Source: Allacma fusca
Taxonomy: Eukaryota; Arthropoda; Collembola; Symphypleona; Sminthuridae
Direction: 5' to 3'
Length of the DNA: 64,000 bases
Assembly: GCA_947179485.1 (NCBI GenBank)
Contig: OX359249.1
Coordinates: forward strand, 32,908,250-32,972,249
A program made the position numbers and the translations under genes. Positions 1 to 64,000 of the stretch are shown piece by piece (positions within the stretch are counted from its first letter, which is position 1; each line of letters starts with the position of its first letter). Below the pieces are notes generated by a model. It was not told where the DNA came from, ran no database searches, and saw only the letters and a list, made by a program, of their open reading frames with translations.

Positions 1-3000
1 TGAAAGGGTTCTCATGACACCTTACACGTGTATTACGTGTATTATTTTACGTTGTATTTATGCACTTAATTATCAGCTGTTTTCCAGATTGAAGATATTT
101 TAAGAGACGCAACACTTAAAAGGATTTCCCATCCATTGGTTTAGTAACGCCAGTACATACTTACATTAGCGTATGGGGGAGTACGTTCCCAGGAATTGGC
201 CGTATTTATTTTGCAGATTGAATTAATTCAAAGTAAACGTAAAACCCTCGGAGTTTTTGTTGACAGATAAATCTCAACCCAGTTCTGAATAAAGATAATT
301 CCTGGAATTTGAATTTCATTTGTAATCACATATCTGCAATCTGTATGAAGAAGTTGGATATTCCCAGCTGATTCTTCCTACCCATGGATTAGATATTCAT
401 ATTTACTATTAGAGTGACTCAGTTGAGTCAATGAAGTGCATTCGGGCAAAGTGAGATAGAAGAATAGCGCAAACATTTGTTTACACCCCAAATCCCGATC
501 ATGTTTGCCGAAAGTTTTATCACCAAAATAAATGTTTTTTAAAGAGTAACTTGTCCAACGATAGTACAGTTCTATGTGACTTCAGAGTAAATCACACTAT
601 AGTGATTTCACATTCAGGTTTATGCGTAACTTTTGTTATCGATTTCCCACATATTGTTATGTTGGTTGTAAACAGGCAAATCCCATCCCTCAAATGCGTA
701 GGAACTTGTTTAGTCACTGACCTCTCGAAAACTCTCATCTCTGGGGATACTATTATGAAATTCAATGAGACACTAAGCCCATGTGCCAACAAAATGTAGT
801 CAACAGCGATCACTGATATATAAGGACGATTTGTACACGCTCAGCTTTGAAATCCAACCCTGGGGAACTAAAGGAGTTACTTGTTATATCTGTACTATGG
901 GAAAATAGCTCTGCAGCAAAACCCTGATGAGTCATACTTGGGATATGCATAGCCAACAATAAATATTTGCATTAGCAGTGAGCAATTTCCACAATGATTA
1001 TTCTCCTTGGAGAAAAAATTTGTTGTAGTTTTCAGCAAGTGCATAAATAGATACCTGTACGCACTATAATTCCTGCTCACGTCTGAGCTCAAAGAACTAA
1101 GGATCTAATGGGAAAGGCCAAAATCAACATTTACGAAAGTGCTTTTGTAGGGAGGATTTATTGGTAGCATTTAAACTTTTTACGAGGTAACTAAAGGACC
1201 GATGTTACCTTTCAGAGGGAACATAGTCTCTATTTATGCCCCCAATAATTTCTAAAGATGTACACAGTGACCTGCTATCCTATATCTATCTGGAGTTCAA
1301 CCACAAAAGTTCCTATGCTATGAAATACCAGTAAAATAAGAAGCTTTGCTTTAAGGAAATATGAGGGGGGTTTGGAGAAAGGGCGCTAAAACCTTTCGAA
1401 CCTTCAATCCAAAAGGTTCCAACTCTGGACCCTGACCCCATCATAATGCCACACACCGAATTATAAATGTCTACAAATATTTGAATTAGAATTCACAGAG
1501 TGACAAATTTTGAAAAAGCTCATTATTAACGCATCGTTCCATGAATTTCAATTTGTATGTATACAGTTTTGGGAGCATGTGTATCATGAATGTTATGCCT
1601 ATGCATTAATTTTTTTATATACTGACATCATTGATACTTTTTGTGGTAACAGTTTGGAAATCACTGGGATTGAAGGTTTTTGCCCTTTTGTTACAATTAG
1701 TAGATACTCTGAATGCACAACTGCTTTGATAATAAATAACAAGTTGGCACTCTCGAAGTAAATGCAGATGAGCTTATTTGAGCAAGTCAACTTCAATGAA
1801 AGTTTTATTTGCATATCTAAAAGCCAGGTATCTCTATTTCAGTGTCTCACGTCAGATTTTGCAAGTGTAAAAACCATCACTAAAAATGATTGGGTAAACA
1901 ATATGAATGTTTCACCATCAAAAGCTTTTGAACTATATGTATCTATATGAAACCACATTGCGACTGTATATCTATATTTTAGGATAATTTCTATCAATTG
2001 TATATTCACAAGGGAATAGGAACCTTTTTTACTGTAGTGATTGCCCCTATATGTATTTTCTGATAAAATATAATTCTTTGGCTTTCATATGTGAAGTAGG
2101 AAACAGAACATTTCTAGAATTCTTTAATAGCAATATTTCCCGTAAAACCTCAGGCCCTACCGCCTTTTTCAATCTTCTGAGTTTCAATCATATTACATTC
2201 ACATACGTGGGTAATTTCAGGGCACAAAAAGGGGTTTTAAATCCTCTCTAGTACTGGAAATTAAAAGTTACAGATGCAAGAGAAATATCAAATTAAAATC
2301 ATGAGAGCTATAATTGCTAACATTGGAACGTCTGGGAATCATAAATTAATTAAAATAATTATCATATGTCTGCTCAATTATAATAAAAAATATGTAGAGT
2401 CCTATTTTTTATTAATTTAATATAGTCTCTAACATGTTACTGTAAGTTAATACAGTGTTCTTGTTAGGGAAACGCGATGTCAGTTGTAGAATAAAATCCA
2501 CGTTCTCTCCCCGGAATTCGGTAATTTCAAAGGTTTTTTGCTAGCATAATCACAAGTAAATTTTATTGCAAGATTCAATATTTAGTACGCGGTAAGCAAA
2601 TAATTTCTTTTATGAAGTTACGCTTGAAAATTTAAAAGCTCATTGTTGAATATCTACAGTTGAGCCGCTTGATTTTATGGATCAACATTCAAAGATTCCT
2701 AGAATTTTTACTTAGGGATTCGAAATACATTGGCATGAAAAAAAAATGCTTTTCATGTGGTTTTATTGGTGGGGAAAAACCATTTCATTAGTTTCCTTTT
2801 CATTCTTTCTGCTTGCCATTCCTATTATAGGATATATTGATGATGGATAAAATCGAACGTAGAAATAGTGTACGTATGTATGCGTGGATACATACACTTT
2901 GGGGGTTCCGCCTTTGCTTCATCGTGCCTAAGTGGAAACTCTTGATCTTTTGATTGAATTTGGGTTGGCGGTATGCATACATCTAACGACCTTTTGCTGT

Positions 3001-4529
3001 AGGAATGATCCGATCGCACGGCTGGTTCTTCCAATTTTTCAGCACGAAACTGACTCATTTATATCATTGGGTCCTGGCATAGTCATAAAATCATCATTCT
3101 GGATTTTTCAATCCTTCTGCTTACGTGTTAAAATAATAGGAAGAAATTAGTCTAATTAGTCACGAAGTTCAGGGGAAGCCTAAACTGTGGAGGTATGCAT
3201 AGGTACACAAAATATAATAATACCTTATGGTATTCCTAATATACAGGCTTCAGCCCTAATGAGCTCCCTATTTATCCTCATGAGATTTTAATACCTTCAA
3301 CATTCGATTCCTTCCTCCTCCTAGGAGCATTCTTCCTGACCTGACTAATATTATAATTGAACTGCTGAGTCAATACATATTCGTATTAGAGCGTACAATG
3401 TAACTCTAGACGATCGTTAATATTTTTGATTTGTTTTAATGTCGTGCTTCTGGTATAGATACTTGCTGAGGAAACAAAAGTAAAAATGTTTCAAATGTTA
3501 ATGCTCGAGTGTTAAAGTGAAGATCAAAGTTTATGAGTGTTACCAAATGAGGAAGTAACTGACAATAATTATCTAACCATTGCAACATTTTGTAAACTAT
3601 TTCGTATCAACGGCCGGAATAATAAGCATTTTGCTCTCGTAAAAATTTATTCATAGCTTATCATTCCAGTGAATAGTATACATACATATGTGGTAGAGGA
3701 CGTACTTGTAAAAAAAGCAAGTTACAAATACACACTGAGCATTCACGTGTTCTTCCCAAATGAGTGCTTAAGTATGTATCCCTTCTTTTTTGTTGTAGGA
3801 ATTTACACTGAGGAGTATACAGCAGCTACGGGAGCAATAAAAGGTAACAAAAAACCAATTTCCCTAAAATTTGCAACTAGCAATAAGCTTGTAGAGGGAG
3901 TAAATAAACAAATTATTTTCCACTCAAGTAAATAAAGCTCACTTGCGTCAGTGAGAAAAGGGTACTCGTCTATAATAGGAGCAGGAATTATTGAAATCCA
4001 AAACTCTCATCTGTATTCTTCCACTGACTTTAAACATTGGACAAATTGCCAGGGAAAGTTGTGAAGGCAGAAGGAAGTAATAGACGTCGATGTTTGCATA
4101 GGAGGACTGAATGAAAAACAGGGGAGACTTTGGAATCAATGGGAAGGGTTATGTATGTGATGAAGGAGAGGGCTTGGATGAGATTGTGTCATTGTCAGAA
4201 GGTCTGCCTCAGGAGATTCATTGACATTCCAGTTCAGTTTTCAATTGTCCTCAAGAATTCTAGCCACCCACTAACCCATTGGATGATTACAGTAACGTGG
4301 AACGTCCTGCACAAATCAGGTCATCAATCACAACTGGGGAGTTGCACGCGAGAAAAAGTGATACAAATACGAAAACTGTATTATGGATTGAGTAAAATGG
4401 AATGTTTTGGTTCAATTAATTCATAATTATTCAAAATACCGGGACCTACTTGTTTGACATGGCTCAAGGCTCCACTTAATTTTTTTTGTGTGCATGCACA
4501 AATCTATGTACGTTATTTCACATGACGTG
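1..4529. other. Non-coding stretch, nothing recognised
   Basis: AT-rich sequence with short random open frames (up to about 98 codons) and no domain, splice pattern or transposon boundary that I can recognise. Confidence 0.5.
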
Positions 4530-4606
4530 TGCTCCTACTTGAACTCAAGACTCTCAAGTGGCTCATTGATGCAGCTGGGTGTACAATCCTGACTGAGCTA
4601 CGTACA
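4530..4606 (-). other. tRNA-like remnant, possible SINE head
   Basis: On the minus strand TAGCTCAGTCAGG resembles the tRNA A box, and about 45 bases later GAGTTCAAGT weakly resembles a B box. The acceptor, D and T stems do not pair, so this is not a working tRNA. It could be a decayed tRNA-derived SINE. Confidence 0.2.
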
Positions 4607-7600
4607 TACATACATAGCTTCAAATAATTCAGTTTTTCTTTACCAAGGTTTTGCGGATAGATATCTACCTTCCCCTGCCATTACACATGTTCAAGTAGAA
4701 ACACATACCTACGCATGTATACATGTCGAGACGCAAAAATGTATTTCAAGTGTCATTACATCACTTGTGATTAAATTAAGCCCAAAAGTAAAGCAACGAA
4801 GGGGAAGATGTTGCGAGAATTAGCGTGATCTAGCTTTTCCAGTAAGTAGTTCTTGTTATCTGGCGTTCTTGTATATGTAATTATATAAGTCTACATGGTT
4901 CTTTGGAAGTGTCTTCAGTCCTCATGTCTTAGTGAGTCTTGGTTTTATTTCATAAGCAATCTATCTAATCCAGCTGTCAGGACCGAGGAAAGTTCATACA
5001 AGAAAAGAACACTAAGCAGGCTATTAGGAGTTTCCATGGATTACTTTCCCGTCATATGACCAGTCAATTACGGAGTGTTTCCTGAGAATTCCACTCGCCA
5101 ATAAATTGAGGCTTTGCTTTCAAGGTGAGCATGTCAGACTGTGTGTTTCAAGTGTGTAGAGTAAAAAATGGCTGATTTTTTTTAGATGAGGAGAAAACAC
5201 ATGGACATAGTATAGAAGCATATTATGCATCCGTCCAAAATATTTTGACTTTACACCAGATCGATTTTTGAAGTCACCTTAAAGTTAGCCATAAACCAGA
5301 GCATTTATCATGTTCATGTTTCCTGAGTGCGTGATGGTAAAGTAGGAGTAGGAAATGCCGTCCTTGTGCTCTCAGCTCTGTAATGCTCAAGAACCATACC
5401 CGACTTAGGATATCTCAAGTATATACAGATAGGCCAAGCCAGAGATGTGCAATTGAATTTTCTCTGAAATTCCACACGGGATGATGTCATTGCTTCTACT
5501 TTACGTGCATTAGGGAAAGGCTCATACAGAAACGGAGATAATTACTTCAGGGACTCAAGAATTCAGAGAGCTTTGAAAGGCTAGTGACGAAAAGGCTCGG
5601 GAAGAATTTAGTAATTCCTGGCTGGCAACATCGGTTCAATCGTCGAGGAGCAATAATGCTTGGAAAGTGGGTAAGATGTGAGAAAGTAACGTCCAATCCT
5701 GAACATCACTTGTGTTCCATTTAGTTTCCTCTTATCTGGGAACACTCCAGGCTCGGTCTTTTGTAGTCCCAGGTTATTGTAGATACTTATGACTTTCAAA
5801 AGAATGATCTGAGGGCGACTATGTAAATATTTCAAATATGCAGATACAACTGGCCTGATGAGAAGTAGGGGATGTGACGGATCTGGTTTGTCAACTACAT
5901 ATTTCCCTTGAAGGATTGTTTCCAAACATTCGAATAACCTCTCACGGACCCATACAAGCCCTTTCAAATTACTCCCACTCATCTGCCTTACCAAGTGTTT
6001 AATAGAGCAAATCCGCAGCCTCCTACTACAGACTGTTCAAACAGTTTAGCACTTCCAATCCAAGGAAGGATGTTGTCAACGCAGAAGTAACCATCCTGTA
6101 AAATAAAACCAGTGTAGTAAAATTTGGTACACAAGAGATTCCTCATGTGACTTCATGTGAATCCAATTTTCTACGTCAACAGCTTATTGTGTCTGTAATG
6201 ACAGCAGTTCCAAATTCCACTATTCTCCTGAATCTGCAACTTGTTTTCTCTTCCTCTTCTACAGTATTTGATGGATTTTGCAAAACTTCTGCTCCTTTGT
6301 TGCCAGAGGCTCAAGGTTTCTGCTGAATCAATCTCACATTTCCAGCACTCATGTGTTTGGGATGTTCCTGTAACAATAGCAGGTAACCTACCATTGTTAC
6401 AGGAACTTCCAGTGGATGAGCCAAAATGAGTCGGCTTTTCAATCCAAAATCTGACTCTGACTCCGCAAATGGATGGATCATTTCCAAGGGAGAGTAATAC
6501 CGTCAGCCGCTATTTATTCACTGTAAGCTGTAAATTGAAGGATCTGTTTGACAAATATTTCCTCCTATTTCATACCTCCATTGTGACTCTTTTAATGACA
6601 TTATTTATGCCCAGAGTGACACTGCAAGTTCACTACAAAACTAATAATTCACAGGGAGGATAATGTGAGGAGGCTTTTCCAAATATTTTATTGGAAATGA
6701 GAGAATGTAAGTAGGTTGGGTGAATTCCCTTTGTAACCTCCAATTATGCGTTGAAGTGCGTCGTCGTTCATGGCTGATTTCATAATCTCTGTTCGCTCCC
6801 AACTTGACAGTAATAAGACCTTATTACCCAGCTCCGACTGCATTCTCATGCACGTGTTCTTTCAACTTCCTTTCTCAAAAGCAAAGGACAGTCTGAAGTT
6901 AAGTTCCGTACCGAAGGTGAATTTCTTGAAGCATTTACGCAACTCAATTTAAAAAGCCCAAGTGTACAATTTACAGGAGATCTACGTAAGTGCAGATACA
7001 TACATACAGATTCTCAAAAGGTGTCCAATTTTCCCAATGGGATGGCAAGATGTTATTTTAGGAGCAGTACCTCCTGCAACAAGATTTAAACACAGGAACA
7101 CACACAACAACCAACAACTTCAGCCTCCTAAAAATATTGCAAAATCATTCCAGATTGGAAACACAGAAGGGGAAAAGTACCAGGAAGGTTTTAGTAGTAT
7201 CGTCATGTTTTCTCAACAGAAAGCTTCTGCCAGCGGATTGAACACATGGGAAGGGTAAAACCGACAAGTATAATAGGACTGAAGGATGTATTAAAATAAA
7301 ATCAATTTACTATGACTATTGTAACATGTGATGGTCACTGCATAGCACATCCAGCTATTACATTTACGGGGAAATCTCAGCTCCAGCCAAAGTACTAAAT
7401 CTAAATATACTCTGCACTTCCGTATAAACAAATACAAACAAATCTGGCTATCTTCATTTACTAGCCCTCCATAGTAAGTACATGGGGACAATCGGATTTG
7501 CATCCTCCAGCGGGCTTGAGAGAATACTCTACTTGATCAGTTGTTCTGTCGTATATTTTTGTACGGATGTGTTTACGTACAGTTGGAGCAGCCTTGCTCT

Positions 7601-8933
7601 GTAACCCTGGAAATAAGCATCTACTAAAACTTCATTGAAAATAACAAGCGGAGAAAGCTGTGGACAGTTGTTTCTCCCTGTACAATGAGAATTCCTGCTG
7701 TCCTGCTGGGTGTTGGGGAGACAAGATTCGTTGGAATATCAATAGTCGCGTCGTCAAATGTGGTTTTGGGTTGTTAAGGCTCAGCGCATACTGCAATGTA
7801 GGCCAGCTCATGATCTGTGCGGATTCGGATTCTACAATCCGGCAAAATCATTCAGGATAGAGCGGTCTGCTTTGTTCTCAAATTGTAATCTAGTTTAATT
7901 CTACGAGCGGAAAATTTTGATGCGGATTTATTTGATCTAAAGTAATGTTAATAAATTTGACGACTTCGCTCGATCCAATTGCTCTACATAGCTAGGGTTA
8001 TTAAATTTTTCCTTTTCCTCTGGAATTGTCCCCTACATGATTTGTGTGGTCAAAGGGGTAAGGCTCGCCTCACCCCAACTCATTTTCTTATCTAGTTACT
8101 CAACCATGTATAGATAATGTCACACATATGTATGTATGTACATAAATGTAGTCACATTATATAAACAGATACAGTGTGTCATAATAATTATGCGGATTTG
8201 GTTTCACATATAATTACATTTTATATATCTTCTACGCTCTGTCATAAAAATTATATGTACTCGTTTATGTAATACAATATGGATAAAATGTTTTGACTCA
8301 TACGCTAGTCAAGGATAAGGAGAATATTCTCGGGAACGAGAAACAATTCCTGGAATTGTTCAATTGCAAAATCATGGGAAGATTCCATTTTTATGTACTC
8401 AAATAAATCTAGGGGTTTGTAAGTGACATTGAAATGATCATGACCTTCCTTCTTGTCTTTGTTTCTAATGTATTTCTATTGTGTCTTACTTACACTGAAG
8501 GGATGATCGACAATTTTGAACCCATATATGTACAAGCATAATATAAAACCTGATGGAGTGAGTCATAGTTCCTCGGAACTAATCAGAAACACAGGTTTGT
8601 CTCCACTTTTTTTTCCATTTCGTGAGGTTGGTGTTGAAGTGGACAGCAGGTGATGAACACGTGAAGTCTATTTTGTCCTTCTCTTCAAATTCATATTTTC
8701 CTGACTGTAACGAGTAACTCCGTAGCTGCTATTAACATAAGCTTATTATGAGTTGAAATTTCCTACAGTCGTAAATCATGCATAATTTACCCATTACCTT
8801 GTCAAATAATACTTCTTTAATGATTCCACGGATAAAAGAAATTATAGATTGGAACCGGCAGTGGCTTGGGTTTGACGTTTTTGTGACAGTGATAAAATAA
8901 GAGAAAACGTTCATCTGCAGTGAGCTCAATAGT
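4607..8933. other. Non-coding stretch with one hairpin
   Basis: Apart from the hairpin at 6365-6405 and a palindrome at 8342-8360 nothing stands out. A 128-codon minus-strand frame at 5608-5994 has no recognisable domain and is within chance for this much AT-rich DNA. Confidence 0.5.
6365..6405. repeat. Perfect 13-bp hairpin
   Basis: TTCCTGTAACAAT (6365-6377) and ATTGTTACAGGAA (6393-6405) are exact inverted copies around a 15-base spacer that itself contains AGGTAACCT. No coding frame or transposon boundary explains it. Confidence 0.9.
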
Positions 8934-9104
8934 GTGGTTTATGCACATCTTTCCTGTCAACACTACGGAATACATGGATGGATATTAAAACCCACAAAGG
9001 GAACCTGTTGGTGTCGGTTAAACAATAATACGAGAGTAGCTTACCAGGGTGACCCCAAAATTTCCTGTTACGATCACGCCTGTCTTCTACTATTGTACTG
9101 TAAA
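8934..9104 (+). other. Possible exon or relic of a PAN-like cysteine domain
   Basis: One frame, open from 8931 to 9293, reads SCQHYGIHGW..., then GTCWCRLNNNTR..., then QGDPKISC. Spacing of C, Y/W, CW.R and G.PK..C resembles the second half of PAN/apple domains of secreted arthropod proteins. The in-frame TAG at 8928-8930 could be an acceptor AG, but there is no pyrimidine tract, and I see no partner exon. Chance is a real alternative. Confidence 0.2.
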
Positions 9105-9293
9105 TCAGAGGACACACATAGCCCGTACCAACACGTACCACATATGGCCGTTATGGTCATAGCGTCTGATATATTATTAGAGCAACTTCCCTCCAAAGAA
9201 CAGCAACCTCAATATTGGGTTTGGACAAGAATGCAATTGATTTCACCTACGAAGATACACTCATCCCAGGTGATTCCTGAAGGTGCTAAATGA

Positions 9294-11964
9294 GACGATG
9301 TTACATTTTTTCCTACGGTCTAGATTTTTATTGCCCATGCGGTTAAACGCTGCCCTGAATGAATCGACGTAAATTAAAAACAAAGGATATAATTTTAAAA
9401 TATGAACTCATTCATACCATTTGGATGACCAGGAATATTGACTTCAAGCTTAAATATTTAGTTTTTACTTCCCAGAGTAACTTAAATGGTAAATATATTA
9501 ATGACTGTTCCCAGTCGAGGTCAAAACTTAATTGACAGTCATACGATGAATATTCGAAAAGATGGTGGAACATTGTAATTAAAAAAAACTGCATATGAAG
9601 GTGTCAGCTGCGACGCAGCAGCTTCATACTATATGACCGTACGGTCTAAAATAAGACTTGAGATTATATTTGCACATGATTTTTGCATCACAAACAAGGG
9701 ACAAAACTGCAATAAAATGCAGCCGATGTATTGATTAAGTATAATAAATAAAAAATGACAATTTGAAAGTCTGTCATTTTAAAGAATTTTCAATTGCAGC
9801 ATTCACGTCAGACGTGTACAGATATCTACTCCATGCTTTAAAAAAATATATTTTGAGACACCCTACATGAAAATTCCACCACTATATAATTTGTTGAAAA
9901 TAACATGAGGTTTGAGAATACTTTTTGAGTACTACTGCATATGAATGTGTATGTACAGTTAGATGGAATGGAAACCCATCAAGTAGAACCCTGACTGTTT
10001 TTTCAATTTGAAACCCTCATGCATGCCAACGAGAGACATGAGGAAATGCTTTGACAAAAAGTCCCTCTTACTTAGATAGCCTCAGGAAGATTCTTTATAC
10101 ATAAAAGAGATCCACGTTGATTTCAAAAACGTTTGAAATTTTCGAAATTGTGGGAGATTGGTTTGCCAGCAGGTGCAATCCGAGAATTCGAAACAACAAG
10201 TACCTACTTGATATGAATCCTCCCTTGAGGCAGGTTCGAAAGTAAATTCAGAAACTTACTGACTATAGATATAAATTTGCAAATAATGTCTCGGAAGCCT
10301 AACTCAATTCAATATGAGATCTACAAATCTACATCTACAAATTTTCCTACATTACGTAATCCTTAGACAAATATTTTGATGAAGCTTCTCAAATATCTGT
10401 ACAATTCAATAAAATCTATTGTATGGTTTATTAAAAAGGGACTGAAACGAAATATACATACAAACCAAATGGCTCGATCTAATAGTGGTTGGGCGTGCAA
10501 ATAATTATTTCGACAAGTTTCCAATGATTCCAAAGAATCTTACCATGAATGACCAGAGATTGAAGCATTTGTACCTACGTAGCTAATGAGACATATTATT
10601 GGGTAAATTGTCTATTTTTATTCAGCCTGTGCCTACTAAAGTATAAATATATTTACAATTTTCGAGGAAGTATAATAATTAGACGACAGGATCAGAAACA
10701 TTAAATTTGGCATAATCCGTACGAACCGGAGTTCAAAAGTGGAGTGTATATCGGGACAGGGTAACCAGAAAAATACTATGGATTTCATTTGATATTGAGA
10801 TTTACGCGGGGAGGCTCAGTATGGGCAATCAGTTTGGAGCTTTGGGTGGAAGAAAAGACCTCGGAATTCCTGAGAAGCTTCAGGATTACAGAGATTACTC
10901 CGACACAACAATACCGATTACTTATGCATTCCTTGGGACGGAATCGGAAGGAAATATCTTACACCTTGGCAACTTTCAATGAGATTAGTTCCTCGAAGCT
11001 CAACTTATTAAAGAAGTTCCACATCTCGTTATCCTCCTTGTGAACTCAACAGTTCTGTCCCATGTAGTGTGTGTAGATGGACATTTATCATTCCCCATGA
11101 CCATTATATCCTCCTATCCCCGGGTCCATCTGTGTAGTGGAGCTGAAGCGGGGAAAAAGTTAAGGGGAAAATGGAGTGGTCAGTGCTGTCGGGGAAAATA
11201 GAAGGTTAGATTTTACGGTAATGCCACCGAGGGATATCGGAAATCTGAAGAGAGCTCCTTCGTAAATGCATGTCTCATACCATGGAGTAGATAAAAGGAT
11301 AGACTTGTTTATGGATCTTAGGGATAGATCCCGAATCCGAGGTTCTCAGAAAGAATGAGAAATAGGAAATTGACCAAGTACCTTCTCCTCACGTTGACTT
11401 GATTGTCTCCTGACTAAACTCGGGCTACATCTTTTTCTCTTCTCTCTCTCTCTTCTGCCACCTTGAATTCTCTCACTCCGGATACTTTCCTTTTTGGGTG
11501 CTCCCTACTGCCAGTAGCATCCCACGTCTTTCCTCCTACCTTTCCTTAATTCTCCCAGGCAACATGACTTTTTTTTTCGCGACGGTGTGTAACATATTAT
11601 ATACTATAGTAGCTTTCCTCACTCATAAACTTGAACTTGTGAGTTTACAGAGTCAATCTAAAGGGAGGAAAGTTATTGAATTTTCCAAGTGTACTTTCAT
11701 GGTCAAACAGCCCACCAACTCACATCACTAGATTTCCCCTGTGATTTGTATGGATTAAATGAAATGCAATTTTCGGAATTTCTAGAATTTTAAATCACAT
11801 TTCTTACTATGTACTAGTTCGGCCTAGGTCGGCAGGACTGATTTTATCATAGAATCCCTCCAATGACTTTACCTTAATAAATGTCTCGTACATTATGTCC
11901 GAAGGTATGGCTATGCTCCGACACTGCACTAGACAGCCTCTCCCCCCTGTCACCCTCTTACATG
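9294..11964. other. Non-coding stretch, nothing firm
   Basis: TATTTTGAGACACCCTA at 9849-9865 looks like one end of a Tc1/mariner element, but I found no matching opposite end or TA-flanked partner. A short TC-rich tract lies near 11436-11454. Confidence 0.45.
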
Positions 11965-11972
11965 CTCATGAC
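11965..11972. repeat. Target site duplication CTCATGAC (left copy)
   Basis: Identical to 13613-13620 immediately outside the other terminus. Eight bases is the hAT duplication length. Confidence 0.85.
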
Positions 11973-12210
11973 TAGTGCTGTAATATTGTACTCGTTTAGT
12001 ATTGTACTTTTGTATTGTTTTTGTCTTTGGTACAAAACTAAACAAACAATATCCATTTTCGAGATACAAAACTAAAACAAAAACAAAACAGGAATTGAAA
12101 AAAACAATACAATCCAAATTGTATTGTTTCAAGGTTCTAGAGACGCTAGAAATTTACTAAAGTGATTGTTGTAATAGATTTCTAGAGCACATAGGAATTG
12201 ATTTGTGTAA
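11973..12210 (+). repeat. Left terminal inverted repeat of the hAT-type element
   Basis: It runs from TAGTGCTGTAAT to TAGGAATTGATTTGTGTAA and is rich in short GTATTGTA and AAACAAAAC strings. It matches the reverse complement of 13375-13612 over its length with scattered changes and small gaps. Confidence 0.85.
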
Positions 12211-12470
12211 TTGGAATCGTGAAAAAACACGTCAAAGCACAAAAACTGGGCATTGACTAATTATTGGTAGATTCGCCTACTATTGCCCATATAAAATATA
12301 CACTTACATTGAATATGTCATTCTAGTGTCATGTGACCATTAATGCGCCAATAAAGTCAATCATAGGTGATTTACTACTAGTTACTCACCAAGTTTCATT
12401 ATAGGTCATGCGCCCCTTAAAACCGTAATCTGTCATTAGACTATTGGTGACCCAATAAGGTCAATTTGAG

Positions 12471-13018
12471 GTCACATGACCTTACTGTGTCACTAGTAGT
12501 CACATGACCTCAGATTGATCTTCCTGTGACACTAGTAGTCACATGACCTCAGATTGACCTTCCTGTGACACTAACAGTCACATGACCTCAGATTGACCTT
12601 CCTGTGACACTAACAGTCACATGACCTCAGATTGACCTTCCTGTGACACTAACAGTCACATGACCTCAGATTGACCTTCCTGTGACACTAGTAGTCACAT
12701 GACCTCAGATTGACCTTACTGTGTCACTAGTAGTCACATGACCTCAGATTGACCTTCCTGTGACACTAACAGTCACATGACCTCAGATTGGCCTTCCTGT
12801 GACACTAACAGTCACATGACCTCAGATTGGCCTTCCTGTGACACTAACAGTCACATGACCTCAGATTGACCTTCCTGTGACACTAATAGTCACATGACCT
12901 CAGATTGACCTTCCTTTGACACTAGTAGTCACATGACCTCAGATTGACCTTCCTGTGTCATTAATAGTCACATGACCTCAGATTGACCTTCCTGTGTCAT
13001 TAATAGTCACATGACCTA
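12471..13018. repeat. 39-bp minisatellite inside the hAT-type element
   Basis: Thirteen full units begin at 12499 and follow every 39 bases to 13005, with partial units at each end (a 28-base one first). Each unit carries GTCACATGAC, CTCAGATTGACC and TGTGAC-spacer-GTCACA, the last being an inverted repeat. Units differ mainly in the 5 to 7 base spacer (ACTAACA, ACTAGTA, ATTAATA). Between 12301 and 12470 more diverged relatives of the unit can be recognised. Confidence 0.95.
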
Positions 13019-13374
13019 GTCTAACAAACGAACTACGCGATTTGTAAATGTAGTCCACGCATAGGGGACATTTCTACATCGATGAAATAGGTGGTAAAAG
13101 CCAACGGCTGAGCCAATTGAAAATATAGATACACAGAGCCCACGCGTCTACTCTATCCGTTCTAATTTTAAGCAATGGTAGTGAATATTGTTTATGAAAA
13201 TAAGGTCTTCTGGAAATTACAATGTGGTTATTAAAGGGATTATTCACAAATAGGTTGGTGCCACAGAATTGCACCCTTCAAAATTCGACCGTCAACAGAT
13301 TCAATGCATCTCATATGGGAGATTAGTCAATGACTGGTTTTTTGATCTTTTACGTAATTTTTAAACAACTAAAG

Positions 13375-13612
13375 TTGCACACATCAATTCCTACGTGCTC
13401 TTGAACTCAGATACAACTATCACTTTAGCAAATTTCTAGCGTCTTCTAGAACCTTAGAACAATACAATACAGATTGTACAAAAACAAAAACAATCTGATA
13501 GAAGTACAAAACAAAAACAAAACTCGGAGTACAAAACAATACCTTAGTTGTACTACTTTTGTACTTTTCGCCAAAGTACAATACAATACTAAAAGGACAA
13601 ATTACAGCACTA
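13375..13612 (-). repeat. Right terminal inverted repeat of the hAT-type element
   Basis: This is the inverted partner of the left terminus. Shared landmarks include AGACGCTAGAAATTT, the GAGCAC(A/G)TAGGAATTGAT block at the inner end and the 12-bp outer end. Confidence 0.85.
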
Positions 13613-13620
13613 CTCATGAC
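13613..13620. repeat. Target site duplication CTCATGAC (right copy)
   Basis: Identical to 11965-11972 immediately outside the left terminus. Confidence 0.85.
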
Positions 13621-13857
13621 TCTTGAAGCAGACAGACAAAAATGAGCAGGGCAAGTGGAAGGTGCGTCAGTTAAGTGACTACACATATAGCCATATATAG
13701 ATGAGCGTACAGTACTAAATCTTCGATAGAGACAATCTTACATGACACTTTTACTACCATGACCATTCTTAATATCGAAACCATTCAATGTCAAGACTAT
13801 GGACTGACACCCTTGTTCCTATTATCATTTAGTGGTCGGGCCCGTAGTTGAGATTGA

Positions 13858-13884
13858 GGGGAGGGAGGGGGGGGTGGAGGAGGG
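13858..13884 (+). other. Potential G-quadruplex tract
   Basis: GGGGAGGGAGGGGGGGG followed by TGGAGGAGGG offers at least four G-triplets with short loops. It lies about 240 bp outside the right end of the hAT-type element in AT-rich DNA. Confidence 0.5.
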
Positions 13885-16800
13885 AAATTTTCAGAGACAA
13901 AAATCAAGTTGAATTTTTATTGACTCCTAGTATAAAAATATGTTCAATTTATACTCATCCGTGAATAAGAGTGTGAACCAATTTTACCACAAGGACACGA
14001 CCCCCTACTGGCGTTCCCGACCTCGTAACTCGTAATAGGATTATTTTACCGCCTTGGCACATTGCGAGGTGGCTTTTCTCCAGGATGAGAGGGAATTACA
14101 GGAAGGTACATAGCAATGACATTTGATGCGGTGAGAAAAAAAGGAGCTTCAAACAGTTGAGGATGAAGCTTTACGCGATAGTTCTTATGTGGAGGTAGTT
14201 TGATTTTTCCCTCAGTGTCACATGTCAGACTTGCATTTCGTTTCACTTCAATTTGGTTTCGATGCTATGCGCAAGCAATTTGTAGTATACTCGGCTCGTT
14301 CCTCAGCATGCTTTAGTGTAAGGTGAGTTGAGCCAAGTCAATACTACTACACGTAGATGGGAAAATCTCTTAAGAAAAAAATTGACTTCGGAAGAAAAGC
14401 AATCTAACCTGACTTATGATAAGTATTAAAGGCTTCCTTGAGTGTAACTTATGTAAGTTGAGGCACTTGTGCGTACACAAAAATCTCTGCAACAGCATAT
14501 CAACTTGCTGCTTGGGAGAGAGAGAGAGAGAAAAAAAAAAGATACGCCGAGAGCAAAGTACATTAGTGGATACTCAGGGAATTACTTAAAGATAGGGAGT
14601 GAAACCAGAACAGAGTTTTATAGTGACGCAAGTATATACACAGATTGCATTGGCCTCCTTCCCGTAGTGGAACAGTGCATTGTTCAGCATTTTCTCAAAT
14701 GGCCATCAATAAGTAGCCAATCTGACACTTCGCTCCTACTGACTGAGTGACTGACAAAGCGTTACCTCCGTACTTCTCAATCTATCTTCCTCTTTAATTA
14801 ATACTCGACCAGATATATGTCATCCTTACGTCTGGAGGTCATCATACCAATCCAGGGCGAGAGACAAATACGTTATGTCCCTTACTCCATTAACTTTGGA
14901 CTGAGAGATAAAATCCCTGAGACTGTGGCGGTTGCACCCGTCGTCGTCATCCTCACAGAACTCCTACTACATATAGGGACTCTCTGGAACGTAAAGTTCA
15001 TGGTTAAATTACCCGCGGTGTCTCTCACTAATAACTTTACGCTATATTGGATTATCCTAATCGCATAAGACCATACCCCTGCCCCGCCGAGGCTTTTCCC
15101 TTATAACAGCTAAATGCAATCAAGGAATCCTTATGTCATGGAAACAAGAAGCCAATAAATGCCACTTTATTAACAATCTGCACAGTGTTAGTCGTAAGAG
15201 GATGACATCTGTGCTCTGTACTTAAACTGTCTGGAAAATATTTTAATAAGAGTGAGGAAGGACTTTCTTCTCCGATTCCGTTCACAAGGATTTCCCTCCT
15301 TCCCAAGTCGTTTCCTTATATTAAATTAATCTACATAATATCTATCCATCCAAACCGTATAGGTTTCCTCACCCTTCCGAACCCAAACATGTACGTACAT
15401 ACATACGAACTGAGAATATAAATAGAACAGAACGCCCACAGTTCGTTCATGATCAATATATTGTCGGAGTATCTGAGTCTGACATATTGCATTAAAATGT
15501 AATTAGTCCCAGGATTTGACTAGAGGTCATAATTATTCCCCCGAGACTAATTTAAACTTTCCAATGCATCCTTTAATGGCTATTGTTGTCCCTTTCCAAG
15601 TACTTGTGTATGCATCAATGTCAGATTTATCTCCATGTGAAAGCGAAACGTCCCCTAGTTTTAGTAGGACCAGGGGAGAAACCCATACGTACTTATGTTA
15701 TATCTATGGGCACACTTCATACACTTTGATGAATTGTCCTTGGTGAAGAAGAAAGTCAAGCGAAATTTAGTATCTGCAGGTAAACACACTCGGGATAGCC
15801 TTAAGACAAAACTAAGCATTTCCGGTGGGTTCAACTTTTATCATTAGGGGGATGATAAGTAGGGGATGCACAAGTATAGATTGTTCGTCAAAAAAAAATT
15901 TTTTTCTAAATTATAATTTGTTTAGAACTGAGAACGGAGCGTGGGTCTGCTTCTTCACGGAGTGTGGGTGTCCCTGAGTGGCTGAGGAAATTCAAAATTG
16001 AATTGGCTACCAAGAAGTCACTGGAGAAGTGGCTTAAAAGCTTAATTACTCTAACGATATGGGTTTCATGCCGGTCTCGAGGGGATATCGAGACTTAAGC
16101 ACAGTAATGATCTTCCGACGTGGGGACATAAAAAGAGTGCATTTGAACTTTTTGAGCTAATTGCGTATAGCAATACCTGACACAATTTTTACTCTTGCAG
16201 ATTTAGCTACTACATATGTACATAGGGAAATGTGAAAACTTACTGTTTCAAGATCCAGCTTATATATTTTTTTTTGAGGTAGAAAACCACTGGGAAATTA
16301 CGTCAAAAGCAAGTGCAATTAATTTGATGTCTTGCTTGAGGAGCAGGCCTTTTCTGCTCATACACTTTGGCAAAATACACCGAATGGAGGAGCAGTGGTT
16401 AAAGGAAAGAGAAGGAGGCCGCACGACTGAAGTGGGAAGACTGCAACACTTAATTTCAACTAACGTGCATTTTTTAAAGGAGAGTTACTAGTAGGGCTTC
16501 AATGTTGGGAGGTTGATGTTATAACTGCAGAAGTCGTACTAGAAGTTGAAAGACATTCCATATACATACAAGTTCTTTTGCAGTTAGCACTAAGCCCCCT
16601 TTGAACCTACTGGAAATCAACCATTCAAGGGGAAAGTTACAAATTCCTTGAGGCAGAATGCTTAAATTAATTCGGAAACACTTTTGTCCCCTTAGCCATT
16701 GTCCCTCAATGAGGATTTCAGAAAGTCATCCCATGTATCCATCTCAAACGTGACATTCCTGTCTGTTCTGATTTGTCACAGTTTCAATGTTTTTACAACT

Positions 16801-19800
16801 TGATTTTCATTTAAGTGGATATGACAACACAGTGTAATTAAAAGGGATTGCTTCAACCTCCAACTCAAGTTGTTTCTATATATACCTGCAAGAGTCTGAG
16901 CAAGGTTCGAGACACTGGGCTCAGGGAAAATATTTTGTATGTAAGAGTAATCATTCATAAAAAAAATCATCCGCTAAGGCTATTGCGTAAGGCTGCGTCA
17001 GCTACGGCCATCTCTCCTCACCCCTTTTATTGTATTATGTTGAGTATACATTTCAAAAATTTCCATTCCAAATTTTTGAAAATTTCAAAAATATTATAAA
17101 ATTTCATAATTTGGACAATTATTGTTGAAAAAATAGTGTTAATAGTACTGACTGATATGTGTACAAAAATTTCATTGGAATTGGCGGAACAGTTCGGGAG
17201 AAAATATTTTATTTTGATTTGTTTACGTACGAACACGCGGGCCGATTTTAAATAATTACCCGACTCATCCGAGGAAGTGACCAAAGAATGTTCACAAAAA
17301 TTTTAAACAATATCGGTCGAGTATTTTTGGAGGAAGGGACAAACAGACCCACGGACAACACTATTTTATAAGTGGGCTGACGCCGCCCTAAAAATTACTA
17401 TAAATATTTAAGTCCTACAAGCCAAGCCACAACACTACGACATTGTGAGTAAGGCCTCATGCAATTGCACGTAAAGATGAGTTCCTGCTAACAGCACAGG
17501 ATCAGGTTCAAGTATCAATTTTTTCATTCATGCTTCAAGAGCGTATTGTTAATTGTTAAATGGTAAGAAGATGCAGGCTGATGCATGTAAAAAAAATCAG
17601 GATTTGCATACTTGCATTTCTGCAACAGTCCTATCTTCCCCAAGCGTGTACATACTCCGCCCATTGCTGTGTGGGGTAAATTGCATACATGCTCTTACCA
17701 TGAACTAAACCTTGCTGAGACTTCCATGTAACCAGTTGTTACTCACTCAGTACTTAAGCATAAGTAGTTATGGTTTCGCAGTGAGTTAAGCATGCACGAC
17801 CTCCCTGGTGTTCTCGTTTCGCAATAAAATGGGCATTGCTTCTGGCGATGAAGGCTCTGTAGAAATTCGGCCTAATTATTATCATCTCGGTAGTTAATTT
17901 GGCGCTAAGTGTCAGCCTAGTCCGCTGGGTACACTATGCCAGATTATGGATGGGTGAATGATACGAGTGTGCCAACTAGTTGGAGCAGAGCAATTGCTGG
18001 CGGACATGAGATCAAGTCTGTTATATAACAATGATACCATTATTTAAAAAATCCCTGGAATTATTTTCGGGTGTTTCATGAAAGGGTCTTCGTAACCTTA
18101 TTGCATGTAGAAAGGAGGAGGAGGCGCAATTCAAGGAGTGTGAGGAATGCACAAGTTTTAACTGAGCTGAATTTAAATGCTAATATTTCTTTCAGCTCAT
18201 AGTCAATCCTTACTTACACATTTATGCGTCGGCTGAATTGAGAATCCCAAGCAGAGTCGTGAACATCCCCGGACTATGAATTAAATCCGTGCAGATAATC
18301 CAATTCTTCTGCCATTTCGCACGAATATCCACCTCGACCAATTTCCCTGATCCCGAACGATTGAAATTTTAGGCTCATACACAATTTTTCCTCTTATTTA
18401 TCCTTCCCATCTGCAGTGTGAGAGATTGAGTGCACATCTTAGGTTGCACTTGAGCGAAATCTATAGATTTTCCCTTAAACTCTGCGCTCAGCCCATACAA
18501 CCAGATTTTAGCCCTTGGAATAGTAATCCAGGGAACGGCCAATGATTTGTCAAAAAGATCACTTAAGCAAAGTGTTAACATTCAGAATACTTGTAATACA
18601 GAGAGAGGGAGAGATGTCTTCTATCTCTTATGTTTAAGAGGACGCGCGGGGTACAACTAATTGAGTAACCGTAGCAATAATTAGCATGACTTTAATAGAG
18701 GAAATATCAGCAGTCCTGGAGATCCGTGTATAAAAAGGCAGAAAGCGAATCAAATGCAGACATTGAATTCATTTAGTAATAATCAAATTATAGAGAGACA
18801 GGGAAGAGTCAAAGTGAGAGTGAAGTGAAGAAGTTTATCGGATTTCCATTTGAGTCTGACGAGCATATATCTACTTGGGGATGACATGAAAGTAGATACT
18901 ACATTTCATTACAAGTAGATATTTGCAAAGTATGAATTTAATGAGCAGAGTAATGCTTGTATTATCATCTCTCCACTCCACTCCTGATTAGCCCAGCAGT
19001 TTTTTAAACATGATAACTTAACTGAACCATATATCATCACTCATCACTCAGGATGACTTTCCACTCGGCAATGTCGTCCGCAATCAAACGGACCGTTTGA
19101 ACAGCACGTTCCTACACATAGACAACAGCATACATGCCAACACGGTCTCTGCTCATTTAAGCAATGAATACCATTAGAATGATTGACGGATTAGATCTGA
19201 TGCGGATTTAATGCAATAGGCGGAGAACAACAATAAGGAAGTCAACCTTGAAATTATTATTGGAGGCAATCAAATCAAGACATTGGTTTTTTACCCACTC
19301 CCCAACATACTCCACTATAGTATCTATGTATACGTGGAACCTTATTATTTATGATTATAAGAATGCCGAGTCATAAAAAAAAATGCGTTTGAGGTCACCG
19401 GTGAGATTTCCTCTTCATGTCACACAAAACAAATACCAGAGATTCCCATACGGTGATACGGGTGCGCACAGTACGAGGATGGAAAACCTGGAAATGTTCT
19501 AAATTTTTTCCGAACACGTACAGAAAAACAAGAGAACTGCCAGAAGTTGAGGTTTCAAGGCCAAAAATCTACATAACTATAAATAAAGTAAGTAAGTCAA
19601 GGGGTTGGAGGTGCGCGCTTAATGTCCAATACCTTTTACTTCGGAGGTACACGTAACCATATTTCGCAGGCCTTTTCTCCCTGAATGTGGACTCAAAACC
19701 ACATAGTAGAGCCCCTCATTCTGACTCCCTAAAAACTCTACTTAGCATTCTAGCCCGTAATTTATATGCTTTTCACTTGGAAAACTCGTTTTAAGCTCCT

Positions 19801-22277
19801 GCTCCTGCCTTGATTATAAAATTCCTCGCACATCTCACGCATTGTCAGATGCAGGATAGAAGCTACTACAGCATACTGTATGCTGTTCGTAGGTTCGGGA
19901 CTCAAAGCGACTGTGCTCATGGAAAAAAAATGATAGTATAAAGCATAGCCATCTTGGGAACCAGAGAGCGACCATGCTTCCGAGCACAACCTCTATACAT
20001 TATTTAATCCAATACTTTAAGCTTCATATCCATGATCATCATCAATGTATTCACTAGTGAATCCTCTGAACTGCTATGTCCGGAATATATAATTGCCATA
20101 TTATCGCACACGTAGCTCCCACAGAACTCATCCCTGAGAGTTATGTAATACTCTCTGAACCGTTTCTCATCATTTGATTACAATTTAGTGATTGATATAG
20201 ATATTAATGTACCTATAGATACTTCAATTCATTAGCAAGGCTTTGGGCTCAAAGCTCACTACTCGAGCTATACAAGCTCATCCTTGTCCATAATAGACCG
20301 AACATAAAATCAATACCCGCTACTCCTCCGTCTAATATTAATTCTGTAATGATTTGCACAGGGCGGAAGCCACAGTGTGTTCAACATATAAATGATTACC
20401 ATGTAGTATGAATAGTCAATGAGAATGCCCATCTAATTTGTTAGCAAATGAGAGTGATTCCATTCAGATGGGAACAATAATTCCTTCAGGAGATTCAAGA
20501 GCTGTAATATATTTTCATGAGGGAAAAATTTGTTCCTATGATTTTGTTCCGTCATTTTGTATATCTATTTCAATTTTTGTGTAGGACAAAATTCCTCTAA
20601 TATTTACAATATGATCCCTATAGTTTCCATCCCTTCAGATTCTGCCAGGAAAGACATTTAGGGGAGCAAATAAAAATATTCCCGGTAAAATGCATTCACT
20701 TCTAGTTGCATTTGCAATGAAAAACAACACAACAAATAGGAACGGTAAAATGGAAATACACTATTACTGTACCACTTGAAAAACGTACGTAACCGCTTCA
20801 GTGGTGATGTTGTGTGATGGAAACATCTTGTAAGAGTTAACTTCAGGTTTTACATTGACTTGTAAAGTTTGCCCAACTGAGACTAGATATCCACGAAGGA
20901 CTTAGACATATAAAATCCTCCATTCATCTCAAAGGCTGAAGGAGATCAGTCTCTAATCAATATACATAAACCCTAAAGACTACTTTTTTTTTTATTTCTG
21001 GAATGACGCAGATAGGAGGGGAGAAACGGCAATGCTTGATTTACACTCAATATTTCCCAACATTTTCTTCCGAGCAGTGTTACACCGTTGGATTAAAGAT
21101 TAGAATCCATTTGGATTCTGTTCATATTAGGATCATGCAAATTTCTTTCATTGTGTTGAATTTTCTTTTGGGAACTTTCCTCCTCTATCATCTCTGTCTT
21201 TTCCCATCTTTCCCCTTTCCCCATACTCTCAGATTTCCTCAGCTATTTTCAAATCGTCAAAGAAAAAATTTCCCGACCAATTTTTTTCGAGCCATTATTG
21301 AAAGAAGGGTCCCCGGGAAAATATTTTTCCGTGGGAGGGGAAACTATTTCCCAGAAAATAGCACCTATTCTCCAATGGTTATCATATGAAATTGAGCAGG
21401 TAGGGGGACTCTACAGCAACATTAATATCCGTAAGTTTCTATTTGTGTCAATTTTGAAGATTACAGAACTTTGCACGCAGATTCTTTCCCCCAACCTTTC
21501 CAATGTTTAAGTTTTCCAAATAAAAATGTTCTGGCTTTGTCAGAGTGAAAACTTCAGAGGCAAGTAGGTAAAGGTCGCATGGCATTAAATAAAATTATAC
21601 TCAAGTACATACGGGAAGAGTACAAATTACGACCCACCAATGCTTTCCTACTTTCTATCAAAGACACGAAAGACTTTGATGAAACTTTGGAAAGCTTACG
21701 GAAGTTCTTACTTTAATTATTTTATTTCCTCATCTAAAAACCGCTCCATGGCTTTTGTTTCTTGAATTTAATGTTACATGACCTCCTATCATATATTGAA
21801 GAAAGAAAGCCATGTTCAGGTTTCATGGAGTCTGTGAAGGAATTCTTGTTATTACAGTGTCTTTGCTGTAAAATCCCAAGGGAAAATAAACAATAGGAGC
21901 GTAATTTAGATGAATATATAATACTTTGAGAATACAACAATATTTAGTAGTTCAGGTAGGGACTGTTTCCATATTAAATACCCTTATCTCACGTATGATA
22001 AGTGACCCAGATGTAATTTGCAATGAATAATGCTTTTAAACTAGGGAAATGGAGAGGAAATGAATCAAGTCAGTTAGGAGGAAAAACGAAGGGGAAAATA
22101 ATAGAGAAATAAAGAGCTTTCAAAGTTGAAATAATCCATTCAATTCGAATGTAAGACTGATGAGGACACTTGATATGACGGATACGTGAGTGAAGGTAGG
22201 GAAGGTTTCGTACAGTTCAAAGAAGACGAGAGTTAGTGACAGAGCAGTAGAATGGAAGAATGAGCTTCCAGAGAGAC

Positions 22278-22281
<4 letters not shown>
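13885..22281. other. Non-coding stretch, nothing recognised
   Basis: Holds short open frames only, a 7-bp hairpin at 16074-16094 (GTCTCGA/TCGAGAC), a 19-bp palindrome at 19868-19886 and small AG-rich tracts (about 14515-14531). No gene is supportable. Confidence 0.5.

Positions 22282-22347
<66 letters not shown>
22282..22347. repeat. (GA)n microsatellite
   Basis: About 33 uninterrupted GA units, with a second, interrupted GA tract at about 22461-22482. Open frames across it (Arg-Glu or Ser-Leu repeats) are artefacts of the repeat. Confidence 0.95.
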
Positions 22348-22351
<4 letters not shown>

Positions 22352-25300
22352 AAGGAAACTCCGAATTCTCGACAAAGTTATTACTCCAAGTTTTTAGAAG
22401 TTTATACTTTGATAGCATTTGATATGTATAAGGAAATTTACACGGTAATAAAGACCAGGAGAGAGAGCGAGAGAGAGAGAAGAATGAGAGAATAAGATTC
22501 CAGTACTCAGGCTCTAGTCGAGATCTAGTGATAAGTTATGCCCTTTCAAGTATGCCCTTTACCGTAAATACATCTGAGAAGACAGTCTATGAATTGGCTC
22601 TCCACAGATTCTATCGAAGGCGTGATGATGAGTGTAACTAGGGTATTCTTTTTGTGTCGGGAAAAAAAATCGACCAGGTACTCCAAGCAAGTATTTCTTA
22701 CCGTAAGTTGTTCTTTTGCCAGCGTGATAAAGCTGATTTAAGCAGGAAGTTGTACAAGGTTGAGGGAAAACTCCGTCCGAAATCCAGGGTTAAAAAGAAT
22801 TGAGAGAGTGAAATAGTGAAGGGCCAGGAAAGGAGTTGAAATTTCACATGAGGCTATTCACAAGGAAATAATTCTTGTGCTGAGTATACACTTCGTCATG
22901 TCCCAGCTGCCGTTTTCCATGCCAAGAAAGACAATGGGATCAGTATGAGGAGATCCAAATGGAGCCCATAAAGAACCATCCTTGTTTTTGGTTACATGAT
23001 GTTCCATGCCTGAGTACACGGAAATTAACGTAATCTTCATGACACTTTTAGTGTCCCTCTATATACTAATATATTTGGGAGTATCGGGAGATATAACTCC
23101 CAATTCGAAATAGCTCCATATTAATCCACCCTGGAGGAACTGTCAGGAATGTAAGAAGCTTTCCAGACAAATGCCACATAAATGGGGCCCTCCAACCTGA
23201 GCCATGTTACACTCCCACATTATCTGTCTTATCCTTTGTACATGCATTGCACATGTATGTATGCTCGTGCACTCTTCCTATGACGATTGGTAATCTTTGG
23301 AGGCACTCTCATGGACTACACATGTGTCTTAACCGAGGCTTCCAAAATGAAGCAAGTAACAATGACGCTGGTTTTACTGCTAATATCCGGTGGCTCCTAG
23401 TCATAGGAATTTCCTAATTTCCATTTTATAATATTTTCGCACGTACACATGCAATATGGATTGGGAGCAAGCACAATGATAAAATTAATACTACTTTAAT
23501 TTGGCAGAATAATAACTTCCTGTGTTTGAAAGGTAGCAAGAACAATCAAATCGGCTTATTCATAAATGCTACCGGAACTACTGAGTCCTAGTATAGGTTC
23601 CACCCCCCCCCCTCAACCAAAGCAAGCTAAAAATAATCCTTTTCCCCATTTTTGGCAAATTTCATAGTTTATATTATATTATTTTATTATTTATATATTA
23701 AATTTTCAAGTTAAAAATTACGACACGGAATTGATACCCAAATTGAAGCTTATGCGAATGAAAAAAAAGATTTGTTTTCAGTTGACACTTCCTATAAAAA
23801 AAAATTTGGACGCTCATTTGTTGTACATTTTGTGGGTTTTTAATTAACGATCGACTGCTTATTGCGACAAGAATTTTGAGTATTACAGGAAAATTCAGAA
23901 TAAGGTTGCACAAAAATTGGACCTCAAAAGTGAGGAAATTGCAGAAAATTAGGTCAAGCCCACCTAGCTACAATGTGATGCAAGCATCTCTGTCAATTTT
24001 CCCATATTACCAGACATGTTAGAGTTAATATTTTAAAATTTATTTCATTAGTTAGAGTGAACTTTTGTGGTTTTGTAGCGTGTGAAGTAACTTCATAAGC
24101 TCAGAAATTTAAGCGTCCATGAAAATAACACAAAGCAGCTGCAAAGGACGTGGAAATTTTGTTAATCTATAGTATTTGCTAAAAATAGGGAAGAAGAATA
24201 TCTATTTTAGTACATTTTCTCCAACTGATTGATCTAGGTTTGGGATCGGACGCCGGCGTTCGTATGTATATTCGTGTAAGGAAACAACAACACTGTTTTA
24301 AAATGCACTTAAAATTCTCCCATCTGTGGCTTGTAATCAGGAAGCAAAACTTGATGGTAAATGAATATGAAACATCCTATGACAACCAACTGCTACTTTA
24401 TTTAGCCTTACGGTTTATCTGTAAAGCATCCTGGTCAAACCAATGTTGTCACATACAAAGGGATTCTTTCAATGCTAATCTGTAACAATAAGTCTTCATG
24501 TCACATTTAATAAATATTCATGAGGGCCAATCTTCGACATTGACTTAAGCAGTGGCATGAATTATAGGGACCTTTGGAATGCCGTGAGACACTTGGAAAT
24601 AATTAATTAGCCTTGTCATCTTCGCCACTCTGTAGAATGACTGCGCAAGCAACTACGTGATCATTGAGAAGAAAGCTCCACACAAATGGAACAGAATGTG
24701 ATGGACGTATGTATACATATAGAACTGCAGCAATTAAAATTTGTAGTGATTCCTTATCCCTTTGAAGCATTTCTTTATCCGATTTTAAAGCTGAATGGCC
24801 CATTCTCGAAAGATTTATGTTAGGGGGGGGGGAGTACAAGGGAAATGTCAGTACATATGTAATTTATAGATTTTTTTCAAATCATTCCCTAACGATATCT
24901 GCACATGCTTACTTTATTGCTTCCGCTAGAACTCATTTTCATATGTATCCCCTTGTGAGGAAGTTTCCGCTAAAGTTCCCTTCAAAAACAATTTGACACG
25001 TTCCTAATTCATCTTATCCCCTTGCTTTTTATGAGTAGAAACAGTCTACCTTTTAAAAACAAACTCAAGAAACACTTGAACACATCCCCTCACAATCTAA
25101 AGCAATTGCATCTTTTGTCTTACTTTTAAAATGTGCCTTCCCGAAAACAATATTTACTCTGAATTGTTTCCTTCGTGGCAGATTGAGGGTCAATAACCCA
25201 AGGCATGTATGAGATAACCGCATGGAAAAAATATAATATTGCAGTAACTTCAACCCTGATTAAACAGACGTTGCTCCCAACAACAAGGTTTTATCGTTAG

Positions 25301-26754
25301 CATTTAAATCTCATTTGAACACAAATTGAAAGAACGAGTCTTGAACATCAAGGAAATTTTGAGGAATATATTACAAAGCTACTGCTATTCTGCTAAGTAA
25401 GGATGGAAAAGTTTGTCCTTTCACCTTTTCAGTACGCTCTATGATGTATATGTACATGCTTTAAATATTATAGCATGTCACTTGGAAAATTCTGTGGGGA
25501 TTCTGAAAATAGTATTTAATAGAGCAGGCGGTTTAATTTACGGGATTTTACTATCTATGTTGTCCATTGCTGGACTGTGGAAATGCGCCGGGTGCTGTAG
25601 TCAACGGAGGACGAAGGTTGTTGAAAGCATTGTTAATGAATCTGCAGCAATTTCCAAACAGTGGAGTTTGCCTACCTTGACATGGTCTATAAATCCTCAG
25701 AAAACATCATTTGTACACCATAATTACTCTTGTGTATATGCTTACAGTAAATTACAGTGAGGGACATCTACCCTACAAACCAAGTGGGGTTTATGACCAC
25801 ATATCAGCCCTGAATGTTTGTGGCGGGTGAAAAAGGATGTAAGTTAGTGGTGATGGTTTCCACACACGCGTTAAATAGATAACTTCATATTCATGTTGGC
25901 CGGGTGAGCGTCTAGGGGCCTGCTGTGACAAAATTCGCAACGCGGGTGTCCGCACAGAGGCAACTGGAACTCAACCTAAACTCTGGAGACAACCATGCAT
26001 GTATGGGTTTTGTAGTCAATAAATTATGTAAATCATTCATATCAACGTTTTCCAGGCGGAGAGTGTCACGTCTGAAACTAGATACTTCGGAAATGTAGAC
26101 TGAATCAAAAGAAAAAAATAATTATCAGTAAATGCGCAGAGCAGCCACCAGTGGTGATTATTTGGTACATGAACATGACCAGATACATACATATGTACGT
26201 ACATACTTCCTATTCATAAAAAACTATCCATACTGTACATTGAAGAAATTACTTTCTCCACAGGAACTCCTTCCAGGCGTTTGTGTGAAAAGATGAATTA
26301 AAAATATTATTTGGATGCATCTGCATTAACTACTACTACTAAGGGCATGAATTATTTAAGTTCTCACAACCCTAGGAGAGAAAGCAATTTAATCAATTTA
26401 CAGTTGTCGTCACAATGACGCTATTCCGAATTGTAGTCATAATTTCCACTACAATTTCATATGTAACTAACTTCAGAAATTTGAATGTACTTCAGTATGA
26501 ACCCAGTCAAGTTCTAGAGATTGTTACAAATATTTACATGTCAACTTTGTTTAAAAGTAATTATACTGTTTGGAAGGAACATTCTCGTGAGTTCAGTACA
26601 GTCTAGTAGAACTCGTGCTGAAGCTATTTCCAGATCAAGTTTTGAAATACTTTAAATTTCGCAATTTTTAATTTGTTTAAAAGTAAATTTTTTACCTGGA
26701 AGAAAAATCAAGTATTCTTCCAAATTTGAAATGGAAGTAGTTAACTCACACTTC
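22348..26754. other. Non-coding stretch with AT-rich relics
   Basis: 23.6-24.0 kb has long A/T tracts, a run of C (23602-23611) and a GGACGCTCATTTGTTG string that recurs in variant form near 27.27, 33.12 and 39.16 kb, often with TAGGAAATTT. A frame at 25413-25760 encodes a hydrophobic stretch but no known family. Confidence 0.45.
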
Positions 26755-26952
26755 CGTACATAATCAACTACAATAAGCCATGCTGTAAATCCTACATAGG
26801 TGAAACAAATATACCGAGCTTACAAGAGAAAATTCTTTAGTGGGTAAGTATTTGGAAAGAAATCCACATCATCAAATAGTAATAGTAAATTATATTTATG
26901 GAGTAGATCTCATTTTTAATAGCCTGACGAAGGGTACTGACTGTACTTGAAA
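26755..26952 (+). pseudogene. Degraded Penelope-like retroelement 3' end (GIY-YIG fragment)
   Basis: At 26775-26831 the sequence reads KPCCKSYIGETNIPSLQEK, followed by a stop. C-x-C-x-YIGET is the signature of the GIY-YIG endonuclease of Penelope-like elements. About 90 bases on, CTGACGA is followed by a hairpin and GAAA (26924-26952), the kind of motif often found just after the coding part of such elements. Stops and frame changes show it is dead. No reverse transcriptase part was found upstream. Confidence 0.5.
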
Positions 26953-27092
26953 GCTTGGGGATAATAAATATTTTGCTAATTCATCCACGTAAACCGAAAA
27001 ATGATTCCCTTAATAAATTTTACGGTGTACTGTACTGTGTGGTTCATATCCTTTGTGTTCTCCTGGCCCCTATAAGGGACAAGGACGTAAAA

Positions 27093-27190
27093 TTTGTAAT
27101 GCCACCATTTTCAAGCAAATTCTTTTCCAGGTTTTTCAAAAGTTGTTTCATTGACCTGGGCCAATTGAACCTGCGCTCACAATCGCCAAA
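27093..27190 (+). repeat. Dispersed repeat copy A (pairs with 32719-32810)
   Basis: Shares a pattern with the second copy: CCACC/CCTCC, then AAATTCTTTT(C/A)CAG, then ATT(G/C)ACCTG at equal spacing. Read as protein, both give PP..SKFF.R and F[I]xL at the same places. This may be a remnant of one coding element; I cannot name it. Confidence 0.4.
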
Positions 27191-27749
27191 AACGTGACGC
27201 AAGATCGAGATATTTAGAGAAATTGAAACATTTAAAATTTTTGCCTCCCACCATAATTTTTCCCGTTTGACGCTCGTTTGTAGGAAATTTTATTTGCTAA
27301 TAACTGGTGAGCTATCCAACTGATCTCTACATTGAGAATTGGGGGTATGACCCTTAAGAACAGAGAACAAGGTTATGGAAATTTGTCTTCTGGAGTAAAG
27401 ATGTGGAAATGAGAATTTCCATTTTCCATGAAAGGTCTATCTTTAAGAAGAATATTTTGAAACACTGTGACTGTAGCATTTTTCAAGGGGATTCGTTTAA
27501 GCCTAATATCATCTCCACAAGTTAAATATTCCATTCTCAAGAACGGAAAATATGAGGCAAGGCTTATGAATTGTTTTAAAAAGTAACAATAATTTTTTCT
27601 TTGTTTCAATATTGTCTGACATGTTCGGTTCCTATGGTAAAGCCAATAAAATTTTCTACAACTCTGTGTCAAAAATTATTTTCAAACTATAAGCCCCTTG
27701 GTTTCTACCCTTGAACCAACGTTCAGATAGTGGGAATATTCGTCGAGAT

Positions 27750-28420
27750 GTCCACGTTTTTGAATATCCCACCAAAATTTAAATACGAAATGTTTATAAT
27801 TTTTGTTGTTTTGCAATTAAATTTCTTTAAAATGAGTTCTTAATTAACCACACGTAGCTCCAAGATATGGCCAATAAACCAATGACATTAACAGTCACCG
27901 TTATTAAGACCAAATTAACGCCAATAGAAAACACTGGTCCCATGGTGACATTTGCACTGCTAGTCCAATATACGACATCCTAGTCAAAATTTATTGCACT
28001 CTTTCGGATTTCACGGTGGTTTCCGAAATCGTTTTTTTTTTTGCAAAAATATCAAAAACAGTTGACATAAATGTAAATTTTTGCAATTAATTTGACTTCA
28101 TCTCGGGACAATTTGTCCTTAGTAGGGCCAACTCTCAGATGATTTCTTCTTGGCAAACAAATGCTGACATTTTGGTAAAAATTCGGTGAATTTGAATACC
28201 CCGCCCAAAATTCGACTAGGATTTCTAAATTTCAGTTAAAGTGATTTCAGGTTTTAAAGCAATTAAATATTTTTTAACAACAATGAGACATTATTGACCG
28301 AGATGCGACATCAAAGTAAAAATTTATTGCAGCTTCTGAAATTTCCCAATCGCCCACAAAATGTGTTTTTCCGAAATGTGGTGGATACCAGTCGGAATAA
28401 ATTTTAATTTTTAAAATTCA
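27750..28420. repeat. Degenerate AT-rich repeat block, one orientation
   Basis: Contains recurring strings: AATATCCCACCAAAATTTAAA (27764 region), AATACCCCGCCCAAAATT (28195 region) and AAAATTTATTGCA near 27986 and 28318, the latter each preceded by a CGACATC-like string. The block looks like old duplicated copies of one non-coding element. Reverse complements of the same strings appear at 34.7-35.7 kb. Confidence 0.45.
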
Positions 28421-31400
28421 TTCAACAACTTCATTAAAATCAAAATTTGATTAGGGGCCACCACGTTCGAATCGTGGTTCGGGACCACTTATCGTGCATC
28501 GGAACATTTGACTTTTGGGTCACATATATCACATATATTGAGTTTTTCATCTTATCCAAAATATATAGTAGTACGCAAGCAAATTTTTAAATTTGAGTAA
28601 ATAAATTAAAACCATTTAAAATACCCAAAATCTGCTCTTCTCTTAAAAAATCCTGGCTTCCTCACTTTGTTCCACTTCCTGGAACTCGGAACCAGAGTTT
28701 ATGCCCTGAACGGAGGATATAAATATTTTTAAGCTGGAAAGTTTTTTGTCATCTTCCTTAGGGCACGACGCTTGGGGAGAGACAATAGATATGAAACACT
28801 CATCACAATACTGTACTCGTTGGCTAAATTTTTAAAAGTAGCTTTTGCACAGGAGATCCCACAATAGATTATTAAAATGGAAATGGTGTTTTTAGAAAAA
28901 ATGATCCAACGATAAATCCATCAGTTTGAACTATCTCAAAACGTGCCATATACTTTGGATACGCGTAGGATTAGTAATATCTGGAACTCAAGTGAACTTG
29001 GTTTCAATACGTGACAAGTATTCCGCTTAGCCCTTACATACATGAAATGTCAAGTGAACAGCGAATAGCTTTCAACATGAAATGGAATTAGTAATAAATA
29101 AAATGAAAAATGTCTACAATGTGTTAATACAAAATTATACATTAATCGATTCATCTGTTCTACGTGCGGCTTGACTGGTGTTATGTTTCTTCTTACAGCT
29201 TCAAATTTCAGGGGCACTTTTATATAACCCAATTATACTCAGTATAAACAAATCTGTTACCATATAACACCTCTTGCACGTCACAATTACGTTAAAGAAA
29301 TTCCGGTATAGTTTGAAATTAAAGCTAATTAATAACTAAAATAATTTTAATTAAGTTTGTGCTCTAGTAATCCAGCAAATAATTACTGACTCCAGTAGAT
29401 TATCCTTACCAGAATCTAAGACTCACGTAGAGGCAATGCGTCCTTGTCCGACAATCCGAGATGGACAAGAAATTTCTGTCCCGCCCTTATTCTAAAAAAA
29501 CGTTTGACGCCCCGTGTCAAAATTCGAATCAGGGAACTACTACATTGTTGTCCCGGGTCCCGGCCCATCGCTACATTAAAAAATAATTCATCTCGAAAAT
29601 CAGGACCCGGATGTTTTAGTTTTTTGTGTTGATACCAATTTTAGTACGGCTCATTTCATGCACGATGATCATGTATTTATTAGAAAATAGAAGAGTGGTT
29701 TCGGTACCGTCTACGCGCTTAACCAATATGTAAGCTTAAAATTAATCCTTGTCCCTAAATGTTTCAGTGTTCCATTCCTTTGTAAGCACGCAGGGACAAA
29801 ATATCTTTTTGAAACTACTACAATCCAAATGAGATATTTCAAAAGGTTGAATCTTTTTCAGGGCTTCGTTTAACTGGGAAAACATGATTTTAAAATCCTT
29901 TTTTTTAGTTTCACGTTTTCCTTCTACCTTCCAGTATTGTGGCTCTCAAACTAGCACCCATGCAAAAAAAGCCCATACTTTGTTATGCTAAATATAATTT
30001 TTACCTGCACAATGTTTGTCAAAATCGAACAGCAATCCAACATACGGTAAGCCTGTTGAACCCCTACGGAATCTGTGTAAAATGGAGCAATGCACAATGT
30101 GGTAGAACTGGAGCATAAATACTTTACGGAAGGCAATGTTTTACAGAGAAGTGCAGCAATTACAAAATATTAAAGCTAGTATGATGAGCAACAATAACTG
30201 ACTGCTGACAAAATCGCAATTTGAATAGATACTCGACGTAGGAAATTGATTGATATTACTAAGTAACATATCCAGACTGGATCTGTGTGTATACATACAT
30301 AAAAATTAAATGTTTCGGAGTCTCTAACCATAACTCACCATTTTTGGCTTGCAACTTGTCAGGATTTCTGATATGTTACATAAATTCCATACATTTTACG
30401 TTACCCAGTAACATTTCCGTAAACAGTTTTTTAACAACCATTTATTATTTTATTTCGAAACTTGCATAAACTTAGGGATTATTTAAAACCAGGACAGAAG
30501 GAAAACAATGAAAATTGCCCGAGTACACAGACCTGAAAAAGAGTCAATTACTGTACTGAAAACAAATAAGTATTGGCTGCATTAAATCTACAGTATGAAC
30601 CGTCATATGAAGCTATTTGTACTGAATTTTTCCTGTGAGTTTATGGAATTGACTATTCTAATGTATTGGAATTTTTTTAAAGGTCTTCCCCTATAACAAC
30701 TTGGATAAAAATTTGCTCAAATGTCTATCCAATTATTGTAAGCTAGTGTGCACAATCTTAATGTGTTTGACAAAGGGCTTGAGCCCCTGAAAATTATTTG
30801 TTCAAGTGTGTGAGACATGATCGTCACACTAGAATCCGTTTAATATGGGAGAAATAACAACTGTTAAAACTATTGTATTATTAAAGTATTTTAACTTAAA
30901 AAACATTACAACTTTCAGGGACAGCAACGCTAATCAAATTGTAACTCAAATCATGACATGACTATACTCTCATAAATCATAACTTACATTTCCAGGTTGC
31001 AACTTACAACATGCAGCTTGGAATTTGTGGTAATTACAAGAAGTGTATGACGAGGCGGATGATTCTATATAGAATAAAAATCTATTAAATTGAGTATTAA
31101 TTGAGAATTTCCTTGAATATGAATTTGAACAACTTCAAACAACTCGAAACAACTTCAAATTGAAACAAACTTCAATGAATACATGTCTTAGTGCAGTGAC
31201 TTGTGCTTCTACGATATTAATTTATTAATGCGTGCATTGTAAAAGCCCTGCCTATTTTGTCTCTATTTTTTGATAATATCAGACGATAAAAGGTTTAAGC
31301 ATTAAACACTCACAAGCAAATATCATGACGAGTCCATTCAGGAACGTCATGAGGGTTTGTACAATTATAGGTACCTTGCAAAATGTCCCTGGCACAAATT

Positions 31401-32718
31401 AAAAATTCCTGATCTCAGGGCCCACGTCTCACTTAAGATTTCTCATGTTAAATCCCCTAAGCATTTTCGAAATTGAGTAAAATATAAAAAATAGGAAATT
31501 CTAATAAGTTGTGAAACAGTGAAGCATCTTCGTAAAAATGCGCAGGGGAATTTTAACTCCCTGATTCTTTCTATAATTACGTTAAGTCCCATAAAAAATT
31601 ATTTGAAATTTTGTAAGTCGGAGAGTTATAGAAGTCTCATCCTTTTAAGTTCAAGGAAAATGTTTCGATTTCAAATCATTTCAGGCTCAGTTTGAACTCG
31701 AGAGGTTAATAGGCGTGTATTACCTGAAATCGAAGTTTGGAAAACTCTGGACAGTCGTTTTATCGTATTTGATAATATTTTTTGAATTTTGTAACGCACC
31801 CACTGAATGATAAATATTCGTAAACATTCTGGAATTCATTTCATTACTCTGGAGTTTACATACATACGTAGTGATGACTGACAGAAAAATTCAGTAGCTG
31901 TGAGTGTACGAGTTATTTGAAGTAAGAAAAGCTTTGAGACTGATTCAGAAACTCGTTTTAATTTCACTGGAACTTCATATTACCTGAAAAAGACCTTCTA
32001 CCTAATATGTTGGGTTTTGAGTTTGACATGACGTTGTATATTAGTATCTGTAGTAACAGAATTTATACCAAAAGCATTTGATAGCAATTAAACCCATGCT
32101 TAACTCACAAACTATGCTTGTGAAGTACTCAATGTTATACTTTGGCTAATATAATGATTACTGATGCGTTGAACGGATAAACTTGGGCTATTTCTCGAAA
32201 GAAAGTCTTATAAAACCAACAGACGGTTGAAGCTTCCAAGTCTCTTTACTTGTTCCAGTTGCAGAGCATAAATGTAATTTTTGTGACAGTCTGCACTATG
32301 TGGCTGCCAAGTTCAACTATGGACTTAAACTTTTTGCATCCCCTTGAGATAAATGTAATTTCTCGAGGGGACGAGTTAACAGATTTATTCAATGGATTCA
32401 GGAGTAAGGACTCAACGTGCTGCTGCTGGTCTAATAAAAGAGTCTTGTTACCCTTCACATCTTCCCTTTTTCATCTTTCTTTTGGCTTCATTTCACATGA
32501 AATTATCGTACAAGTTTTCCTGGCTGAAGGAGAGGGAATTACTTGTGTGATTGTAATGTCACATTAATTATGTCGCACAAGTCTTTTCTGGAGTTTCATT
32601 TGAAATCATTTGAAAGCTGGAATCCGATTTTATGAGATTTGGTGATCAGATTCATGATCATGTCTGTACAGGGTGAATATAATCATTTGTCACCTCCATT
32701 TAGGGAGTGACGCATGAA
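28421..32718. other. Non-coding stretch, nothing firm
   Basis: A hairpin motif TTTGACAAAGGGCTTGAGCCCCTGAAAA at 30766-30793 resembles the end motif of the Penelope-like relic at 26.9 kb. CCACG-TTCGAAT-CGTGG at 28452-28468 imitates a tRNA T arm without the rest of a tRNA. No gene is supportable. Confidence 0.45.
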
Positions 32719-32810
32719 ATATCTGATTCCTCCTGTTTGCAGTAAATTCTTTTACAGATATTCTGAAATTAATTTTATTCACCTGTGTCATTATTTTAGG
32801 TCATGGCTTT
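32719..32810 (+). repeat. Dispersed repeat copy B (pairs with 27093-27190)
   Basis: The second, diverged copy of the segment described at 27093-27190, in the same orientation. The flanks do not align by eye. Confidence 0.4.
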
Positions 32811-34679
32811 CAAAACCGTTAAACAAAGTCAATTTTTCTTCCGAATGTCAATTTCTTTTTCATTCGTTTTTTATTCTCATAATACATTTTTTGAACAATG
32901 TTTTGATGAGAGTTCATAGAACATTTTATGGACTTTCTAGGGAGCTATTTAATAGGTTTCTATGTTGAGAATTGTAGATATGCCTGGAAAAGACCCAAAG
33001 TAAGATGGGAGAAATTCAGCGTCAAGAGATACTAAAGTGAGAAAGCTGCGGAAAATAAGGATTTTCAGAGCTTGCAATTTTTGATCGACGGTCCGGAGTT
33101 TTTAAAAACTATTTTGGACGCTGCGTTTATAGCATATTTTATAAAATTTCCTACAAAAGATCGACAAAGCATTGTTCAAAAACATTTGTTGCCTTTGCTT
33201 GACGTTTTTGAACTCTGTGACCTCAAATAATGATCGAGGTGACTTAAATTAATTTCAGAAAATATGGAAAAGAATTTGCTACGAACAGGGACAATCAGAT
33301 ATTTCCTGCGTTACCCTTACTTGGGCTAGTGGGGTGGCAAATGATTATGGTCGTCATGAGAAAATAGTTTTTCCCAATATCCTCGAACTATGATACAAAT
33401 GTTACTGTTGTTACTACTACTGCAGCCTTCATAAAGGCAATATACTCTTGAATCTACTTGCATACAAATCCACGTGAATAGTTGTAAAACCCAATTAACT
33501 TCTTTTTTTTTAAATCCAGAAAAGGCTTTCAAAGTGTGTTTTCATTCTGAGGATCAACCAGTATTTAGAAAACTTGTTTCGCTTTACTTTCTCCTTGTAC
33601 AAAGATAAGTACATCAGTAGAAGTTTTTGTGGTTTGCTGTCCACCAGGCTTATCTCTATACCAAAGAAAATAACTTTACATTGCTTTTACATTGAATCGT
33701 CAAGATTAATTGCGACAGCTGAATACAAGAAAAATGTTGATGTAATCAAAGATCAATCTGTATACCCGGTTCTTCATCAATGTAAGTCGACCCAATCAGT
33801 TCAAATATTTTTAAAATATTTGCAATCTTGATTGTATGACAAATACCACTATTATAGAGCTTACAAATCATATACATGTACACTAGCCCCACAACATATT
33901 TTGCTTGTGAACTTACTATGGTCGGATTGAATTACTAGTAACCAAGTAAAATTTCCCCTAAAATTACCTCCACTAAAATGTTATATGCATGGGCGTTTTG
34001 CTTCCACGATAACAACAACAACAATATAATTTGTAGAAGAAATGCAAATCCTCAAATGCAAAGAAAATTTCCTCGCTCACACCGTCTTGATAACCCTGAA
34101 TCAAGTTTTGATTTTGCTACATGTGTTTTAAAAATTTTGACTGGGAATTTTTGAAAAAAACCGTAATCTTGACCAATGTTTTGAAATGCCATACTTTTTG
34201 CCTAGAAAAAATCATCTGACGCTTTGCCCACTGTTAACGCTACGCTCAACATTAAAGCAAAAATCCAGTCCTGACGCCACTGTACATTTAGGTTAAGATT
34301 CTAATGCTAACCATCTTATCTGTTATTTTCCTGGACGTCAACGGCACTACTAGCTTGCTGTTTATTTTTAGTTCAAGCACACCTTTTACCTGGAATAACC
34401 TTTTTAGCAGGGCGGTTTTGAGAGCCTTTGAGTAAGGGTGAAGCTGAGTATTCTATCTCTAGTACAATAAAAACTCACTAAGTCAGACTGGACAATTCCC
34501 GTGTCTCACGTTGTCCGCATTATTGTCTTCCAGGACAAACCCATCAATACTGTATCTATATTCACAATCTACACATACCTTGGTTCTACAGCGTTCTTGT
34601 CATCCCTGGCTCATCACCCACCTTCAAGAGTAATCGTCTTAAAATGCAGTTTTTAAATAATTTAAAATATTTTAAATCC

Positions 34680-35730
34680 ATGTCAACTGGAGTTCAAAAT
34701 TTTGAAAATACCGAAATTAGACTTTCTTAGTACTTTCGAAAAATTGCAATAACTTTGGTCTAGCAAGACACATCTCGGCTAGTGCTAATTCAAGCTAAAA
34801 CCATGCTAAAGAATTAAATTTCAAAATTGTAGTTACAATTTTTGTGGGATATTCAATATTACTGATTTTTTCCCAAAGTTTTACTATTTTAATCTACAAT
34901 AATGATTCATTTGAGAATTTGTTCCCCCCGTCAGAACAAATTTTTCTGTGTTGAAGTTTTTACATAAATGAAAATTTTTCAAAAGCATGTCGACTGGTGC
35001 TCACAATTTTGAAATAAAAATGTTTTAGAGCCATTTTGAAATTCGAAAATCTGCAATAAATTTTGACCGGGACACTGCATCAAGGTCGTTTTACGCTCAT
35101 TGTAAAGCTATATAATTACTGTACATGAAACCAATTACTCCAAAATTTTAAAAGCGCAGGTCAAAAATAGAGTGAACTATTAAAAGCCGATTAAAGTATT
35201 AATTTATTAGCTAATTAAAAGTACCGACTTTTTATCTAATTTTTACCATTTTGTTTTTCCCCAGATTTTTTCTTGCTTTTTGACCGTCTCATTCGTTTTG
35301 ACCAGGGTTCAAATTTTGTTTTTGCAAATTCAAAAAATTTTTAAAATCAGATCTTGGGACGCCTGAAGAATCTCAAAAAAGTGCAATATTACTTTTGACT
35401 GGAATCTTGGCCAATAATAGCTCATTGAAAAGCAGTTTAATGATTGCCAGACGAATCCACCTCAACCAAAATCTTAACCCAAATTTTGGTGGGACAATCA
35501 AAATTAGAAATTGAAAAAATCATCATCATTAGAAAATCAAAATAGCCATGAAGGATTCATCTTTGGCCTACCTGGGTCTGTCAACTTTGGACAATTTGTC
35601 CTGTGATGAAGTTTTTAAGCACATTTCTAATTCGACTGGTTTTCTCGACCCTTATGGCATAAGTTTAGCAGTGAGAATTGGACGTTTCAAATCGGCGTTA
35701 AATTTTGGCGGGATATTTATAAATACTAGC
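34680..35730. repeat. Degenerate AT-rich repeat block, opposite orientation
   Basis: Contains ATTTTTGTGGGATATTCAA (34847 region), AATTTTGGTGGGACAAT (35482 region), AATTTTGGCGGGATATTT (35701 region) and TGCAATAAATTTTGACC(G)GGAC with CTGCATC (35051 region). These are reverse complements of motifs at 27.75-28.4 kb. Confidence 0.45.
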
Positions 35731-38700
35731 ATGCAAGCCATCCACCAAGGTGGATGGGAAAACTGGGATAGCAATGGTTTGTAAACCATAAAAGAATATT
35801 AAACAACAATATATAATTAGGCCGTTTTTACATATAAGGCTGTTCTTCGTTTAAATAAATACAACAGATCCTTTAAAACTAATCCGTTTGTATTGGGTAA
35901 AATCTGTGACAGAAACCAACTTCGTCGCTTTTTAATAGCTTTATACATCTATTTTTTTCATTACTTTCCTTGCAAAGGTAAGTTGAATTTAAATTTTTAA
36001 AACCATATGTGAATTCAAGGGGCTCAGCTCTGGTCCGGCTAGGGTACAAAAAAGGCCCTCAGATTCCATGCGGAAAGGCCTTTCTATATATTTGACTATT
36101 TCTGTTATTCAAAGTTTCCCGGCACTGACCTACATACATAAGCAATGGCTTAATATTAATTGTTTTACCTACATTTCGTATATAGGTTTTTGAAGTAACT
36201 TCACTGTTGTATTAACTTTATCTGGAGTCACAATTAAACATCGAATGGAACTGGCATAGTAGCTAGATATAAAAACGACTCTTAGGAAAATTAAAGCATC
36301 CTATCTATGTTAGCAACATTGCCACAGACTTTGGTCAAAATAGAATTAGCTGATTTTTAAAAACGGAAGCCTCTCTTTTACTACGTGAAGTCGGTACTCA
36401 AAGAATAATTTTTAGAATTATTGTTCTCAAACTTTTCCGTGGCATAAATGTTGTTTTGAAAATATTTCAATGCTGTTTAGTAAATAGGTGCTCTACAGGG
36501 GACTTATAAAGTGGTAATTAAATTATTTAAGCTGAGCAAATGTTTGAAATTTGAAATTGTCTTTGTTTATATGCTTTTTGCTGGAACCCATTATTAAAAT
36601 TATAAGAATTGACCACAAAATATTAGCTATTCCTAATTTAATAATTCAATAAGACCCTAATTTTTGACCATGAAAGTGTCAATTATTTTAGTAATCCAGG
36701 ACGCTGTCAATGCATAATAAGTGCATCAGTTTAATTAATTTTATGTCTGACATGCTTTGGTGTACCCCAAAGTTACTCTTATACTCTAAATTACTCTCAT
36801 ATTCAAAGTTAGAATTAATCGTGGTAGTTAAAAGATGATGGCCAATCAATATTAGCCAAACTGTACTAAATATTCAAAGGCGTACACAATAAGCAAGTAG
36901 TATAGTTGATTCGAATTAACCATACAAATTCTAAGATGCAAGATAGTAACTTGTTGGTAACTTGTTTAGCATTGCGGTATTTATTTTCTTTTCTCTTTTT
37001 TAATTTTTTCTGGTTTGTAATCTAAAATGGTATTATTTTTTGTTGGCTTGAACCGGATTAAGTTGTAGTAGCATTTGGTTACTATAATTTAAGCCTGTCC
37101 AGGTAAACAAAAAAGAAATGTTAAAAAAGAATAGAGGTTCATTTTTTCCTTTCATTCGAGCAAATAAATGATTTAAAATAAAAATTAAAGCATTTTTTGC
37201 ATGAATAAAAGAAAAAAATGAACCGCTATGCTTCAACATTTCATGTACATATTTGACGACTGGCACCATCATGACAATCACTTTCAAATTAGTATAAAGG
37301 ATGAATGTCTCGACAAGTACTTTCCACAAGCTCAACGTTGGCCTTATTGTTAGAGTTGGAAACAAGCCTCGAAGGGGTTTGTTTTTAAAGAAAATGAATT
37401 AAAAATAACTTTTGAAAATAAAATGTTACCATTCGGAAATCAAATTGCTAAGTTGGGTTTTCACTTTTTACTACTCGTCAGAAAAGATTGGTCTAAATGT
37501 AGTAAATTTTATTAAGTCCACAGGAAAATGTACTACAAAGTAAAAGAATTGAACAATTTAGCTCACTTTCGTATGACTGGACGGGGAAAATACGGCTTAA
37601 GAATTATTGTAGGGAGAAATTATTTGTAGGAATACATATTAACTACATCTATGTTCACAGGAAAGCACACAATGTTTTAAAGTTTTGTAGTCGGTGAAAA
37701 TAATTATTTACCTGTGACTGTGACCCTCCGAAGCTACTTAAGGATTTCGGCTTAGAAGTTTACTCTTCAAATGTAAACAACAATAGTTATTGTAGTTATT
37801 CATTATTTGCAGAGCTGAAAGTGAAATACAAGGAGTTGTTAAAGTTAAACTGTGTGTAGAAGTTTTCATGAATTATTAAGTACACTGAAAGTTCTTTACA
37901 CCTTGATTGCAAACATTTTCTGTGATGTATCACAGCCTCGTGGATGTACTCCCGGGCTCTTAACTTGTACAGAAGTAGCAGGGAAAGGGAACAGAAGCAA
38001 ACGTGTCATAGTCATTTGCACATATGTGACAGTTAAAAATAAACTTTGCAAATGAATGGGGGGGCTTCCAAATTGAATGCACAGTATATTTTTCAAAGAT
38101 ATGGGCATTCCCAGCGACAAGACACTATGGATTGTTTATAGGAATCGTCCCTACTGTATTTTTGGAGTAATGTTAAATCAAACATTAGTACTAATTACAG
38201 GGCTAGGATGCACAAGGAGGCTATGATGAGCGAGTCCTAGGTCTGCTCAAAAGTTTGAACTCACCGACATCATCATAAAATTCTACCATTCGACCATTCG
38301 AATTCTGCATCCAAAGCCATGTCACTCTGCGGTGTCGTACACATAATCGAGGTTATGCCGGAGCTGCTGCAAATAAATATAAATAAAAATAAAAAGTTAC
38401 ATTAGTGTCGTCAAGCTTCAACAAAGGGCGATAAGCAACCCCCAAAGCGCAATGTTCTGTTGATAATTTGACAATCCAGTGATAAAAGAAACACAGTTGC
38501 CGATTACAGTCGTTGTTGTTGCTACTTCAGCAGCAATATGGCACATTTTGTCAATGAAACCCAAGTTCTTCTATTCCAGGGGGTCGTGTATTTTCATGCA
38601 TTTTAATTTTAAGAAAAAAATGTTTTCTTGGCAAAACAAATAATTTTATTCTAACAGATGCAGATTGCATAAAGATTAGCTGACGTTGCTTACGATCAAG

Positions 38701-41700
38701 TTCTCCCTAAAAGCAGTACCAGTATAGATACATTTTTATTACCACTTCTCAATACTTACACACTATAACATCCCTCCTGGTATTCCCTTTACAATTATTA
38801 TGCGTCATTTTTTTTATAACCCGACAAAGGGTGTACAGACCGGTTGAATTCGAATTCCATAAAATATTTTGGAACTCAGGACGAGTTATTAAGGAGGGAC
38901 GGTAGCAATGCATAAATGCGCAATATACGGTAGGATACTGCAATATGGATCTTTATCTCCCCGTAGTTCCATAGTAGGGGCATTGATAAAAACAATTCCA
39001 TTCCCCCATTTTGTAGGAAATTTTCTTCCAGATTTAGGAGCAATTGTTCCACCCCCTTAGACCAAAAAACTCTCGATACAGCTGTCAAAGAAGTGGAGTA
39101 AAGTCGTAATTTGTTTCATTTTTTACTTAAATTTCAAAATGTCAACACAATTTTGATGCCACTTTGTAGGAAATTTAAAGAGCTTTTCAAACAAATAAAA
39201 TCTGAGACACCTCATCAAATACTGTCTGCACACGAGGGAAAAGTGTGAAGAAAGCTATTGGCAAATCAGCTTCCGAAATCCGAAAATAAATTGCCTATGA
39301 GGAGTTCTATACACAATTTTCGGAAAAGCTTAAAGAAAAGGTTCCTCAAAATTGGGAATCGAATATTTTCCCTCCAGGACTAATTGTAAGGGGGAGTAAA
39401 AGTAATTCTGGCACCCGATACATTAATAAGATTAAGGACTAAAGTTATGTTGACACTAATTAAATTTCTAAGTCAGTACTCATATTACATTTTAATTCGG
39501 GCAAGGGGTTAGTTTTGGCATGTAATTACTTAATAACGACTATTACTGAAATGAACAAATTGCTCGAAATTTTTCTGAGATTTCATGAGGAAAATCTCTG
39601 GGTACACTTTGATCTATATTTACACTGAGGCACATCAAAGACTGCTCACTTCACAAGTCTCTTAAATGTATTTACGCTACTGGACAAATGCAGGGATCCC
39701 ATCAAGCGATTGTAAGGAAGTCAGTGTACGTACATATGACCAAAGGAATGCAAATAGTGCATCCCCACATTTTGTAAACGTTGCCACTCAAGTGTTAAGA
39801 ACAAAGTGGCATATGATTTCATTACGGACGCTGTTGGGAGCCATCTTTGACAATCTGGTGTTGTTTACATAGCTATTTCTCATGCCATTTACTTTACTAA
39901 CACGATATTTCTACCTGTGGAAGTGAAGGTAGTGAAGGTAGGTGGTGTGTGCATACGCTGAAACAATGACCGTTCAATCTGCCGGCTTTCATCCTTTGCC
40001 CTTTTTATAAGGCCGTCATATGGCCTGTACAGCTTTCAGCTATAGGCTTACATGTGCTAGCCATTGTTTTTTTTAGTTTAATGAGAAAATGTTACGGATA
40101 GGATGAATTTACCATAGCTTAAAATCTTTGAAAGACCTCTCACAAAATAAATATAGCTTATAATAATTGTCCTTGTTTTCTTGTTTTCATATAACATGTG
40201 GTAGTCTGGGTGGTGCTTGTACATAGCTATAGATAGGGGTAAAGACGTGCACGGCATAGTAAACTAGTAACTGGCAAAGGTGTTATACACAGGATTCCGG
40301 ATCGGTGTGGATTTTTAAAGTTGATTTTCATGTCAGTTCATCACACTGTCTAGCTTGAGGGGAGATTTGTAAATGGGAAGAATGTTTCTACGCTAATTCC
40401 TATATACTAGGCATTTGCCTATGTCTGCTCCTTTGCCGGCCGGATCATTCAAATACATGCCTTCTTATCTTCTCCTTTTTTACCACCTTCAAAAACAGAC
40501 AGTTACAAATAAAAGACGAGCTACTATATGGTCAGGAATATTAACGGTTGCAGGATCTGAGACAACTCGTCGAGTCCTGAGAATCCCTCATATATGTATG
40601 TATGTATGCTTGCATTTAGGAAATGGGAAAAGTATTTTCAATAAAGAATTATCCCAACTCACCAACTCATCCACGTAATTATATGCATATGCTGATTTCT
40701 CTCATTGCAAATGCAACCTTCTCTTGTAAACCTTGTTTTGAGTTCCGGTGGATTCGGTACAATCTGCACTCTCTGTATTTGCGATAAAAACTTTTAAATC
40801 AAACAAAATTTTTATATATTAGGGTGAAGGTTAGGAAAGTACGGAAGTTATTTTTCTTTGCCAGTCTTGTGGATCCTATTTTTATGAACTGTCTCCTGGT
40901 GGGGGGCTCAAAAAAAAGTGGGAGCTTCAAAGAACAAAATTTAAGGATTATTTTATTCACTAGAGATTCTTTTATCAAAAACATTTAGAATAACAATCTT
41001 AGAAACAACAAGGAGGTTTGATAAAAAATACACTTGTTGTCGGAGGTTATTCATGGGGTTAAAATTCTTGCAAGGTAATAAAGTAATTGACCTTATAACC
41101 AGTAACGTTATAAGACCTTAATTTAGCATTCAGATCGTCTCGTACAGTGACGCTGTGAGTAGTCTTTTACGTTAGTCATAATTACACAGGAGGGGATGGA
41201 GATTGATACTCCCAATATATGTTGTTACTCGAGTTTTGAGTCTTGCAAACAAATTCCTGTCCTCCTGATATTTATACCATTGTCTACTATCATGTAACTG
41301 CTGTTTAATAGTCCTATGATTCACTTATCCTTTTATACGAAATGCATGTGATTTTTTTTTTGATGCCACTGATTGTACTAGAGTATTCAAAGAGTGGACG
41401 CTAATCTCTCTGTCCTTTTTGTGCCCTATAGACAACAATTCCTTACCATTTATTAATACTGTTGATTTTTTGTAAGGAGATAGTAAATCTTCATTTTTAT
41501 TTTGATAATTTCATTAGCCGGCAGAAATTCACTGGCAATAAATTGAGGTAGCGGAAGGAACTTACAAGGTCCGGTATGGTCAGCTGTAATACATAAGAAG
41601 GATTGGTGAGTGAAACTGGATTACATGTGCGTGTGTGTTCACACACACAGAGACAAATACACAGGGATCACCCACGGAAATATGTCATTTATGCTCGTTG

Positions 41701-44700
41701 TAAATATTACATGTGCCATTTCTTCTCCGTTCTAGTTACTGACTCGTGTCTAACTTCCCTAGATTCTCAATGGTTCCCTGCAAATTGGTTTTGATTGGAT
41801 TAGTGGGATTGGTAAGACCCTACTAAGGTTTGGCAATCTGCTTGGACTCAGATGAAATTCTCAGGAGCAAGATCGATGGAAATGTTGATTAATTCTGTAT
41901 GACCAGACGTGTACACGGTACAGTGCAGGTTCATAAGTACATATGTAGATGTGGTTGCACAATAATTCAGATGCGGTTGTGAATTTTATGATTTAGTGGG
42001 GCATGTGACTGCATCTTTTGAAGGAAGGTATATAATAATTATTATGGGTTAACTCCACGTTTGACACATCCAAACATTGAGAGTTTTACAAATAAGTGCT
42101 AATGAAATAACATTTCGGTTGTAAACTTATTCCATCCATGGGATTGTTCATTCACGTAATGCGGATAGTACAAGCCCTGTTGAAGTATAGTCCCTTGGAT
42201 GATTTCCCAGTGAGCAAGCTATACAGTCTTGAGGACATTTTCCTTTCGTTTAGGACCAGGAGCTTTACCATGACAGAGATCACATTACATTTCAAAATTG
42301 GAGCTATATTTAAGTAGTACATACTTCATGTTCTACATGTAAGAGGGAGATTATAATTATTAGGAAGACGAAGACGTAATTAGATGACAAATGTCTCTGT
42401 TCGCGATTTCACACTCCTTTACTCTTAATTGCGACTGTAATTAAAGTACGAGCTGCGGAAATAATTACAGGACTCCACTCCAAACGTCTCTTTCATGCAA
42501 GGGGAGTCTTGGTAAAATTCAAAAATTTGAACATGAAAAAATTAATTGGGGTCCATCTATTGACTTACATTTTAGGGCAAATATGGGTTGTCTACACGTG
42601 CAACCATGAGCTTGAGCACCTTACCATAATGATTACGTTTTTTATTGGTGGCCATCCTCAGATTTGTAGGAGCCACATAGGGATCGAGTAAATGGAATCT
42701 AGTAAATACATGCAAATGTGTGGATATGTACATGGAAGAATGCATACCGACACAGAGGCTTTGCTCATATCTCCCTATAATTATATATTATGCTCCATGC
42801 CTACACGCATTCCGTATGTACACATGACTCTAATCGCCAGCTTAATTCGTTATATAAAAAACAGTTTAACTTTTCTGTTGACCAAATAGTTATTTTGAAT
42901 GCGTGAGTGCCCCTTAATAATGTGCAATTTCAAGCCCTGTTCTCTCTATTTGTTTAACATTTAAAGCTCTTGTGCGTTACTTGTCCTCTTGGAAATTACT
43001 TATAAGAAAAGGGCCAACACTTTCAACCTTCCAGAGTTACTACACCTTGAAATCGGTCATAATTTGGGAAGATTTATCATGTCATATGTAGGGCATACAG
43101 TATTAACACCAAATTACAGTTAAATTCTCTCGGAAGACTTCGTTGCTAATAATGGGCTGTAAATAATCTGCACCTCAATGTAACATCAAGTTGCCTCACA
43201 TGTAGGAAAAAGAAAAACAGATCAGTTCATTACACCCGATGTATCTCTCCTTCCTGATTCAAAAACAGCACAAAATGCTGTATTTTTGGCGCAACGTCGG
43301 AGTATTAGAAACAAATATGAGAAAAAATTGGATCCAAAGAATTAACATCCAGAATATTTAGCAAAATTAAAATTTGACGTCTCCAAAATTTTATTAACTG
43401 CAGAAGTTTAATTTTATTTTGCTTTCACTAAATTATTTGCAGATGCTCAGATTCTTGCTTATCTCCATGCTATTATTTTCTACATGTACAAATGATCGTA
43501 GGCCGTGAAAATAAATTCTCTCAAAAATATGTTTACTCATAGTACCCTCATAAGCTAGAGCGCTTCTGTCTCTTCATGGGGTCGTCCATATCTAAACATT
43601 TATGGGTTTCATGAGCCGCGTGTGTTATGATGTATGGCAACTTTCTAAAAACTATAATCTTGGTTTTTGTGTAAAAAAAATCCGTGATTTTCCGTCCTCA
43701 CAGAAGGGAGGAATTTCATATTATGCTAAGTAAACCTATTGGAGACATACTTATCCGTATTGATTTGGATGAAAAATCTTCACCTGTTCGTCTGCCAGGA
43801 CTGTGTCTGCTGTCTCATCGTAAACTGAGTCACCAGCGTTAAACCACTTGATCGTCTTCTTTGACGTGGTTCCGTCTCATACTACACATTTTAACTTGTA
43901 CTCCGTCACATACATACATACATACAATCAACAACCCAGGAGCGAAAGTTGCAGTAAAAGAAAAGCCGGCTTTCGATTTCATATGCTCATTTAAGTCATT
44001 TATGGATGTTACATTCAATTGGGCACGACTCTACCCTTTTTCCTTCCCTGTACTCGACTTCTCTCTCTCTCTCTAATCCATCTCTTGACAGTAATCCGTC
44101 AATAATATAATATTCTGAACAAAGAAAGAATGTCATAAAAGCATTGCACCTGTAATAGATACAGTACACATGATTATATTCAGACCCTGTAGTATTAGTT
44201 ACCCCTCTTAAGCTTCCTGATTTTTTAAAATGAAAAACAGCTTGTGTGCATTTTTTCCCCCTGAAACTGAGTCAATCAAACTCTGTTGTGCCGGTTCTGT
44301 CGTCTTGTGATGCCTGAAAGGCGAGAATTCCTTTGAACTGTACTCATTTTAAGATGAACCTTTTGTTCTCTTAAATGTACACCGCGGAGCTCAATTTTTT
44401 AATATGAACCTCCGCATAATATTTCAAAATCTGATCCTTTTTTTACAAGAATCAAAAATCGATTTGGCCACATCACTTCAACAGTCATAACTCAGGGTTT
44501 TAAAATGCAGAGAATAATTCCATTGAGTTACCCTTCAAGACTATGTACATACATAAATACTTATAAGTTCTAAGAGTGGAGGATAATTGTAAGGAAATTC
44601 GTCCGTTTACAACTAATGTGTCTTGTAGTAGGAGGAAATTGTAGAGGAAATTAATTTCTATTCTTTCACTTAAAGCAAAATTGAGAAACAATACATACTA

Positions 44701-44791
44701 CACAGTATGTGAAAGAACACTACTACACCACATCGGTATTTTTTACTACAATAATAATAATAATAAAATTATTTTTGTATGAATCCCAGTG
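35731..44791. other. Non-coding stretch, nothing firm
   Basis: Long AT-rich DNA. A third variant of the CTGACGA-hairpin motif lies at 38820-38850 (CCGACAAAGGGTGTACAGACC). Frames up to 110 codons show no recognisable domain. Confidence 0.45.
43908..43927. repeat. (ACAT)n microsatellite
   Basis: One of many short ACAT/GTAC-type tracts in the window. Others lie near 4601, 8133, 15391, 26190, 40588 and 45106. Confidence 0.85.
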
Positions 44792-44830
44792 GCTTCTTGT
44801 TTCCTCGTAAATTGTGAGGAAACAAGAAGC
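44792..44830. repeat. Perfect 15-bp hairpin
   Basis: GCTTCTTGTTTCCTC (44792-44806) and its exact inverse GAGGAAACAAGAAGC (44816-44830) flank a 9-base loop. It is the strongest small hairpin seen in the window, in otherwise featureless DNA. Confidence 0.9.
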
Positions 44831-47800
44831 GTTTGTACTCTTCGTCACGGCTATGAATAAAACAGGAGAATGTAGGGTTTACTACAGCAATGACTGCTTT
44901 AATAAGCATTTAAACGAACTTATTTCCTTTATATTGTACAAAATCCTTGTTAGGGCAGAGCAAGCTAAAGGTGTATAGTGTTACTGTAGATGACCTTTCC
45001 TATTTGCATGATTCAAGCTATGAATCATTTCTGTAATTCTGTAGGCATTATGTTCAGCATCGTTCAACGTACATAGGGTTCCGTCAAGTGTGAGCATACA
45101 AGTATACATACATACATGCAAGCATATACTACAGCCCCTTCAAAGTAGGTTTATGTATGGACACTCATTGAGTCTGTCATAATTTTACGGGGAAAGAAGA
45201 AAGGATTGGCACTTTTAAAAGCCAAAAAAATGTTTCATGTCTAACATCGGTCAAAATGAAAAAAGTCAGTAAAATTTTAGTTATTGAGAGTGGAAGGATG
45301 GAATTGAATGCAGGGGTCCATTCCCCACAAAGACAGAAATTCAGTTGTAGCTGCTGGCAAAGGTTGAGTAGCAGTTATATGGGGGGCAATGGTGACATTT
45401 TACAGATACAAGCCGACAGTTCATTATTTCTTAATAGCTATCGAATCTAATGTTATTGTAAGGAGGCGACAGTCACACTGTCACTATTCAATTAAACACG
45501 TGGATATTTCATTTTGTGGAGTCATATCTATGTATCTTGTCTCATTAGCAAGGGAATAGTAATAAGGGAAACAATTTCGGGTGGGTTATATAGGAATTAT
45601 TTACATTTTTCATATACGGGCAATTAGGCAAGAGTAGTATTGGGGGGAGACGTCTTCCATAAATTTTGAGCATATGGAGATTATGCAAAAATGCAGTTTA
45701 TCTAGGGTTATGGGCACGTCAGTGTGCAGTGGAGATGATCAGGTAAAATATTCAGTAATGCATAAAGTAAATATTCCTAACTGTAATATTTGAGAGTGGG
45801 GCTTCCTTTCCTTCCAAGTTCAAAATCTCCTCGTATATTGTCATTTTTCCAGAAATTCATCCATCGTTTTTCACCAATCAGACACCCTGTGGAATGTGTC
45901 CACCCTGAATAAGGACTTCACACTTTTTCTGGGATGACTGAAGGAAAGAGTCCATATGTAGATAATTAAGGTTAATAATTATCTTGACACGAAGATTTCC
46001 CTGTCATTTCTATTTACAAGCCTGTCTAAATGCTTTTTAGAGGGGCTTACACTAAAACTTTGCATTATCCTTTCAACCGTCCATAAGTTTGTGGGACTAT
46101 GCTCCCACAGTATATTTACTCTTTACGTGTCCCATATGTATGAATCACCAGCTCTTACCTAAACTGGGACGGGGATTAGGGCGCATTAAATATTTTGCAA
46201 GTTTGTCAACAACTTTTCCAAAATTTAATTATTTTCCGTTAATTCTGTAAACTACGTAACTTTCATTAACTCCATGTTTCACATTTATATTTATGAATTA
46301 TTACATTTTAAAAATAAAAGTACTCGTTAGAAACCAAAACAGGCCTCAGAGGGAAACAAACTTTTGTGCAATACTTAGATTAGATATTATAAAGGTCGTT
46401 CCGTAATCATTCCCATCGCAGGTTCACTTCAACATACGGATTCCTACAGTGAGGTTAATAGTCTCCCACTGGGGTATAGGGAACGGAAACATATGCCTAT
46501 GTCAGGATTGTACGTATACTTATAGGACATTTGTATGCACTCCTGTGTAACTGCTCTCGGCCTGTCCTTTCCTGCCAATAATGCCCTATTGGAATTCAGG
46601 AAGTACAAATTTGGTAAACTTGAGGATTCCGGTATTAAGTTATGTTTCTGCATAATTTCAATGTCACCCGTCACCACCACCGCCCAGAAGAATTAAACTA
46701 GACAGGGATTCAGCTTGACCACAAATCCAGTAAGCACTGCTATATAGTAGGAGCAGGCTACTCAGCATATAGCTACCCACGATAAGAATCTCAAGCTATC
46801 TATGGTAAGTAAGTTTGACAGTGTAGAAGCAGGTAATTCCTGATTCTATTTTGAAAATTATGGAAACGGTATTTTTAACCTTTTCCAGTTGCTGTCGCCG
46901 ATTGTATTAGGAAGTCTGACTGTTTTGTCCGAGTGGGGTTCAATAATGACGCTGTGGAAGTTCTATTATCGTCATATGATTTCAAATTGGGACAATGGTC
47001 TTGTATGTATTTGCAAGCATATCATATCCCCTTTACTCGTTAAAAGCTACTGCACTGTACAAAGCTAGCTCTTTAATTCGTACTGGTGATCAACTCATGG
47101 ACGGAGTCTCGATCCCACATACGAATCATTAATTTTTTTGTCAGGTTTAGATTGAATCAATAAAGGAAATAAATTCGTCGACCTGATGATCATTATTTAT
47201 AATTACTTAATATGTGTAAGCTGTAGGGACATGCAGAGGTTCGAGCGTCTACAGTAGTTGTTTAAAATCGTATCTTTGTATGTATGCACTGTACATGTAA
47301 ATCGGGTCTAATGATACTGTTAAATAAAATAGTGCCATTACATCTGCACAAGCTGGGCAACCCTATGATTATTCATTAGTTCAATGTAGGACTGAGTTAC
47401 CTTCACTCAAGTATACATCTATTACCACTATACTAGATATACAATTACTAAATATAATAGCGTATCTACCGAGGCACTGTACCATTCTACTAGAATTTTC
47501 CAGTTCCGAAAACTTCTCCGCAGATTCACAGCTATCATTGACAAGCTAGACTTCTTGTATGTCAAAGACTAGTGAACGATAGATACCTTTTTTGGGAATT
47601 TCGGGTCTTTTACAGAATTATTCAAAGGAATGCAGAAATTCTTCCCAGGCGTACCTCAAATAATTCACGTTGTTAACTCTCGCTTATCTGAGCACAATGA
47701 GACATATGTAGATATATAATTATAGTAAAAGAGAGCAGTAAGCACAAATAAATAATGAGAAAATGTTTTATAGAGCTCCATTTAGTAAGTCACTGTTGGG

Positions 47801-50800
47801 AGAGTATAGCCCTTGAATTTACCAATACAATAAGTAAATACAATTATATGCAACTTGGAGGAATGTCTCTCGGGTGACAAATTACTTTAAATGAAATATG
47901 TGTTACTAGCAAATATGCCGAAGTCCCAACAGGGCACATAGAAAGCTCTTGACTCAAATCACTTTTCTAACAGTAAAAGATCATGTAAATTAACGGGCAC
48001 AACATTCTGTCCTTTGTAGTCCAAGTAGTTATAGATACACCTACCCTTCAGCTCAAGCCACCAGTATAATTAAATATTCAAGTCCGCCAAGTCTACAAAT
48101 ACATGTATGGAGTCCCATGGAGAGAAAATTTAGTTAATTTTGATAGTTTGTTCATATGTCACACGTACATGTGGAGACAAAGTAAATGACAAAGTTCCAC
48201 ATATCCGAGTTAAGTGCTGTTTAAAAGATTGAGTGTAACCTGATCCATTTGGGTTTTAGCACTCAGTCAAACACGGACCTCAACTCCAGATCAAGGTTCT
48301 TTCTGTTCATTTGTTCCATCAAGGACTTGTGTGGAAGATTTGTATTGGAAAATTAGGAATTTTCAATATTTTTTACCCAGTTTAAGTGACTGTAACATTT
48401 TGCATGGTTTTGTGGCCCCAGGTAGTAAAAACCTTTCTCAGGAGGATCAGCACCCGACAGCGTTATCACTTTCTTTGCCAACTTACAGCACAAGGTAAAA
48501 TATTTGTTGTCACTCGTAAAACTGTAATCAATTCAAGGGCAGGGTACGGATGAATACAGCTCCTAGCTCTTTTGGGATTCAAATCTCAATGGATTGTATT
48601 TTTCCCTATTGGGGTTAATTATGTCAGCTTTGTGTGCGAGTTATCTTCAGGATTTTAATTTCCCTTCAACACTATCTAAGATCAGTAACGGTCTATGCTG
48701 AAGATTAAGGCTAGTGAAAAGAAATATCTGCAAATTACATCTATAGCATTGTGTGGCATAATTTGGAGACATCATCTGGATTAGTGAGCCAAATTATAGC
48801 TGTCTTGTAAATATTACTTTGCTCAAGGCGTCGTAAGTAATATGACATTTCTGAGTGTCAACAGAGGTACAAAAAAATCCAGCTGTTCAAAATATTAGAT
48901 GATAAAAAACACTTGTTAGTAAAATATAGAGTACACCCAGTACACCATGGTAAAGTACAGCTTTCATGGTGCTTTCATCTGACTAAATCATTGAAATCTC
49001 TCAACAAACTAGTGTTAGTGAAGTATATTCAACCTTCGTTCTGCCTTTGGATCTAAATCAGCTTCCACATGTAGATACCTGGTTTGTGCTCACTACACAC
49101 TTTGGTTGCATAACACGTCAGGATAGGTTTGAGGGTTCAAAAGTACAGCAGACGGAACAAATACAAAGATGTTCATGCAGAGCATCAATAATTTTCTTGA
49201 TTGTTAGATCTTTGTGTATTTATACTGACTCCTCTCGAAATCTTAAAATGATTATTGTTGGAAGAGCCTACTATCATATTATAATAATTACATGCTAGAT
49301 AAATACCGTAGCGAAAAAATGCTCTCAAGTTAATTAACTTACTCGATTAGCACAGTCAAAGCAACGTTGTTGGCTAATGTTCTCTGTCTATATACAAATA
49401 GGAAAATTGTTCCCCATTGCACGTGACTTTGAACTTGTTCAAGTACACGAATTACAATGAGATTTAATATTTTATAGTAAGTATATATATATATATATAT
49501 ATATTGTACTGATTCTGAAGGCATTCGGCCATGAATCAAATTCACAAGACCTGAAAAATACTACTGTGCCATAATTTTATGACCCTCGGTCATAATTCCT
49601 CTTGAAATACATATGAGCTGATGTTTATCAACAAGTGCAGCAAGAAATTGGTTACGGCATACAAAGCAAGCACGTCATAAAATTTCCTTTTAATACACTA
49701 AAATATGACTTGTTACGACGGTACGAGGAAACATTGAAGGGAAGGGCTCGTACTACCCATAAGACTGCGGCCTACATTATGTACGTATGTGTCCAAGTGC
49801 ACGTCTGAGAGTCTGAGAGGTGAAGACAAGGATCTTAAATTGAATCACACACATTTTGCCAAGTCAAAATATTGCAGACATATTTGACAGGTAACAGAAA
49901 ATGATCTACTAATTCCGTAAACTAATTCAGGCCAAGTAGACAATTTGATTGCATGATGACTTACAACAAGTCATGTGCCACAGGACTTCACAGAGAGAAA
50001 AAAACCTCTTAACTTTGACTTAGCCAGGAGTATGAATATAGTTACTTATATCAACGTAAAGTAGAAACAATAGATCTCGGAGATAATTTGAGGGAAATTT
50101 TTATACTCTCTTGACTTGTTTACGTCCACGTATGTGTATTTTGAATGAATAAGGAATTACCTTTGTCCACCCTTATTACCAAGCGGAAGGCTCTCAGGAA
50201 TGAGAAACGTCGGGATTCACGCATTAAGTATATTTTAGTATGAAGTATGGTGTACTTGCATTATGGATACTTTTTAACAATTCGATATGAAATGAATTTT
50301 ACGAGCTGGAAGTATGTATGGATTATGTACATATAAAAGGTAATGGCATAACAATAGAAGTTCATGACAGATTTGTATGTGTCTAGCGGAGTTTGCAGTT
50401 ATACAGTAGTGCTAAGATATGAGTTGGGAACGTAGGAGAGTGCCTTATGGACTGACTCACTGAGGTGTGAGAAACTAGACTAAAATGTATTCTAAAGTTT
50501 ACAGGTGTCGGACTAATAAGTCTGAGATGCACAACGTGTTATGTATAGATGGAAGGAAAATTTCTTTCCTTGTTGAATGAGAATGAGATGGAAATGACAT
50601 TGATGCTAATTAAATCATTACAAGTTCAAATAATGCTCAGCGGTCTATACACTTACCAAGATCTAAAGGCAGGTTCAAAAATAGCGAGAATGAATCTCTA
50701 TATGATGTCGATAGTAAAATAAAAGCCGTATATTGAGCATATAGTCCTACTAAATCGGAGGAGGGAGACAGTCAGATATGTATTGACGGAAGAGGGAATA

Positions 50801-51056
50801 ATTTTGACAGTACGCAAATGTTTACAATGAACCTTAACGGGTTTCAAAAATGACCGATATACTTAAAATTTACATTTTCTGTCCACTAACTATTGTTACG
50901 ACGCTCTGTCCGTCTTTATTTCTAGCCTGGCGATTGTGCTGAAAGCATCATTGTGAGTAGACTGGATGTCTCTGATCGTTTGAATGGACCATCTTCCTTT
51001 GTGCAATAAAGATCTCACCGATTCGAAAAACCTCGAGTGAACGTTTTATTGAAAAA
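44831..51056. other. Upstream intergenic region of gene 1
   Basis: Contains the (AT)n tract and scattered ACAT units. No coding exon is recognisable. The last few hundred bases before gene 1 probably hold its regulatory region, but no specific operator-like site is evident. Confidence 0.45.
49482..49504. repeat. (AT)n microsatellite
   Basis: About eleven AT units in non-coding DNA. Confidence 0.95.
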
Positions 51057-51182
51057 AAAAAGTTTCAGTGGTAATTCAATCAAAGTGCGGAAAAGGTGTA
51101 AGTGCAAGTGTGGCAGTCGAGAAAAGAAAGTTAGGAGTGACTTTGGATTGTATCAATTTGACACGTTTTCAGTTTCCAGAAT

Positions 51183-51189
51183 TATAAAA
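51183..51189 (+). promoter_or_regulatory. Possible TATA box of gene 1
   Basis: TATAAAA lies about 100 bp before the start codon, which would put transcription start near 51213 and give a 5' UTR of about 75 bases. An alternative reading is a short 5' UTR intron: donor GTAAGT at 51098 and acceptor TTTTCAG ending at 51172, with an initiator-like TCAGTG at 51065. The two readings exclude each other and the sequence alone does not decide. Confidence 0.35.
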
Positions 51190-51286
51190 GTTGGTTCTGT
51201 TCTGAACTTGAAAATCGAAAAGTAGTACTGAAATTCAATTATTGGTGAATAAAACGACAAAGTTTGGTATAATAAGAACGGTGGCA

Positions 51287-51527
51287 ATGATTCAAAAATT
51301 GCTACTCATCTTCCTCAGCTTGTGTTTGCTGAGCAAAGTTTGTCATGGCACAGCTGAGGGAAATAAAACCGGAGGAGCAACTCTTCCGTCAACGTCAGTC
51401 CCGACAGTGCAGAAAAATGGAGATGATTCATTGAACGACAGCAAACCATCAGTCAATTCTCCAGACGTCAGTGAAGCATTGAGCAACTCTACTTCAAGTG
51501 TGGGTTCATCCAGAAAAGCCAAATCAG
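51287..51527 (+). CDS. Gene 1 coding exon 1 (signal peptide and Ser/Asn-rich segment)
   Basis: This exon encodes residues 1-80 plus the first base of codon 81. It ends TCAG with donor GTAGGT at 51528. The following intron (51528-51635, 108 bp) closes with a long T tract and TTCAG, and the joined codon is G|CC (Ala), keeping the frame of the long exon. A reading upstream from 51242 in the same frame lacks an ATG until 51287, so the start is unambiguous. Confidence 0.88.
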
Positions 51528-54500
51528 GTAGGTACAGGGTATATAGTTCATAGGAACTTGTGCATACATCTTCTATACTACTATACTTGTTCTTGTTGTC
51601 GGTTGGGTTTCACTATAAGTCAATTTTTTTTTCAGCCTTACCAGACGAAACAAACTATGACTCTTACACGTATTCAGATACAGCAAAAGAACAAGATCTG
51701 GCCTCTGAGGAGTCAAAATCGACGGAAGGGAAAAGTGTCTACTACTATTACTACCCCGCCACGATGACTGGTAATGTAAATGGGAAATCCTTGTCTAACA
51801 AGGACAGTCAGGGTGAAGAGGACCAGCCCATTCCCTCCTACAGTTATCCGCAGGCCAGTGGCTACCAAATTTCCCAATCACCAGATCCAGGCTATGGTTA
51901 TCCAGCACCTCCTGCAGACAGTCCAAGTCCACAGTATGGATATCCTCAGCAAGACACTTCATCTGGGTACACTCCCGCTCCTCAGCCTCCAGCTTCTCAA
52001 TATGGTTATCCAGATGCTGATACTCCAGCTCCCCAATCAGGTTATGGTTACCCCTCTCCAGCGCCTCCAGCTCCTCAACAGGGGTATGGGTACTTTGCTC
52101 CAGCACCCCAACCACCAGCTCCTCAATATGGATACCCAGCACCAGCTCCACCAGACACTACAACCCAAGCTCCTCAGTCCGGGTACGGTTACCCAGCACC
52201 TCAATCCCCACCAGCTCCATCACAAGGATACGGATATTCAAGTCAATCTGTTCCAGCTATGTCACCAGACAGCGGATACCAATCTCCACCTCAGCCACCA
52301 GCGCCACAGCAAGGTTATGGATATGCTTCTCCACCCCAATCCAATGGTGGTTACAGCACAATATCGCAGGTCCCACCACCAAGTAGCGGTTACCCTGCTC
52401 CAATGGCACCCCCACCTGCCTACGGACCTCCTCCGTCCCCATCACCTTCCTATGGATCTCCTCCATCACCTGGCTACGGATCTCCTCCGTCTCCACCACC
52501 CGCACAAGGTTATGGTAGCCCACCCGCAACGGACTATGGTTACGGTCAAGGAGCTGGAAATCTTCCCGCTATAACTACAGATGGAGTCGGTGGTGGAAAT
52601 TTTGGTCAGACTGGAGGTGGTCCTAATGGTGGCGGAGATTTTGGACATGGCCCTCCTCAAGGAGGCCCTCTACCTCCCGCCCCTGGACCCGCACCCGTCA
52701 AAGGCTCCATTGATTATGTCCTGATTCCGCTCATTCTCATCGGTATCACTGCCCCAATTTTTGTCGTTGTTTACGTCGTTTTGGGAAGTTTTGAGGCGAA
52801 GTTGGCCCCAGTGCTTCTTCGACGGTCTTTATCATCCCTCTCATCGTACGCATCTACACTGAAGGTACACACAATATAATAACAGTTGTAATGGGAGTAA
52901 TATCAATATCGCATTCTATAACTTAATTGCTTTTTGAAACATCAAACAAATTGGTTTTCATTGAAGTCCTGTTTATTCTGATAATGGAATTATTCCTACA
53001 CTACTATTTCTTAGCCAACGACAGACGCACTCATGACTTCAGTCTCTCGAGCACTAGATAGTCAACAATGCTGGGAAAGGATGGCATGTGAGGCTGGGAC
53101 ATTTTGCCATCGGCACGGAATGTCTGACTCAGGCTGGCTTGACAAGTAAGACCTTTTCATTTCCCATCAAGACGTACCAATTATTGCAAGTTATAATTTA
53201 CTTGGAACGTTTAGAAATTACAAAACGCTTATCGCTTCAATTCAATGGCTTTCCTTCAAATTAGCCGGAGTTTCCATTACTACAGCATGCGAACGATCGG
53301 TTATGTGTTTCTTCTTTAATTTCTCAACTACAATTTGTCTAATTACTTGACAATGTTATAACTAAAAGGAAGAATTTGGAGAGGGATCTCTTACCGGAAG
53401 TAACTTACTTATACTATCCTCAAAAATGAGTTGAACTCTGGGACAGACACTAGCCGGTGAGACAGGATGGGGTGATGGAGGGGAATTTTAAAAAAAGAGG
53501 TGAAGTGGAAAGGTTGAGGAGACGAAAAATTGGAAGTTTTCTGAAACCAAGTAAATCCTTAAGCTGAAATTGGGTACGGGGCGAAAGTCTCTCATCCCTG
53601 TATTCAACTCCCACAAGGATTGTCGTAGGCAATAATAATCCACTGTTTCGTTTTGACTGAGTGTTAGCCGTTACCCTACATACAAGCACACTCTCACTGT
53701 GCAACATCCTTAATACTTTTTCGAATACCGCTGTGACGAACCCAAAGTACAAATCTTATTCTTTGCACGTTATTAAGGCAAGTCTAAGTATCGTGGGTTA
53801 GATGATAGTAAATGATCACCACCACCATCCTATGGTTACAAGTGGCAACCAGCAGTCAGGCAGTCACCTAACACATACACTCAAGCTGCTCTCAAGCTGT
53901 TTACTTTCGGTGGTTATCCTAATGCCTTTGAACAAAAGCGCGATCATAAGGTTTAGTTTATGTCGCCGACTGAAAAATACATACTTTTCCTTCTAAATTT
54001 CCCATTGATTCATCTCATGCCATACAGTGGAGTTTTTCACGTACAAAGAGTAGGTCACAAGTGTTTCATGTAATCAGGCTTTGGCTTGGGGATTTTCTTA
54101 GCATTTTTTTTCTCTCTCAACTTCCGATATCTCATCAAATGGGATAAAACTCTGGCCTCAAGTGAACCTAATTGCACCGTTTCTGTTCCAAGTCTTTTTC
54201 TTTTTCCCCTCTCTGACGCCACCACTTGACCAGTAACTATAAGCTACATAACTTTCTTAAGTCAGGGCAGACATCACAATATGAAGAAATGACGAGGCCA
54301 CTCATGCAGTAAGAATTTGTGTCAATTCTAACACATTCCAATCTGTAATAATTCAGGGCTCCACTAATTCTGAACCGCAGAAATGTAGTCATTCCTGCTT
54401 TGGCAAATGCCGCGATGGTAATTAAGAATTTGATTCCAATTGAGTACTTTCAACAGGCTATTCCTTCCTCTGGGAGTATCAAATCTGTAAACAATGTCTC

Positions 54501-55547
54501 TTTTAATCAGGAAACCGATCAATTGAACTTTGTTCCACTTTTAAACTGAGGAGAGAATATTTTTAGGGGAACAATTACTTGTAAGTAAATTTGTTTTTGG
54601 AGTAAACTGTAAGTACGGGGCAATTAGGAAACCTATTAATACTTGAAGTAACGTCAGCAGCCCAGGGAGCATTTTTCAGGCCACTAATGTATTCAAGATA
54701 ACGGTGGAAATCATGTAAATCAATAAACTGGAAATATATATATAGAGAGAGAAAGAGCATAGTAGACATATGAAAATAAATTAATAATATCATTTTTTCG
54801 TATAAAAAAAGGCCCAAAGATGAATCAAGTCAACTTTTATCAGGTTCTATTAATCATGCATATGTATAACTTGACAGACTAAAGATAATATCGCCATGGG
54901 AAGATCTAAAATGCAAGTTGAGCAAAATGGTCCGAGAGTACCTTGTGAACCTCAAACTGGATTTCATGCTCGATCTTTGCAATTTTTCATATACGTGTAT
55001 ACATGTTAAACTTGCTTTAACTGTGCTCCCATGCATTGCCTGCATACCATGTGACTTTGGAGTACGATGAAGATGCTAGGGCATAAGTGACCATGGGAAT
55101 TATGCAGGTGTAATTACTTTGTTGTAGGCAAACATAAGGAAACACAGGGCTTGATCGTACGTACTTAGTGTGGCGAGTTGTTTGTTTTTTAATATAAACA
55201 TAAAATATGGGCTTTTGTCGCTTAATGAAATTGTGCCAAAATGCCTGTATGACTATAATACAACACAAATGAGCGTGTGTCTCAAGTATGATTTTACTAC
55301 TGCTTATATAGTTGATTGCGGTCCTAAATCCATGCACTTTACCACAAATTATGTACAATTTTTTAATGAAAATTGATGGAAATTGTGGACTAGCGAATAA
55401 TTGCGAGTTGAATTTTCTAAACTATAATTTAAAAATTACAGGACGCTTCATCCCTTCATTCCGAAGAACTACCAAATGCCATACGAAACATTCATGTCTT
55501 CATTGCACAGCTCCAACGAAGATTGCACCGTCTACAAGTGTCTATAA
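51287..55547 (+). CDS. Tyr/Pro-rich single-pass membrane protein with cysteine-bearing tail (four exons)
   Basis: Function is unknown. Seen: exons 51287-51527, 51636-52864, 53015-53145 and 55442-55547 join in frame to 568 residues. Residues 1-21 are a clear signal peptide (hydrophobic LLLIFLSLCLL, then CHG). Residues 22-80 are Ser/Asn/Thr-rich with sequons at N26, N50 and N67. Residues ~144-395 are a Tyr/Pro/Gln/Ala-rich domain with ten YGY motifs, grading into YGSPPSP units. Residues ~397-436 are Gly-rich. A transmembrane helix spans ~441-463, followed by KLAPVLLRR. The tail has C509, C515, C521, C562 and C567 in the order CWERMACEAG ... DCTVYKC. The start ATG is the one directly before the signal peptide. 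Known: arthropod DM4/12 proteins carry a similar Cx(3-5)RxxCE ... C..Y..C pattern. Inferred: a type I membrane protein with an adhesive or cross-linkable ectodomain. Plant extensin-like or silk-like composition could mislead, so family assignment is tentative; existence of the gene is well supported. Confidence 0.85.
51636..52864 (+). CDS. Gene 1 coding exon 2 (YGYP-rich domain, Gly-rich linker, transmembrane helix)
   Basis: The exon encodes residues 81-490 in 1229 bases, by far the longest convincing coding stretch in the window. It ends CTGAAG with donor GTACAC at 52865, on a codon boundary. The sense frame has the YGYP-type repeats. A second frame also stays open for about 260 codons because the repeats are Pro/Gly-codon rich; that frame has no start context or sensible composition. 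Confidence 0.9.
53015..53145 (+). CDS. Gene 1 coding exon 3 (CxxxxxCE cysteine motif)
   Basis: The acceptor TTTCTTAG ends at 53014 after a 150-bp intron. The exon encodes residues 491-533 plus two bases of codon 534, including CWERMACEAG. The donor is CAA|GTAAGA at 53146, close to consensus. If this donor is not used the reading frame meets TAA at once (Lys then stop), so an unspliced form would end at residue 534. Confidence 0.8.
55442..55547 (+). CDS. Gene 1 coding exon 4 (terminal exon, DCTVYKC end)
   Basis: The acceptor AAAATTACAG ends at 55441. The phase matches exon 3 (AA|G, Lys534) and the exon gives 34 more residues before TAA at 55545-55547, followed directly by TAG. The last residues are DCTVYKCL, the paired-cysteine ending expected after the exon 3 motif. 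Intron 3 is 2296 bp. The polypyrimidine tract is weak, so the exon rests mainly on phase and cysteine pattern. Confidence 0.7.
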
Positions 55548-57119
55548 TAGTAATTTATGGGGAAATGAGGTATTTATTTATTTATTGTAGATTTAGTGAC
55601 CAACAGTTGAAAGGTTACCTACTGAGATGAGAGTTTTGACGGTGACTTGATGCATGGTTTGAAAATGTGTTTGATCATTGCGTGAGTATACTAATTGTTA
55701 AAAAATTAGCAAAATGCTCGACTACAATTGTACGAGCTTGTAGTCAAAGGCTCCTTCACTGTATAAACAACTGCGTGAATAGTGGGCAATCAAGTTTTGG
55801 ATAGGTTGGAATCCGGAAAATGAATGCAAGATAAGTTTAATCAAGAGGACTTGACCTATAGTGGTTCTTTTGCTAACTTCCAAGTCACACAAGTTCATAA
55901 CCTTGGTAATCTTGGCCTCCTACTTAAATTTCCGATTGTACTCTATAGAAACATTTTCTGAGCGGGCTTAATGTTGATTATCGTAAATAGTGTTTGGGTA
56001 ATTTTGTTGTTGACTTTTTACAAATAAACAGCTCCTGTGAAAAAAATTACATGCTCATTCATTTGGTTGACACCATCCCTGCTGACACTCTGGCACTTAT
56101 TTTACCTCCTTTCGTGATGAGCTACAAATTACTAAATTCAAAAATTGATGCCCGGAAACGACGTATGTACATCCACAGGCATACTGACTCCTATGAAGAG
56201 GATCTTGCATTATCTTTGTTGTCCATACAAGACTAGGCTTGCAAGTAGACGCTGGGCGAATTTTATCAGGGTATACAGTAGTATTATGGACTTTAGAAAT
56301 AATAATTTCCAAGCACGTTGTAACCTCAGATCTTGGCAGTTACAATGTCATTTGGGAGTTCTATTCATGGGGAAAGTGTGTGGTACAAAGAGCAGGATTC
56401 CCTTTGACTTTGTAAGAACATTTATTATGATAACAAACAAGCAATTAGCTAACCGAATAAGTTTTAAAATCGATTGTAGATGACCAAAAATAAGAGAGGT
56501 TGGAGGATCGGATGCCGAGAACAAATGTACATACAGAGGTGTGGGAAGCTGCTGTAGCCCTTTATTTGTTTACATTTAGCATAACATTTTGATACAATTG
56601 TAAACTTTACTTACCCGGTCAGTACTACTATGGTTAGATACATTACTACATACATCATACTATACCTGTAGGTTGAGTCCTGATTATAAAATACTACAAC
56701 TTGCGTAGAGCATGCAAGTCAGCTAATGTTATAGTAAAAAAAAAATATATATGCACTATTGGGAATGAGCGTTCGAACGCACCAGAGAGACCAGTCAGAA
56801 TAATTCTTCCGGACAGAAAACAAGTCAAGTTGATAGTATGGCAAGGGAGTATACACATTGATACACAATGAATTCTATAAAAGAAAACGCCTACAGCAAG
56901 TCTGACAAGTTCCAAAGAAGTTACAGGGCAACTTACCAACTTTCCTATGTACTGCTATATTTTGTCGCGTAAATATGTGCACAAATACCTCTCTACATAT
57001 ATATGTATACTTACATTGATATAACAATCAGTCTTGAGGCTCTCCTAGTCTTTTCGTATGGTAATCTTGAGTCAGTCAGTGGTAGAAGTTTAGGTAGTAG
57101 AATCCAATGGAAAGGAATA
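55548..57119. other. Intergenic space between the convergent genes
   Basis: It holds the likely 3' UTR of gene 1 and no further convincing gene. Open frames at 55994-56236 and 56145-56483 overlap in different frames and have no recognisable domain or splice context, so I treat them as chance. Confidence 0.6.
56023..56028 (+). terminator. Possible polyadenylation signal of gene 1
   Basis: This is the first AATAAA I found on the + strand after the stop of exon 4, about 480 bases downstream. No AATAAA was seen nearer; a (TATT)n stretch at 55571-55587 is the only other AT-rich feature close by. A variant signal could be used instead. Confidence 0.3.
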
Positions 57120-57125
57120 TTTATT
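57120..57125 (-). terminator. Polyadenylation signal of gene 2
   Basis: AATAAA on the minus strand lies 70 bases after the stop codon, a normal distance for a short 3' UTR. The two convergent genes therefore end about 1.1 to 1.6 kb apart. Confidence 0.6.
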
Positions 57126-57195
57126 TGATTAAATACATGGTTTTCGCCTGGTAGCATGTTGCATTCAGTTACTTTTCTTTCTTCACAATTCCCCC

Positions 57196-57552
57196 TCATT
57201 CTCTGGCATTTCTGGCATTGTTCATCTCCGAGAACCTTTGGATGGCTTGCATAACACTCCTGGCCATCCGTGCCGCATCCTCGGATTTTAATTCGGACAG
57301 TTTTCTCATTGCTCGAGCCTGCAAACCCACGACACCGGGAAACCACATTACTGAGCCGACGGCAACGAGACCCACAGCAACTATAGCCACAAGAGCATCA
57401 GTCCATGTAAAGGAGCTGAGGAAACTGCCTCCTGACGCAGGTGGGGTGCCGGGCTGTTGGGCCTGGTACGTCATTGGATAACCAGCCGACTGGGGCTGCT
57501 GGAGGTTCTGTCCAGGATGAGTTCCACCAGGAAAGTAAACAACTTGGAATAG
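57196..57552 (-). CDS. Gene 2 coding exon 2 (transmembrane helix and tail)
   Basis: It encodes residues 97-214, beginning LFQVVYFPGG after TTCCAG and ending NARE-TGA. The phase fits exon 1 exactly. It holds the sole membrane helix. Confidence 0.85.
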   Translation of the reverse strand, partial: LFQVVYFPGGTHPGQNLQQPQSAGYPMTYQAQQPGTPPASGGSFLSSFTWTDALVAIVAVGLVAVGSVMWFPGVVGLQARAMRKLSELKSEDAARMARSVMQAIQRFSEMNNARNARE

Positions 57553-58013
57553 CTGGAACAAAAGGGGGGACAAAAAATCATTCCATGGATATTAATGAAG
57601 ATATTAGAAAAATAAGATTACTATAATGACATCTAATTGCTCATCGTGCTGTATTCCAAGGAGTGTCTTGAATCCTGTCAGACCAAGTTGTTGTAAATGT
57701 TTGTAACAGCTCACGCTTGTTTGCTGTTGACTATGCTTATGAAAATCAAGCTGGGTCATGCCCGCTGAAACATTCTGATGCCGTTAGTAAACTGGGAATT
57801 GAATGCTAACTGACTATTAAATGGTCGCTTTTCAAGCCCTACTCACACATACAGACCTCGTATATATGCTCTGAAATGTAAGGTTATTAAGTTTTAGGCA
57901 TTCAATCTATCCACTTGAAGACATGGGGGGAGAGAAGTGAAAAGGTAAAGGAAAACTAATGCCTCGGGTATGTGCAGGGAGGTGTGGCAATGGAATGTTT
58001 CTCACACAGGATC

Positions 58014-58051
<38 letters not shown>

Positions 58052-58443
58052 CTGCAATCTACTTTTATTTCTGGTATTGCCAATGCTATTTTTAATCTGT
58101 GCTCTGGTGAAAGTTGTTTTCCCCTCGATTCCAAGATAACAATCTAATAACTTACTTGTTCGTTTCCATTTTGTCCAGGACCTGGTTTGCCTCCTGCAAC
58201 TGGTTGCCCCTGAACTCCATTTACTCCTTGCACTCCACCCAAGGCCTTTTCTGGGCTAGGTGCGTAGACCTGGCTCTCCCTTTCCTCAGCTTGGGCTGTT
58301 GGTGCATTTTGCTGAGCTGGGCTTGGCGGAGCGTTCTTTACAGGACCCGACGGTGCAAGACTTGAGCGGTAGACTGGAGAGACGGGAGGTTGAGCTGCCT
58401 CCGATATTCCCACCAACAGAATAAGCACATAGAGATACTGCAT
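57196..58443 (-). CDS. Small Pro/Gln-rich single-pass membrane protein (two coding exons)
   Basis: Function is unknown. Seen on the minus strand: exon 58443-58156 (residues 1-96, phase 0) and exon 57552-57196 (residues 97-214 and TGA). The donor is CAA|GTAAGT at 58155 and the acceptor TTCCAG ends at 57553, enclosing a 603-bp intron. Residues 1-16 are a signal peptide (YLYVLILLVGISEA). Residues 17-140 are rich in Pro, Gln, Ala and Gly, with VQGVNGVQGQ and a GYPMTYQ patch. One transmembrane helix lies at ~148-168 (DALVAIVAVGLVAVG). A charged, probably helical tail follows (LQARAMRKLSELKSEDAARM). The protein has no cysteine and no N-glycosylation sequon. Its layout mirrors the neighbouring convergent gene: signal, low complexity, one membrane helix, tail. 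Inferred: a distant paralogue or partner of that gene. An unrelated secreted low-complexity protein is the alternative. Confidence 0.85.
58017..58047. repeat. (CT)n microsatellite in gene 2 intron
   Basis: About 15 CT units, which read (GA)n in the transcribed direction. It lies in the coding intron of gene 2, roughly 110 bases after the exon 1 donor. GA runs are binding sites for GAGA-type factors in insects; a role here is speculation. Confidence 0.9.
58156..58443 (-). CDS. Gene 2 coding exon 1 (signal peptide, Pro/Gly-rich)
   Basis: The ATG sits at 58443-58441, ten bases after a good acceptor (TTTCCATTTCCAG, AG at 58455-58454), so this exon starts in the 5' UTR and an upstream non-coding exon must exist. 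It ends with Gln96 on a codon boundary before GTAAGT. Confidence 0.85.
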
Positions 58444-59170
58444 TTTGATGAGTCTGGAAATGGAAAATAATATATATACAAACCCTGAGCTTCCCGTAAT
58501 TCAAATCCCCATTTCTCCATTTGGAAATAAAAGATACGCCATTGTGCGGAATTTGCTTCCAATCAGATTTTTTGTTTCTGTAACGTAACGATCTCATTCT
58601 TTCAGTCTATAGGGCATTGTTTTTCAATGGAGATGTAAATACTCAAGATTGTTTGTAATTTGTAAGACAAAGGGGAATTGTATGTATGTATCCTGACTGG
58701 CTGGCTGGAGCCAAGCTAATATTTCCTCAAGATGATATGTGGAGTTTAATGCTAAATAAAAGACACCTTTCATGACGAACTCTCGTGGTTAAAAGCTTTA
58801 TATATATCCATTGGCTGTGGGTATAGTGTACGGATGATGATATGCAACCTGTATCTGGTATGTGTGCCGTACAACCTCGTTTGTGTAGATAGTGTACTGT
58901 ATCATCTATACCTTATGCTTCACACTCATCAGCTGTGTACCTTGATCATGAAATGTTTCACCTGATTTTTGAGGTGAATGCCAGCTTGACGTCAACTTGA
59001 CAACTAACTCATACAAGTGCAGCTTGCATCAGATTTCTCCAAAACTAGCCTCAAACCACTGCGTCTACTTCCGGCAGTATTTTCTCAATGAGTGGTGAGC
59101 AAACACAATATGCGCTCTGTTCTTCACAATTCCCTCACTCTGACTCATTACATACATTTCCTACGCCGCT

Positions 59171-59193
59171 CCTGCTACTACTACTACTACTAC
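59171..59193. repeat. (CTA)n microsatellite in the gene 2 5' UTR intron
   Basis: About seven CTA/ACT units within the proposed first intron of gene 2. Confidence 0.85.
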
Positions 59194-59991
59194 AACACCA
59201 ACAAACGTTCCGTAGTAGACTCATGAAAGTATCGCATGTATGGTGCAATTACTACAGGTGAGGTGCAAAATGAAGAGGAAACACTTCATTGTGTACTCTA
59301 TACAGCCTGGGAATTTGAAGCGGCAATAAACGAAAACGTGCACTAGTTCCTCATTCATATGCTCTCACTAACCTAATTGATAACAACACTCTGGACGAAT
59401 TGAAACTTTATCAGAAACAAGGATTCCACCTTTTCTGCACGTATAGCCTGGATGTTAATGAACCACACATTCCATCCCTGAACTTTAAGTAATAGCGAAA
59501 TTGTGCATTCCACATTTTTTTTAGGACGCACTCCTCTACCTTTAACAGCTCTCTCCATGATAGTCACAGATGAAGGGCTTTAGAGGGAAAATATCTGACG
59601 TCAGGGCTTGCACTTGACTCAAGTGCATGTTGGCTTCTTGTCAGTCTTGTAAACAACTATCCTTTCAATGATAACATGTCAGAAAAAAGACACTCTTCTA
59701 TTATTCGCATTTTCTACATTACTTCGTGGAAATTTCTGACTCTTCATGTAGATATAATGAATTCGTCATGAAGTGGGAAACAATGGGTATTTAATTTATT
59801 ACGGTAATGATCACTTGTATAAATTATAAATCACTAAAACTTTATTTTTACCGCAAAAGAATAGCTGAAAGTTTAATTAATAAAAAAATTACTCAATACT
59901 CCGAACAATTTACCAAGAGAATTTTCTAGTATGGAATAATAACTAATTATAGATATACATATGAAAAATAAATCTAGCAGATTTTGCTTAC

Positions 59992-60075
59992 CGGCAATTA
60001 AGAATGGTAAGAGAAGGATACGAAGAGTTGTCACAAAACTAAACTTGACGTGTCAATGCTTCACCAAGAAATGAT
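59992..60075 (-). other. Likely 5' UTR exon and start region of gene 2
   Basis: On the minus strand a good donor (CCG|GTAAGC, GT at 59991-59990) would pair with the acceptor at 58454 to make a 1538-bp 5' UTR intron. About 110 bases before the donor is TTTAAAT (60092-60098), a TATA-like box that would place the start near 60070. Both are inferred from motifs; other upstream donors cannot be excluded. Confidence 0.4.
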
Positions 60076-60099
60076 GATGCCCGGAGTGCGTAATTTAAA

Positions 60100-61331
60100 G
60101 CCTCTGTTTAATCAAGAGAATAGTCACGGGACCAAGTCTCAGCTCAGAGATCAGGGTTTTCCCGTGCCTTTGTCTGGGCCAGGTTACTAATTGTGGGAGT
60201 TTGAGAGGTACCTGTGGGTATTTTCATGATCTTTGATTGGCTCCTTTGAGGATCCTTTAAGGGTAGGGTAGGATACTTGTTAAATGGGTTCTTTGTCCGG
60301 AGACAAGGGCGTAAGAAATATCTCTGTCTGACCTCCGAATGTTTTTCATATTGGTTTGGTCCATTTCATGTGGACAGGTGTGTATGGACGTTAATGTAAT
60401 ATGACGGATGTTTCCTTATTGTGGTGGGTTGGTATTTTTTTCGGAGGATTCGGAAAATGCTAAGGACTCATTTAGATACATGTGGAATCATGGAAAGTCC
60501 CAGCATTCTTGGGAGGTTTTTCACTTTTGGAAATGGGAAAAATATTGTTTACTTCTTTTAAAATTGGAACCCGTATTGACTTCCTATTTGAACCCAGATT
60601 CTAAGCTTGGGTCTAATGCTCTTCTCCTGTATTCATTCATAACCTTTTTATTACTTGTCCCATTTCAGGCAGACAGTCATAGGTTTGGAGTCTATTGCTC
60701 ACACAACTGTGAAGTCACTTATAATTCGACCACAGGAGAGGGTAATGCTTAGGTTTTAAAAAATTAAAACTTTGAGTAAGTTCATTGCTGTAGTTCATAC
60801 TCCTCTGGGATAGATACTCAAGTGGCATGAGTTTAGATGCTCAATTAGTCGGATGTAGGTGCTCGTAATTTGGAATTCATTCAAAATCACCAGGTCAGGA
60901 AAGTACTGTGGCACCGGGAAATATTTGTAGTAAAAATGTAACAGGATAATTTACAATGAAATGGAATCCATTTAGTTAAATCATCCATTTAATGAATAGG
61001 TATATACCCCCATTTTTGAATATTCTTACATCTCGACCGCCAATAAAAGAACCGTTTAACGTACCGATTGTAAGTCACTGCTCGAATTTTAACACACAAG
61101 ATGCATAAATAAGTTTTAAGTGTAAAAGTAAGCGAAAAATATTAACACTATTTTTTGAAATTATGATGAGGAAATTTTATGTAGGCATAAAGACGATGAA
61201 TGTCAGAAAGAGAAAAGTGTGCTTGGTTTGTTGTACTGTACAGAACAGAAGGAACATTTCATAAGTAGCTCTCATGGTGAAGCATCTGTATTTTCCTCAC
61301 TTGTTTCACCTGCATGGTACAGACACACACA

Positions 61332-61363
<32 letters not shown>

Positions 61364-64000
61364 TACTCACTCACTCACTCAAGGAATAGGTAGAGATCCC
61401 GTATGAACTGAACGCCAACCCATCCTTTACACTAGTGGTCACCCCCACAAACTTGATCACATACATACGTAATGAGAGAATGTAACGCATTCCGCAAATT
61501 CGTTTTCTTGAAAGCATCCAAAGCAAGTTGCCGAGAAGTGCAAAAAAATCGCCAGGTATAAAATGCCGTTGAGGCCCCAGACTACCACCAGTTTCCTTTT
61601 GGATCGACCAAGTGACACTCGTAGCAATTATTGTGCATTGTTGTAGCAAAGTACCAGTTCTAATTTATTGTGAGAATCGTCAGAAAAGCTTCTAGTAGCG
61701 GTCTTCAATCTATTCAGGTAATGTGACCTTTAAGTGTGCTCTTCTACTTAAGTCACCCATCGTCCTCCGTACTTGCATTCCCGGGGCCTTATAGCGTAGC
61801 GAAGGATCACGGAGAAATTATTATTTCTAATCGTAATAAAAAGGTGACAAGACAAGAAGGAAGAAAAACGTTTTCGGGGCCTGTTAGATTCCACAGAGAT
61901 AACATTTTTTTTTTGTGGGATCTTTTCCTTCTCCGTATTCTTGTTTGTTGTTCAGGCTCACAGTACGAAAGGAAAACAAGTTTTTCTCAGGGGGCTAAGA
62001 ACCCTTCAATGAGACTCCAGCTGAATGGTATCTTCTCAAGGACAAGGTTATACCGTAATCCACATCACTTACCTTACCTATCCCTGTCCCTTGTAAACTT
62101 GTTGATGGCATCATACAGCCGTATCATTCAGTCCTCATCATGGAGTCCTTAGGTAAGGCAGGTATTTCGTCCCTGATCCTGACCACTCTTTTTAAACCTT
62201 CTCTCAAAAAGTACACCTCACTGAAGGCCTCCAGTTCATTTGCCCAGGGTTTGGTATTCCGTACTTAACAAGGTAACTCCGTCTGGTTATCTCCTCTCCT
62301 TCAGTGAGAATTAAGACTTACTATATATGCTTGGCTCTCTCATCATGCGTGCAGTAGAAAGGATACCTTTGATGAGAGCGAGAGAGAGAGAAGGTGCTTA
62401 AAATAGAAAGGTTTTAGTATGCGTCATTGTGTTCACCACTACTCGAAATATCTATCTTTGCCTCAAGGAATCATGATCAGGAAAGCTATGTGAGGGAAAG
62501 CATACAGCATGTCCACTTGTCACCTTCACCTTCTCTCTTGAATTGATATAGTACTTTGTATAGACATTTCACGCAAATTATACTCAAACCCTGTGACTTG
62601 CTATTTCGGGAGTCTGAGGAGCTTTTCATGGTGTCAATTCGTTTCATCAATTATATTTGTTATGGAGACACTTCCCTCTTGAAAACATGCATACAGGGAT
62701 GAAATCCCTATTGTATTACTTCAACATGATTTAGGCGGAGACAATAGGAAAAGCAACTTAGTTTTTCTCAGTATATTATTATTACCCCCATTTATCGAAA
62801 GCCAGTAGTGTTAGCTGACATAATTCCAAGTTTTAGGAAGATAATTTTTGCTGTCTTTGCAGTCTAGGTCAAAGCCATCATGAGCGAAGAAAATATTCAT
62901 GTCTATTTCCTTTTAAAAAGCTGTCAGGAGAGAGATAGGGAAACTTTGCTCGGCTCTGAGACTCCCTCCATTTATGTTTCAACGAGCACAAAAAGTTAGT
63001 ACATACAATTAAGTGATTTTGCCTCAAGTTTCCCGAGGATTGATTTATGAGAATAAAAGTTTTATTTCTCTCGAACTCTCATGCTCTTGTGATGTAAAAT
63101 GGTCTGGTTGATGTAAAGTAAAACGAATCTTTGTGAGGGATTATGTAGGAATATAGGTGCTTCAGAAGGCACTTGTAGATCAAAGCGGAAATGGCTGGTA
63201 AAGCTCGAGGGGCTTGATGGCAATGTACTTACTCGTTTATGCTCAGATTATGGAAAACTATGAGTATGACCCACATAAGTCTGTGTGCATGTCCTTCCTG
63301 CATCCATACCCCGATTCTCTGACACTCAATACACGAATCTGGGAGAATTCATTGCATTATTTTACTACTCTCTCATCACTAAAATTCTTGACTATAAGTA
63401 GGTACCTCAACATCGTCTTGAGCACATACCCCGTCCCCGGTGTTCACATATCATAAACAACATTCTCACATTACGTTAACCGTGTAAGAAGAAGATGATG
63501 GCATAACTTTTGTCAGATCCCTATCATTTTTTTTCTTCTGAAGACATGTTTTTCTGCACTTAGATGCTTCAAGATTTTACCTGAAATTCACGGGCAAACA
63601 ACTGCATTCTTGAGGCCTTAAGGTGTAGCTCTTTGAGGCAGTGAGTTCATGCACATGTACGGTTGTGCACTCAAGTAATACCTCTATGCGCATAACTGAG
63701 CACATGTAGGATGATGAGCATATTCACGCATTAGAGTGAGACCAGGTATAGTCTTAATAAAGTCCTATTACATCAGGTAGACCCGACAGAAAAAAAAAAA
63801 CTTGAAAAAAACAAGGGCTATTGAGATGACCAAACGTAGAGCTATGTAGCTTGTCCGGAAAAAAATCCTATATTGAAGAGATTTTTTTTTTTAACAGAGA
63901 AATAATAATAACAAAAATTCCAGAGATGAACTGGAAGAAGGGGAAATAAATAGTGTCATAAAAATATTTCCGAGGAAAATATATAATTTTATTACATTGT
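60100..64000. other. Region upstream of gene 2, nothing recognised
   Basis: Apart from the AC microsatellite it has only overlapping chance-like frames (for example 60408-60752 and 61736-62152) with no known domain, no signal peptide and no matching splice sites. GAGAGA tracts occur near 62380-62392. Confidence 0.45.
61322..61380. repeat. (AC)n and (TCAC)n microsatellite
   Basis: AC units broken once by AT, followed by four copies of CTCA. Simple sequence with no gene nearby. Confidence 0.95.

What the first reader, a model, noticed from the sequence alone, without database searches (positions are those of the whole stretch)
51287..55547. Membrane-anchored YGYP-repeat protein, possibly undescribed
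A signal peptide, a Tyr/Pro-rich ectodomain of about 250 residues with ten YGY motifs, a Gly-rich hinge, one membrane helix and a five-cysteine tail make an unusual combination. Tyr/Pro repeats are typical of cross-linked or adhesive extracellular proteins. Anchoring such a domain in the membrane would be a way to attach cells to cuticle or another matrix. The function is inference.
Basis: partly seen in the sequence, partly recalled or inferred. Interest (0 to 1): 0.7.

Follow-up and report, generated by a model that had tools for sequence, protein, structure and literature searches.

The report
Springtail YGYP-repeat gene with cysteine tail
A springtail gene encodes a secretory-pathway protein with a Tyr/Pro-repeat region, a hydrophobic membrane-type segment and a cysteine tail, and that tail belongs to an uncharacterised gene family with at least ten loci in the same genome, one of which also carries the same kind of repeats.

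Summary
The gene is as drawn: four GT-AG exons, 568 residues, ten YGY motifs, a signal peptide, one hydrophobic segment and five tail cysteines. Contig lengths point to the springtail Allacma fusca, chromosome X1.

The tail is not unique. A profile of nine other loci of this genome scores it at 39.4 bits; no shuffle reached this, even with the cysteines held in place. All ten loci end in C-x-E-[RK]-x2-C ... C-x3-[YF]-x-C, and eight share a phase-2 intron at nearly the same place.

One relative, on a contig close in length to chromosome X2, carries YGYP repeats too, but after the hydrophobic segment instead of before it. A plain 'ectodomain, one helix, inner tail' picture therefore cannot put both sets of repeats outside.

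The family looks like a distant branch of Pfam DM4_12, a domain of unknown function; one member's module passes its cut-off, the window protein does not match. Adhesion to cuticle remains inference: no expression or localisation data were available.

Verdict: observation confirmed; interpretation partly supported; new variant of a known, uncharacterised kind. Interest 0.38.

The parts
51287..51349 (+). signal peptide (residues 1-21, cleavage site estimated by eye)
   Evidence: hydrophobic N-terminus, KD19 up to 1.93
51287..51527 (+). exon 1 (coding part)
   Evidence: CAG|GTAGGT donor, in-frame join
51636..52864 (+). exon 2: acidic/Ser-rich stretch, Tyr/Pro repeats, Gly/Pro hinge, hydrophobic segment
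   Evidence: 441-codon open frame
51845..52546 (+). Tyr/Pro repeat region (residues 151-384), all ten YGY motifs
   Evidence: 10 YGY (167 to 381) against at most 5 in 20,000 shuffles of residues 151-415
52547..52702 (+). Gly/Pro-rich hinge (residues 385-436)
   Evidence: translation
52703..52819 (+). hydrophobic, proline-containing segment (residues 437-475)
   Evidence: KD19 above 1.6, peak 2.66
53015..53145 (+). exon 3: first half of the cysteine module (CWERMACEAG...WLDK)
   Evidence: best hit in the window for profiles with no window sequence
53146..55441 (+). phase-2 intron inside the cysteine module, splitting the K codon of WLDK
   Evidence: same phase and nearly the same place in 7 other C-x-E-R loci and, with longer loops, in 7 DM4_12-type loci
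55442..55547 (+). exon 4: second half of the module (...DCTVYKCL stop)
   Evidence: C-x3-[YF]-x-C ending shared by all ten aligned loci; second-best, but weak, window hit of the nine-locus profile (E 0.67)

Best explanation
It is a member of a springtail multigene family of secretory-pathway proteins. The core is a signal peptide, a proline-containing hydrophobic segment and a four-cysteine module (C-x-E-R-x2-C ... C-x3-[YF]-x-C), to which members add different low-complexity regions. Here the addition is a long YGYP/Tyr-Pro region. Most likely working (inference): the protein goes to the surface of a cuticle-secreting or glandular epithelium; the hydrophobic segment inserts in the membrane as a hairpin or re-entrant anchor, so that the repeats and a disulphide-bonded module both face outward; the tyrosines then join the surface matrix by stacking or dityrosine cross-links. 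Shown: gene structure, family membership, shared intron, repeat-bearing relative. Inferred: membrane insertion, topology, disulphides, cross-linking, tissue.
For: Nine-locus profile without the window: 39.4 bits, reached by 0 of 2,000 free shuffles and 0 of 5,000 shuffles with cysteines fixed. Leave-one-out recovers ten of ten loci, each above all of 2,000 shuffles. C, E, C, C, C invariant and two R nearly so over ten loci. Intron in the module: phase 2 in 8 of 10 loci, 71 nt after the first Cys in 6, 74 in L039, 77 in the window; absent in L014 and L019. YGYP relative L028/L030: N-terminal hydrophobic start, hydrophobic residues 83-114, then repeats with 8 YGY, then the module at 326. A hydrophobic span precedes the module in 10 of 10 loci; it is 54-57 residues, enough for two passes, in L014, L019 and L041.
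Against: The window segment (about 33-39 residues) is short for two passes, and the charges after it (K469, R476, R477) favour an ordinary inner tail. Flanking charges differ between members, e.g. L040 has lysines before and acids after its segment. By the KD threshold an N-terminal hydrophobic start shows in 5 of the 8 loci whose start I had (window, L028, L033, L041, L043), not in L039, L044 or L014. No structure, expression or localisation. Hairpin, disulphides and cross-linking are not tested.
Confidence: 0.42

Rival explanations
1. Ordinary type I membrane protein: cleaved signal peptide, YGYP repeats outside, one helix, cysteine module in the cytosol.
For: One hydrophobic stretch at 433-475 and more positive charge after it than before it.
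Against: In the relative L028 the repeats and the module both follow the hydrophobic segment, so the same rule would put its YGYP repeats in the cytosol. Four invariant cysteines in a family with signal-peptide-like starts suggest a lumenal module.
Confidence: 0.35
2. Fully secreted structural protein: the hydrophobic segment does not anchor the protein but packs in the matrix, like a hydrophobic block in a silk- or elastin-like chain.
For: Repeats occur on either side of the segment in two relatives; segments contain prolines (sequences).
Against: KD19 up to 2.66 is that of a membrane helix; repeat-less members L033 and L039 keep the segment.
Confidence: 0.18
3. Kinship, not topology: the module is simply a DM4_12 (PF07841) domain, and this is a divergent DM4_12 protein.
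For: Same spacing C-x2-R-x2-C-E and a later Cys pair; profile-profile probability 59-65%; PF07841 matches 3 of 10 modules, and L014's module alone passes the cut-off (24.8 against 22 bits); 7 of 9 DM4_12-type loci have a phase-2 donor between the Cys pairs.
Against: The window protein and its module have no PF07841 match, nor have six other modules; a seven-locus DM4_12-type profile gives the window 7.8 bits, reached by 5 of 5,000 and 5 of 2,000 shuffles; whole L014, L019 and L033 stay below 22 bits.
Confidence: 0.55
4. A chance or decayed low-complexity frame, not a gene.
For: Other frames are open for long stretches across the repeat DNA, e.g. 264 codons at 51780-52571; no RNA evidence.
Against: Exon 3, and weakly exon 4, match the family profile, and the intron between them has the family's phase; no stop or frame break in the joined frame.
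Confidence: 0.02

Closest known systems
Pfam PF07841, DM4_12 (DM4/DM12 family), domain of unknown function
   Same: Cysteine spacing C-x2-R-x2-C-E then a later C-x-x-[YF] pair; phase-2 intron between the pairs; profile-profile E 6e-5 and 9e-5; one family member's module passes the cut-off.
   Different: No match of the window protein; shorter loop (77 nt against 83-101 nt from first Cys to intron); ends C-x3-[YF]-x-C instead of the C-x6-C seen in L006-L009.
YGYP relative L028/L030 (G000:C9, about 37538666-37539964) in the same genome
   Same: YGYP repeats, C-x-E-R module, W-x-D-K with a phase-2 intron in the same codon.
   Different: Repeats lie after the hydrophobic segment, not before it.
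Osiris family (DUF1676, PF07898), insect membrane proteins
   Same: Signal peptide and transmembrane region; two planthopper Osiris proteins also carry DM4_12 (passages of PMC12825958).
   Different: No DUF1676 match in this genome at E up to 1; none in the window protein.
Resilin and other Tyr-rich cuticle proteins (recalled, no call)
   Same: Tyr/Pro/Gly repeats such as YGxP.
   Different: No Pfam domain of any kind found in the window protein.

Membership tests
C-x-E-R module family of this genome | module profile match | tested here: met
   39.4 bits against a profile of nine other loci, 0 of 2,000 shuffles and 0 of 5,000 Cys-fixed shuffles
C-x-E-R module family of this genome | C-x-E-[RK]-x2-C ... 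C-x3-[YF]-x-C | tested here: met
   CWERMAC ... CTVYKC
C-x-E-R module family of this genome | phase-2 intron 71-77 nt after the first Cys | tested here: met
   window 77; 8 of 10 loci have it
C-x-E-R module family of this genome | hydrophobic segment before the module, signal-peptide-like start | tested here: met
   window residues 433-475 and 1-23, module at 509; in the family the segment is in 10 of 10, the start over the KD threshold in 5 of 8
DM4_12 (PF07841) | score over the curated cut-off of 22 bits | tested here: not met
   no match at E up to 10; no match of the module
DM4_12 (PF07841) | four conserved cysteines near the C-terminus | tested here: met
   C509, C515, C562, C567; feature as described in PMC12825958
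DM4_12 (PF07841) | profile-level relation to DM4_12-type loci | tested here: inconclusive
   hhalign probability 64.6 and 58.9; L014's module passes the cut-off; window alone 7.8 bits, 5 of 5,000 shuffles as high
DM4_12 (PF07841) | same fold | not testable with these tools
   by its description the fold tool takes letters read straight from window DNA or from loci of certain tools; the spliced module and whole-genome loci do not seem to qualify, so nothing was sent
Osiris (PF07898) | DUF1676 domain | tested here: not met
   no Pfam match in the protein, none in the genome at E up to 1

The most novel reading that the evidence does not exclude
The YGYP block is a movable or repeatedly gained part: two relatives, one on X1 and one on the contig close to X2, carry it on opposite sides of the hydrophobic segment. 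If both blocks work outside the cell, the segment cannot be a simple single-pass helix in both proteins, and the family would be a modular set of hairpin-anchored surface proteins to which springtails attach different sticky or cross-linkable blocks (YGYP here and in L028, YYHYHVP in L014 and L019, poly-Gly in L040, and YGAP in the presumed first exons of L041 and L043).
Probability: 0.3. Interest if true: 0.55.

Novelty: new variant of a known kind. Interest (0 to 1): 0.38.

Why it matters
It turns an odd single gene into a family with a testable signature (C-x-E-R module plus conserved phase-2 intron) and variable surface-type blocks. If the products sit on the epidermis they would be candidates for how springtails tie cells to, or build, their cuticle. 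The two YGYP relatives with swapped order are a direct test of how such proteins sit in the membrane.

Tried and rejected
No match: Pfam and PDB with the tail; viral and prokaryote contigs with the tail. PDB with the family profiles gave only weak hits: A3 three (a designed helical repeat protein, a molecule named LHD101B4 and an NADH-quinone oxidoreductase subunit, E 0.05 to 0.39), A5 one molecule named FD15 (E 7e-5 for the whole sequence, no stretch passing alone). I take these as helical tendency, not homology. Direct search of the genome with the window tail missed the relatives: the one other place (L005, E 1.34) shows CWQRILC in one frame and was not pursued.

Considered and dropped: Osiris; a relation between the window gene and its minus-strand neighbour (no similarity found beyond layout).

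Results against my reading: the early DM4_12-only profile (L006-L009) did not support the window tail (3.0 bits, 83 of 5,000 shuffles as high). L028's module scored poorly with the early profiles: 6.9 bits with the two-locus profile (7 of 5,000 shuffles as high), 9.3 and 10.3 with two mixed ones (4 of 5,000 each), 0.4 with the DM4_12-only one (322 of 5,000). L033 came in at E 1.34. L014 was picked from the ten DM4_12 places by eye because it looked like the window tail, so its score with the window is not a blind test; L028 came in by its repeats, L033 by L028's module and L039-L044 by L033's, without use of the window's module.

Rows left out: of ten DM4_12 places I used seven for alignment A4; L012 (second exon not settled) and L013 (divergent) were left out, and L014 was moved to the C-x-E-R group. 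For L041, L043 and L044 the join of the first exon to the module exon is presumed, not tested; L040 and L019 were used without a settled start. For L006-L009, L012, L013 and L015 the intron donor is the one I judged best of those listed; one search listed only phase-2 donors, and one search then listed every GT for L033, of which the one at 71 nt has the best donor form to my eye.

Change after checking: one search showed that L014's module alone passes the DM4_12 cut-off; I raised the DM4_12 rival from 0.50 to 0.55. Structure prediction was not run (see the membership table).
Full report
Place. The window is G000:C5:32908250-32972249. The total (392,743,791 in 91 contigs against 392,786,974 in 95 scaffolds) and C9 (48,059,808 against X2 at 48.07 Mb) differ slightly, so it is that assembly or a near version. 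This is inference from lengths.

Gene. Four exons with GT-AG borders join in frame to 568 residues. YGY is far above chance for the composition of residues 151-415 (10 against at most 5 in 20,000 shuffles).

First searches. The tail has no Pfam match at E up to 10, no PDB match, no relative in viral or prokaryote contigs, and the genome search with it returned its own three exon pieces and one weak place (E 1.34). By these alone it would look unique.

How the family was found. The tail resembled the cysteine pattern of DM4_12 (PF07841, recalled at that point), so I searched the genome with that Pfam family and got ten places. One of them below the cut-off, L014, reads CPERFACQAGSF...NCSEFKC, close to the window's CWERMACEAGTF...DCTVYKC; I picked it by eye. 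L014 led to L019. A profile of L014 and L019 alone gave the window tail 24.8 bits, against a maximum of 10.9 in 5,000 shuffles, and its best hit anywhere in the window is exon 3 (E 5e-6; 3,284 segments of the window and four loci were scanned).

The YGYP relative. A search with the repeat region alone returned two places in the genome at E up to 0.001: the window gene and L028 on C9 (14 candidates scored). L028 is a 390-residue protein by my join: hydrophobic start, hydrophobic residues 83-114, repeats with 8 YGY, then CAERLACE...RWMDK, a phase-2 intron in the K codon, and ...DCSKFIC. The window has WLDK with the same phase-2 intron in the same codon. The order of repeats and hydrophobic segment is reversed between the two genes. 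L028's repeats could match by low complexity alone; the module and the intron make the kinship convincing. Direct window-L028 module similarity is modest (12.4 bits, 0 of 5,000 shuffles as high), and L028 scored poorly with my early profiles; with nine other loci, the window among them, it scores 42.8 bits.

More members. The L028 module led to L033 at E 1.34, a repeat-less member. Searching with L033 gave nine rows, two of them itself; the seven others carry the C-x-E-[RK]-x2-C motif: L039, L040, L041, L043, L044, and the places of L028 and L019 again. Their E-values run from 0.001 to 0.53, so the motif, profile scores and intron, not these E-values, make the case. Several have Tyr- or Gly-rich parts: L014 and L019 (YYHYHVP), L040 (poly-Gly with SYGVGG), and, in upstream frames that I presume to be their first exons, L041 (SYGAP, SSYGAE) and L043 (YGYQ, YPAP, YGAP).

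Strength of the family claim. Over ten modules, C, E, C, C, C are invariant and two R nearly so. Leave-one-out profiles recover ten of ten, each above 2,000 shuffles; the window scores 39.4 bits (E 2.6e-14 for one comparison) and stays above 5,000 shuffles in which its cysteines were held in place (maximum 15.6). The same profile, blind to the window, ranks exon 3 first (E 2e-7) and exon 4 second (E 0.67, weak by itself) among the window's segments, which also supports the join of exons 3 and 4. Donor positions after the first Cys: 71 nt in L028, L033, L040, L041, L043, L044; 74 in L039; 77 in the window; all phase 2; none in L014 and L019. For L041 and L044 other in-frame joins of another phase exist; I preferred the phase-2 ones for their splice sites.

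Relation to DM4_12. In seven of nine DM4_12-type loci the donor I judged best between the cysteine pairs is also phase 2, at 83-101 nt (L006, L007, L008, L009, L012, L013, L015; L010 and L011 read through). Profile-profile probability is 64.6 (five modules) and 58.9 (ten modules). PF07841 matches 3 of 10 modules: L014 at 24.8 bits, over the cut-off of 22, L033 at 19.3 and L019 at 17.3. Whole L014, L019 and L033 give 21.0, 14.5 and 16.2 bits. The window gives none, and the seven-locus DM4_12-type profile gives it 7.8 bits, reached by 5 of 5,000 shuffles. A distant common origin is likely; membership of the window protein in DM4_12 is not shown. DM4_12 itself is called function-unknown, with four highly conserved cysteines near the C-terminus, in passages of PMC12825958.

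Mechanism. Shown: a hydrophobic N-terminal start, a hydrophobic segment, a conserved four-cysteine module and a biased Tyr/Pro region. Inferred: secretion, surface location, disulphides, tyrosine-based cohesion or cross-linking. The reversed order in L028 argues against applying one simple single-pass picture to both proteins. A hairpin or re-entrant anchor with both parts outside would fit both and would keep the cysteines in an oxidising place, but the window segment is short for this and its flanking charges favour the simple picture. I give the hairpin 0.42, type I 0.35 and full secretion 0.18; the DM4_12 rival is about kinship and is scored apart (0.55, raised from 0.50).

Print. My paper searches found no description of this protein or family: DM4_12 (by their titles most of its 18 listed hits are Drosophila genome or transposon papers), PF07841 and variants, YGYP, Allacma with transcriptome and protein, Tyr/Pro-rich with springtail and cuticle, Collembola cuticle amino acids, and two broader searches. 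Apart from the passages of PMC12825958 I saw only listings with starts of abstracts for these. Arthropod protein databases could not be searched, so automatic entries for this gene or its orthologues may well exist.

Noticed in passing
window 58443-57196 (-): Neighbour gene, two exons (58443-58156, 57552-57196), 214 residues: signal-peptide-like start, Pro/Gly/Gln-rich region, one hydrophobic segment, no cysteine tail, tail to tail with the YGYP gene. No other place found in the genome with it and no significant Pfam match.
   Followed up: partly
window 12477-13017: Tandem array of a 39-bp unit, about 14 copies at 95% match; the unit holds TGACCT twice, which resembles a nuclear-receptor half site (recalled).
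   Followed up: no
L030 5860-6500: Beside the YGYP relative lies what looks like the start of a secreted collagen-like gene with EPYGSPGIPSPP-type repeats.
   Followed up: no
L014 and L019: Both have a Leu/Pro-rich hydrophobic stretch followed by long methionine runs.
   Followed up: no
window exon 2, residues 87-97; upstream frames of L041 and L043: Window NYDSYTYSDTA resembles RDSYTDAA, which L041 and L043 share upstream of their hydrophobic segments; possibly a second conserved motif, not tested.
   Followed up: no
L005 (G000:C5:35838544-35838768, -): A frame with CWQRILCRA, similar to the module start; no second half was looked for; maybe chance or a remnant.
   Followed up: no
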